Assembly (NCBI GenBank): GCA_947630085.1
Contig: CANRGP010000012.1
Location: 1 to 39,213 of the forward strand
Direction of reading: 5' to 3'
Length of the DNA: 39,213 nt
Source of the DNA: an uncultured Lachnospiraceae bacterium
GTDB lineage: Bacteria > Bacillota > Clostridia > Lachnospirales > Lachnospiraceae
Positions 1 through 39,213 of this stretch are shown in pieces. Below the pieces are notes generated by a model. The model did not search any database. It was not told the DNA's origin and was given only the letters and a program-made list of their open reading frames with translations. The position numbers and the translations under genes are program-made. Each line of letters opens with the position of its first letter. Within the stretch, counting starts at the first letter, position 1.

Positions 1-3000
1 CATTAGAAATCTCACCAGATCACTGCTATCTGCGGTGGGGATCGCCGGAGGGCTTTATGGCGCCTTTCAGGGAATACGAAAAGCCATTGATATCTCAAGC
101 GATTTGACTGAGGTTCAGAACGTCGTCGATGTGACTTTTGGCGACATGGCTGAAAAAATTGACAAGCTGGCTGATACGTCGATACAAGATTTCGGGCTTT
201 CTGAATTGACTTTAAAGCAGATCTCCAGTCGCTTTCAGGCAATGGGGACAGCAATGGGGTTCGGTCAGGAAAAAATGTCCGATATGTCCATTGAGTTGAC
301 AAAACTGGCCGCAGATATGGCGTCCTTCTACAACGTTGAACAGGAGGCCGTCGCTGAAGATTTGGCGGCAATATTTACGGGCCAGACCCGTCCACTTCGC
401 CAATATGGACTTGATTTAACAGAGGCCACTTTACAAGAGTGGGCCATGAAAGAAGGGCTTGATTCCAATATATCCGCCATGACACAGACGGAAAAAACCA
501 TGCTGAGATATCAGTATGTAATGGCTAACACGACGGCAGCACAGGGCGATTTCGCTAGAACTGCGGATACTTGGGCCAATAGTCTGAGAGTTTTGGTTCA
601 GAACTTCCAGGCATTAGGTTCCGTGGTAGGTGGCGTCCTGATTAACGCTTTCAAACCCTTGATTTCCGTATTAAACAACGTCATGCAAAGCGTGATTGCG
701 TTTGCGGAAACTGTGGCGAATGCCCTGGGGGTTATCTTTGGCTGGACGATCCGCATTGATAGCGGTGGAATTGCGAATGATTTTGAGGCCGCTGGGGCCG
801 GTGCCGAGGCTATGGAAGATGGTACTGGCGGGGCTGCTGATAATGCCAAAAAAATGAGCAAATACATTGCGGCATGGCAGGAAGTCAACAACATGACCAC
901 CCCGGATAATACGGAGGGAAGTGGTGGCAGTGGTGGTGCTGGCGGTGCCGGAGGAGCCGCAGGAGCCGCAAAAGCTGAACTCGTTCAGATGGAAACTATT
1001 TTCGACAAGTACGAGAGCGAGATTGACAGTCTGTATGAGTTGGGCGAGTACATCGGTGATACCCTGACCAGAGCAATGAATGACATCGACTGGAATGGTG
1101 TGTACGAAGGTGCAAGAAATTTTGGAAAAGGTTTAGCCGATTTTCTGAATGGTCTGATTTCACCGGAGTTGTTTGGCGCTGTCGGAACAACTATCGCTGG
1201 TGCTTTGAATACCGCGATTTATGCGTCTTTGTCATTTGGCGAGAATTTCGACTGGAAAAATTTGGGGTTATCTATTGCTACGGGGATAAACAACTTCTTT
1301 GACACATTTGACTTTTCGGCGCTGGCACAAACGATAAACACATGGGCAAATGGGTTGCTAGACGCGATTATTGAAGCCCTAGATAAAATTGATTGGAAAA
1401 AAATTGGTACGGAAATCGGAACATTTTTGTCGAAAATCGACTTCGGTAAGATTTCCAAAAAAGTAATGAAGGCTTTGTGGAAAGCGCTTAACGGTGCATT
1501 TAAAAGCTACATAAAGCTTTTTGAGACGGCTCCCTTTGAAACAGCAATACTTTCGCTCGTTGCCGTAACAAAACTCCTCAAGACAACAAATATAACAAAA
1601 TTTTTTAGCGCATTAAAAGGCGGCATATCCGTTGCAGAAAATCTCGGTGGTGCGTTATTAGGACAAAATACAGCTTTGTTGGCTCTCCAGACACAGATGC
1701 CAAAAACATCTAAAGTCGTAGAAGCGCTCCGAACAGCATTTAGCAGATTCCAGTTCGGAATCGTTAATGGGAATCTCTTTACGGGCATAAGAGAAGGATT
1801 TGGAAGCATAACGACTTCAATTCAGACAGCAATAGCAAATTTGTCGCCCCTTACGAAGGTCATTGCTGGAATTGGTGTCTCTGTTGGGGAATTCATGCTT
1901 ATAAAAGATGCGTTTTATGATCTTGCTTCTGGATCTGGAAATTTAATAGTTGCACTTGGTGAAATCGGAGTTGCCGCAGGAGTGGCCGGAACTTTCATGT
2001 ATAGTGCATTTGGTCCGGCGGGATTAGCAATGGCGGCGACTACAGGTTTGATTGCAGCAATAATGGGAATAGAAGAGGCAATCGAGCAGATAGAAACTGA
2101 AAGATTGGGGGAAGAAATAAAAGAATCACTTACAAATCCGGGCGGCACACCTATTGAAGAAATAGTTACAAACTTTTCTGAAACTGTAGGGGCTATAAGC
2201 GATAGTTTTGGGCTTATCAGCGATAAGGCCAGCGGAATGGATAACGTTCAGACAGAAATACGCGATACATGGATGGAAATCGAGAAAATAGAAAAATCCA
2301 TGGATGCTGGCGTAATTTCCGTTGAGGAAGGTTCAAAAAAATTAACAGAACTATTCGGAACGCTTGCTGAAACCGCACAAGTTAAGTTCGGTATACTGGA
2401 GGACACTTTACTTGCTGCATTTGGTGAAAACGGAGCATTGGCACAGTCTTACGAAAAAACCGGAATTAAAACAGAAGAATTGATGAAAGATGTACTGCAA
2501 GTAAATGATTCCGCACTAAAAAGGATAAAAGAAATTACACAGGAACTATCAACACTTGACCCATCAAACCCCAATTATATAACTTTAAAACAAGAGTTGG
2601 CGGATTTAATGGGCACAACGGATGATTTATCGCAAGCAGTTAGCGATTATGACCTAAAGATAAGTAGCGTTAATGTAGATTATAGCGGTTTGCTGAATGG
2701 CGCCGGACAATTAGATGAAAGTAAGTTAACAAGCACACTTGATACGATAACAACTGCGATAGAAGATGCGGATATTGGCATTACAGATGGTGTTTCAGCT
2801 ATTAAAAATGCCTTGGAACAAGAATTACAAGCTGCGATTGATATGGGAGATGAAATAAGCGCTGAAAATTTTAGATCAGCCTTAGAACAACTTCCGAATT
2901 CCATGAATGATTTGCAAATTGACATAAGAACTCAAGGAATAAGCATAACAGATGCTTTGCAAACTGAATTTATTGACCAAATCAATCAAAGAATCGCAGA

Positions 3001-4270
3001 TGCGCAAGCCGATTGGAGCACCTTAGATTGGCAAGAAAAACTAATATACGGATTTGATGAAACCACCTATATTCAGGAACAAGTGTTAAGTTACAAAAAA
3101 AATTACATTGACCCATTATCCCAAACAATCGAAGAAAGTTTTGAGCAACTGGGAATTGATGGGGCCGGTTGGTCATCGGAAGCTGCTGGCGAGATAATCG
3201 GAAAAATGTTTGATGTTCAGGTGGTTCCCTATACTGGGGAAGTAATTACAATACTTAACTCAAACTGGCAGGAAATTATAGCCGAAGCGATAAAAGGTAT
3301 ACCAGAGTCGGCAAAAACGGCTGGTGAAGGAATTGCTAAAGAATATGGATCTGGAATAGAAAGCTCAATCGAAGATCTAAAAGAACCTACAAAAAAAGCT
3401 TTTGAAGGATACGCAGCATATTCTGAAGAAGGATTTAGAAACAAAATAAATGAATTAGCCACAAAATCTACGCCATCAATAATGACATATTGGGCGCAAA
3501 AAGGAGTGATCGAACCATTTGGTGGAAGAGATGGGATAGATTCTCACTCTCCATCAAAAGTTTTTGAAGACTTTGGTAAAAATGTTGTTGAAGGATTAAA
3601 TCAGGGAATTTCCTCGAATCAAAGTAGTTCGCAAGATCCTATAGAAACATGGGTATCCAATATAAAAAGCTGGTTTACTTCTGTACTGGGCATAAATTCG
3701 CCATCAACTGTATTTAATGGTTACGGGGCAAATATTGTTGAGGGGTTAAACAACGGAATCTCTAATAATCAATCTAGTACAGAGGGAACAATCGGTTCAT
3801 GGGTATCTAAGATAAAAAAATGGTTTACTGATAAATTAGATATTGGTTCCCCATCAAAAGTTTTTGAAGATTTCGGCGGTTTTACCATCGAAGGGTTTAA
3901 TAAAGGAATTAAAAACAACATGGGGAGTTCTTTCAATCTGATACGTCAGTGGTCAGATGGTATTATGGAAGGATTTGCGATAAATGTACCACAGCTTGAT
4001 CTATCTATTCCAGACGTAGACTTTAATCCGAAGATAAAATCCCCCGATATAAGCAAATTCCAAAACAGTGTACAGATGGAAATGGATGCAAAGATGGCGG
4101 AGCTTGCATTTGAAGAACGACAGAGAAACGAGCGACTGGATGCGATTATCGCGGCCATCGAAAACAAACAGCTTATTGTGGGCGACAATGAGGTTTTTGA
4201 AGCAAACCGAAGGGCGCAAAGCGTGTTTTACAAGCGCACGAACAGGATAGGGTTGGCTGGAGTAGACTAA
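1..4270 (+). CDS. Phage tail tape measure protein (5' partial)
   Basis: Long tail protein that sets tail length and is thought to help DNA entry. The frame is open through the left edge (first whole codon at base 2), so the GTG at 35 is not the start. The N-terminal part (EVQNVVDVTFGDM, about residue 27 of the open frame counted from 35) looks like a TP901-type tape measure. A Gly/Ala/Ser linker follows near residue 295, then a long region with several hydrophobic stretches (around bases 1950-2090), as usual for tape measures. The last part carries three copies of an approximately 55-residue repeat of the form SPSxVFxxxG...EGxNxGI..N at about 3540, 3700 and 3850. The stretch from about 1500 to 4050 is visibly more AT-rich than both ends of the gene, suggesting mosaic exchange. 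Followed by a hairpin at 4274-4297. Confidence 0.93.
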   Translation, partial: IRNLTRSLLSAVGIAGGLYGAFQGIRKAIDISSDLTEVQNVVDVTFGDMAEKIDKLADTSIQDFGLSELTLKQISSRFQAMGTAMGFGQEKMSDMSIELTKLAADMASFYNVEQEAVAEDLAAIFTGQTRPLRQYGLDLTEATLQEWAMKEGLDSNISAMTQTEKTMLRYQYVMANTTAAQGDFARTADTWANSLRVLVQNFQALGSVVGGVLINAFKPLISVLNNVMQSVIAFAETVANALGVIFGWTIRIDSGGIANDFEAAGAGAEAMEDGTGGAADNAKKMSKYIAAWQEVNNMTTPDNTEGSGGSGGAGGAGGAAGAAKAELVQMETIFDKYESEIDSLYELGEYIGDTLTRAMNDIDWNGVYEGARNFGKGLADFLNGLISPELFGAVGTTIAGALNTAIYASLSFGENFDWKNLGLSIATGINNFFDTFDFSALAQTINTWANGLLDAIIEALDKIDWKKIGTEIGTFLSKIDFGKISKKVMKALWKALNGAFKSYIKLFETAPFETAILSLVAVTKLLKTTNITKFFSALKGGISVAENLGGALLGQNTALLALQTQMPKTSKVVEALRTAFSRFQFGIVNGNLFTGIREGFGSITTSIQTAIANLSPLTKVIAGIGVSVGEFMLIKDAFYDLASGSGNLIVALGEIGVAAGVAGTFMYSAFGPAGLAMAATTGLIAAIMGIEEAIEQIETERLGEEIKESLTNPGGTPIEEIVTNFSETVGAISDSFGLISDKASGMDNVQTEIRDTWMEIEKIEKSMDAGVISVEEGSKKLTELFGTLAETAQVKFGILEDTLLAAFGENGALAQSYEKTGIKTEELMKDVLQVNDSALKRIKEITQELSTLDPSNPNYITLKQELADLMGTTDDLSQAVSDYDLKISSVNVDYSGLLNGAGQLDESKLTSTLDTITTAIEDADIGITDGVSAIKNALEQELQAAIDMGDEISAENFRSALEQLPNSMNDLQIDIRTQGISITDALQTEFIDQINQRIADAQADWSTLDWQEKLIYGFDETTYIQEQVLSYKKNYIDPLSQTIEESFEQLGIDGAGWSSEAAGEIIGKMFDVQVVPYTGEVITILNSNWQEIIAEAIKGIPESAKTAGEGIAKEYGSGIESSIEDLKEPTKKAFEGYAAYSEEGFRNKINELATKSTPSIMTYWAQKGVIEPFGGRDGIDSHSPSKVFEDFGKNVVEGLNQGISSNQSSSQDPIETWVSNIKSWFTSVLGINSPSTVFNGYGANIVEGLNNGISNNQSSTEGTIGSWVSKIKKWFTDKLDIGSPSKVFEDFGGFTIEGFNKGIKNNMGSSFNLIRQWSDGIMEGFAINVPQLDLSIPDVDFNPKIKSPDISKFQNSVQMEMDAKMAELAFEERQRNERLDAIIAAIENKQLIVGDNEVFEANRRAQSVFYKRTNRIGLAGVD

Positions 4271-4273
4271 TTT

Positions 4274-4297
4274 AGGGCGGCTGAAATATGCCGCCCT
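4274..4297 (+). terminator. Hairpin after the tape measure gene
   Basis: Perfect 8-bp inverted repeat AGGGCGGC / GCCGCCCT with an 8-nt loop, 3 nt after the tape measure stop. No clear T-run follows (GCACAAAAATG), so it may be an mRNA-stabilising or partial terminator hairpin rather than a strong terminator. Confidence 0.45.
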
Positions 4298-4475
4298 GCA
4301 CAAAAATGTGTTAAGGAAATAAGAATATGCAGAAAATTGAAATCAATCGGCATATTACAAAGTGCATAATGCCTTAGATCACTATAAGGAAATTAGGGTA
4401 TATTACAAATAATAAGTTTATAGCAAAAGCAAAAGAGGCGCTGAAACTGGCCGGAGAAATAATCTGATTCCAGAC

Positions 4476-4504
4476 TTTTCATCCATGCTTATTTGTGGTA
4501 TGAT
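4476..4504 (+). promoter_or_regulatory. Candidate promoter of the small membrane protein gene
   Basis: TTTTCA at 4476-4481 (weak -35), 17-nt spacer, TATGAT at 4499-4504. TGG sits directly upstream, giving an extended -10 (TGnTATGAT). It lies 35 nt before the start codon at 4539. Together with the strong terminator behind the gene it makes an independently expressed cassette. Confidence 0.4.
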
Positions 4505-4538
4505 GAAAGAAACACTAATGATAAGGAGGAAAATACTT

Positions 4539-4883
4539 ATGCGTAAAAGGGTAATTTGTTTTGCTATTTGGCTATTGGTCACAATATTATATGTTTGGGA
4601 TCTTTCTGACATAGGAAGATCAATGGGCGCATTTACGAATAAGGCCATTGAAAGATATTCTGAAATGATGGTCGAATATGGAGGCACAACTACAAATTGG
4701 GACAATTTGGGGAGCGCACTAAGTGATATGGCAATATACAGAATGGATTGTAATCTTTCAAAAAGATTTAAAGGCAATTTTATTTCTATTGGTGTGACAA
4801 CGGCTTTAGAAATTGTGATTAGTATAGCCTGTTACCATTTTGCTACGAATGAAAGAGAAAGGAAACGTAAATATGAGGATTAG
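4539..4883 (+). CDS. Small two-TM membrane protein, moron candidate
   Basis: I do not recognise a family. The start at 4539 is chosen over the in-frame ATG at 4485 because an ideal AAGGAGG (4523-4529) lies 9 nt upstream. The 114-aa product has a hydrophobic segment at about residues 5-20 and a second at about 78-95. Between them is a soluble part of roughly 55 residues, and the C-terminus is basic/acidic (NERERKRKYED). It sits between the tape measure and the next tail gene, where tail genes are normally contiguous. With its own candidate promoter and terminator this fits a moron (lysogenic-conversion gene); superinfection exclusion is a possible role but only a guess. Base use is AT-rich. 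Confidence 0.7.
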   Translation: MRKRVICFAIWLLVTILYVWDLSDIGRSMGAFTNKAIERYSEMMVEYGGTTTNWDNLGSALSDMAIYRMDCNLSKRFKGNFISIGVTTALEIVISIACYHFATNERERKRKYED

Positions 4884-4966
4884 CGGATTTGCTATTTAAA
4901 ACTTTTTATTCTTCCTTGCAGAAGAAATTCGTTTGAATAACGCTGAAAAATAAAAACCAAAGCATA

Positions 4967-5000
4967 AGAACGTCTTACCACATGGTAGGGCGTTCTTTTT
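4967..5000 (+). terminator. Rho-independent terminator behind the moron candidate
   Basis: 14-bp near-perfect stem (AGAACGTCTTACCA / TGGTAGGGCGTTCT, with G-U pairs), 2-nt apparent loop (in practice the inner pairs open), then a T-run at 4995-5000. It closes the 4539-4883 cassette before the tail genes continue. Confidence 0.8.
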
Positions 5001-5070
5001 ATGCCATAAATCCGGCCGGAAAAATGAGGATGCCGGCCGCTAACCTCGAAAAGAATGGAGATGGTCGCTA

Positions 5071-5475
5071 TTGTATGGGTTTGAAGGATGGCTGCTAAAG
5101 ATTAACGGATTTGACATGACGCCGTATATCCATGCCGGAAGTTATAAGGCCACGCCGGATCAGCAGACAGACATTGACGATTACACGGACAATGAGGGAA
5201 TTTTCCACCGAAATGTCCTGCCTGCAAAAGCCACAAAAATCGAGTTTGACATTAAGCCAGTGCGGCTGTCTGACAAAATCAAAATCCAGGCTGCATTTCC
5301 AACACGAACCGAAGTATCTGTGGAGTATTGGAATGACGAAACAAATAAATATCAGACAGGAAAGATGTATATTCCCGACATCACATTTGAGCCGTACATA
5401 GTGTATCGGAAAATCGGTGACGTGCTTTACAATCCGATCCGGGTGGCGTTGATTGAGTACGGGGAGGTGCGATAA
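5071..5475 (+). CDS. Phage tail protein in distal-tail position (DUF6711-like)
   Basis: 134-aa protein reading MYGFEGWLLKINGFDM at its start. It resembles the short DUF6711-type phage proteins found between tape measure and tail hub in Clostridia phages; this family call is from memory of the pattern. The start is TTG at 5071. The frame is closed by TAA at 5041-5043 and contains no ATG that would keep the conserved N-terminus, and a GGAG lies at 5057-5060. The stop overlaps the start region of the next gene (TAATG, 5473-5477), implying translational coupling. Its probable role is a tail-tip connector. Confidence 0.75.
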   Translation: MYGFEGWLLKINGFDMTPYIHAGSYKATPDQQTDIDDYTDNEGIFHRNVLPAKATKIEFDIKPVRLSDKIKIQAAFPTRTEVSVEYWNDETNKYQTGKMYIPDITFEPYIVYRKIGDVLYNPIRVALIEYGEVR

Positions 5476-7697
5476 TGCTAAAAATCCCTGAAGAGATAAA
5501 AGATATATACCGGCGAGACAATCTATCATCTGATACGGCCGTGAAGTTAAGGCTTAAATTTTATGATGATGATGTGGATCCCTTATATCCGTATGAGACA
5601 TTATGGCCGGCCGAGGAATTATACCCGGAAGAACACGAGGGAGATCCGTGGCTGCTCATTGAAAACAATCGCATTGTAACGGAATCGCTGAATCTCACGG
5701 AAAGCTTATCATCATCGGAAGACATGGAATTTGGCTCCTGCGAGTCTGCTGCGTTTGAAATAATTGTAGCGGATGTAATTGAAGATGTGACCGGAAAAGA
5801 GTTTTCGGCTACGGTTGAGGTCGGCGGTTATGAGATGGCGTTCGGGATTTACACCGTAGAATCCTTTGTGCGACAGGCGGACCGGAGAAAGCGGAAAATC
5901 ACGGCCTATGATCGCATGAGGAAATTCGACATAGACGTGGCCGGATGGTACAACGAACTGGTTTTCCCTATGACTATCAAGCAGTTCCGGGATTCCTTGT
6001 GTGATTATATCGGTGTGCCACAGGGCAACCAGACATTGCCGTTTGATGAGATGCAAATAAGCAAGACCATTGAGCCGGAGCAAATTTCCGGTCGGGACGT
6101 ATTGCAGGCCATTTGCCAGATCAACGGGTGCTTCGGGCATATCGACAAGACCGGGCAGCTTGTATACGTCATGCTCCAGCAAACCGGCCTTTATCCTGCC
6201 GAAAATCTATTTCCGGAAGAAACATTGTATCCATCGGAATTCGGGGGAGATGGCCAGCCGATAGAACACATTGACTATTACAAGGATCTCCAATATGAGG
6301 ACTACCTTGTGGAGGGGATCACCGGATTAACAATACGGCAAGAGGAGGGGGATGTCGGTGCCAGTGTAGGCGAAGGATCCAATCCATATGTTATTGAAGG
6401 TAATTTTTTGGTATATGGAAAGTCCGCATCTGAACTATTAAATATTGCGCAAGCATTACTACCATATATATATGGAAAAACGTATAAACCGTCTAAAATA
6501 GAATGTTACGCCATGCCGTGGCTTGAGGTTGGTGATGCTATACGAGCGCAAACCCGCGATGATTTAGTGGAAACATTTGTTATGAAGCGCACTACTAAAG
6601 GTGCTCAAGCGATGTTTGACACGATTGAATCCACTGGATCAATACAGCGGGAAGAAAATTTTGGCCTTAACAAAAAGATTATTCAGCTTGAAGGAAAAAC
6701 GGCTACTGTTATTGTTAACGTGGAAGAAGTTTCTGCGCGGGTGACAAACTTAAAAGAAGAAACGGAGTCCCAATTCAAGGTGACAGCTGAACAGATTTCG
6801 GCCGAAGTTACCAGGGCATCGGAAGCTGAAGCCGCAATTAGCCTGAAAGCAGACGGTATTATAACGGATGTGTCAAATTTCAAAAAAGATACCAACACGC
6901 GCTTTACGCAGACAGACGAAGCGATATCCCTTAAAGTTAGTAAGGGAACAGTATCATCTGAAATTTCTGCGGAATCCGGACAGGTGACAATCAAAAGCAA
7001 TCGACTGGTAGTTGAGAGCACAAATTTTAAGCTTGATTCCTCAGGGAATGCTACGTTTTCCGGAAGGGTTACTGGTGGAACTATTAACATTGGAGATGTA
7101 TTTACCGTTGATTCGTCCGGAAACACAAAAATTTCCGGGGATCATTTTACGTGGAATTCCACAAATTCTTCGATGGCAAGTGATGGAACAATAACTTGCA
7201 CAAAGCTAAAAGCGACAGATGCATCATTTTCTGGAAAAATTGAGGGATCGGAAATTAGTGGAACCACCGTAACCGGGGGAAGCATTTCGGGAACCAATAT
7301 TTACGGCGGAAATGATATCCCGTTTGCCGCGACAAGCGGCGAAGTTACTATAGGGGACTTTGGTGTAAACGATGGGTATGGTCGAAACATCTTCCAGTCA
7401 TCTGATGAGGCCACAGGAATGTCTACAGGAAACATATCCGGCGATAAATTGCTTTTGTGGGCCGGGTGGAAATTGAGCAGCACCGGAGAAGCAATCCTTC
7501 TGGTAAGAAGAAATGGAAGGGTAGAAATTAACGGTAGTTTATTTTTAAACGGGAAAAACATACTTGATTATATTAAAGAGGGCGGATGCTCGGACGATTG
7601 TCCCAGCGATACGGTTTGCTCTGATTCACCATGCTCAGAGTGCGGATCGCATAGCAGCTGCCCGAGTCACATCTGTACACAGGCTCCGGGAGGCTGA
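5475..7697 (+). CDS. Tail hub/spike protein with seven-cysteine C-terminal extension
   Basis: 740-aa structural tail protein in the position of the tail-associated hub or lysin (Tal / gp58-like). The N-terminal ~380 residues form a hub-like domain. Two copies of an LYPxExLxPxExLYPxE motif occur (about residues 37-52 and 247-262). From ~400 to 530 there are coiled-coil-like repeats (VTNLKEETESQF, AISLKADGI), then a Gly/Ser/Thr-rich beta-strand region (SGNATFSGRVTGGTINIG) typical of spike stalks. The last 38 residues are unusual: Cys at 705, 709, 715, 720, 723, 729 and 734, rich in Ser, Asp and Pro, ending in QAPGG. The stop is followed after 10 nt by a radical SAM/SPASM gene. The tip may be thioether-modified or metal-binding (lambda gpL binds an Fe-S cluster); neither is proven. 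No peptidase motif was identified. Confidence 0.85.
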   Translation: MLKIPEEIKDIYRRDNLSSDTAVKLRLKFYDDDVDPLYPYETLWPAEELYPEEHEGDPWLLIENNRIVTESLNLTESLSSSEDMEFGSCESAAFEIIVADVIEDVTGKEFSATVEVGGYEMAFGIYTVESFVRQADRRKRKITAYDRMRKFDIDVAGWYNELVFPMTIKQFRDSLCDYIGVPQGNQTLPFDEMQISKTIEPEQISGRDVLQAICQINGCFGHIDKTGQLVYVMLQQTGLYPAENLFPEETLYPSEFGGDGQPIEHIDYYKDLQYEDYLVEGITGLTIRQEEGDVGASVGEGSNPYVIEGNFLVYGKSASELLNIAQALLPYIYGKTYKPSKIECYAMPWLEVGDAIRAQTRDDLVETFVMKRTTKGAQAMFDTIESTGSIQREENFGLNKKIIQLEGKTATVIVNVEEVSARVTNLKEETESQFKVTAEQISAEVTRASEAEAAISLKADGIITDVSNFKKDTNTRFTQTDEAISLKVSKGTVSSEISAESGQVTIKSNRLVVESTNFKLDSSGNATFSGRVTGGTINIGDVFTVDSSGNTKISGDHFTWNSTNSSMASDGTITCTKLKATDASFSGKIEGSEISGTTVTGGSISGTNIYGGNDIPFAATSGEVTIGDFGVNDGYGRNIFQSSDEATGMSTGNISGDKLLLWAGWKLSSTGEAILLVRRNGRVEINGSLFLNGKNILDYIKEGGCSDDCPSDTVCSDSPCSECGSHSSCPSHICTQAPGG

Positions 7698-7707
7698 TGG
7701 GAGGAAA

Positions 7708-9051
7708 ATGCAACAGATTATAAAGTATGGCGGCATGGTTTATAGGACTCTGGGACATCAGGAATGTTATCCAGATAAAACCTATAAACCTAGCCGTTTT
7801 TGTATCGAGGAAAAGGTTACTGATGGATATTTAGTCTATCATACCATGACCAGAGAAATGCTCCTGATGACGGATGAGGAATACCATTATCTCTTTTTGG
7901 CAAATTGGTACGGTGACTGCCATAATTACCGTTATCTGGTGCGGCACTGGTATCTGGTCGAAGAAGGAATTGATGAAACATCTCTGTGCGACACCATGAA
8001 GCATATTTATAGGAATGCAACCCGGAGGAAAAGTTTTGATAAGTTTGACAGATACACGATCCTGACCACAACAAACTGCAATGCGCGGTGTCCATATTGT
8101 TATGAGTATGGGCGAAAGAAGCGGAGCATGAGTGCTAAGACCGCTATAGATGTGGCAACGTATATCAGGAAAACGGCCATGTCTAGTGTGACGCTTTCAT
8201 GGTTTGGCGGCGAGCCGCTGGTTAATTCAGAGGTTATTACAATAATCTCCCATAGACTTGCAACACATGAAATCCCATTCAAAAGTACGATGGTAAGTAA
8301 CGGCTATTTATTTGACCAGGTGAATGTAGAAGTTATGTGTAACATCTGGAAGTTGAATAATGTACAGATCACACTTGATGGGACAGAGAAACGATACAAC
8401 GAAACAAAAGATTATGTGTATCCCGATGTGAATGGGTACAAGCGAGTAATGGATAATATCAATCGGCTCCTAACCGCCGGGATTAAAGTGAACATCCGAT
8501 TAAACCTATCAAAAGATAATGCGGATGATATGGAAACACTTGTGGACATTCTTTATGCGAAGTTTTCTGGTCGTGGATTGACTGTCTATGCGTGGCCCCT
8601 GTTTGAGGGAGAAGGAAACCCGCCGCTGGCATTAACTGATGAAGAAAGAAAATATGTATACGACCGGTATATTAGGTTGCAGGATTATCTGGTATCGAAG
8701 GGACTAACCGGGCGATATGACTTGAAGCAGATGAGATCGACAAATTGTATGGCTGATAATCACAAAAGCGTGGTTATCATGCCGGAAGGAAACATAAGCG
8801 TCTGCGAACACCATAGCGACGATGAGTTAGTTGGGAGCATATACGGAGACACATATGATATGGATATGCTGAATTCGTGGCAAGAACATCTGGTGCTTCC
8901 ACAGTGTCGTGAGTGCGTATTATTGCCCCAATGCACGCGGCTGAAAAAGTGTAGTACCGATCCCTGTTTGGATGAAACCAGAAAATATACAGAGCATCGG
9001 ATACGTCAAGCAATGCGTTATGAATATGAGAGGAGCGTGGAGCAGAAATGA
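7708..9051 (+). CDS. Radical SAM/SPASM domain protein inside the tail operon
   Basis: 447-aa enzyme of the peptide-modifying SPASM branch (sactipeptide, ranthipeptide and anSME-type maturases). The CX3CX2C motif that binds the SAM-cleaving [4Fe-4S] cluster is C124-C128-C131. WFGGEP at 165-170 is the usual GGEP SAM-binding motif. The C-terminal SPASM cysteines are C347, C366, C400, C403, C409, C415 and C420, enough for two auxiliary clusters. The N-terminal ~110 residues could hold a peptide-recognition domain but I cannot confirm an RRE. The start at 7708 is chosen for GGGAGG 3-8 nt upstream; the in-frame extension to 7564 runs through the upstream gene's cysteine tail. It lies 10 nt behind the tail protein and overlaps the next gene (ATGA), so it is part of the tail operon. 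Inferred substrate: the Cys-rich end of the upstream tail protein. Confidence 0.93.
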   Translation: MQQIIKYGGMVYRTLGHQECYPDKTYKPSRFCIEEKVTDGYLVYHTMTREMLLMTDEEYHYLFLANWYGDCHNYRYLVRHWYLVEEGIDETSLCDTMKHIYRNATRRKSFDKFDRYTILTTTNCNARCPYCYEYGRKKRSMSAKTAIDVATYIRKTAMSSVTLSWFGGEPLVNSEVITIISHRLATHEIPFKSTMVSNGYLFDQVNVEVMCNIWKLNNVQITLDGTEKRYNETKDYVYPDVNGYKRVMDNINRLLTAGIKVNIRLNLSKDNADDMETLVDILYAKFSGRGLTVYAWPLFEGEGNPPLALTDEERKYVYDRYIRLQDYLVSKGLTGRYDLKQMRSTNCMADNHKSVVIMPEGNISVCEHHSDDELVGSIYGDTYDMDMLNSWQEHLVLPQCRECVLLPQCTRLKKCSTDPCLDETRKYTEHRIRQAMRYEYERSVEQK

Positions 9052-9233
9052 AAGTAGTTACATACGAATACGACAAGATGTTGCGTGCAGGTCAAATTTT
9101 GAACGACCTACATATTTTGGGCGTAAATCAGGCCCGTCTTGTTGCGGAACTGGGAAACATATTGGATTCCGGGACTCCAGGAGAGGTTTTTGAAAAGAAG
9201 AAAGAGGAGGAAGACGACGATGCCGTGGAATAG
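9048..9233 (+). CDS. 61-aa phage protein coupled to the radical SAM gene
   Basis: Not recognised. It starts with ATG overlapping the radical SAM stop (ATGA, 9048-9051), with AGGAG about 15 nt upstream, and ends 14 nt inside the fibre gene. So the three genes are translationally coupled. The product is MKVVTYEYDKMLRAGQ at its start, predicted helical through residue ~40, with a charged Lys/Glu/Asp tail (KKKEEEDDDAVE). It has no cysteine, so it is not an obvious radical SAM substrate. It could be a tail chaperone or fibre-assembly factor, or a partner of the radical SAM enzyme. Confidence 0.7.
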   Translation: MKVVTYEYDKMLRAGQILNDLHILGVNQARLVAELGNILDSGTPGEVFEKKKEEEDDDAVE

Positions 9234-10680
9234 AAAAAAATATGCAAGAATTAACTGGAAAAACCGTCCATCGACAGCGACGGCGTTGGGAGCAACGAAC
9301 CTGAATAAAATGGATCAGATGCTTAACGATGTCGATAATCAACTTGTTGAGTTTGACACGTCAAAGTTGAATGTGGATGTTGCCAACGGGATGCTGAAAA
9401 GCCTGACCATTGATACCAAGACCGGGAAGATTCAGGCGACTGAGCTGGGCGGAACTACACATGACTGGGACTTGAATCTGGAGAAGATTCCGGCGAAGTT
9501 TGAACTGTCTGAGGATGGAATCCTTACTATGACCACAGATGACGGAGAAAAATACACGGTCAATGTGGCTGAGTTAATCAAGGCATATGATTTTACGGAT
9601 TCTGATACGATAGATTTTACGAAGTCTGGGCAAGGGCCGTGGGACATTACGGCTATCGTGAAAGCCGGCAGTATTAAGGCAGAACACCTTGACCCTGATT
9701 GGAGAGAAGACGTCCAGCAGTTCAAGAATGATGCGGAATCGGCGGCGGCGGATTCTCTGCAATATTCCAAGGACTCTAAACGATGGGCGGTCGGTGATGA
9801 ATCCGTGCCGGATAGTGACACTGATAACAGCAAGTATTACAAGGAACAGGCAGAGGTGGCGAAGGAGGCGGCTGAACTTGCCCGTGATGAAGCGCAGGCG
9901 GCAACAGGGGCGGTTGTTATGGCTCCCGGAGTTCTGGGAGTAGGCAAACCCGATGATGTGACCGTGAAGGTGGACGAAGATGGAACCATCAGTATCCCCA
10001 AGGCAACCGTAGAGGCCGAAGGTATTGTAAGGGCTGACGAGAGCACCATTGCAGTAAATGACGGTACGCTTTCGCTGATTGCTACGGCCAGTCAGATTCC
10101 GGCGACAGACACTAGCGAACTTTTGCCGGAAGAAGAAAGCATCACGACCCAGAAACTCCTTGATGCGATTGCAGACCGAATTGTAAAAGAGCTTGTGACC
10201 AACTCCAAATTAACAGAAACGTTGGCGGATTATGTCACCAAGGCAATGATGTCTAACGAGGACGTAAACGATAAAAACAAGGTTCCGACAAGTGCGTTTA
10301 TCAACAGTTTGGTCACTAAAATCAATGCGAATGAGACGGCCATTAGTACGCTAAACAGCGAGACACTGGGAACGCTGGTATTCAATGAGTATGTAGAGAC
10401 GCCTCAATACTCGTATATCATTAAAATCGGTAAAATCGTGTTACTACAGCTTGATATGAACTTAAAAGATTTAACGGACGATTTCACAAATAATTTTACA
10501 AACGTCGGAATAATTAGTAATACTGACTTCTACCCAAGAGATACCTTACGCCAGACGTTGATTTCTGCTTCTGGTATCGTAGCCCAAATTTCAATAACCA
10601 CATTAGGAGAAATAAAATTCTATACAAGCGACAAAAAATTTCAATGCGGTCGGCAAAGGGTAATTTGGAATTGTAATTAA
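9220..10680 (+). CDS. Tail fibre, currently expressed form (variable C-terminus 1)
   Basis: 486-aa receptor-binding fibre. The start at 9220 (MPWNRKKYARINW) is chosen because AAAGAGGAGG lies at 9201-9210 and this is a typical fibre N-terminus that attaches to the tail. The ORF itself reaches back to 9139. The middle contains an Ala/Glu-rich coiled coil (EQAEVAKEAAELARDEAQ, about 207-225) and linker repeats. The constant part ends at residue ~378 with STLNSE. There the coding sequence crosses recombination site S1 (10344-10361), and the last ~108 residues form a swappable domain. The stop is only 3 nt from the end of the oppositely oriented silent cassette 2. Specificity probably depends on the C-terminal domain. 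Confidence 0.88.
   Translation: MPWNRKKYARINWKNRPSTATALGATNLNKMDQMLNDVDNQLVEFDTSKLNVDVANGMLKSLTIDTKTGKIQATELGGTTHDWDLNLEKIPAKFELSEDGILTMTTDDGEKYTVNVAELIKAYDFTDSDTIDFTKSGQGPWDITAIVKAGSIKAEHLDPDWREDVQQFKNDAESAAADSLQYSKDSKRWAVGDESVPDSDTDNSKYYKEQAEVAKEAAELARDEAQAATGAVVMAPGVLGVGKPDDVTVKVDEDGTISIPKATVEAEGIVRADESTIAVNDGTLSLIATASQIPATDTSELLPEEESITTQKLLDAIADRIVKELVTNSKLTETLADYVTKAMMSNEDVNDKNKVPTSAFINSLVTKINANETAISTLNSETLGTLVFNEYVETPQYSYIIKIGKIVLLQLDMNLKDLTDDFTNNFTNVGIISNTDFYPRDTLRQTLISASGIVAQISITTLGEIKFYTSDKKFQCGRQRVIWNCN
10344..10361 (+). repeat. Inversion site S1 (in the expressed fibre)
   Basis: TAGTACGCTAAACAGCGA, coding for the S-T-L-N-S-E junction. An exact inverted copy lies at 10994-11011. 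Inside it CGCT-AAAC-AGCG forms a short dyad, as expected for tyrosine recombinase half-sites. Confidence 0.85.
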
Positions 10681-10683
10681 AGT

Positions 10684-11011
10684 TTATCTGAGTAAAGCAA
10701 AATAATAACCAGTATATCTTCTTGGTTCGGCACTAACCCAAATATTAAAATTGCCAGAGGTATCAATTCCTATCCAAACGGCTTTTCCATTTGCATCAGA
10801 CGCAGTGCCTCTACCATCTGTTATTGATGGGAGGCCAGATATTGATATTTTTGCAAAGGTGTTCCCTATTGACGTGAATGTAATATCAAATCCGATGAAC
10901 ATGATTTTTTTATAAGTGTATACAGTAAATCCTGCTGTACCATCAGCCCCATTTATAAACTCAGAAGAGACATACACACGTTTAATCACTTCGTCGCTGT
11001 TTAGCGTACTA
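10684..11011 (-). CDS. Silent fibre C-terminal cassette 2
   Basis: An open frame without own ribosome binding site, pointing towards the expressed fibre. From the site codons (N-S-D-E) to the stop it gives ~105 residues, containing TVYTYKKIMFIGFDITF and a beta-rich end like fibre head domains. The frame can be read from a TTG at 11034, but that is upstream of the site and unlikely to be used. Inversion between S1 and S2 would fuse it in frame behind residue ~378 of the fibre. I see it as a stored alternative fibre end, not an independent gene. Confidence 0.8.
10994..11011 (-). repeat. Inversion site S2
   Basis: Exact 18-bp inverted copy of S1 (TCGCTGTTTAGCGTACTA on +). S1 and S2 bound a 668-bp invertible segment carrying cassettes 1 and 2. 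Confidence 0.85.
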
Positions 11012-11060
11012 GATTCAAAACATACTGTTGACAAGAGTTGACTGTTTCTTCTAAAATGAA

Positions 11061-11100
11061 AGAGCGGATGTCACGCCTCCACAGCAAATACATCCGCTCT
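11061..11100. promoter_or_regulatory. Perfect 11-bp hairpin between S2 and the recombinase
   Basis: AGAGCGGATGT at 11061-11071 and its exact reverse complement at 11090-11100, with an 18-nt loop. There is no T-run on +. On - it is followed by TTTCATTTT, so it could terminate transcription coming from the recombinase side towards cassette 2. It could also regulate the recombinase leader. Confidence 0.5.
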
Positions 11101-11117
11101 AAATCCCAGGCGCACCC

Positions 11118-11144
11118 GGAATCGGTACTATTATACCAGATTCC
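11118..11144 (+). promoter_or_regulatory. Dyad element in the recombinase leader
   Basis: Imperfect inverted repeat GGAATC-GGTA / TACC-A-GATTCC (one bulged base) followed by TTTTC. It reads either as a weak terminator/attenuator or as an operator-like palindrome 41 nt before the recombinase start. TATTATAC inside it could serve as a -10. Confidence 0.35.
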
Positions 11145-11184
11145 TTTTCGGTGTGCAACAAAAAGAAGAAAAGGAGACTAAATC

Positions 11185-12177
11185 ATGGTAAACGAAATCA
11201 GGAACAAAATCATGCTGGATCTGCAAGGCGAATTCACGCCACAGCAACTAATGATTATCGATCTGGCCATCGCAAAGGCTATGCGTGGCTATAAGATCGA
11301 GAAAGAAGAAACACTACCTTTAGTTTATCAATCCCCATTCCAGCCGGAAGTTAAAGAATTTTTTGTGCGAAAGAAAATGAAGGGATGCTCCGACGGGACA
11401 CTAAAGCGGTATCAGGAACTTTTACTGGACTTTTGCCGATGGCTGAATAAGGACATTAAGACCGTAACAGATGCGGACGTTTTGGCCTACCTTGCTTTTT
11501 GCGGGGGACGGGGAGCGAGTAACCGCACTCTGGACGGAAAACGGAGAGTGCTTACGTCGTTCTTCTCGTATATGCATGATACGGGTAAAATACCGAAGAA
11601 CCCCATGAAATCCGTTGATCCGATTAAGTATAAGGCCGAAGTAAGAAAGCCTCTTAATGACATCGAATTGGAGCGGGTGCGAAATGCTTGTCAGACACCA
11701 CGAGAAAAGGCGATATTTGAAGTCTTGTACTCTACTGGGTGCCGAGTAAGCGAAATCGTGGGCTTGAACTGGACAGACATTGACCAACAGAACAGGTCGG
11801 CAGTAGTCACCGGCAAGGGCAATCAGGAACGGTTTGTTTTTTTTAATGCCAAATCACTTTTAGCAATCGAGCGGTACATGGACACACGCGACGATTGCAA
11901 CGAAGCACTGTTTGTGTCTGAACGAGATCCGCATGATCGGCTCAAAAAAAGCGCAATCGAAAAGATAATACGGTCTATAGGAGAACGGTCTGGAATAGGC
12001 AGAAGGTTGTTCCCGCACTTGCTACGGCATACTTTTGCGACCGATATGTTGGAGCATGGTGCAAAAATCGACGAGGTATCTACACTGTTAGGACACAAGA
12101 AGTTAGAAACAACCAGAATATATGCTAAAACAAGCGTCTCTGCGGTTGCACAGGCGCATAGGAGATTTGCAGCGTAA
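11185..12177 (+). CDS. Tyrosine recombinase, probable fibre-cassette invertase
   Basis: 330-aa XerC/D-like recombinase with an N-terminal SAM-like DNA-binding domain (about 52-135) and a C-terminal catalytic domain. All catalytic residues are visible: R187 (TGCRVSEI), K211 (TGKGNQ), H278-LL-R281, H304 (LGHKKL) and Y313 (RIYAK). The start at 11185 has AAGGAG 10 nt upstream. It lies between fibre cassette pairs instead of at a phage end, and is flanked by inverted sites S2 and S3, as R64 rci lies beside its shufflon. So an invertase role is more likely than prophage integration; it could do both. A terminator follows at 12208-12233. Inversions pairing S1 with S4 or S6 would flip this gene too. 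Confidence 0.88.
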   Translation: MVNEIRNKIMLDLQGEFTPQQLMIIDLAIAKAMRGYKIEKEETLPLVYQSPFQPEVKEFFVRKKMKGCSDGTLKRYQELLLDFCRWLNKDIKTVTDADVLAYLAFCGGRGASNRTLDGKRRVLTSFFSYMHDTGKIPKNPMKSVDPIKYKAEVRKPLNDIELERVRNACQTPREKAIFEVLYSTGCRVSEIVGLNWTDIDQQNRSAVVTGKGNQERFVFFNAKSLLAIERYMDTRDDCNEALFVSERDPHDRLKKSAIEKIIRSIGERSGIGRRLFPHLLRHTFATDMLEHGAKIDEVSTLLGHKKLETTRIYAKTSVSAVAQAHRRFAA

Positions 12178-12207
12178 AGCTAGTAAAGATACAAAATGAA
12201 TATTTTT

Positions 12208-12233
12208 AGGCCGGCTTTTTAGGTGGCCTTTTT
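12208..12233 (+). terminator. Terminator after the recombinase gene
   Basis: AGGCCG ... GTGGCCT stem of about 6 bp around a T-rich loop, followed by TTTTT at 12229-12233. It would limit read-through from the recombinase into cassette 3. Confidence 0.55.
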
Positions 12234-12292
12234 GTGGTACATAGATTATTTACTTCATCTGTGCATAAATATAACGTTTGGAAAATTAAAGA

Positions 12293-12309
12293 AGTATGAC
12301 AAACAGCGA
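12293..12309 (+). repeat. Inversion site S3
   Basis: AGTATGACAAACAGCGA. It shares AAACAGCGA with S1, S2 and S4; its left half has diverged (AGTATGAC against AGTACGCT). The codons after it read N-S-D-T in the frame needed for fusion to the fibre. Confidence 0.7.
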
Positions 12310-12577
12310 TACCAGATTAACATTCTGTACTACTAATACAGATGAAAATGGAATTATTACATTGAGAGATGATTCTGGTACTGCAATGAATGTATCAAAT
12401 ACAAGGGCCGTTTTAGGGGCCACTGTAATATCTCCACAGTATGCTTATATTGACCAACTTGTTATCAATAGTGGGAATACCTGGAGAGCCAGAATATATG
12501 GGCAACAAGAAGGTGGATATAAACCGTTGCCGTCCACTGGGGTTATTGTCGCATTTTATAGGGTAATGCCTACTTAA
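12296..12577 (+). CDS. Silent fibre C-terminal cassette 3
   Basis: About 91 residues from the site codons (NSDTRLTF) to TAA at 12575. The end (GVIVAFYRVMPT) resembles the beta-strand ends of phage fibre head domains. The ATG at 12296 falls inside the recombination site and has no ribosome binding site, so the ORF is best read as a promoterless storage cassette. It points away from the fibre gene. To be expressed it needs more than one inversion, or a deletion between S1 and S3. Confidence 0.72.
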   Translation: MTNSDTRLTFCTTNTDENGIITLRDDSGTAMNVSNTRAVLGATVISPQYAYIDQLVINSGNTWRARIYGQQEGGYKPLPSTGVIVAFYRVMPT

Positions 12578-12647
12578 ATTATTCCGCTATTGTTCAACTA
12601 GCATAATATATTGGCCTTATAAATGGCCATTTTAATGCTGCGTCCCC

Positions 12648-12920
12648 TTATGTTATGTAATCAATCCTTCCCCAATTAGTGCTCCACGCACTATACCAAT
12701 AATTGCGGAAATATATTTTATCTTTTGAATTTACACTTCTCGGAAAGAATAGATGGATTACAACTCTCGTTGAAATGGCCGAAAATACAAGCAAATAACC
12801 TTCCTTTTGAATAAGCTCATCCGGAGTGTTTGTGGCAGTGTTTGTTATCCGATACACTCCGGCTGTCATAAGAGTTTGAATATCTCCACCAAACTCGCCT
12901 TTGGCCAAGCCCTCGCTGTT
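12648..12920 (-). CDS. Silent fibre C-terminal cassette 4 (knob-like)
   Basis: Read on minus from the site codons N-S-E-G-L-A-K to the stop, ~90 residues; a TAA lies directly before the site codons, so there is no independent reading. The pattern GGDIQTLMTAGVYRI ... WYSAWSTNWGR resembles the pyocin-knob type domain of fibre tips (D-L-x-T-L-x-x-x-G-x-Y ... W-S-x-W). Convergent with cassette 3, 70 nt apart. Confidence 0.75.
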   Translation of the reverse strand, partial: NSEGLAKGEFGGDIQTLMTAGVYRITNTATNTPDELIQKEGYLLVFSAISTRVVIHLFFPRSVNSKDKIYFRNYWYSAWSTNWGRIDYIT

Positions 12921-12921
12921 T
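12913..12921 (-). repeat. Inversion site S4 (core)
   Basis: AAACAGCGA on minus, identical to the core of S1 to S3; the bases upstream (CTTTA) differ. It pairs with S3 around cassettes 3 and 4. Confidence 0.65.
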
Positions 12922-12975
12922 TAAAGAAAAGAAGATTTTATAATCATGCAAAGATATGTATTTTATGCAAGTCTA

Positions 12976-12989
12976 CAAAGCAGCGAGAT
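12976..12989 (+). repeat. Inversion site S5
   Basis: CAAAGCAGCGAGAT, differing from the S1 core at one base (AAG for AAA before CAGCGA... in the core alignment). It is identical over 14 bp to the inverted copy S6. Confidence 0.7.
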
Positions 12990-13284
12990 GAGTTTTAATA
13001 TCAATCCATCAAATTGGGATAGTATTGTTGGCACGGGTACCAACAACAAAATAATTGTGTCAACAATTAGTACTACATCTCTGCCAACTGGATCCCCCAA
13101 AGACGCTTATCCATATGGAGTATTATTAACTATTTGTAGCTCTAATTGGTCTAGTAATTGGGCTCGCTGGACAACCATTCAAATATACACCCCTCATGCC
13201 CAAGACCATATATTTGTGCGCTCCCTAGGTGATACTAATGGTTGGAGAAAAATCACGGGAGAAATGGTGGAATTTAATCAATAA
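12976..13284 (+). CDS. Silent fibre C-terminal cassette 5 (knob-like)
   Basis: From the site codons S-S-E-M to TAA at 13282 it gives ~101 residues (SFNINPSNWDSIVG ... NGWRKITGEMVEFNQ). The composition and W-rich strand pattern resemble pyocin-knob-like fibre tips. The open frame begins further upstream (ATG 12946) but that part lies outside the site and lacks a ribosome binding site. Convergent with cassette 6, about 32 nt between stops. Confidence 0.74.
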   Translation, partial: QSSEMSFNINPSNWDSIVGTGTNNKIIVSTISTTSLPTGSPKDAYPYGVLLTICSSNWSSNWARWTTIQIYTPHAQDHIFVRSLGDTNGWRKITGEMVEFNQ

Positions 13285-13316
13285 AATTTATAAATTATTT
13301 ATCATGACAGCATTTA

Positions 13317-13580
13317 TTATTGTAAATTACTTTTCCATTCTCCCCAGGCAGCACTTCGATTATCACGATGACGGATTTTAATTTCGCAACCACGGACACT
13401 AATGGCAATTTGATTATGAGAATATGTTGTTCCCCCAGTTGCTATAACCACATAATGATCTTTTTCAAATGGAGGGTTGGGTGTATTACCGGAATACCCG
13501 TTAATCCAATGCAATCCCGCCGGCAATGTATCGAGGTGATCTTGAGTTAAATTGTTTCCATAATTGATCTCGCTGCTTTG
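13317..13580 (-). CDS. Silent fibre C-terminal cassette 6 (knob-like)
   Basis: Read on minus from S-S-E-I at the site through LTQDHLDTLPAGLHWING to ...WGEWKSNLQ, ~86 residues. LDTLPAG and the final WGEW pattern fit the knob/tip domain of fibres. A start at the internal TTG would lose the N-terminal third of the domain, which supports reading it as a cassette rather than a gene. Confidence 0.76.
   Translation of the reverse strand, partial: QSSEINYGNNLTQDHLDTLPAGLHWINGYSGNTPNPPFEKDHYVVIATGGTTYSHNQIAISVRGCEIKIRHRDNRSAAWGEWKSNLQ
13567..13580 (-). repeat. Inversion site S6
   Basis: ATCTCGCTGCTTTG on +, the exact inverted partner of S5 over 14 bp. It marks the right end of the cassette array; normal tail genes follow. 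Confidence 0.7.
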
Positions 13581-13636
13581 AGGACATATAACGAATATTG
13601 CGCAACACCATTTTGCATATAAATACGAAAATTCTA

Positions 13637-13656
13637 GGTCGGAATTCCCGGCCTTT
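13637..13656 (+). terminator. Weak terminator after the cassette array
   Basis: GGTCGG / CCGGCC stem (one G-U pair), 5-nt loop, followed by TTTCATT. It separates the array from the following gene. Confidence 0.4.
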
Positions 13657-13712
13657 CATTATAAAAGCACGCATAAAAACATGGCCGTTTATTCGGCAGA
13701 AAGGAGTTTTAA

Positions 13713-14126
13713 ATGGAAAAAGTAAAATTTGGGGAAGGATCCGTATATGACCTAGTGGTCAACGGTGTATCTTTCGACGAGGAAAAAGCTCGGTTAACAT
13801 TTCTTTCGGGCGAAAAAACTTATGAACAAGTCGAAGCTGATGTGACAGGTTGCTCCAGAATTGAAGTTTTGGATACGTCTGGCGAGGTTATGGAGGCACG
13901 TTCCGGATATGTCTATCTGGACAGCCTTATGAAAAAGAAGGACTACATCATCGGTATTGAGCAGATTGAGGACGGCACAGACGAGAATGGCGATACCATC
14001 TATCTGAACCATGATGTAACCGGAACAGTCATGATCGCCGTGTTGAAAAAGGCAGATATGCGCAAACAAGTAGATGATTTGCAGGAAACCGTGGATATGC
14101 TTATTATGGAGAGTTTGGAGGTGTAA
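13713..14126 (+). CDS. Phage tail accessory protein, unknown family
   Basis: 137-aa protein with AAAGGAG 8 nt before the start. The N-terminal ~110 residues are beta-rich and acidic (VNGVSFDEEKARLTF; GTDENGDTIYLNHDVTG). The last ~25 residues form a helix (KKADMRKQVDDLQETVDMLI) that looks like an oligomerising coiled coil. It lies between the fibre array and the XkdX-like gene, the place of XkdW-like or baseplate-accessory proteins in Bacillus-type phages. It may bridge fibre and tail, but this rests on position only. Confidence 0.7.
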   Translation: MEKVKFGEGSVYDLVVNGVSFDEEKARLTFLSGEKTYEQVEADVTGCSRIEVLDTSGEVMEARSGYVYLDSLMKKKDYIIGIEQIEDGTDENGDTIYLNHDVTGTVMIAVLKKADMRKQVDDLQETVDMLIMESLEV

Positions 14127-14128
14127 CT

Positions 14129-14248
14129 ATGTATAACACGCTGAAAAGATTGTATCAGTCCGGGAAACTGGATGAGAAAGGGTTAGAAAATGCAGTCACC
14201 AAGGGATGGATTACTGAGAAACAAAAGCAGGAAATTATGGGCAAGTAG
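14129..14248 (+). CDS. XkdX-like small phage protein
   Basis: 39-aa protein MYNTLKRLYQSGKLDEKGLE... It matches the XkdX family, short proteins found after fibre genes in many Firmicutes phages: initial aromatic residue, LYxxGKLxxxxLxxAVxKGWITxxQKxEI pattern. GGAGG lies 8 nt upstream and it begins directly after the preceding stop. Function is unknown. Confidence 0.85.
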   Translation: MYNTLKRLYQSGKLDEKGLENAVTKGWITEKQKQEIMGK

Positions 14249-14309
14249 AGAGGCGGTGATCCGGCTATCTCCCGTCCACAGGGTAAGAGCGGAATGGCTA
14301 GTATTGACA

Positions 14310-14335
14310 GGGCAGGCTTCGGCTTGCCCCTTTTT
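14310..14335 (+). terminator. Terminator between XkdX-like gene and endolysin
   Basis: GGGCAGGC-TTCG-GCTTGCCC stem with a TTCG tetraloop and a single G-U pair, then TTTTT at 14331-14335. It ends just before the endolysin ribosome binding site (GGAGG 14341-14345), so endolysin needs read-through or its own promoter. Confidence 0.75.
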
Positions 14336-14353
14336 GATTTGGAGGCAAAGATT

Positions 14354-15199
14354 ATGGGAACGTTACAAGGATTGATCGCCCGCGCATATGCGGAACAGGG
14401 ATATATTGAAAAGGCTTCAAATTCTAACCTTGACTCTAAGAGCACTAATAAGGGTGACAACAACTACACAAAATACTCCAGAGATGTAAACAATGCCGGA
14501 CTGGTGGGGTGCCAGGGGCAACCGTGGTGCTGTACTTATCAATTCTGGCTGGAAATGCAGGAATTTGGCGTGGAGAAAGCATTGGAACATTGGCATATGA
14601 CAAAAAAGACCTACGTGGGCTATAACTGTTTTTCCACATATAATGCTTTTAATGCTGACGGTAAGACAGGGAAGGAGCTTAGATTAGGTGCAGTCGCGAT
14701 ATTTACATTTTCCCATGCCGGTCGTGTTGTAAAGATCTACGAGAAGAATGGCAAGAGGTATTGGGACTGCGCCGAGGGAAATACATCATCTAATCTGTCT
14801 GAAAGAAATGGCGGTCAGGTTGTCATTAAACAGAGAGAATGGAATGATCCGTCAGTAAAGGGCTTTTGCTACATAGACTATGAACTACAGCCCGAGTCGA
14901 AGAAGGAAGGATGGAAACAGGCGGCCGACGGTAAACACTGGTGGTATCAGTATGCGGACGGTACATATCCTGCCGGCGAGTTTGCCTATCTGAAAGAAGC
15001 AACCGGAGGTACGTCTGGATGGTATCTGTTTGACAATAATGGGTATATGCTGACCGGGGCGCAGATCGCTCCAGATGGGAAAATGTATTACCTCTGCGAC
15101 GCGCCGGGGATTGATGAGGGCAAGTGCATGGTTACTGATGACCAGGGGGCGCTGAAAATCGCTGAATGGGACAAGGCAAATAACAGGTATGTGATATGA
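14354..15199 (+). CDS. Endolysin: CHAP-like domain plus cell-wall-binding repeats
   Basis: 281-aa lysis enzyme. The start at 14354 is chosen for GGAGG 8 nt upstream; the in-frame ATG at 14294 precedes the terminator hairpin. N-terminal CHAP-type peptidoglycan hydrolase: catalytic Cys59 or 60 (QPWCCTYQ), His121 (FSHAGRV) and the E141-G-N motif. The C-terminal part (~186-260) has two GW-type wall-binding repeats (GWKQAADGKHWWYQ; GWYLFDNNGYMLTG) like choline-binding modules. It has no signal peptide, so it needs a holin, but no holin candidate is visible beside it. It is the last phage gene before the host junction. Confidence 0.88.
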   Translation: MGTLQGLIARAYAEQGYIEKASNSNLDSKSTNKGDNNYTKYSRDVNNAGLVGCQGQPWCCTYQFWLEMQEFGVEKALEHWHMTKKTYVGYNCFSTYNAFNADGKTGKELRLGAVAIFTFSHAGRVVKIYEKNGKRYWDCAEGNTSSNLSERNGGQVVIKQREWNDPSVKGFCYIDYELQPESKKEGWKQAADGKHWWYQYADGTYPAGEFAYLKEATGGTSGWYLFDNNGYMLTGAQIAPDGKMYYLCDAPGIDEGKCMVTDDQGALKIAEWDKANNRYVI

Positions 15200-15205
15200 T
15201 GGATG

Positions 15206-15236
15206 AGGCCCGGGAGTTCTTCTCTCGGGCCTTTTT
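15206..15236 (+). terminator. Terminator after the endolysin
   Basis: AGGCCCGGGAG / CTCTCGGGCCT stem (one G-U pair), followed by TTTTT at 15232-15236. It marks the end of the phage late transcript. Confidence 0.88.
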
Positions 15237-15258
15237 CGTGTTGCATTTCGTGTTGCAT
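15235..15258 (+). repeat. Tandem 12-bp direct repeat at the phage end
   Basis: TTCGTGTTGCAT occurs twice without a gap (15235-15246, 15247-15258). Short direct repeats next to a prophage end are typical of integrase arm-binding sites, which is the inference here. An inverted TACAACAT follows at 15269-15276. Confidence 0.55.
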
Positions 15259-15269
15259 AAGTGTATAAT
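15241..15269 (+). promoter_or_regulatory. Candidate promoter reading out of the phage into the uvrA remnant
   Basis: TTGCAT at 15241-15246, 17-nt spacer, consensus TATAAT at 15264-15269. It overlaps the 12-bp repeats. It would transcribe the truncated UvrA-like frame that begins at 15326. Confidence 0.4.
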
Positions 15270-15325
15270 ACAACATAATTTTACTGGTTTTATGAGAATA
15301 ATTACAGTATTTCAGACAATAGAAA

Positions 15326-16951
15326 ATGGCTCAAAACCGCCATATTATCGAAAAGTACGGTTTCAAGCCATTTGTTACAAAACTCGCATACGGGGTTCCT
15401 GCCTCGCTTCCGGAAGAAATGCGCCCGATGGCGGAAAGCATCTGCGAATCTTTTCTGGACGCGGCGAAGCGCCTGACGGATCTGGGGCTTTCCTACCTTA
15501 CGCTGGACCGCGCCGCATCTACGCTTTCCACGGGAGAGCGGCAGCGGATGCAGCTGGCCCGCGCGGTGAGAAACCGCACGACTGGAGTCCTGTATGTTCT
15601 TGACGAGCCATCCATCGGCCTTCATCCGTCCAACCTGGAAGGACTTTCCGGCGTGATGTGCGACCTGGTCGCCGACGGGAATTCCGTCGTGCTGGTAGAC
15701 CATGACACCCAGGTGCTCGCGGAAGCGGACTGGCTGATCGAGCTCGGCCCGGAGGCCGGAGCGGGCGGCGGGAGCATTATCGCGCAGGGGACGCGAAAGG
15801 ATGTGGAGAACGATCCCCGTTCGCGGATCGGCGGTTTTCTGACGGGAAAAAGGGTCATCCGTGCCGGAAAACGCCATGCGCCGGATCAGATGTTTTCCGA
15901 TGGAACCATCCATCTGTCCACCTCCGCGATCCATACGGTGAAACCGCTGGAGGTGGATCTGCCCAAAGGGCGGCTGATCGCGGTAACCGGCGTCTCCGGA
16001 TCCGGAAAAACGACGATGATTCTGGAAAGCCTTGTTCCGGCTCTGGAGGCGTCCGTCCGCGGGGAGAAGCTTCCGGATCATGTGAAATCGGTATCGGCGG
16101 ACGGGATCACCCAGGTCAGGCTGATCGACGCGACCCCGATCGGGCTCAATGTGCGTTCCACAGTCGCCACCTATGCCGATGTCCACGATGAGCTTCGCAA
16201 GGTGTACGCGAAAACGGAGGACGCAAGGAAGAGAGGATACCGGGCGGGCGACTTTTCATACAATACGGGTAAGCTGCGCTGCCCGGTCTGCGACGGGACG
16301 GGTACAATCAATCTGGACGTCCAGTTTTTGCCCGACGTCCAGATCCCCTGTCCGGAATGCGGCGGCTCCCGCTATGCGAAGGAGGCGGGACTGGTCCGCC
16401 GTGCTCCGAAACACGGAGGGGAGGCAAAGACCCTTCCGGAGCTCATGGATATGAGCGTGGAGGAGGCCCTCGGCGCCTGCGCCGACCTTCCTCTTGTCGC
16501 GAGGAGGCTGAACGTGTTAAAGGAGCTGGGCCTGGGATATCTGACGCTGGGAGAGGAAACGCCGAGCCTTTCCGGAGGAGAGGCGCAGCGGCTGAAGCTT
16601 GCCAGCGAGATGGGAAAGGGACAGGAAGACACGGTATTTGTATTTGACGAGCCGACCATCGGGCTGCATCCTCTCGATGTGGAAACCCTGCTCCATGTGT
16701 TCGAGCGGCTGATCCGGAACGGCGCGACCGTCGTGGTCATCGAACATGATCTGGACGTGATACGCAACGCGGATTATATTGTCGATATGGGGCCGGACGG
16801 CGGCTCGCGCGGCGGCGAGATCGTAGCGGCGGGCACGCCGGAGGAGATCTGCGGATGCGAAAGGAGCAAAACGGGAGCTTATCTGAAGGCATATATGGCA
16901 GGCCGCGGGGCCGAAGAGCCAAAGCTGGGAGGAGAAGAACAATCATGCTGA
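15326..16951 (+). CDS. UvrA-like excinuclease ATPase, N-terminally truncated by the prophage
   Basis: The remnant is 541 codons of a UvrA-family ABC ATPase (short UvrA paralog type). Present: the ABC signature of the first half (LSTGERQRMQLARA, ~67-80) and its Walker B (VLYVLDEPSIGLHP). The second half is complete, with Walker A (GVSGSGKTT), a CxxC...CxxC zinc module (CPVC ... CPEC), signature LSGGEAQRLKLASEM and Walker B (VFVFDEPTIGLHP). Missing: the first Walker A and everything before it. A stop (TAG 15320-15322) lies directly upstream in frame and no ribosome binding site precedes 15326. The gene is therefore disrupted by integration and probably non-functional while the phage is resident. 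Overlaps the next gene by 7 nt. Confidence 0.85.
   Translation: MAQNRHIIEKYGFKPFVTKLAYGVPASLPEEMRPMAESICESFLDAAKRLTDLGLSYLTLDRAASTLSTGERQRMQLARAVRNRTTGVLYVLDEPSIGLHPSNLEGLSGVMCDLVADGNSVVLVDHDTQVLAEADWLIELGPEAGAGGGSIIAQGTRKDVENDPRSRIGGFLTGKRVIRAGKRHAPDQMFSDGTIHLSTSAIHTVKPLEVDLPKGRLIAVTGVSGSGKTTMILESLVPALEASVRGEKLPDHVKSVSADGITQVRLIDATPIGLNVRSTVATYADVHDELRKVYAKTEDARKRGYRAGDFSYNTGKLRCPVCDGTGTINLDVQFLPDVQIPCPECGGSRYAKEAGLVRRAPKHGGEAKTLPELMDMSVEEALGACADLPLVARRLNVLKELGLGYLTLGEETPSLSGGEAQRLKLASEMGKGQEDTVFVFDEPTIGLHPLDVETLLHVFERLIRNGATVVVIEHDLDVIRNADYIVDMGPDGGSRGGEIVAAGTPEEICGCERSKTGAYLKAYMAGRGAEEPKLGGEEQSC
15327..15370. other. Candidate attachment-site region (attR or attL)
   Basis: Imperfect 13-bp inverted repeat TGGCTCAAAACCG (15327-15339) / CGGTTTCAAGCCA (15358-15370), two mismatches, 18-nt spacer. 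It lies at the transition from phage-like to host-like sequence and next to the direct repeats. It may be the integrase core site; the true crossover can only be set by comparing with the other phage end. Confidence 0.4.
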
Positions 16952-17754
16952 AAAAATGTTATCCGGGGGGAAAGAAAAAGGCATTTTCGGTCACCTATGA
17001 CGACGGTGTGCTTCAGGACATCCGTTTCGTCGGGCTGCTGGAAAAGTACGGGCTCCGCGGAACCTTCAACCTGAACGCGGGACTGATGCAGGAGGAGTTT
17101 GAATGGACACATGAGAGCGGGATGAAGGTGCGGCGGCTCCCGGAGAGCGCCGCCCGGACCCTGTACGCCGGCCACGAGGTCGCGAGCCACACGTTTTCCC
17201 ACCCGTACCTGGAGGGAATGCCGAAGGAAGCGATCATGCGGGAGATGGCGGACGACCGGAAAGCGCTTTCGGAGCTGTTTGGACGGGAGATACCGGGGTT
17301 TGCGGTTCCGTTCGACTATTACAGTGACCAGATCCGGGAATGTGCGGCCGCCTGCGGATTTGAGTATGCCAGAATCTCGGAGGAGAGCGGGAATTATACT
17401 CCCGGAACGGATTATTTCGGATGGAAGGCCGGGATCTTTCATCTTTCGCCGAATTTTGCGGCATATGTGGACGGCTTTTTTGAAACGGACGAGGAGCTGG
17501 CCGTCTGCCAGATCGTGGGACATACATATGACCTGGATGCAGAAGGAATGTGGGAACAGATGGAGGATATTTTCCGCAGGGTAAAGGAAGATCCGGATGT
17601 GCTCCCGATGACGACGATCCAGCTGATCCGCTATCTGAAGGCAATGAACGGCCTGAAACGGACCGAAGGCGGGGCGGTCAATCTGAGCGGCATGGAATTG
17701 TGGCTGCGTGACGGGGAAAGGATCGTTTGTCTGCGTCCCGGGGAAGCTGTTTGA
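16945..17754 (+). CDS. Polysaccharide deacetylase family protein (NodB-type)
   Basis: 269-aa protein with the NodB metal-binding signs TYDDG (residues ~17-21) and HTFSH (H-x3-H). These residues hold the zinc or similar metal in deacetylases acting on N-acetylated sugars such as peptidoglycan or chitin-type oligosaccharides. The start at 16945 is chosen by GGAGG at 16929-16933 and overlaps the uvrA-like stop (ATGCTGA). There is no signal peptide, so a cytoplasmic or small-sugar substrate is possible. No further GlcNAc-specific evidence. Confidence 0.82.
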   Translation: MLKKCYPGGKKKAFSVTYDDGVLQDIRFVGLLEKYGLRGTFNLNAGLMQEEFEWTHESGMKVRRLPESAARTLYAGHEVASHTFSHPYLEGMPKEAIMREMADDRKALSELFGREIPGFAVPFDYYSDQIRECAAACGFEYARISEESGNYTPGTDYFGWKAGIFHLSPNFAAYVDGFFETDEELAVCQIVGHTYDLDAEGMWEQMEDIFRRVKEDPDVLPMTTIQLIRYLKAMNGLKRTEGGAVNLSGMELWLRDGERIVCLRPGEAV

Positions 17755-17836
17755 TCATATGGTCGAAATTTACAAAAAATAAACATTGATTGGGCGATAT
17801 AATACAAAAAATCACGGGGAAACGCTAAATTTAATA

Positions 17837-17865
17837 TAGATTTTTGTTAAAAATAATGATATAAT
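17837..17865 (+). promoter_or_regulatory. Candidate promoter of the phosphoesterase lipoprotein gene
   Basis: The 167-nt gap 17755-17921 is very AT-rich. A consensus TATAAT at 17860-17865 has only a weak TAGATT at -35 (17-nt spacing). A second TATAAT lies at 17798-17803 without a good -35. Confidence 0.35.
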
Positions 17866-17921
17866 GAATAAGTATTGAGGGTAACTTGTACACAGTTCAT
17901 AAAGCGAAAGGAGAAGGCATT

Positions 17922-20054
17922 ATGTACAGGAAAACAAGAGCGCTTGCCGTTCTGTCGTGCGCTGCCGCGCTGGCGCTGACATTGACGGCCTGCCAGGGTA
18001 CGCCGGTATCATCGACAAGTGCGGAGACGGAGGAAAGCGTGAAGGAAGAGACGACAAACGCGCCGGAGACGACAGCCGCGCCGGAGACGACGGCCGCCCC
18101 CGAAGAGACACAGGAGGAAACAGAAGCGCAGGCGGAGCCTGCGGAGGCCGCACTTACATACACCTTTTCCGGAAAGCAGGCGGACAGAGCGGGGTACGCG
18201 GAGGGAACCGTTTCCCTGGTCCCGGCGGAGTCCGGCACATACAGCCTGTACTGGAGCGACGATGAATCGGCCCTTTACGGCTTCTATGAGATCGCATCTC
18301 TGGAAGCAGAGGCCGGAAAGGCGGCCGAGTTTACGTTTGATTACCACACGGTGATCCCTCCTGACGCCACCAAGGTGATCGCGGTCGCAGGATCGGAGAA
18401 CGAGTATCCGACAGTGGCCGAGGCGGCCGCGGCCTGTGACATTCCGGAGGAAAAGCGCCTGGGGTACGGCAGCTTTGACGCGCTCTATACGTTCAACTCC
18501 TTCTCGGACATTCATATTGATGAGGAGCACTTCGGCGAGACTCCCGCTTTCTGGTGGGAGTATTCAGAGGAACATTGGGCGAAGGCACTGGAGTATGCCA
18601 GGGAAATGGATGTGGATTTCATTGTTTCTTCCGGCGACCAGGTGACCAACGCCAGCTTTGACAACCTGGATAAGGAATGGAAAGCCTATCAGCTGATCCT
18701 TTCGCAGTCCGATTACTGCAACCCGATCTATGAGTCCGGAGGCAACCATGAGGTCCGCCAGGACGGCGTGGTGGCGGAGGAGCTTCAGGCATTTGTTACC
18801 GGAAGCGGCCTCGACAGCACCATGGAGACGCTCACCGCGGCCAAGCCGTATTACAGCATTACCGAGCCGAAGACCGGCGATCTGTTTATCTTTATGGCGC
18901 TTGAAGCCGGGTACCGTCCGGCCCAGTACGATGAGTTTACGGACGAACAGCTTGACTGGGTGGAAAATCTTCTGAAAGAGAATTACGGGAACGGAAAGAA
19001 CATTTTTGTCGTGCAGCACGCCCTGATAAACGGATACGGCCCGGGCGACGACCTGGAGACGCCGTATTACGGCGGATCGGTTGACAAGGAGCTTCCTTCC
19101 GCGAAGAGGTTTATCTCCCTGCTTGAGGAGTATCCCGACATCGTGTGGATCTCCGGGCATTCGCATGAGGCGTTTGAACTCGGCTACAACTATACCGACA
19201 ATGACGGCGCCTCCTGCGCCATGATCCACAATCCCTCGGTGGGCAATCCGACTCATGTGACGGACGGCGCTCTTGACTATGCGTTCGACGAGAACCTCTC
19301 CCAGGGATATTACGTTCAGGTATTTGAAAATGCGAAGATCTTCAACGGAGTCAATCTCTGCGGCAAAAAGATCTATCCGGCATATTCCTACATCATTGAC
19401 GGAGAGACATCCCTGAACGAGCAGGAGGAAGAAGAAATATTCCTGTATCCGGATGTGGAGGTGACAGGCGGCACCCTGCGGTCGGTTCTGGCCAATGTAA
19501 GAACGGTTCTGGGCATTTACTATGAGTTCAGCTCCTACAACCAGTATCAGGACCTGAAGCGGGCGTATGAGGAGTACAAGTATGTGGACGCCGACGGGAT
19601 CAGCGACGAGGAGCGCCTAGCGGCGTACAGCAGGCTGAGAACGGCCATCGCTTATCTGCACCAGATCGTTGAGTTTACCAAGGGAAATGAATATGAAGTG
19701 GTATTTCCGGAACCGGCCCCCGAGGAGGAGGCAGAGGAAGTGACGCAGCGTGAAAAGGATCTTCTGGTCCGCATCCATTATCACAGGGAAGACGGCGACT
19801 ACGAGCCCTGGAGCGTATGGCTGTGGGGAACCGGAGACGGTACGGACAACGCGTTTACCGGAACCGATGATTTCGGCGTATATCTGGAATACACGGTGAC
19901 TCCCGATGTGACGTCCCTGGGCTTTATCGTAAGGACCGAGGGCTGGGACAAGGATGTGGATATGGACCAGTTCATCCCGGTCGGCGGAGATGTCACGGAA
20001 GATGAGATTGACGTCTATATCGAGTCCGGGGTAGAGGGATTCGAGATCCGCTGA
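17922..20054 (+). CDS. Lipoprotein metallophosphoesterase with pullulanase-associated domain
   Basis: 710-aa secreted lipoprotein; start 17922 has AAAGGAG upstream. Signal peptide with lipobox LTAC, lipidated Cys24, then a Pro/Glu/Thr linker (PETTAAP repeats, ~48-75). A beta domain (~80-170) precedes the calcineurin-like phosphoesterase domain: D196-x-H198, G238-D239, GNHE 274-277, a VQHA motif and GHSH. These are the five usual dinuclear metal motifs. The C-terminal ~90 residues (LLVRIHYHREDGDYEPW ... VWLWGTG) look like the PUD/CBM41 alpha-glucan-binding domain of pullulanases. So it is probably a surface enzyme held near glucan or glycan while hydrolysing phosphoesters; the substrate is unknown. 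A terminator follows at 20166-20203. Confidence 0.86.
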   Translation: MYRKTRALAVLSCAAALALTLTACQGTPVSSTSAETEESVKEETTNAPETTAAPETTAAPEETQEETEAQAEPAEAALTYTFSGKQADRAGYAEGTVSLVPAESGTYSLYWSDDESALYGFYEIASLEAEAGKAAEFTFDYHTVIPPDATKVIAVAGSENEYPTVAEAAAACDIPEEKRLGYGSFDALYTFNSFSDIHIDEEHFGETPAFWWEYSEEHWAKALEYAREMDVDFIVSSGDQVTNASFDNLDKEWKAYQLILSQSDYCNPIYESGGNHEVRQDGVVAEELQAFVTGSGLDSTMETLTAAKPYYSITEPKTGDLFIFMALEAGYRPAQYDEFTDEQLDWVENLLKENYGNGKNIFVVQHALINGYGPGDDLETPYYGGSVDKELPSAKRFISLLEEYPDIVWISGHSHEAFELGYNYTDNDGASCAMIHNPSVGNPTHVTDGALDYAFDENLSQGYYVQVFENAKIFNGVNLCGKKIYPAYSYIIDGETSLNEQEEEEIFLYPDVEVTGGTLRSVLANVRTVLGIYYEFSSYNQYQDLKRAYEEYKYVDADGISDEERLAAYSRLRTAIAYLHQIVEFTKGNEYEVVFPEPAPEEEAEEVTQREKDLLVRIHYHREDGDYEPWSVWLWGTGDGTDNAFTGTDDFGVYLEYTVTPDVTSLGFIVRTEGWDKDVDMDQFIPVGGDVTEDEIDVYIESGVEGFEIR

Positions 20055-20165
20055 GAAGACCGGATTCTCTGCCGATCGGCAGCCCGTTAACAGCGCCGCA
20101 GCATCGGGCAGCAATCGGAACACGGCGGTCAAATACAGCCGACAGGCGTCAGCAAAGGCAAACAA

Positions 20166-20203
20166 CGGCACAGAGGGCAGAATGCTTTCTGTGCCGCTTT
20201 TCT
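20166..20203 (+). terminator. Terminator after the phosphoesterase gene
   Basis: CGGCACAGA (20166-20174) / TCTGTGCCG (20188-20196) perfect 9-bp stem, followed by CTTTTCTTTCT. It lies between convergent genes and may serve both directions. Confidence 0.7.
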
Positions 20204-20208
20204 TTCTC

Positions 20209-22026
20209 TTATTTTATTTCCTGCAGAGACACATTCGGCGCCGCCATCAGGGAATAGTTTGTATGGTAGATGACGAAGCCGGGCGCGGCCCCCGGTACCT
20301 TGCGGATGTGTTTTTTCTGGATATAGTCGATCTCTACCTTTTCGTTCTCCCTTCCCCTGGAGTAATAGGCGGCCAGTGCCCCGGCCTCTTCAAAAACACG
20401 GTCGGGAAGCTCCTTCCCTTCTGTTTTGACGATGACGTGCGAGCCGGGGATGCCTTTCGCGTGAAACCACCAGTCGTTTCCGGAGGCCAGCCCGAAGGTC
20501 AGCTCCTCATTCTGGTAGTTGTTCTTTCCCACGTAAATGTGGAACCCGTCGGAGGAGAGATAGTGGAAAGGCCGGCTGGTGATCTTCGCTTTCCTGCCGG
20601 GCGCGCCATGGCGCCGGATATAGCCGAACTCGGTCAGCTCCTCCTTGATCGGTGCCAGATCCTCCTCTTTCAGCGCGATCTCCAGGGAAGCGGCGATGGA
20701 TTCCAGGTGTTCGATCTCCCGGCGGGTGGAAAGCGTCTGCTGCGTGAGGGCCTCGAAAGTACGCTTCATTTTGTTGTATTTGTCAAAATATCTCCGGGAA
20801 TTTTCACCGGCCGAAAGCTGCGGATCCAGCGGGATCCGGATCTCCCCGCCCGTATAATAGTTTACGCAGCGGAGCTCCTTTTCCCCTCCGGAAAGCCCGT
20901 AGCCGTAGGCATTCAGAAGCTCCCCGTAAACCCTGTACTGATCGCGTTTTTCGGTGTCGCGGAGCTGCTTTTCCTGCAGATCCAGTTTTTTGCAGGCCCG
21001 CTCCAGGGCAGTCTGCACGATTTTGCGGAGATCCGTGGATTTCTGGCGGATGCGGACGAGGGCGTCGCGGGAGGAATAGTAGTTTTCCAGCAAAAGGCTC
21101 ACGGATCCGAAGACCCGGGCGTGGTATCCGTCAGCGGAAGCGGATCCGGCATCTTCATCGGCGTTCGTGCCCGGAAGCGGATTGCCGGCGGCGTCATGAT
21201 CGTACCTGCACCCGTAGCAGGTCAGCGGTATGGAAGCAAATTCCACGGGCTGATCGTTTCGGAAGACGATGTTGGGCGTGAACCTTCCGGCCTTCACATC
21301 GTCCGTTACCAGGTTCAGCCTGCGGTACAGATGGGTCATTTCCGCGGGTGTCAGTTCATTGGCGGAACGGTCGTCGTCAATGGATGCCAGGTGGCACAGC
21401 TCCAGGGCTACGACAGGACCTATGCCGGTCAGGCCCGTATAGAGGGCCTTCTGAAGAGGAAGGGGAGAGGCGCTTATGCGGCGGATGAATTCCTCCTCGG
21501 TCACGGACAGAGGATCCGCCTTTTCAACAGTCCGGGGAATGAAGTATTCCCGGCCGGGAAGGACTTCGCGCACGGAGCTGACCTGGGCGGAAACGTGCTT
21601 GATGCTGTCCAGGATTATGCCGTCTTCCCGGCAGAAGATGATATTGCTGTGCTTGCCCATCAGCTCTACGATCAGCCTTTTCCGGCACAGATCGCCCATT
21701 TCGTCGAGGTGCTCGATCCCGAATTCGATGATCCGCTCCAGGCCGGGCTGCGTTACGCTCACGATGCGGCCGCTGCCGATGTGCTTGCGCAGGAGCATAC
21801 AGAAATTGGGCGCCGTCAGCGGGCCGGGCTTGTTGCTCTCCGTAAAATAGATAAGCGGAAGGCTGGCGCTGGCGGACATGAGCACCCGGCACGTTTCTCT
21901 GAAATTTTTCACGGTAAACAGGAGCTCGTCCTTTTCCGGCTGGGCAATCTTGGCAATTTTTGCCCCCTCCAGCCGCTCTTTTAAATCTCTGGTCAGATTT
22001 GCGATTACGATTCCGTCAAGTGCCAT
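20209..22026 (-). CDS. rqcH: RqcH / Rqc2 homologue (NFACT protein)
   Basis: 605-aa ribosome quality-control factor. In bacteria RqcH binds stalled 50S subunits with peptidyl-tRNA and adds C-terminal Ala tails that mark the product for proteolysis. The full NFACT layout is visible: N-terminal NFACT-N domain (MALDGIVIANLTRDL), central coiled coil (~265-440), and NFACT-R domain at ~470-570 (DGFHIYVGKNNYQNEEL ... DWWFHAKGIPGSHV). The start at 22026 has AGGAGG upstream. Its own promoter lies at 22093-22121. It stands alone, convergent with the phosphoesterase gene. Normal family length. Fibronectin-binding annotations of this family are historical. Confidence 0.93.
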   Translation of the reverse strand: MALDGIVIANLTRDLKERLEGAKIAKIAQPEKDELLFTVKNFRETCRVLMSASASLPLIYFTESNKPGPLTAPNFCMLLRKHIGSGRIVSVTQPGLERIIEFGIEHLDEMGDLCRKRLIVELMGKHSNIIFCREDGIILDSIKHVSAQVSSVREVLPGREYFIPRTVEKADPLSVTEEEFIRRISASPLPLQKALYTGLTGIGPVVALELCHLASIDDDRSANELTPAEMTHLYRRLNLVTDDVKAGRFTPNIVFRNDQPVEFASIPLTCYGCRYDHDAAGNPLPGTNADEDAGSASADGYHARVFGSVSLLLENYYSSRDALVRIRQKSTDLRKIVQTALERACKKLDLQEKQLRDTEKRDQYRVYGELLNAYGYGLSGGEKELRCVNYYTGGEIRIPLDPQLSAGENSRRYFDKYNKMKRTFEALTQQTLSTRREIEHLESIAASLEIALKEEDLAPIKEELTEFGYIRRHGAPGRKAKITSRPFHYLSSDGFHIYVGKNNYQNEELTFGLASGNDWWFHAKGIPGSHVIVKTEGKELPDRVFEEAGALAAYYSRGRENEKVEIDYIQKKHIRKVPGAAPGFVIYHTNYSLMAAPNVSLQEIK

Positions 22027-22059
22027 AGAAGCCTCCTGTCTGAATGATCATACCAGGCA

Positions 22060-22081
22060 GCCGCGCCGCATCCGGCGCGGC
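22060..22081 (-). promoter_or_regulatory. Hairpin in the rqcH 5' leader
   Basis: Perfect 9-bp GC-only stem GCCGCGCCG / CGGCGCGGC with a 4-nt loop (22069-22072). It lies between the predicted rqcH promoter and its ribosome binding site, near the 5' end of the mRNA. Possible mRNA-stability or control element. Confidence 0.5.
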
Positions 22082-22092
22082 CGCCTGCGGAT

Positions 22093-22121
22093 ATTGTATC
22101 ACAAGATGGTGCCGAGGACAA
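22093..22121 (-). promoter_or_regulatory. Candidate rqcH promoter
   Basis: On minus: TTGTCC (22116-22121), 17-nt spacer, TACAAT (22093-22098). Confidence 0.55.
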
Positions 22122-22220
22122 TGAAAAAACGACGGCGCAAGCGGCAGTCCCGGAGACGGCCGGCAAAACCGGGGCGGCAGACCGTTTTTTTGCGCCGCGG
22201 AATAAAAGTTCAGCTGGAAG

Positions 22221-22249
22221 TTGACTTGTTTTTTTATTTGGCTTATAAT
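22221..22249 (+). promoter_or_regulatory. Strong promoter for the yicC-gmk-rpoZ-rimO-pgsA-cinA run
   Basis: TTGACT (22221-22226), exactly 17 nt, TATAAT (22244-22249); 11 of 12 consensus bases. Transcription would start about 25 nt before the yicC ATG. Confidence 0.85.
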
Positions 22250-22282
22250 GGTAAATACTTATGAGGAAAGAGAGGACCCCAG

Positions 22283-23161
22283 ATGATCAGGAGCATGACG
22301 GGATTCGGGCGGTGTGAGAAGGTTACCGACAGCTATAAGATCACGGCGGAGATCAAGTCGGTCAATCACAGGTACCTCGACATGAGCATCAAGATGCCGA
22401 AGAAGTTCGGCTATTTCGAGGCGGCGCTCCGCAATCTGCTGAAGAACGACATCCAGAGGGGAAAGGTGGATGTCTATATCACTTATGAGGATTATACATC
22501 CCAGACCGTTCAGCTGAAATACAATGAGAGGCTGGCGGCCGAATATGTCGGGTATTTTGCAAAGATGAAGGAGACGTTCGGGCTCCGGGACGATGTCAGC
22601 GTATCCATGCTGGCGCATATGCCCGAGGTCCTGTCCATGGAAGAGGTCCCCGAGGATGAGGAATCCATGTGGAAGCTCCTTTCCGAGACGGTGAAGGAAG
22701 CGGCCGACGCATTTGTGGCAAGCAGGATCCGGGAAGGCGGGCAGCTGCAGGAGGATCTGCTGGGAAAGCTGGATGAGATGCTCGGGCTGGTGGAGGACAT
22801 CGAGAACCGGTCCCCGTCTGTGGTGGAGGAATACCGCAGAAAGCTGACGGAAAAGGTAAAAGAACTCCTGGAGGGAAAGAGCGTGGACGAATCCCGGATC
22901 GTGACCGAGACGACCGTTTATGCGGACCGGATCTGTGTGGACGAGGAGACGGTACGGCTCAGGAGCCACATCGCCAGTACCAGGCAGGAGCTGACTGCAG
23001 GCGGAAGCGTCGGACGCAAGCTGGACTTTATCGCCCAGGAGATGAACCGGGAGGCGAACACCATTCTGTCAAAATCCGGCGATCTGGAGATCGCGGGGAA
23101 GGCTATTGAACTGAAGACAGGGGTCGAGAAGATCCGTGAGCAGATCCAGAACATAGAATGA
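22283..23161 (+). CDS. YicC/YloC family endoribonuclease
   Basis: 292-aa protein with the family start MIRSMTGFGR and the conserved end (GRKLDFIAQEMNREANTI ... E.KTGVEKIREQIQNIE). The family acts as an endoribonuclease in E. coli (YicC) and lies before gmk in Firmicutes (YloC). First gene after the strong promoter; AGAGAGGA precedes the start. In Bacillus the remA gene stands between this gene and gmk; here only 27 nt separate them, so remA is absent or elsewhere. Confidence 0.9.
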   Translation: MIRSMTGFGRCEKVTDSYKITAEIKSVNHRYLDMSIKMPKKFGYFEAALRNLLKNDIQRGKVDVYITYEDYTSQTVQLKYNERLAAEYVGYFAKMKETFGLRDDVSVSMLAHMPEVLSMEEVPEDEESMWKLLSETVKEAADAFVASRIREGGQLQEDLLGKLDEMLGLVEDIENRSPSVVEEYRRKLTEKVKELLEGKSVDESRIVTETTVYADRICVDEETVRLRSHIASTRQELTAGGSVGRKLDFIAQEMNREANTILSKSGDLEIAGKAIELKTGVEKIREQIQNIE

Positions 23162-23188
23162 GCCCTCGGGCAGGACGGAGCGGAAAAT

Positions 23189-23839
23189 ATGGAGCATCAG
23201 GGAGTTTTGGCGGTGGTGTCCGGGTTTTCGGGCGCGGGAAAGGGCACGCTCATGAAGGAGCTTGTCAGGAGATATGACAATTACGCCCTTTCGGTATCGG
23301 CGACCACGAGAGATCCCCGGCAGGGAGAGGTCCACGGAAGAGAGTATTTTTTCCTCACGGATGAGCAGTTTGAGGAGATGATCCGGGAGGGGAAGCTGAT
23401 CGAGTATGCCAGATATGTGGATCATTATTACGGGACGCCGCGGGAATATGTGACGGAGCAGATGCAGGCAGGACGCGACGTGATCCTTGAGATCGATATC
23501 CAGGGCGCCCGGCGGATCCGAGAGCAGTTCCCGGAAGCGCTGCTTTTGTTTGTGACCGCGCCCAGTGCCGGCGAGCTGAGGTCCCGCCTGGTGGGACGGG
23601 GCACGGAATCGCCGGAGGTGATCGAGGCAAGACTTGCGCGGGCCCGCAGGGAGGCGGAAGGTATCGACAGCTACGACTACCTTCTGATCAACGACGATCT
23701 GGACGAATGTGTGGAGCAGGCCCACAGACTGATCCAGGCGCAGCACCTCCGGGTGGAAAACAACCGGAAGCTGATTGAAAATATACGGACGGAACTGGAC
23801 CGTATCCAGGGCGGGGGAGAGATCCCCGGAACATTCTGA
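23189..23839 (+). CDS. gmk: Guanylate kinase
   Basis: 216-aa enzyme converting GMP and ATP to GDP and ADP. P-loop GFSGAGKGTL at ~11-20; GMP-binding signature SVSATTRDPRQGEVHGREYFF (Ser, Arg and Tyr positions conserved); lid arginines RLARARRE near 153-160. The start at 23189 has GGAGCGG upstream. Located between yicC and rpoZ as in other Clostridia. Confidence 0.96.
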   Translation: MEHQGVLAVVSGFSGAGKGTLMKELVRRYDNYALSVSATTRDPRQGEVHGREYFFLTDEQFEEMIREGKLIEYARYVDHYYGTPREYVTEQMQAGRDVILEIDIQGARRIREQFPEALLLFVTAPSAGELRSRLVGRGTESPEVIEARLARARREAEGIDSYDYLLINDDLDECVEQAHRLIQAQHLRVENNRKLIENIRTELDRIQGGGEIPGTF

Positions 23840-23863
23840 ACAACAGGAAAGGAGACATATCAT

Positions 23864-24118
23864 ATGTTACATCCATCTTATCATGATCTGATTGAAGCAG
23901 TAAACAGCGGTGTGGAGCCGGGCGAGGAGCCGGTGGTGCAGAGCCGCTATTCCATTGTGATCGCCGCCGCCAAGAGGGCCAGGCAGCTGATCGCGGGCGA
24001 GGAGCCCCTGACGGAGAATGCGGGCAAGAAGCCTCTGTCCGTTGCCGTGGATGAACTGTATCACCAGAAAGTAAAGATCGTCAGCGAGGACGATACTGCC
24101 GACGACGCGGCAGAATGA
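23864..24118 (+). CDS. rpoZ: RNA polymerase omega subunit
   Basis: 84-aa subunit that supports RNA polymerase assembly. It starts MLHPSYHDLIEAVNSG and contains RYSIVIAAAKRARQL, the typical omega helix. Downstream of gmk, with AAAGGAG before the start. The C-terminus is acidic. Confidence 0.93.
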   Translation: MLHPSYHDLIEAVNSGVEPGEEPVVQSRYSIVIAAAKRARQLIAGEEPLTENAGKKPLSVAVDELYHQKVKIVSEDDTADDAAE

Positions 24119-24125
24119 GGAACAG

Positions 24126-25469
24126 ATGACAACGAAGATACTGATGGTTTCCCTGGGATGCGACAAGAACCTGGTGGATGCGGAGAGGATGCTGGGATGT
24201 CTGCGGGAAGAAGGCTATGAATTCACCGACGACGAATCCCAGGCAGATGTGATCGTGGTGAATACCTGCTGCTTTATCGGGGACGCCAAGGAGGAGAGTG
24301 TGAATACCATTCTTTCCATGGCGCAGTGGAAACAGCAGGGACCCTGCCGCGCGCTCATCGTCACGGGATGCCTGGCGCAGCGCTACCGCAAGGAGATCGT
24401 TGACGAGATCCCGGAGGTGGACGCGGTTCTTGGGACCGCGTCCTACGAGAAGATCGCCGAGGCGGTCCGTATGGCCTGCGCGGGTGAACGGCTTCTCTGC
24501 TTTGACGATATCAACGGAACGTTTTCTCCGGGATCGCGCCGCATTGTTACCACGGGAGGCCATTATGCGTTTTTAAAGATCGCCGAGGGCTGTGACAAGA
24601 GATGCACCTACTGCATCATCCCCAGCCTTCGGGGCAGCTATCGGAGCGTTCCGATGGAGCAGCTTCTCGAGGAGGCCGGCCGGCTGGCGGACCAGGGGGT
24701 CCGGGAGCTGATCCTGGTCGCTCAGGAGACGACACTGTACGGCGTGGACCTCTACGGGGAGAAACGGCTTCCCCGCCTGCTCTCCGAACTGTGCCGGATA
24801 CCGGGGCTGCGCTGGATCCGGATCCAGTACTGTTATCCGGAGGAGATCACCGATGAACTGATCGACGTAATAGCGGCGGAGGAGAAGATATGCCACTATC
24901 TGGACATCCCCATCCAGCACGCCAGCGACCGTATCCTGAAACGGATGGGACGGAGAACCGACATGGACAGCCTGTGCGCGGTGATCCGAAGACTGCGGGA
25001 GAGGATCCCGGACATTGCCATCCGGACCACACTGATCTCCGGATTCCCGGGAGAGACGCCGGAGGACCACCGGATCCTTTTGGACTTTGTGGCCGAAATG
25101 CGGTTTGAAAGGCTCGGGGTCTTCGCTTACTCGAGGGAGGAGGACACCCCGGCGGCTTCGTTTCTGGAGCAGATCCCCGCAAGGACAAAGAATAAGCGGC
25201 GGGGAGAGATCATGAGGCTCCAGCAGAAGATCGCTTTCGAGAAGGGCAGAGAGATGACGGGCCGGATCCTGGATGTGATGATCGAAGGACGGGCCGCGGA
25301 TGAGGATGTGTATGTGGGACGGACCTATATGGATTCCCCGGGAGTCGACGGACTGATTTTCCTGAATACGGACGCGGATCTGATGTCCGGAGATTTTGTC
25401 CGGGTTCGGGTAACCGGCGCCGCAGAATATGATCTGATAGGAGAGATGTACGATGAATCTGCCGAATAA
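24126..25469 (+). CDS. rimO: Ribosomal protein S12 methylthiotransferase
   Basis: 447-aa radical SAM methylthiotransferase that modifies Asp of ribosomal protein S12. N-terminal UPF0004 domain with cluster cysteines C12, C48 and C82; radical SAM motif C156-x3-C160-x2-C163 (GCDKRCTYCIIP); C-terminal TRAM domain (~375-440). The SLGCDKNLVDAE start and the YCIIPxLRG motif separate RimO from MiaB. It begins 7 nt after rpoZ and overlaps pgsA by 17 nt. Confidence 0.95.
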   Translation: MTTKILMVSLGCDKNLVDAERMLGCLREEGYEFTDDESQADVIVVNTCCFIGDAKEESVNTILSMAQWKQQGPCRALIVTGCLAQRYRKEIVDEIPEVDAVLGTASYEKIAEAVRMACAGERLLCFDDINGTFSPGSRRIVTTGGHYAFLKIAEGCDKRCTYCIIPSLRGSYRSVPMEQLLEEAGRLADQGVRELILVAQETTLYGVDLYGEKRLPRLLSELCRIPGLRWIRIQYCYPEEITDELIDVIAAEEKICHYLDIPIQHASDRILKRMGRRTDMDSLCAVIRRLRERIPDIAIRTTLISGFPGETPEDHRILLDFVAEMRFERLGVFAYSREEDTPAASFLEQIPARTKNKRRGEIMRLQQKIAFEKGREMTGRILDVMIEGRAADEDVYVGRTYMDSPGVDGLIFLNTDADLMSGDFVRVRVTGAAEYDLIGEMYDESAE

Positions 25470-26034
25470 ACTGACGATATTTCGGGTGCTTCTTATCATT
25501 CCCTTCGTGCTCCTGCTGCTGGGAGGCTGCGGGAACTGGGGCTGGTTCAACAGCCTGTTCGGGGGGATCATGGAGTATGTGGACGGTATTGCGGCCGCTG
25601 TCTTTATTGTTGCCAGCCTTACGGATATGCTGGACGGAAAGATCGCCCGCAGATACAACCTGGTGACCAATTTCGGAAAATTTATGGATCCTCTTGCGGA
25701 CAAGCTTCTGGTTTGCTCCGCCCTGATCTGCCTTGTGGAGATGGGGAGACTGCCCGCATGGATGGTCATCGTCATCATCAGCCGCGAATTCATTATCAGC
25801 GGGTTCCGCCTGGTGGCCTCCGACAACGGAGTGGTGATCGCCGCCAGCTATTGGGGAAAATTCAAGACCACGTTTCAGATGATCGCGGTCATTCTCCTGA
25901 TCCTGGATATTGATTCGGCCCCGTTTCCGCTTCTGACAACCGTCTGCGTATGGGCCGCTTTGATCCTTACCGTAGTTTCTCTGGTGGATTATATTGTGAA
26001 AAATCATAAGGTACTTACGGGAGGTAGTATGTGA
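25453..26034 (+). CDS. pgsA: CDP-diacylglycerol--glycerol-3-phosphate 3-phosphatidyltransferase
   Basis: 193-aa integral membrane enzyme making phosphatidylglycerol-phosphate. CDP-alcohol phosphotransferase motif complete: D58-x2-D61-G62-x2-A65-R66-x8-G75-x3-D79-x3-D83. Several hydrophobic segments (12-27, 44-57, 95-115, 140-155, 160-185). The start MNLPNKLTIFRV is the usual family start. Overlaps rimO; cinA starts one nt after its stop. Confidence 0.95.
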   Translation: MNLPNKLTIFRVLLIIPFVLLLLGGCGNWGWFNSLFGGIMEYVDGIAAAVFIVASLTDMLDGKIARRYNLVTNFGKFMDPLADKLLVCSALICLVEMGRLPAWMVIVIISREFIISGFRLVASDNGVVIAASYWGKFKTTFQMIAVILLILDIDSAPFPLLTTVCVWAALILTVVSLVDYIVKNHKVLTGGSM

Positions 26035-26035
26035 T

Positions 26036-27301
26036 ATGGTTGCGGAACTGATCTCGGTGGGAACCGAACTTCTTCTGGGCGATATTGTCAATACCAACGC
26101 CGCTTTCCTTGCCCGGCAGTGCGCTGCGCTCGGACTTTCCGTTTATCATCAGTCGGTGGTCGGCGACAATGAGGAGCGGCTCGCGGAGGTGCTTTCGGAG
26201 GCGATGGAACGCTCCGACGTGGTGATCCTTTCCGGAGGGCTGGGGCCCACGGAGGATGATCTGACAAGGGAGACCTGCGCCAGGGTGATGGATATGCCGC
26301 TGGAGGAGGACGAACATACCCGCAGAAGGATCCGCGAGTATTTCTCCGGGACCTCCCAGAAGGAGATCCCCGAAAGCAACTGGCGCCAGGCGATGGTACC
26401 GCGCGGCGCGTCGGTTCTCGACAACGACAACGGAACCGCTCCGGGACTGATCCTGGAGAAGAACCATAAAATGCTCGTGCTGCTTCCCGGACCGCCCGCG
26501 GAGCTGATTCCCATGTTTCAGAAAAAGGCCGTTCCTTATCTGCGCCGCCTCCAGCCGGAGGTGATCCTGTCCCAGACCGTAAAACTGTGCGGGATCGGCG
26601 AGAGCAAAGCGGAGAGCCGGATACAGGACCTGATCGACGCGCAGACCAATCCCACCATAGCCACATATGCGGGGACCGGAGAAGTCCATCTTCGCCTTAC
26701 GGCGAAGGCGCGGGGGGCCGAGCAGGCGGAAAAGATGTTTAAACCGCTTATCAAGGAGATCCGGAAGCGTTTCGGCACGGCGGTCTATTCGCTGAAGGAG
26801 GAGGAAACGATGGAGATGGTCGTGGTCCGTCTCCTCAAAAAATACGAGCTTACGGTGACGACCGCGGAATCCTGCACCGGCGGTATGCTGGCGGCGCGGA
26901 TCGTAAATGTACCCGGTTCTTCCGAGGTCTTTTCCCAGGGACTGGTCACGTATTCCAACAAGTCCAAGCGAAGGCTTCTCGATGTGAACAAGGCGACCCT
27001 CAAGAAATATACCGCCGTCAGCAAGGAGACGGCAAGAGAGATGGCAATGGGAGGCGTTCTGGCTTCCGACGCGGACATCTGCGTCGCCGTCACGGGGATA
27101 GCCGGTCCGGACGGAGGGACAGAGGAGAAGCCGGTGGGACTGGTATATATCGCCTGCTGCATCCGGGAAAGCGTGGTTGTGGAGAAGCATCAGTTCCGGG
27201 GAAACCGGAGCAGGATCCGCGAGCTGGCGGTGATAAACGGGCTGGATCTGCTGCGGCGCTGCATCCTGGACCATTACGCGGGCGGCGGACACCACTCGTG
27301 A
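26036..27301 (+). CDS. cinA: CinA-family protein: molybdopterin-like domain plus nicotinamide-nucleotide amidase
   Basis: 421-aa two-domain protein. N-terminal MoCF-like domain (ELISVGTELLLGDIVNTN; SGGLGPTEDD at ~66-75) and C-terminal CinA/PncC domain from ~260 (TTAESCTGG; VTGIAGPDGGTEEKPVG). The C-terminal family hydrolyses NMN to nicotinate mononucleotide; the N-terminal family is an ADP-ribose or NAD-related pyrophosphatase. GGGAGG lies 6-11 nt upstream, inside the pgsA end. Full length. Confidence 0.93.
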   Translation: MVAELISVGTELLLGDIVNTNAAFLARQCAALGLSVYHQSVVGDNEERLAEVLSEAMERSDVVILSGGLGPTEDDLTRETCARVMDMPLEEDEHTRRRIREYFSGTSQKEIPESNWRQAMVPRGASVLDNDNGTAPGLILEKNHKMLVLLPGPPAELIPMFQKKAVPYLRRLQPEVILSQTVKLCGIGESKAESRIQDLIDAQTNPTIATYAGTGEVHLRLTAKARGAEQAEKMFKPLIKEIRKRFGTAVYSLKEEETMEMVVVRLLKKYELTVTTAESCTGGMLAARIVNVPGSSEVFSQGLVTYSNKSKRRLLDVNKATLKKYTAVSKETAREMAMGGVLASDADICVAVTGIAGPDGGTEEKPVGLVYIACCIRESVVVEKHQFRGNRSRIRELAVINGLDLLRRCILDHYAGGGHHS

Positions 27302-27351
27302 CCCGCACTGCCGCAGGCGGAACGCAAAAATGAGTGACGGAGGGGAGAAAT

Positions 27352-28626
27352 TTGGAAAGCCGTGAGAGGAAAAGACTGCTTTCAGCCGTATATACCTATG
27401 GATTTGCCAGACTGGTGCTGAATTATTATTCATTTTGTGAAATGATGGGAGAAGATGCGGAGCTGGCCGACCGGATCCGGACGATGGGGGATGCGTTTGG
27501 CGCACTGGCGGACGGATTTCTGGAGGGCTCGCCAAAGACCGAGGAGATCGATCTTCTCCGCCGGGAAAACGCTTCCGAAATGGAGATCCTTACGGCGTAT
27601 GCGGACTGTCTTTCCATTTTTGAGTATGTGCTGAACCGGATGGAGAGGCGCTTTGTCAAAAAAGATCCGCCGCCCTGCGAACCGGAAACGCTCGCGGAAA
27701 TGGTGGCGGATCTTCTGACGGACAGCGAGGCGGGGGCCGTTCCGGGGGAGATCCTCCGGGACATTGCCGGACAGCTTCCTGTCCGGTACACGAAGCGCAA
27801 ATTCTGTGAAATGGTTTCCGAGAGACTTAAGATCTACACGGGGATCGAGAAAGAAAGCTTCCGAAACGTGCTGTATATGCTCCGGACGGCCGCGACGCTT
27901 CAGCGGCCGGAGGGAATGAAGGAGGCCCAGCCGGAGCTCTATGAGTCTCTGCGCCGCCTGGAGGAAGCGGATTATCAGAATCCGGACGAGGCCGCTTTCC
28001 GACGGCTCACAGATGAACTGGATAAGGCCGCATCCCTGCTGTACCGGAAAATGGATATCCGTCAGATCTATCAGAATATGATCGACGATCTGTATGTGCT
28101 CTTCCTCAGCCGCGGGGAAGTCATTGTCGACGCGCAGAGGGACCAGACGCTGCGCGGTCTCCTTGCCGGGATCCGAAGCCTGTTTTCAAAGGGATCCGGA
28201 GCCGGGATCGACGCGGAGATCACATTGGGCCTGAGCGAAATTGAGGGCGTTCAGGAAGCGGCTTTATCACACATTCATTTCCGGGAGGACGAGACGGATC
28301 CCGATCTGCGCATGATAGAAAAGCTTCTCTCCGGAAGCCCGTTTGTCTCTCTGGATGAGAAGAGGGGAGAAAGCGCCCAGGCCGAACTTTCGTGGATCGA
28401 AGAGGAAACGGAAGGGTTTCTGGATGAGCTTATGCAGTTTCTGGATGGAAAGCCGCGGCCGGTGATCCGCGCGATTATGGCGGCGGTATTCGCCCAGCTT
28501 CCGGCGGCGTTTAACAGCATCAGCGAGGCGCGGGAGTATATTGAGGATTCGCTTCTTTCCTGCGTGGATTTTGCGGAGAGGGAAGCCAGCATAGAGCTTA
28601 TATACGACCAGCTGTTTGAAACATGA
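27352..28626 (+). CDS. Unknown conserved-looking helical protein
   Basis: Not recognised. 424 aa from a TTG start at 27352, chosen because GGAGGGG lies at 27339-27345; the GTG at 27334 overlaps that site. The product is almost wholly helical, acidic, with no signal peptide, TM segment or catalytic motif visible. It contains ESRERKRLLSAVYTYGFARL at the start and MDIRQIYQNMIDDLYVLF near the middle. It follows cinA by 50 nt and precedes another unknown gene and the DUF2953-gerW pair, so a sporulation or membrane-linked role is possible. Confidence 0.8.
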   Translation: MESRERKRLLSAVYTYGFARLVLNYYSFCEMMGEDAELADRIRTMGDAFGALADGFLEGSPKTEEIDLLRRENASEMEILTAYADCLSIFEYVLNRMERRFVKKDPPPCEPETLAEMVADLLTDSEAGAVPGEILRDIAGQLPVRYTKRKFCEMVSERLKIYTGIEKESFRNVLYMLRTAATLQRPEGMKEAQPELYESLRRLEEADYQNPDEAAFRRLTDELDKAASLLYRKMDIRQIYQNMIDDLYVLFLSRGEVIVDAQRDQTLRGLLAGIRSLFSKGSGAGIDAEITLGLSEIEGVQEAALSHIHFREDETDPDLRMIEKLLSGSPFVSLDEKRGESAQAELSWIEEETEGFLDELMQFLDGKPRPVIRAIMAAVFAQLPAAFNSISEAREYIEDSLLSCVDFAEREASIELIYDQLFET

Positions 28627-28656
28627 TGACTGTGGCTCGGACGAAGGAGATGCGAA

Positions 28657-28977
28657 ATGATCTGGTATGACCGCCTTTATATGGGAGGAAAAGCGAAGAG
28701 GCTCCGCTATTCCATTATCCGGGATATCCGGAACAATAAGTTCCGGCCCGGACTCTATGTGATTACGCCCCCCTCCAACGGGAATAATATACTTGACATT
28801 TATCCTTCTTCCGTTTTCTGCAGGAATGAAATGGGGGAGCAGCAGAGGATGATCCTGGGGATCGCCCTCGGATACGGGGAGGCCGTCAGGCTTGCCGCGC
28901 GGATCGTGGACGAGATGTACCGGGCGACGGGAAATTTTGATCTGGCGGCATTTCTCGGAACAGATCGTGTCGGGTGA
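28657..28977 (+). CDS. Unknown 106-aa protein
   Basis: Not recognised. Starts MIWYDRLYMGGKAKR with AAGGAG upstream, 30 nt after the preceding gene. It has a short surface-like motif region (PGLYVITPPSNGNNILDIYPSS) and a helical second half (ILGIALGYGEAVRLAARIVDEMY). No membrane segment. The next gene begins 6 nt later, so it belongs to the same transcript as DUF2953-gerW. Confidence 0.78.
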   Translation: MIWYDRLYMGGKAKRLRYSIIRDIRNNKFRPGLYVITPPSNGNNILDIYPSSVFCRNEMGEQQRMILGIALGYGEAVRLAARIVDEMYRATGNFDLAAFLGTDRVG

Positions 28978-28983
28978 GGTAAG

Positions 28984-30027
28984 ATGCTGCATATTATTTT
29001 GCTGATATTGAAAATCATAGGGATCGCAATACTTGTCGTTTTGGGGACGGTCCTGGTGCTTCTGGCGCTGGCGCTTTTGGTCCCGGTCCGCTACCGTCTG
29101 CTGGGAAATTATTATGGGAAGGCGGGCGGCGATCTCCGGCTCACATGGCTCCTGCATTCTGTCTCGGTACTCGTTACATACGACGGCGGTACGGATACCA
29201 TTGTCAGGATCTTCGGGATCCGTCTGCCGAAGAAACGAAAGGACCGGACGGAAGAGGACGAAGACGAACAGGAGACCGCCGGAGAGCCGGAGGAGGAAAA
29301 GCAGCCGGGAGATGCGGCCGGCGGCAGTCCGGAAGAGGAGGTCGGCGCCGGATACGGGAGTGAAGAAGAGGATCAGACGGTTCTGGCCCAGTCAGCGGAT
29401 GCTTCCTTTTCGGATATCTCCGGGGAGGCCAGCTCCGGTGAGGTCATCTCCGGTGAGGCCGGAGGCGGTGAATCTTCGGACGAGGGAACGGATATTTCTC
29501 TCATCCCTCCCGTCGGGGAGGATGAAGAAGAAACGGAAACGGCGGCTCCCGGCGCCGGCGCGGAGGATGGCGGGAACGGGATTTTTGAAAAAATACGGTA
29601 TCTATTTTCGTCCGTCTGTGATAAACTGAAGCTGGCGGACCGCAAACGGAGACAGATCCTGGAGCTTCTGGAGGATCCCGTCAATCAGGAAACGATCCGG
29701 TTTGTCTGGGAAAAGGTCCTGGCCCTTATCAGGCACATCCTTCCTGTCAGGGCCCGGGGCACGATCCGGCTGGGCTTTGACGATCCGGCGACCACGGGCA
29801 GCGTCCTCGCCGCCTGCAGCGTCTTTTATGCGATGTACGGGGACGGAATCACATGGATACCCGAATTTCAGGAAAGCGTTCTGGAAGGGGAGCTGGACCT
29901 GAAGGGGCGCGTCCGCCTGGGAACGGTGCTCTGGCTGGCTGCCCGGGTCCTTCTGAACAGGAATTTTCGGGTAATGCTTAAGAAGATAAAGAAGATTAGA
30001 GCAAACGGAGGTATGGAAAATGGCTGA
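28984..30027 (+). CDS. DUF2953 domain-containing membrane protein (YtfI-like)
   Basis: 347 aa. N-terminal TM segment at ~5-33 followed by PVRYRL, the typical DUF2953 start. Second conserved part at ~195-347 (LEDPVNQETIRFVWEKVL; RARGTIRLGFDDPATTGSVLA). Between them is an unusually long acidic, low-complexity stretch (~88-190) with SGEASSGEVISGEAGGG repeats. It overlaps gerW by 8 nt; the same pair (ytfI-ytfJ) exists in Bacillus, where the product is sporulation-linked. Confidence 0.85.
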   Translation: MLHIILLILKIIGIAILVVLGTVLVLLALALLVPVRYRLLGNYYGKAGGDLRLTWLLHSVSVLVTYDGGTDTIVRIFGIRLPKKRKDRTEEDEDEQETAGEPEEEKQPGDAAGGSPEEEVGAGYGSEEEDQTVLAQSADASFSDISGEASSGEVISGEAGGGESSDEGTDISLIPPVGEDEEETETAAPGAGAEDGGNGIFEKIRYLFSSVCDKLKLADRKRRQILELLEDPVNQETIRFVWEKVLALIRHILPVRARGTIRLGFDDPATTGSVLAACSVFYAMYGDGITWIPEFQESVLEGELDLKGRVRLGTVLWLAARVLLNRNFRVMLKKIKKIRANGGMENG

Positions 30028-30436
30028 TAACAGCAAGCAGATCGCGGCTTCGATCGACGCTCTGTTTCAGGGGATCGACAAACTGGTGACGACCAAGACC
30101 GTGGTGGGAGATGCGGTCCGGGTGGACGGCGCGATCATTCTTCCCCTGATGGATGTTTCATGCGGTATGGCGGCAGGGGCTTTTGACGCCAACGCCAAGA
30201 CGCGGGGCGCAGGCGGCATGAGCGCCAGGATGAGCCCCAGCGCGATACTGGTCATACAGAACGGCTCTACCAGACTCGTTAATATCAAGAACCAGAATAC
30301 GGTCAACAAGGTGCTTGATATGATCCCGGATCTGGTGAACCGCTTTTCATCCGGGAAGGTCAGCGTGGGAGAACCGATCTCTCCGGAAGCGGTGAAAGCC
30401 GCGGAGGAAATGGCATCCGGCTCTGACGGGCAGTGA
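30020..30436 (+). CDS. gerW: GerW family sporulation protein (YtfJ)
   Basis: 138 aa with the family pattern: SIDALFQGIDKLVTTKTVVGD, then Gly-rich GMAAGAFDANAKTRGAGGM and SPSAILVIQNGSTRLV. GerW is made in the forespore and needed for normal germination. It overlaps the DUF2953 gene. Indicates a spore-forming host. Confidence 0.92.
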   Translation: MADNSKQIAASIDALFQGIDKLVTTKTVVGDAVRVDGAIILPLMDVSCGMAAGAFDANAKTRGAGGMSARMSPSAILVIQNGSTRLVNIKNQNTVNKVLDMIPDLVNRFSSGKVSVGEPISPEAVKAAEEMASGSDGQ

Positions 30437-30535
30437 GATGTCATAGGAATACCTCCCTTCGCATATGTTTAGAACAGGTACCGGACAGGAGAATATGTCT
30501 GCATATTTTCCGCGCGGGAATACGGGAGGGCGGGT

Positions 30536-30676
30536 ATGAAACGAGTGTGCGGGCTGATCATGTTCTGCTTCGGGGCGGGGATGGCCGTGAAGGTCCTGAT
30601 CCCCACATCCCTGGTCCTTTTGATTATCATCGCCTCTCTGATGATACTCGGCTACAACCTGTTCTGTCATTGCTAG
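30536..30676 (+). CDS. 46-aa hydrophobic membrane protein
   Basis: MKRVCGLIMFCFGAGMAVKV ... NLFCHC-stop. Two hydrophobic segments (~6-19 and 22-40). GGGAGGGCGGGT directly before the ATG is a good ribosome binding site. It lies between gerW and an L,D-transpeptidase-like gene. Function unknown; the size and place suggest a small sporulation or envelope protein. Confidence 0.7.
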   Translation: MKRVCGLIMFCFGAGMAVKVLIPTSLVLLIIIASLMILGYNLFCHC

Positions 30677-30698
30677 ATGAAAGAAAGAGACGGCACAT

Positions 30699-31472
30699 AT
30701 GAAAAAGCGGATGTTTTGGATGTTTTGTGCGGCGGCTCTTGCCCTGCTGCCGGCAGCGCATACGCGGGCGTCGGAGATAACCGCCATGGGGCCCGGATGC
30801 GCCTATCTGACAGAACCTTCTTTTGACGTGGAGCGTTTTGCCGTTCCGCCGGAAGCGGGCGGCCTTGTCGTGGTTCAGGGAACCATAGGAAGCCGCTGCC
30901 GCGTATTTGCCTATGAGAGAACCGAAGAGGGCTGGACGGAAGTCTTTGCCGTCAACGGTTTCGTGGGCTACGGCGGGCTGAGCAATCATCGGACCGTCGG
31001 GGACAATACGACTCCGATCGGTTTATTTGAGATGAATACGCCCTTCGGGCAGGAGGCGGCCCTGGATGGCTTCCCCTCGGAATATATCCAGGTGGATTCG
31101 CGCTACGTCTGGACCGATGACACCAACGCTCTGGTGGCGGATCCCGACAGGGAGGGCGAGCACGTGGGGACGGATGCCTATGATGTGGTGTATGATTATG
31201 CCATCGATATGGGCTTTAACAAAAACGCCATAGCCGGAAACGGTTCGGCCCTGTTTATCCACTGTGAAGAGGAAAACGACGACGGAACCCACGGATGCGT
31301 GGCGATCCCCCGGGAGCAGATGATCCGTCTTATGCGGCTTTACGGAACGTACGGGGACGGAAGGCTGTATATTGCCGTCGCCCCGGCAGGGCATTTTGAA
31401 GGAGTTTATGAGTCCCTGGGGGACAACCTGGGGCTGTCGCCGGACGGAGACTTCGGCCAGACGCGGTCCTGA
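30699..31472 (+). CDS. Secreted L,D-transpeptidase family (YkuD-like) protein
   Basis: 257 aa. Signal peptide (MKKRMFWMFCAAALALLPAA, cleavage near residue 25). The catalytic region has IHCEEENDDGTHGCVAIP: the His and the (S/T)HGC(V/I) motif with nucleophile Cys are those of YkuD L,D-transpeptidases. Such enzymes make 3-3 peptidoglycan crosslinks or attach proteins; some Clostridia homologues act only as carboxypeptidases or on spore cortex. It starts 22 nt after the 46-aa gene. A short GC hairpin (31476-31490) follows. Confidence 0.82.
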   Translation: MKKRMFWMFCAAALALLPAAHTRASEITAMGPGCAYLTEPSFDVERFAVPPEAGGLVVVQGTIGSRCRVFAYERTEEGWTEVFAVNGFVGYGGLSNHRTVGDNTTPIGLFEMNTPFGQEAALDGFPSEYIQVDSRYVWTDDTNALVADPDREGEHVGTDAYDVVYDYAIDMGFNKNAIAGNGSALFIHCEEENDDGTHGCVAIPREQMIRLMRLYGTYGDGRLYIAVAPAGHFEGVYESLGDNLGLSPDGDFGQTRS

Positions 31473-31551
31473 TCTTCCCGCTTTGCGGGATTGTTAGAAT
31501 AATCGGCCTTTCCTGCCTAATATATTTATGAAAAAGGCAGAAGGTCGTCAT

Positions 31552-32706
31552 ATGGAGATCTATGTAGTCCGGCCAAATGATACCATTGACATCATCGCCG
31601 CCCAGAGCGGCACGGACACCGAATCCATCATTTACACCAATCAGCTGGTTTATCCATACAGGCTTGCCGTCGGGCAGGCCCTGCTTTTGTCTCCGGGAAC
31701 CGGGAGAGGCGGCAATTCTTCGAGCATCGGCGGAGACATGAGGAGAACGGTCTGCAGCGGAGGATACGCCTATCCGTTTATTTCCCGCTGGGTCCTGGAA
31801 CAGACGCTTCCGTATCTTACGGATATCTCGGTATTTTCCTACGGGTTTACCGTGAACGGGGACCTGATCCCGCCCGCGGTCGACGACGTCTGGATGGTAC
31901 AGGAAGCGCTTCGCTACGGCGTGATGCCGACGCTTACCCTGACGCCGCTTGGGGCGGACGGCAGATTCAACAACAATCTGGTTTCCGTGCTGATGAAGCA
32001 GAAGGATGTGCAGACGGCGCTGCTGCGCAATCTGGTCCGTATCCTTGCGGAAAAAGGATATCAGTGCGTTAATTTTGATTTTGAGTATATCCTGGCGGAG
32101 GATCGGGACGCCTATACGGAATTTGTCGGACGGGCGGCAAGGCTTTTGAATCAGTTCGAGTATCAGGTCTCCGTGGCCCTGGTACCGAAGGTTTCGGACA
32201 GCCAGCCGGGCCTGCTCTATGAAGGAATGGACTACGCGGGCCTGGGCCAGGCGGCCAACTGGGTGTTCCTTATGACCTATGAATGGGGGTATACGTACGG
32301 TCCGCCCATGGCGGTGGCCCCGATCAACCAGGTGAGGAGGGTGGTGGAATATGCCCTGAGCCGCATCCCCGCCGAACGGATCAGCCTGGGGGTCCCCAAC
32401 TATGGTTACGACTGGCCGCTCCCCTTTGTGCAGGGGACTACAAAGGCTGTCACGCTCGGAAACGTGGAAGCGGTACAGACCGCCATTTTTTACGGATCGG
32501 AGATCCTGTTTGATGAAACGGCGCAGTCGCCCTACTATTTTTACTGGCAGTACGGCATCCGGCATGAGGTATGGTTTGAGGATGTGAGAAGCTACGCTTC
32601 CAAATTCCAGCTGGTGGAGGAGTACGGCCTGAAGGGAATGGGCGTATGGCAGCTTATGCAGCTCTTTCGGGCCGGATGGGAGCTCTTTTCCACGCTTTTC
32701 CGGTGA
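31552..32706 (+). CDS. LysM + glycoside hydrolase family 18 protein (SleL/YaaH-like)
   Basis: 384 aa. The start at 31552 (MEIYVVRPNDTIDIIA) is the usual first residue of a LysM module, which ends near 45; the in-frame ATG at 31528 has no better ribosome binding site. GH18 domain from ~60, with the catalytic signature as FDFEYI (D-x-D-x-E pattern, Glu proton donor) at ~175. The family includes spore cortex N-acetylglucosaminidases (SleL) that act in germination. Without signal peptide, as in SleL. The neighbouring L,D-transpeptidase and gerW genes suit a spore-wall role. Confidence 0.86.
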   Translation: MEIYVVRPNDTIDIIAAQSGTDTESIIYTNQLVYPYRLAVGQALLLSPGTGRGGNSSSIGGDMRRTVCSGGYAYPFISRWVLEQTLPYLTDISVFSYGFTVNGDLIPPAVDDVWMVQEALRYGVMPTLTLTPLGADGRFNNNLVSVLMKQKDVQTALLRNLVRILAEKGYQCVNFDFEYILAEDRDAYTEFVGRAARLLNQFEYQVSVALVPKVSDSQPGLLYEGMDYAGLGQAANWVFLMTYEWGYTYGPPMAVAPINQVRRVVEYALSRIPAERISLGVPNYGYDWPLPFVQGTTKAVTLGNVEAVQTAIFYGSEILFDETAQSPYYFYWQYGIRHEVWFEDVRSYASKFQLVEEYGLKGMGVWQLMQLFRAGWELFSTLFR

Positions 32707-32749
32707 TTGCCGTATTTTTCAAGCATATAAAATAAATCTCGCTCCGTAC

Positions 32750-32778
32750 TTGCAAAATTTCCCCGGAACGATTATCAT
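32750..32778 (+). promoter_or_regulatory. Candidate promoter of the HD-domain gene and aspartate kinase
   Basis: TTGCAA (32750-32755), 17-nt spacer, TATCAT (32773-32778), about 100 nt before the start at 32876. Confidence 0.55.
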
Positions 32779-32875
32779 ATACAGAGAACTGCTTTCCGGC
32801 GGCAAAAAGGGATACCGCTTTCGATCCTATGACCGGGGAAGCGGCTTCGGGATTCAGCAGACAGGAGGCAAGAGG

Positions 32876-33469
32876 ATGCGGTGCGATTTGACAAGACAGC
32901 AGGCGTTTGACCTGCTGAGAACCTACAACCGGGAGCCGTTCCATATCCGTCACGCGCTCACCGTGGAAGCGGTCATGCGCTGGTATGCGAGGGAACTGGG
33001 GTACGGGGAAGATGAAGAATACTGGGGACAGGTAGGACTGCTTCATGATATCGACTTTGAACAGTTTCCCGAGCAGCACTGTAAAAAGGCCCCGGAGCTT
33101 TTGCGGCCGGCCGGAGTCGGAGAGGACATGATCCGCTCCATATGCAGTCACGGATGCGGGATCTGCTGTGATGTAGAGCCCGCGTGCGAGATGGAGAACG
33201 TCCTGTTCGCCGCGGACGAGCTTACGGGTCTTATCGGCGCCGCCGCCCTTATGAGACCATCCAAAAGCGTGGCGGATATGGAGGTTTCCAGCCTGAAGAA
33301 AAAATTTAAGGACAAGAAATTTGCGGCCGGCTGTTCCAGGGACGTGATCCGCACGGGAGCGGAGCGGCTGGGATGGACGCTGGACGAGCTGATGGAACGG
33401 ACGATCCTTGCCATGCGCTCCAGCGAGCAGAAAATTACGGAAGAGATGGGAGAACGATTCAATGATTAA
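32876..33469 (+). CDS. HD domain metal-dependent hydrolase
   Basis: 197 aa; start 32876 chosen for ACAGGAGG 7-14 nt upstream. HD motif residues H26 (RHALTVEAVM) and H57-D58 (GLLHDIDFE), as in HDIG/HDOD-type phosphohydrolases. A Cys/His-rich stretch (SHGCGICC at ~88-95) is unusual. The substrate cannot be told. It overlaps the aspartate kinase start by 8 nt. Confidence 0.85.
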   Translation: MRCDLTRQQAFDLLRTYNREPFHIRHALTVEAVMRWYARELGYGEDEEYWGQVGLLHDIDFEQFPEQHCKKAPELLRPAGVGEDMIRSICSHGCGICCDVEPACEMENVLFAADELTGLIGAAALMRPSKSVADMEVSSLKKKFKDKKFAAGCSRDVIRTGAERLGWTLDELMERTILAMRSSEQKITEEMGERFND

Positions 33470-34784
33470 GAAGGTTGTGAAATTCGGCGGGAGCTCACTC
33501 GCCAGCGCCCGGCAGTTCAAAAAAGCGGCGAACATCGTACTTTCCGAAAAATCCAGACGGTACGTGGTCCCTTCCGCGCCGGGAAAGCGAAATGACAGCG
33601 ACGAGAAGGTAACGGATCTTCTCTATCAGTGCTACGACCTCGCAGCGGAGGGGGGCGCCTACAAGAAGGTGCTGAATCGGATCAAGGAGCGATTTGCCGA
33701 GATCATCGACGGCCTGGAGCTGAATATGAACCTGGCCTATGAATTTGACCGGATCGAGGAGAACTTTCTCAACAAGGCGGGCAGGGACTACGCGGCTTCC
33801 AGAGGAGAATATCTGAACGGCATGATTATGGCGCAGTTTCTGGGCTATGAGTTCATCGACGCGGCCGATGTGGTGTTCTTCCAGGAAAACGGCGTTTTCG
33901 ATTCGGAGAGGACGAACGTTGAGCTCGGGGAGCGGCTTGCCAATGTGGAAAGGGCCGTGATCCCGGGATTTTACGGATCCATGCCTGACGGCAGAGTGAA
34001 AACCTTCTCCAGGGGAGGTTCTGATGTGACCGGCTCCATCGTGGCCAGGGCGATCCACGCGGATATGTATGAGAACTGGACGGACGTATCGGGATTCCTT
34101 GTGGCGGATCCCCGCATTGTCCCCGATCCCCAGGTGATCGAGACGATCACCTACAGCGAGCTCCGGGAGCTGGCCTATATGGGGGCCAGCGTGCTTCATG
34201 AGGATGCCATTTTCCCCGTGAGGAGAGAAGGCATTCCCATCAATATCCGCAACACCAACAGGCCCAAGGACAAGGGGACCCTTATCGTGGAGAGCACCTG
34301 CAGGAAGGCGAGATATACCATCACCGGGATCGCGGGAAAGAAGGGGTTCTGCTCCGTGAACATCGAGAAGGCCATGATGAACGCGGAAGTGGGCTTCTGC
34401 CGCAAGGTCCTTTCGGTTTTTGAAAAATACGGAATCTCCATTGAACATATGCCTTCCGGGATCGACACCATGACGGTGTTTGTCCACCAGTCCGATTTTG
34501 AGGAATTTGAGCAGTCGGTGATCGCCGGGATCCATCGGGCCGTAGAGCCGGATCTTGTGGAGATGGAGTCCGACCTTGCCCTGATCGCGGTGGTGGGGCG
34601 GGGAATGAAGGCCGTCCGGGGAACCGCGGGACGGATCTTTTCCGCGCTGGCCCATGCCCATGTGAATGTCAAGATGATCGACCAGGGCTCCAGCGAGCGC
34701 AACATCATCATCGGCGTCAAGGACGCGGATTTTGAGGCGGCGATCCGGGCCATTTATGATATTTTTGTAACTATGGAGCTGTAA
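33462..34784 (+). CDS. Aspartate kinase
   Basis: 440-aa enzyme making aspartyl phosphate, first step of Lys, Thr, Met and diaminopimelate synthesis. KFGGSS (7-12) is the nucleotide site; SRGGSDVTGS (~184-193) the aspartate site. The C-terminal ~130 residues carry two ACT domains for feedback control (ITGIAGKKGF... and LIAVVGRGMKAVRG). The start at 33462 overlaps the preceding HD gene stop (ATGATTAA). I do not assign lysC against thrA-type isoforms. Confidence 0.93.
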   Translation: MIKKVVKFGGSSLASARQFKKAANIVLSEKSRRYVVPSAPGKRNDSDEKVTDLLYQCYDLAAEGGAYKKVLNRIKERFAEIIDGLELNMNLAYEFDRIEENFLNKAGRDYAASRGEYLNGMIMAQFLGYEFIDAADVVFFQENGVFDSERTNVELGERLANVERAVIPGFYGSMPDGRVKTFSRGGSDVTGSIVARAIHADMYENWTDVSGFLVADPRIVPDPQVIETITYSELRELAYMGASVLHEDAIFPVRREGIPINIRNTNRPKDKGTLIVESTCRKARYTITGIAGKKGFCSVNIEKAMMNAEVGFCRKVLSVFEKYGISIEHMPSGIDTMTVFVHQSDFEEFEQSVIAGIHRAVEPDLVEMESDLALIAVVGRGMKAVRGTAGRIFSALAHAHVNVKMIDQGSSERNIIIGVKDADFEAAIRAIYDIFVTMEL

Positions 34785-34803
34785 TCGGAAAGGCAGGAGA
34801 ACG

Positions 34804-36141
34804 ATGGGACATCTGACGACGAGAGACGCTTACCGGAACTTGAGCGACCGGATCAACTGGTTTACACAGGGAGCTCCGAAATCGGAGACGCTCTACAAGA
34901 TCCTCCAGGTACTCTATACGGAGAAGGAGGCCAAATGGGTGGCGCTGCTACCCGTCCGCCCGTTTACGATCAAAAGAGCCGCGAAGGTCTGGAACACCAC
35001 GGAGTACAAGGCGGAAAAGCTGCTGGATCATTTGTGCGACAAGGCCCTGCTGGTTGATTCCTGGCACAACGGCCAGCGGGAGTTCGTCATGCCGCCGCCA
35101 ATGGCAGGGTTCATTGAGTTTGCGCTGATGCGCACACGCGGAGACATCGATCAGAAATATTTGAGCGAGCTTTATTATCAGTATATGAACGTGGAAGAGG
35201 ACTTTATCAAGGATCTGTTCTATGCCACGGAGACGAAGCTGGGACGGGTATATGTCCAGGAGCCGGTTCTCGTAAACGACAAGACCAATCATATCCTGGA
35301 TTACGAGAGGGCAAGCCATATTGTGGAGGATGCGGAGTACATCGGCCTCGGCCTGTGCTACTGCCGGCACAAGATGTATCATGCCGGGCATCCCTGCGAG
35401 ATCAACGCGCCCTGGGATGTGTGCCTGACTTTCGACAACGTCGCCAGATCGCTGGCCCAGCACGGGGACTACTGCCGCCTGATCTCCAAGGAGGAGGCGA
35501 TGGACGCCCTTGAGCGCTCCTATGCGAGCAACCTGGTACAGATCGGCGAGAATGTGAGAGAGCACCCCGCGTTTATCTGCAACTGCTGCGGCTGCTGCTG
35601 CGAGGCGCTTCAGGCTGCCCGGCATTTCAGCCCCATGCAGCCGGTAGCAACGACCAACTATATTCCCGAACCGAATCCCGACAAATGCGTGGGATGCGGA
35701 AAGTGCGCCAAGGTCTGCCCGATTTTTGCCATTACGGTCGAAACCGGGGAGGACGGAAAGAAGAGGGCCACAGTCAATAAGGAGATCTGCCTGGGATGCG
35801 GCGTATGCGCCAGAAACTGCGCCCCCAAGGCGATCGAGATGAAGCGCCGGCCCGTGCAGGTCATCACCCCGGTCAACAGCACCCATCGTTTTGTGCTCCA
35901 GGCCATAGAAAAGGGAACCCTTCAGAACCTGATCTTTGATAATGAGGCATTTGCCAATCACAGGGCGATGGCGGCGGTATTCGGCACGATCCTCAAGCTG
36001 CCTCCGATGAAGCAGCTTCTGGCCAGCAAACAGTTAAAATCCGTATATCTGGACCGGCTCTTGTCCATCCAGCAGAAGCGTAAGCAGGAAGAAATGGATG
36101 AGAGGAAGGCGCGGAAGGCGGCCGAGACGCAGAGCCAGTAA
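34804..36141 (+). CDS. 4Fe-4S ferredoxin-type protein with N-terminal winged helix
   Basis: 445 aa. The N-terminal ~100 residues (LPVRPFTIKRAAKVWN ... AEKLLDHLCDKALL) look like a wHTH. A middle region holds LCYCRHKMYHAGHPCE and the unusual CNCCGCCC cluster (~260-267). Two standard [4Fe-4S] motifs follow, CVGCGKCAKVCP and CLGCGVCARNC (~297-342). It is probably an electron-transfer or redox-sensing protein; partner unknown. 19 nt after the aspartate kinase; C-terminus highly charged. Confidence 0.82.
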   Translation: MGHLTTRDAYRNLSDRINWFTQGAPKSETLYKILQVLYTEKEAKWVALLPVRPFTIKRAAKVWNTTEYKAEKLLDHLCDKALLVDSWHNGQREFVMPPPMAGFIEFALMRTRGDIDQKYLSELYYQYMNVEEDFIKDLFYATETKLGRVYVQEPVLVNDKTNHILDYERASHIVEDAEYIGLGLCYCRHKMYHAGHPCEINAPWDVCLTFDNVARSLAQHGDYCRLISKEEAMDALERSYASNLVQIGENVREHPAFICNCCGCCCEALQAARHFSPMQPVATTNYIPEPNPDKCVGCGKCAKVCPIFAITVETGEDGKKRATVNKEICLGCGVCARNCAPKAIEMKRRPVQVITPVNSTHRFVLQAIEKGTLQNLIFDNEAFANHRAMAAVFGTILKLPPMKQLLASKQLKSVYLDRLLSIQQKRKQEEMDERKARKAAETQSQ

Positions 36142-36156
36142 GGAAGCGGGAGCCGG

Positions 36157-36921
36157 ATGACAGAGATAAAAGAAAAACTGTTTGCCTATATCAGAAAAAA
36201 GTATCATGCGCCGCCCGAATATCTCTGGGCACGGTACCCGGATTATGCCGTGTTTCGGCACAGCGACAATCAGAAATGGTTTGCACTCTTTATGAATGTA
36301 TCGGGAGCAAGGCTCGGGCTGGACAGCAGGGACGCGGCGGAGATCCTGAACGTAAAAATGGGAGACCCTGTCCTCGCGGATATCCTTGTGCGGCAGGAGG
36401 GCTTTTTCCGGGGGTATCATATCAGCAGAGGAAACTGGATTTCGATTCTGCTGGATGGCACGGTTGCGTTCGAGGAGATCTGTAAATGGCTGGATGAAAG
36501 CTATATTGCCACGGCGTCCAGGGAAACAAAGCATCGGCTCAGGCCGCCGAAGGAGTGGATCATTCCCGCAAATCCCAAATATTACGATGTGCAGGCGGCT
36601 TTTGATGAATCGGAAGAAATAGACTGGAAACAGGGAAAGGGCATCAAGAGCGGCGACACGGTTTTTCTCTATGTCGCCGCCCCGGTATCCGCGATCCTCT
36701 ACAAATGCCGGGTGACAAAGACGGATATTCCTTTTTGTTTCGACAACGGAGAGGTCCATATGTCCGGCATAATGAAAATCCGGCTGATGAAACGCTACGA
36801 TCCCGATCGGTTTACTTTCGATGTCCTTGGAAAAGAATACGGGATCTTTGCGGTAAGAGGGCCGAGGGGGATCCCCGAAAGCCTGAGCAGGGCGCTGAAC
36901 CGGGAATTCCCGCAGGGATGA
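36157..36921 (+). CDS. YjbR/MmcQ-type domain fused to EVE/PUA-like domain
   Basis: 254 aa. The N-terminal half (~1-120) has the YjbR/MmcQ (CyaY-like fold) pattern: WFALFMNV, GFFRGYHISRGNWISILLDG. The C-terminal half begins EWIIPANPKYYDV and contains KSGDTVFLYVAAPVSAIL, an EVE/PUA-superfamily pattern of the kind that binds modified bases. The fusion is inferred from sequence feel; a profile search would settle it. 15 nt after the Fe-S gene. Confidence 0.75.
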   Translation: MTEIKEKLFAYIRKKYHAPPEYLWARYPDYAVFRHSDNQKWFALFMNVSGARLGLDSRDAAEILNVKMGDPVLADILVRQEGFFRGYHISRGNWISILLDGTVAFEEICKWLDESYIATASRETKHRLRPPKEWIIPANPKYYDVQAAFDESEEIDWKQGKGIKSGDTVFLYVAAPVSAILYKCRVTKTDIPFCFDNGEVHMSGIMKIRLMKRYDPDRFTFDVLGKEYGIFAVRGPRGIPESLSRALNREFPQG

Positions 36922-37015
36922 CGGATCGGTTCTGCCGTGCCGACCGCCCCGTGAATGTGTTCATAGCATCAGCCGCTTCGCGCTTTTTGGCGGCGGGCCC
37001 GCCGGAGAATAAACG

Positions 37016-37060
37016 GGGCGGACTTTTTCGACAGCTGTCGTGTCGAAAAAGTCCGCCCTT
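37016..37060. terminator. Very long perfect hairpin between YjbR-type gene and tRNA-Ala
   Basis: 18-bp perfect stem GGGCGGACTTTTTCGACA (37016-37033) and its exact complement (37041-37058), 7-nt loop, then TTT on +. It works as terminator for the + strand gene and probably for the minus-strand tRNA. Confidence 0.78.
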
Positions 37061-37071
37061 TCAGATGCGAG

Positions 37072-37144
37072 TGGAGATAACGGGATTCGAACCCGCGACC
37101 TCTGCGTTGCGAACGCAGCGCTCTCCCAGCTGAGCTATATCCCC
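37072..37144 (-). tRNA. tRNA-Ala, anticodon CGC
   Basis: 73 nt without encoded CCA. Acceptor GGGGATA / TATCTCC (one G-U), D-arm GCTC...GAGC, anticodon stem CTGCG/CGCAG with loop TTCGCAA (anticodon CGC, reading GCG), and T-arm GCGGG-TTCGAAT-CCCGT. All arms pair. The GCG-reading tRNA suits the GC-rich host. Confidence 0.95.
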
Positions 37145-37239
37145 GCAGCAAATTCTATTATAGCATGAGTTTTTGAAATTGCAACTGGTTTTTGTGGAAA
37201 AGTGCTAATGAAAAGCATATCTTTTTGTCAATGCGCGGC

Positions 37240-37268
37240 TTGCAAGGCACACAAAAAAGAATTATAAT
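37240..37268 (+). promoter_or_regulatory. Promoter of the polyphosphate phosphotransferase gene
   Basis: TTGCAA (37240-37245), 17 nt, consensus TATAAT (37263-37268), 50 nt before the start. Confidence 0.7.
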
Positions 37269-37317
37269 ATTATTATCTTTATGCCGGGTGCAGCAGATGA
37301 ATACGGGAGGTAACTTT

Positions 37318-38820
37318 ATGCTAGAGAAGATCGATCTGTCCAAAAAGGTGGACAAGGAAACCTACAAACAGGTTATGGAAGAAGAAGGAGAGCGCCTTGG
37401 CAGGCTCCAAAGGGAGTGCAAGGCGGCGGGGATCCCCGTGATCATTGTCTTTGAAGGTCTGGGGGCGGCCGGAAAAGGTGTACAGATCAACCGCCTTATC
37501 CAGGCCCTGGATCCGAGAGGGTTCTCGGTGTACGCGACGAACTCTTCCAACGAGGAAGCGCGGCTCAGGCCGTTCCTGTGGCAGTTCTGGACCAAGACCC
37601 CGGCGAAGGGCAGGATCGAGATCTTTGACTGCAGCTGGTATAAGAGCGTGACCGAGGACCGCTTTGACGGCGTGCTCCGCGAGAAGGATGTCCCGGGAGC
37701 CTACCAGGATATTCTTTCCTTTGAAAAGCAGCTTACTGACGACGGCACGGTCATCATCAAGCTCTTCCTGCATATTTCCAAAAAGGAGCAGAAGAAGCGC
37801 TTCAAGAAGCTCGAGAGCGCCAAGGAGACATCCTGGAGGGTGAACAAGCAGGATTGGAAGCGAAATAAGGAGTATGACGACTTCCTTAAGATTACGGAGG
37901 AGATGCTGGAGAACACGGAGACGGAGTATGCGCCGTGGACCATCATCGAGGCCACGGACAGGGATTATGCCGCCATGAAGATCCGCACGACTGTGACGGA
38001 GCGTCTGGCGTATGAGCTGGCCCGCAGAAAAGAGGGCGTCTCTCAGAAGGCGGAGAAAACGGTCCCGAGGCCCGCGGAGCGCTTCCAGAACGGCGTTCTC
38101 TCCGGCGTGGACCTGACCAAGTCCCTGACCCGTGAAGAATACAAAGAGAAGATCGACGCGCTTCAGAAGAAGCTGGAGACGCTCCACAGCGAACTGTACC
38201 GCCTGCGGATCCCGGTAGTCCTGGGATTCGAGGGCTGGGATGCCGGCGGCAAGGGAGGAGCCATCAAGAGGCTGACAAGCCACCTGGATCCGCGGGGATA
38301 TCAGGTGAACCCCACATCGGCCGCCAACGACGTGGAAAAAGTGCATCATTACCTGTGGCGCTTCTGGAACAATATGCCGAAGGGAGGCCATATCGCGATC
38401 TTTGACCGGACCTGGTACGGGCGCGTCATGGTAGAACGGATCGAGGGCTTCTGCACGGAGGCCGAGTGGAAGCGGGCCTATCAGGAGATCAATGAAATGG
38501 AATCCCATATGGCCAATTTCGGGGCCGTAGTGATCAAATTCTGGCTGCACATCGACAAGGACGAGCAGGAGAGGCGCTTTAAAGAGCGTATGGAGAATCC
38601 CGCCAAGCAGTGGAAGATCACCGATGAGGACTGGAGAAACCGGGAAAAATGGGATCAGTATGAAGCGGCGGTGGACGAGATGCTGGTAAGGACATCGACC
38701 ACCTATGCGCCGTGGGTCGTAGTTGAAGGCAATGATAAGCTTTATGCCAGGGTAAAGGTCCTTCAGACTGTGGTGGACGCACTGGAAAAGAAGATCAAAG
38801 AAGTTTCCGGAAAGGAATGA
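37318..38820 (+). CDS. Two-domain PPK2, polyphosphate:AMP phosphotransferase-type
   Basis: 500 aa; start 37318 with GGGAGG upstream. Two PPK2 domains in tandem (about 5-240 and 258-490), the class II layout that phosphorylates AMP with polyphosphate. Walker A-like motifs FEGLGAAGKG (~41-50) and FEGWDAGGKG (~300-309). The second domain keeps FDRTWYGRV(MVER), the lid/active-site signature, while the first reads FDCSWYKSVTEDR, so the N-terminal copy looks degenerate and may be non-catalytic. The role is ADP regeneration from polyphosphate. Followed after 16 nt by a flavoprotein gene. Confidence 0.9.
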   Translation: MLEKIDLSKKVDKETYKQVMEEEGERLGRLQRECKAAGIPVIIVFEGLGAAGKGVQINRLIQALDPRGFSVYATNSSNEEARLRPFLWQFWTKTPAKGRIEIFDCSWYKSVTEDRFDGVLREKDVPGAYQDILSFEKQLTDDGTVIIKLFLHISKKEQKKRFKKLESAKETSWRVNKQDWKRNKEYDDFLKITEEMLENTETEYAPWTIIEATDRDYAAMKIRTTVTERLAYELARRKEGVSQKAEKTVPRPAERFQNGVLSGVDLTKSLTREEYKEKIDALQKKLETLHSELYRLRIPVVLGFEGWDAGGKGGAIKRLTSHLDPRGYQVNPTSAANDVEKVHHYLWRFWNNMPKGGHIAIFDRTWYGRVMVERIEGFCTEAEWKRAYQEINEMESHMANFGAVVIKFWLHIDKDEQERRFKERMENPAKQWKITDEDWRNREKWDQYEAAVDEMLVRTSTTYAPWVVVEGNDKLYARVKVLQTVVDALEKKIKEVSGKE

Positions 38821-38836
38821 CACGGGAGCAGGCAGC

Positions 38837-39213
38837 ATGAGTATTGTCCGGATCATTGGCTGCGGCGCGGCCGGAATGGCGGCCGCGATCGCAGCGGCCG
38901 AGCAGGGGCATGAGGTCCATATATATGAAAAAAACGAAAAGCCGGGGAAGAAGCTCTACATCACAGGAAAAGGCCGCTGCAACGTGACCAACGACTGCGG
39001 TATGGATTCACTGATGCAGAACGTAGTGACCAATCCCCGGTTTTTATACAGCAGCTTTTCCGCGTTTACCAACCGGGACATGATGGAACTGCTTGAGCGG
39101 GGCGGATGCCCCCTGAAGACGGAGCGGGGCGGAAGAGTTTTTCCTGTTTCCGATCACTCGTCGGATGTGATCGCCGCCCTGGTCAGGCTGATGCGGAAGG
39201 CGGGCGTCCACTT
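38837..39213 (+). CDS. FAD-dependent oxidoreductase, HI0933/BaiN-like (3' partial)
   Basis: First 125 residues of a flavoprotein. GxGxxG Rossmann motif IGCGAAGMAAAIAAAEQG (8-25), then YEKNEKPGKKLYITGKGRCNVTN (GKKLxxTGxGRCNxTN), the signature of the HI0933/YhiN/BaiN family. Cut by the window's right edge. The start ATG 38837 has GGGAGCAGGCAGC upstream. Substrate unknown. Confidence 0.88.
   Translation, partial: MSIVRIIGCGAAGMAAAIAAAEQGHEVHIYEKNEKPGKKLYITGKGRCNVTNDCGMDSLMQNVVTNPRFLYSSFSAFTNRDMMELLERGGCPLKTERGGRVFPVSDHSSDVIAALVRLMRKAGVH

What the first reader, a model, noticed from the sequence alone, without database searches (positions are those of the whole stretch)
7582..9051. Phage tail protein with seven-cysteine tip next to a radical SAM/SPASM maturase
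The last ~36 residues of the 740-aa tail protein contain seven cysteines (spacing C-x3-C-x5-C-x4-C-x2-C-x5-C-x4-C) with many Ser and Asp. A SPASM radical SAM enzyme follows after 10 nt in the same operon. SPASM enzymes next to Cys-rich peptides make Cys-to-carbon thioethers in sactipeptides and ranthipeptides. I know of no described phage tail protein modified this way. It could stiffen the tip for envelope penetration or receptor contact. Linkage and motifs are seen; modification is inference.
Basis: partly seen in the sequence, partly recalled or inferred. Interest (0 to 1): 0.92.

Follow-up and report, generated by a model that had tools for sequence, protein, structure and literature searches.

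The report
Phage tail tip with crosslinking enzyme
A virus resident in a gut bacterium has a tail protein whose far end is packed with cysteines, directly followed by a gene for a peptide-modifying radical enzyme; the same pair recurs in many distant viruses but not in related tails that lack the enzyme, which suggests that these viruses chemically crosslink their tail tips.

Summary
The 740-aa tail protein (5475-7697) ends in seven cysteines with the stated spacing, and a radical SAM/SPASM enzyme (7708-9051) follows after 10 nt. The pair recurs: I tabulated 17 further loci (uncultivated phages and Lachnospiraceae prophages) with a related enzyme right after a tail or structural-looking protein. 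At least 3 Cys occur in the last 45 residues of 16 of 18 such proteins, and in 0 of 10 homologous tails without the enzyme; the eight virus records among those controls show no enzyme elsewhere. L060 shares with the window only the C-terminal domain, the Cys tip and the enzyme, on an unrelated tail body. The enzyme model (pLDDT 94) matches the thioether maturase CteB over almost its full length. Best reading: the enzyme crosslinks the tail tip. The target is well supported, thioether chemistry is likely but untested, and the role (a reduction-proof tip in anaerobes) is inference. Against: one tail beside the enzyme, L024, has almost no Cys, and the independent evolutionary comparisons are few. 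Ten literature searches showed no report of it.

The parts
5475..7697 (+). Tail protein, 740 aa, in the tail-tip (Tal) gene position
   Evidence: PHROGs phrog_18190 (2.5e-149) and phrog_6616 tail protein (5.7e-20); gene order tape measure, DUF6711, tail protein
7290..7580 (+). C-terminal domain shared with tails that do and tails that do not have the enzyme
   Evidence: Alignment A6; found by profile in G000, G008, G021, G448 and viral contigs
7581..7694 (+). Cys-rich tip, 7 Cys in 38 residues: proposed substrate
   Evidence: Sequence; statistics
7708..9051 (+). Radical SAM/SPASM maturase, 447 aa
7708..8037 (+). N-terminal domain, RRE-like by structural match to CteB
   Evidence: CteB 5wgg aligned over model residues 29-443, 389 residues; family alignment A10
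8077..8100 (+). CxxxCxxC radical SAM cluster motif (C124, C128, C131)
   Evidence: Invariant in 19 of 19 phage enzymes and 62 of 62 aligned relatives
8746..8967 (+). SPASM cysteines C347, C366, C400, C403, C409, C415, C420
   Evidence: All seven invariant in 19 of 19 phage enzymes; in the 62-row alignment the first six are invariant, C420 is not
5071..5475 (+). DUF6711 protein directly upstream of the tail gene (Dit-like position)
   Evidence: Pfam PF20458 6.4e-43
35..4270 (+). Tape measure protein (cut by the contig end)
   Evidence: PHROGs tape measure phrog_1535 8.7e-51
9048..9233 (+). 61-aa ORF after the enzyme; in enzyme-less relatives a small ORF of similar size directly follows the tail gene
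   Evidence: homology between these small ORFs was not tested

Best explanation
The enzyme is a dedicated maturase of the phage's own tail protein. It binds the tail protein, probably through its N-terminal RRE-like domain, and uses radical SAM chemistry with auxiliary SPASM clusters to link cysteine sulfurs of the C-terminal tip to carbons of nearby residues, most likely Asp or Glu as in PapB and QhpD. The virion would then carry a small covalent knot of thioether links at the far end of a tail-tip protein, made without oxygen and stable in reducing, anaerobic surroundings where disulfides are not. Shown by computation: the pairing, its recurrence, absence of the Cys cluster where the enzyme is absent, intact cluster motifs, and a fold like a thioether maturase. 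Inferred: the tip is the substrate (strong); the links are thioethers to Asp/Glu (moderate); the role at the tip (weak).
Confidence: 0.65

Rival explanations
1. The enzyme modifies the tip, but with another radical reaction (carbon-carbon or ether links, epimerisation, or oxidation of Cys or Ser as by anaerobic sulfatase maturases).
Against: Cys is the residue that comes and goes with the enzyme. The best sequence match in the PDB is a Cys-thioether maturase, and all 19 phage enzymes match the PapB model.
Confidence: 0.2
2. The Cys tip binds metal or an iron-sulfur cluster, or forms disulfides, and the neighbouring enzyme acts on something else.
For: Lambda gpL binds a [4Fe-4S] cluster through four Cys in an exposed domain of the tail tip (PMC10721106 passages). 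The number and spacing of Cys vary a lot between tips, as in loose metal-binding tails.
Against: It leaves the tight pairing with a peptide-maturase-like enzyme unexplained. gpL has four fixed Cys and the passages seen mention no maturase.
Confidence: 0.08
3. The Cys-rich end is a RiPP precursor fused to the tail protein and is cut off as a free peptide (a bacteriocin or signal) after modification.
For: Chromosomal relatives of the enzyme sit beside short RiPP-like peptides. In L023 two Cys-rich ORFs are separate from the tail protein.
Against: In the listed neighbours of the window cassette no protease or exporter gene was seen beside the enzyme (by reading), and the tip is fused to a virion protein in 16 of the 18 tabulated loci.
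Confidence: 0.05
4. The enzyme is a passenger (moron) gene and its place beside the tail gene is chance.
For: Phages carry other radical SAM genes of unclear role, read as metabolic in Campylobacter phages (PMC2853527 passages).
Against: 16 of 18 against 0 of 10; the 14 best of 40 viral hits are all in tail or structural-looking cassettes.
Confidence: 0.02

Closest known systems
QhpD, maturase of the quinohemoprotein amine dehydrogenase gamma subunit
   Same: Radical SAM enzyme that puts Cys-Asp/Glu thioether links into a protein subunit rather than a short peptide (PMC8172795 passages); 9 of 19 phage enzymes match its model TIGR03906 at 1e-10 or better
   Different: Its substrate is an enzyme subunit, not a virion protein; the window's enzyme is not among the listed 1e-10 matches to TIGR03906; similarity is to the general family only
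CteB / SCIFF ranthipeptide maturases
   Same: RRE plus radical SAM plus SPASM layout; best PDB sequence match (2.2e-21) and near full-length structural match; Cys-dense substrate
   Different: Substrates are short peptides; here the partner is a 740-aa tail protein; structural identity 15%
PapB / freyrasin
   Same: Cys- and Asp-rich substrate; 19 of 19 phage enzymes match the PapB model at 1e-10 or better; PapB accepts Cys-Asp spacings of 0 to 6 residues (PMC9413430 passages)
   Different: CX3D pattern not enriched in the tips; score far below the family cut-off (72.8 against 340 bits)
TIGR04463 'rSAM_vs_C_rich' family
   Same: Best NCBIfam match of the window enzyme, and matched by all 19 phage enzymes
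   Different: 139.5 bits against a cut-off of 525: not a member of the curated family
Lambda gpL tail-tip iron-sulfur domain
   Same: Functional cysteines exposed on a siphophage tail tip (PMC10721106 passages)
   Different: Four Cys holding a cluster; no crosslinking maturase mentioned in the passages seen

Membership tests
Radical SAM/SPASM enzymes | CxxxCxxC cluster motif | tested here: met
   C124, C128, C131 in the window; invariant in 19 of 19 phage enzymes
Radical SAM/SPASM enzymes | C-terminal Cys set for auxiliary clusters | tested here: met
   Seven Cys (347-420) invariant in 19 of 19; structural alignment to SPASM enzymes over 112-442. Actual clusters not measured
TIGR04463 radical SAM/SPASM RiPP maturases | Curated score cut-off | tested here: not met
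   139.5 bits against 525
PapB-type ranthipeptide maturases (NF047865) | Curated score cut-off | tested here: not met
   72.8 bits against 340
PapB-type ranthipeptide maturases (NF047865) | CX3D pattern in the substrate | tested here: not met
   Asp/Glu at +4 of Cys in 36 of 139 cases, 31.9 expected
Ranthipeptide / sactipeptide systems | Short precursor peptide with leader | tested here: not met
   Partner is the C-terminus of a 740-aa protein; a leader was not identified
Ranthipeptide / sactipeptide systems | Cys thioether links in the product | not testable with these tools
   Needs mass spectrometry
Ranthipeptide / sactipeptide systems | RRE domain for substrate binding | tested here: inconclusive
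   N-terminal region aligns with CteB within a match over residues 29-443; substrate binding not tested and the domain was not searched alone
QhpD family (TIGR03906) | Match to the family model at its cut-off | tested here: inconclusive
   9 of 19 phage enzymes match at 1e-10 or better; the window is not among the listed matches and no cut-off was shown
Siphophage tail-tip (Tal-position) proteins | Gene order tape measure, distal tail protein, tail-tip protein | tested here: met
   Window: tape measure, DUF6711, tail protein; L018 and L060: Dit (phrog_33) directly before the tail protein
Siphophage tail-tip (Tal-position) proteins | Fold of the tail protein | tested here: inconclusive
   Model pLDDT 34; PDB sequence search best E 0.17, not to tail proteins

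The most novel reading that the evidence does not exclude
A group of phages, several of them from anaerobic gut bacteria, covalently crosslinks the end of a tail protein with its own radical SAM maturase: a RiPP-type modification of a virion protein, carried as a mobile module (C-terminal domain, Cys tip, enzyme), present also in phages with reassigned stop codons, and possibly reinvented with an unrelated pair of radical SAM enzymes (L049, L194).
Probability: 0.6. Interest if true: 0.93.

Novelty: new variant of a known kind. Interest (0 to 1): 0.87.

Why it matters
If true, radical SAM peptide maturation would extend from small peptides and one enzyme subunit to the tip of a virus particle. 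It would explain some of the unexplained radical SAM genes of phages, show how covalent crosslinks can be made and kept in reducing, oxygen-free surroundings where disulfides fail, and give a compact substrate-enzyme pair that can be tested at once by co-expression and mass spectrometry. It also makes a simple prediction: where this kind of tail tip is Cys-rich, the enzyme should be next door.

Tried and rejected
A single-protein search of viral contigs found nothing; profiles were needed (onward). Records of the cultured-phage collection match at 33% identity or less (listed rows); three of them (L188-L190) are unannotated 'UNVERIFIED' faecal scaffolds with bacterial-type neighbours, not tail cassettes. 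The tail protein model failed (4 rows, pLDDT 34), so no fold is claimed for it; a PDB sequence search with the tail gave nothing better than E 0.17. CX3D enrichment was tested and not found. The quick 139-row tree put L060 outside the phage group; the one-clade test on those 139 rows did not finish; on 53 rows one clade was not rejected (p-AU 0.815); the careful 38-row tree has all 16 chosen phage enzymes on one side of a branch (bootstrap 90, SH-aLRT 64), with L023, L037, L038 and L042 left out of it.

Rows dropped from the 18-against-10 count: L042 (near copy of L040), L004 and L005 (same loci as L053 and L060), L023 (Cys-rich ORFs separate from the tail protein), L037 (code uncertain), L153, L183 and L184 (contig ends), Roseburia phage Jekyll L155 (C-terminus unrelated), L168 and L169 (copies of L152 and L154). 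Background: 31 of 833 other ORFs of at least 150 aa in the fetched loci have 5 or more Cys in the last 45 residues; 11 of them are second copies of cassette tails and others are enzyme C-termini.

Literature searches (open-licence PubMed Central only; listings, and passages of eight papers) showed no phage tail protein matured by a radical SAM enzyme. Subscription papers and preprints were not searched.

Full report
OBSERVATION. Seven Cys in 38 residues against six in the other 702 has a binomial probability of 3e-8. The window is a whole contig of a 2.06-Mb, 79%-complete assembly. Upstream lie a tape measure gene and a DUF6711 gene, so the tail protein sits in the tail-tip (Tal) position.

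RECURRENCE. A profile of three enzymes found 18 viral loci; wider profiles found 35 and 40, 80 kept of 544 relatives in genome contigs, and, own genome included, 18 of 397 family genomes at E 1e-30, 3 of 391 class genomes at 1e-60 and 9 of 145 near relatives at 1e-20. Reading the neighbours, 16 of the 40 viral loci have a long tail or structural-looking protein, or Cys-rich ORFs in a tail region, directly before the enzyme: L018-L024 and L036-L044. They include the 14 best-scoring ones. By the upstream-neighbour listing, 4 of the 80 genome loci are of this kind (L053, L054, L060, L071, all titled Lachnospiraceae). Many of the remaining genome loci that I looked at are chromosomal, some beside short RiPP-like peptides. 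The other 18 sequences of alignment A5 are 27-70% identical to the window's enzyme.

CONTROLS. Two C-terminal domain families of the tails were used as queries (A6; A7). They brought in homologous tails without the enzyme: L152, L154, L170, L171, L172, L166, L167 and L177, L178, L185. None has a Cys cluster at its end; most of these ends are rich in Gly, Ser or Asp. At least 3 Cys in the last 45 residues: 16 of 18 with the enzyme, 0 of 10 without (Fisher 5e-6); family A 6 of 6 against 0 of 7 (5.8e-4); family B 6 of 8 against 0 of 3 (0.06). Relatedness weakens these values: the family A tree holds 3 independent pairs, only 1 on well-supported branches. None of the 8 control virus records (6.5-65.8 kb, possibly fragments) has the enzyme elsewhere; the assembly behind L166 and L167 has only distant homologues on other contigs. 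Cys make up 17.6% of the 18 tips and 0.8% of the rest of the same proteins.

MODULARITY. By BLAST, L060 shares with the window's tail protein only the last ~130 residues; the bodies belong to different PHROG families (phrog_3558 and phrog_18190). L044, read with TAG as Gln, has the same layout. L023, also read with TAG as Gln, has two small Cys-rich ORFs between its 1697-aa tail protein and the enzyme. L037, perhaps TGA-recoded, has ORFs with 42-45 and 68 Cys before it.

EXCEPTIONS. L024 has an enzyme fragment with an intact first cluster motif next to a tail with 1 Cys in its last 90 residues; L021 has 2 in the last 45 and 6 in the last 90. So the Cys tip is usual, not universal.

MECHANISM. 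Target: the tip (strong inference). Chemistry: Cys thioether, most likely to Asp/Glu (moderate inference). Asp/Glu lies within three residues after Cys in 94 of 139 cases against 77.7 expected (2 of 2000 shuffles as high), but Asp/Glu before Cys is also enriched (24 of 2000) and CX3D is not. PapB tolerates Cys-Asp spacings from 0 to 6 (PMC9413430 passages), so variable spacing is no objection. QhpD shows that such enzymes can act on proteins (PMC8172795 passages). Function: a covalently closed tip that resists reduction in anaerobic habitats; this is inference.

NOVELTY. Radical SAM genes in phages are known, for instance 11 in Campylobacter phage CP220, read there as metabolic (PMC2853527 passages), and a Cys-bound cluster in a tail tip is known from lambda gpL (PMC10721106 passages). 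I found no report of a tail protein as substrate of a radical SAM maturase in the ten searches listed under Tried and rejected. I file it as a new variant of a known kind: known enzyme class, new kind of substrate.

Noticed in passing
window 10344-10361 and 10994-11011; tyrosine recombinase-like ORF 11185-12177: Perfect 18-nt inverted repeats, 632 nt apart, flank the 3' end of the tail fibre gene (9223-10680) and an opposite-strand ORF (10684-11034), next to a recombinase-like gene: looks like an invertible fibre end.
   Followed up: partly
L049 496-3686; L194 5001-8783 and 10229-11074: Two viral contigs with another, distant pair of radical SAM genes in a tail region: L049 has a 132-aa ORF with 23 Cys, L194 a fibre-like ORF running off the contig with Cys-rich repeats. 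Possible independent version of the same idea.
   Followed up: partly
L138 2723-3964; L139 620-1372: In two bacterial genomes of the same family, lipoprotein-like ORFs (lipobox by eye) end in Cys-rich tails with 8-10 Cys in the last 45 residues, beside related radical SAM genes: a possible cellular counterpart.
   Followed up: no
L052 2-2887 and 2860-5754: A Pro/Thr-rich 961-aa ORF ending in a Cys-rich segment overlaps the start of a 964-aa radical SAM ORF on a 52-kb viral contig.
   Followed up: no
L007, L012, L067, L088, L091, L094, L120: Chromosomal tandem arrays of two or three related radical SAM genes in Lachnospiraceae and Oscillospiraceae assemblies; beside L007 small ORFs that look like PqqD and HPr kinase by eye.
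   Followed up: no
L046 8701-9108 (467-kb IMG/VR contig): Related radical SAM gene at 5845-7113 with two short Cys-rich RiPP-like ORFs downstream; a second relative lies elsewhere on the same contig (L156).
   Followed up: no
L037 4406-5925: ORFs with 42-45 and 68 Cys before the enzyme on a 67-kb viral contig, possibly with TGA read as Trp; among the most Cys-dense ORFs seen here.
   Followed up: no
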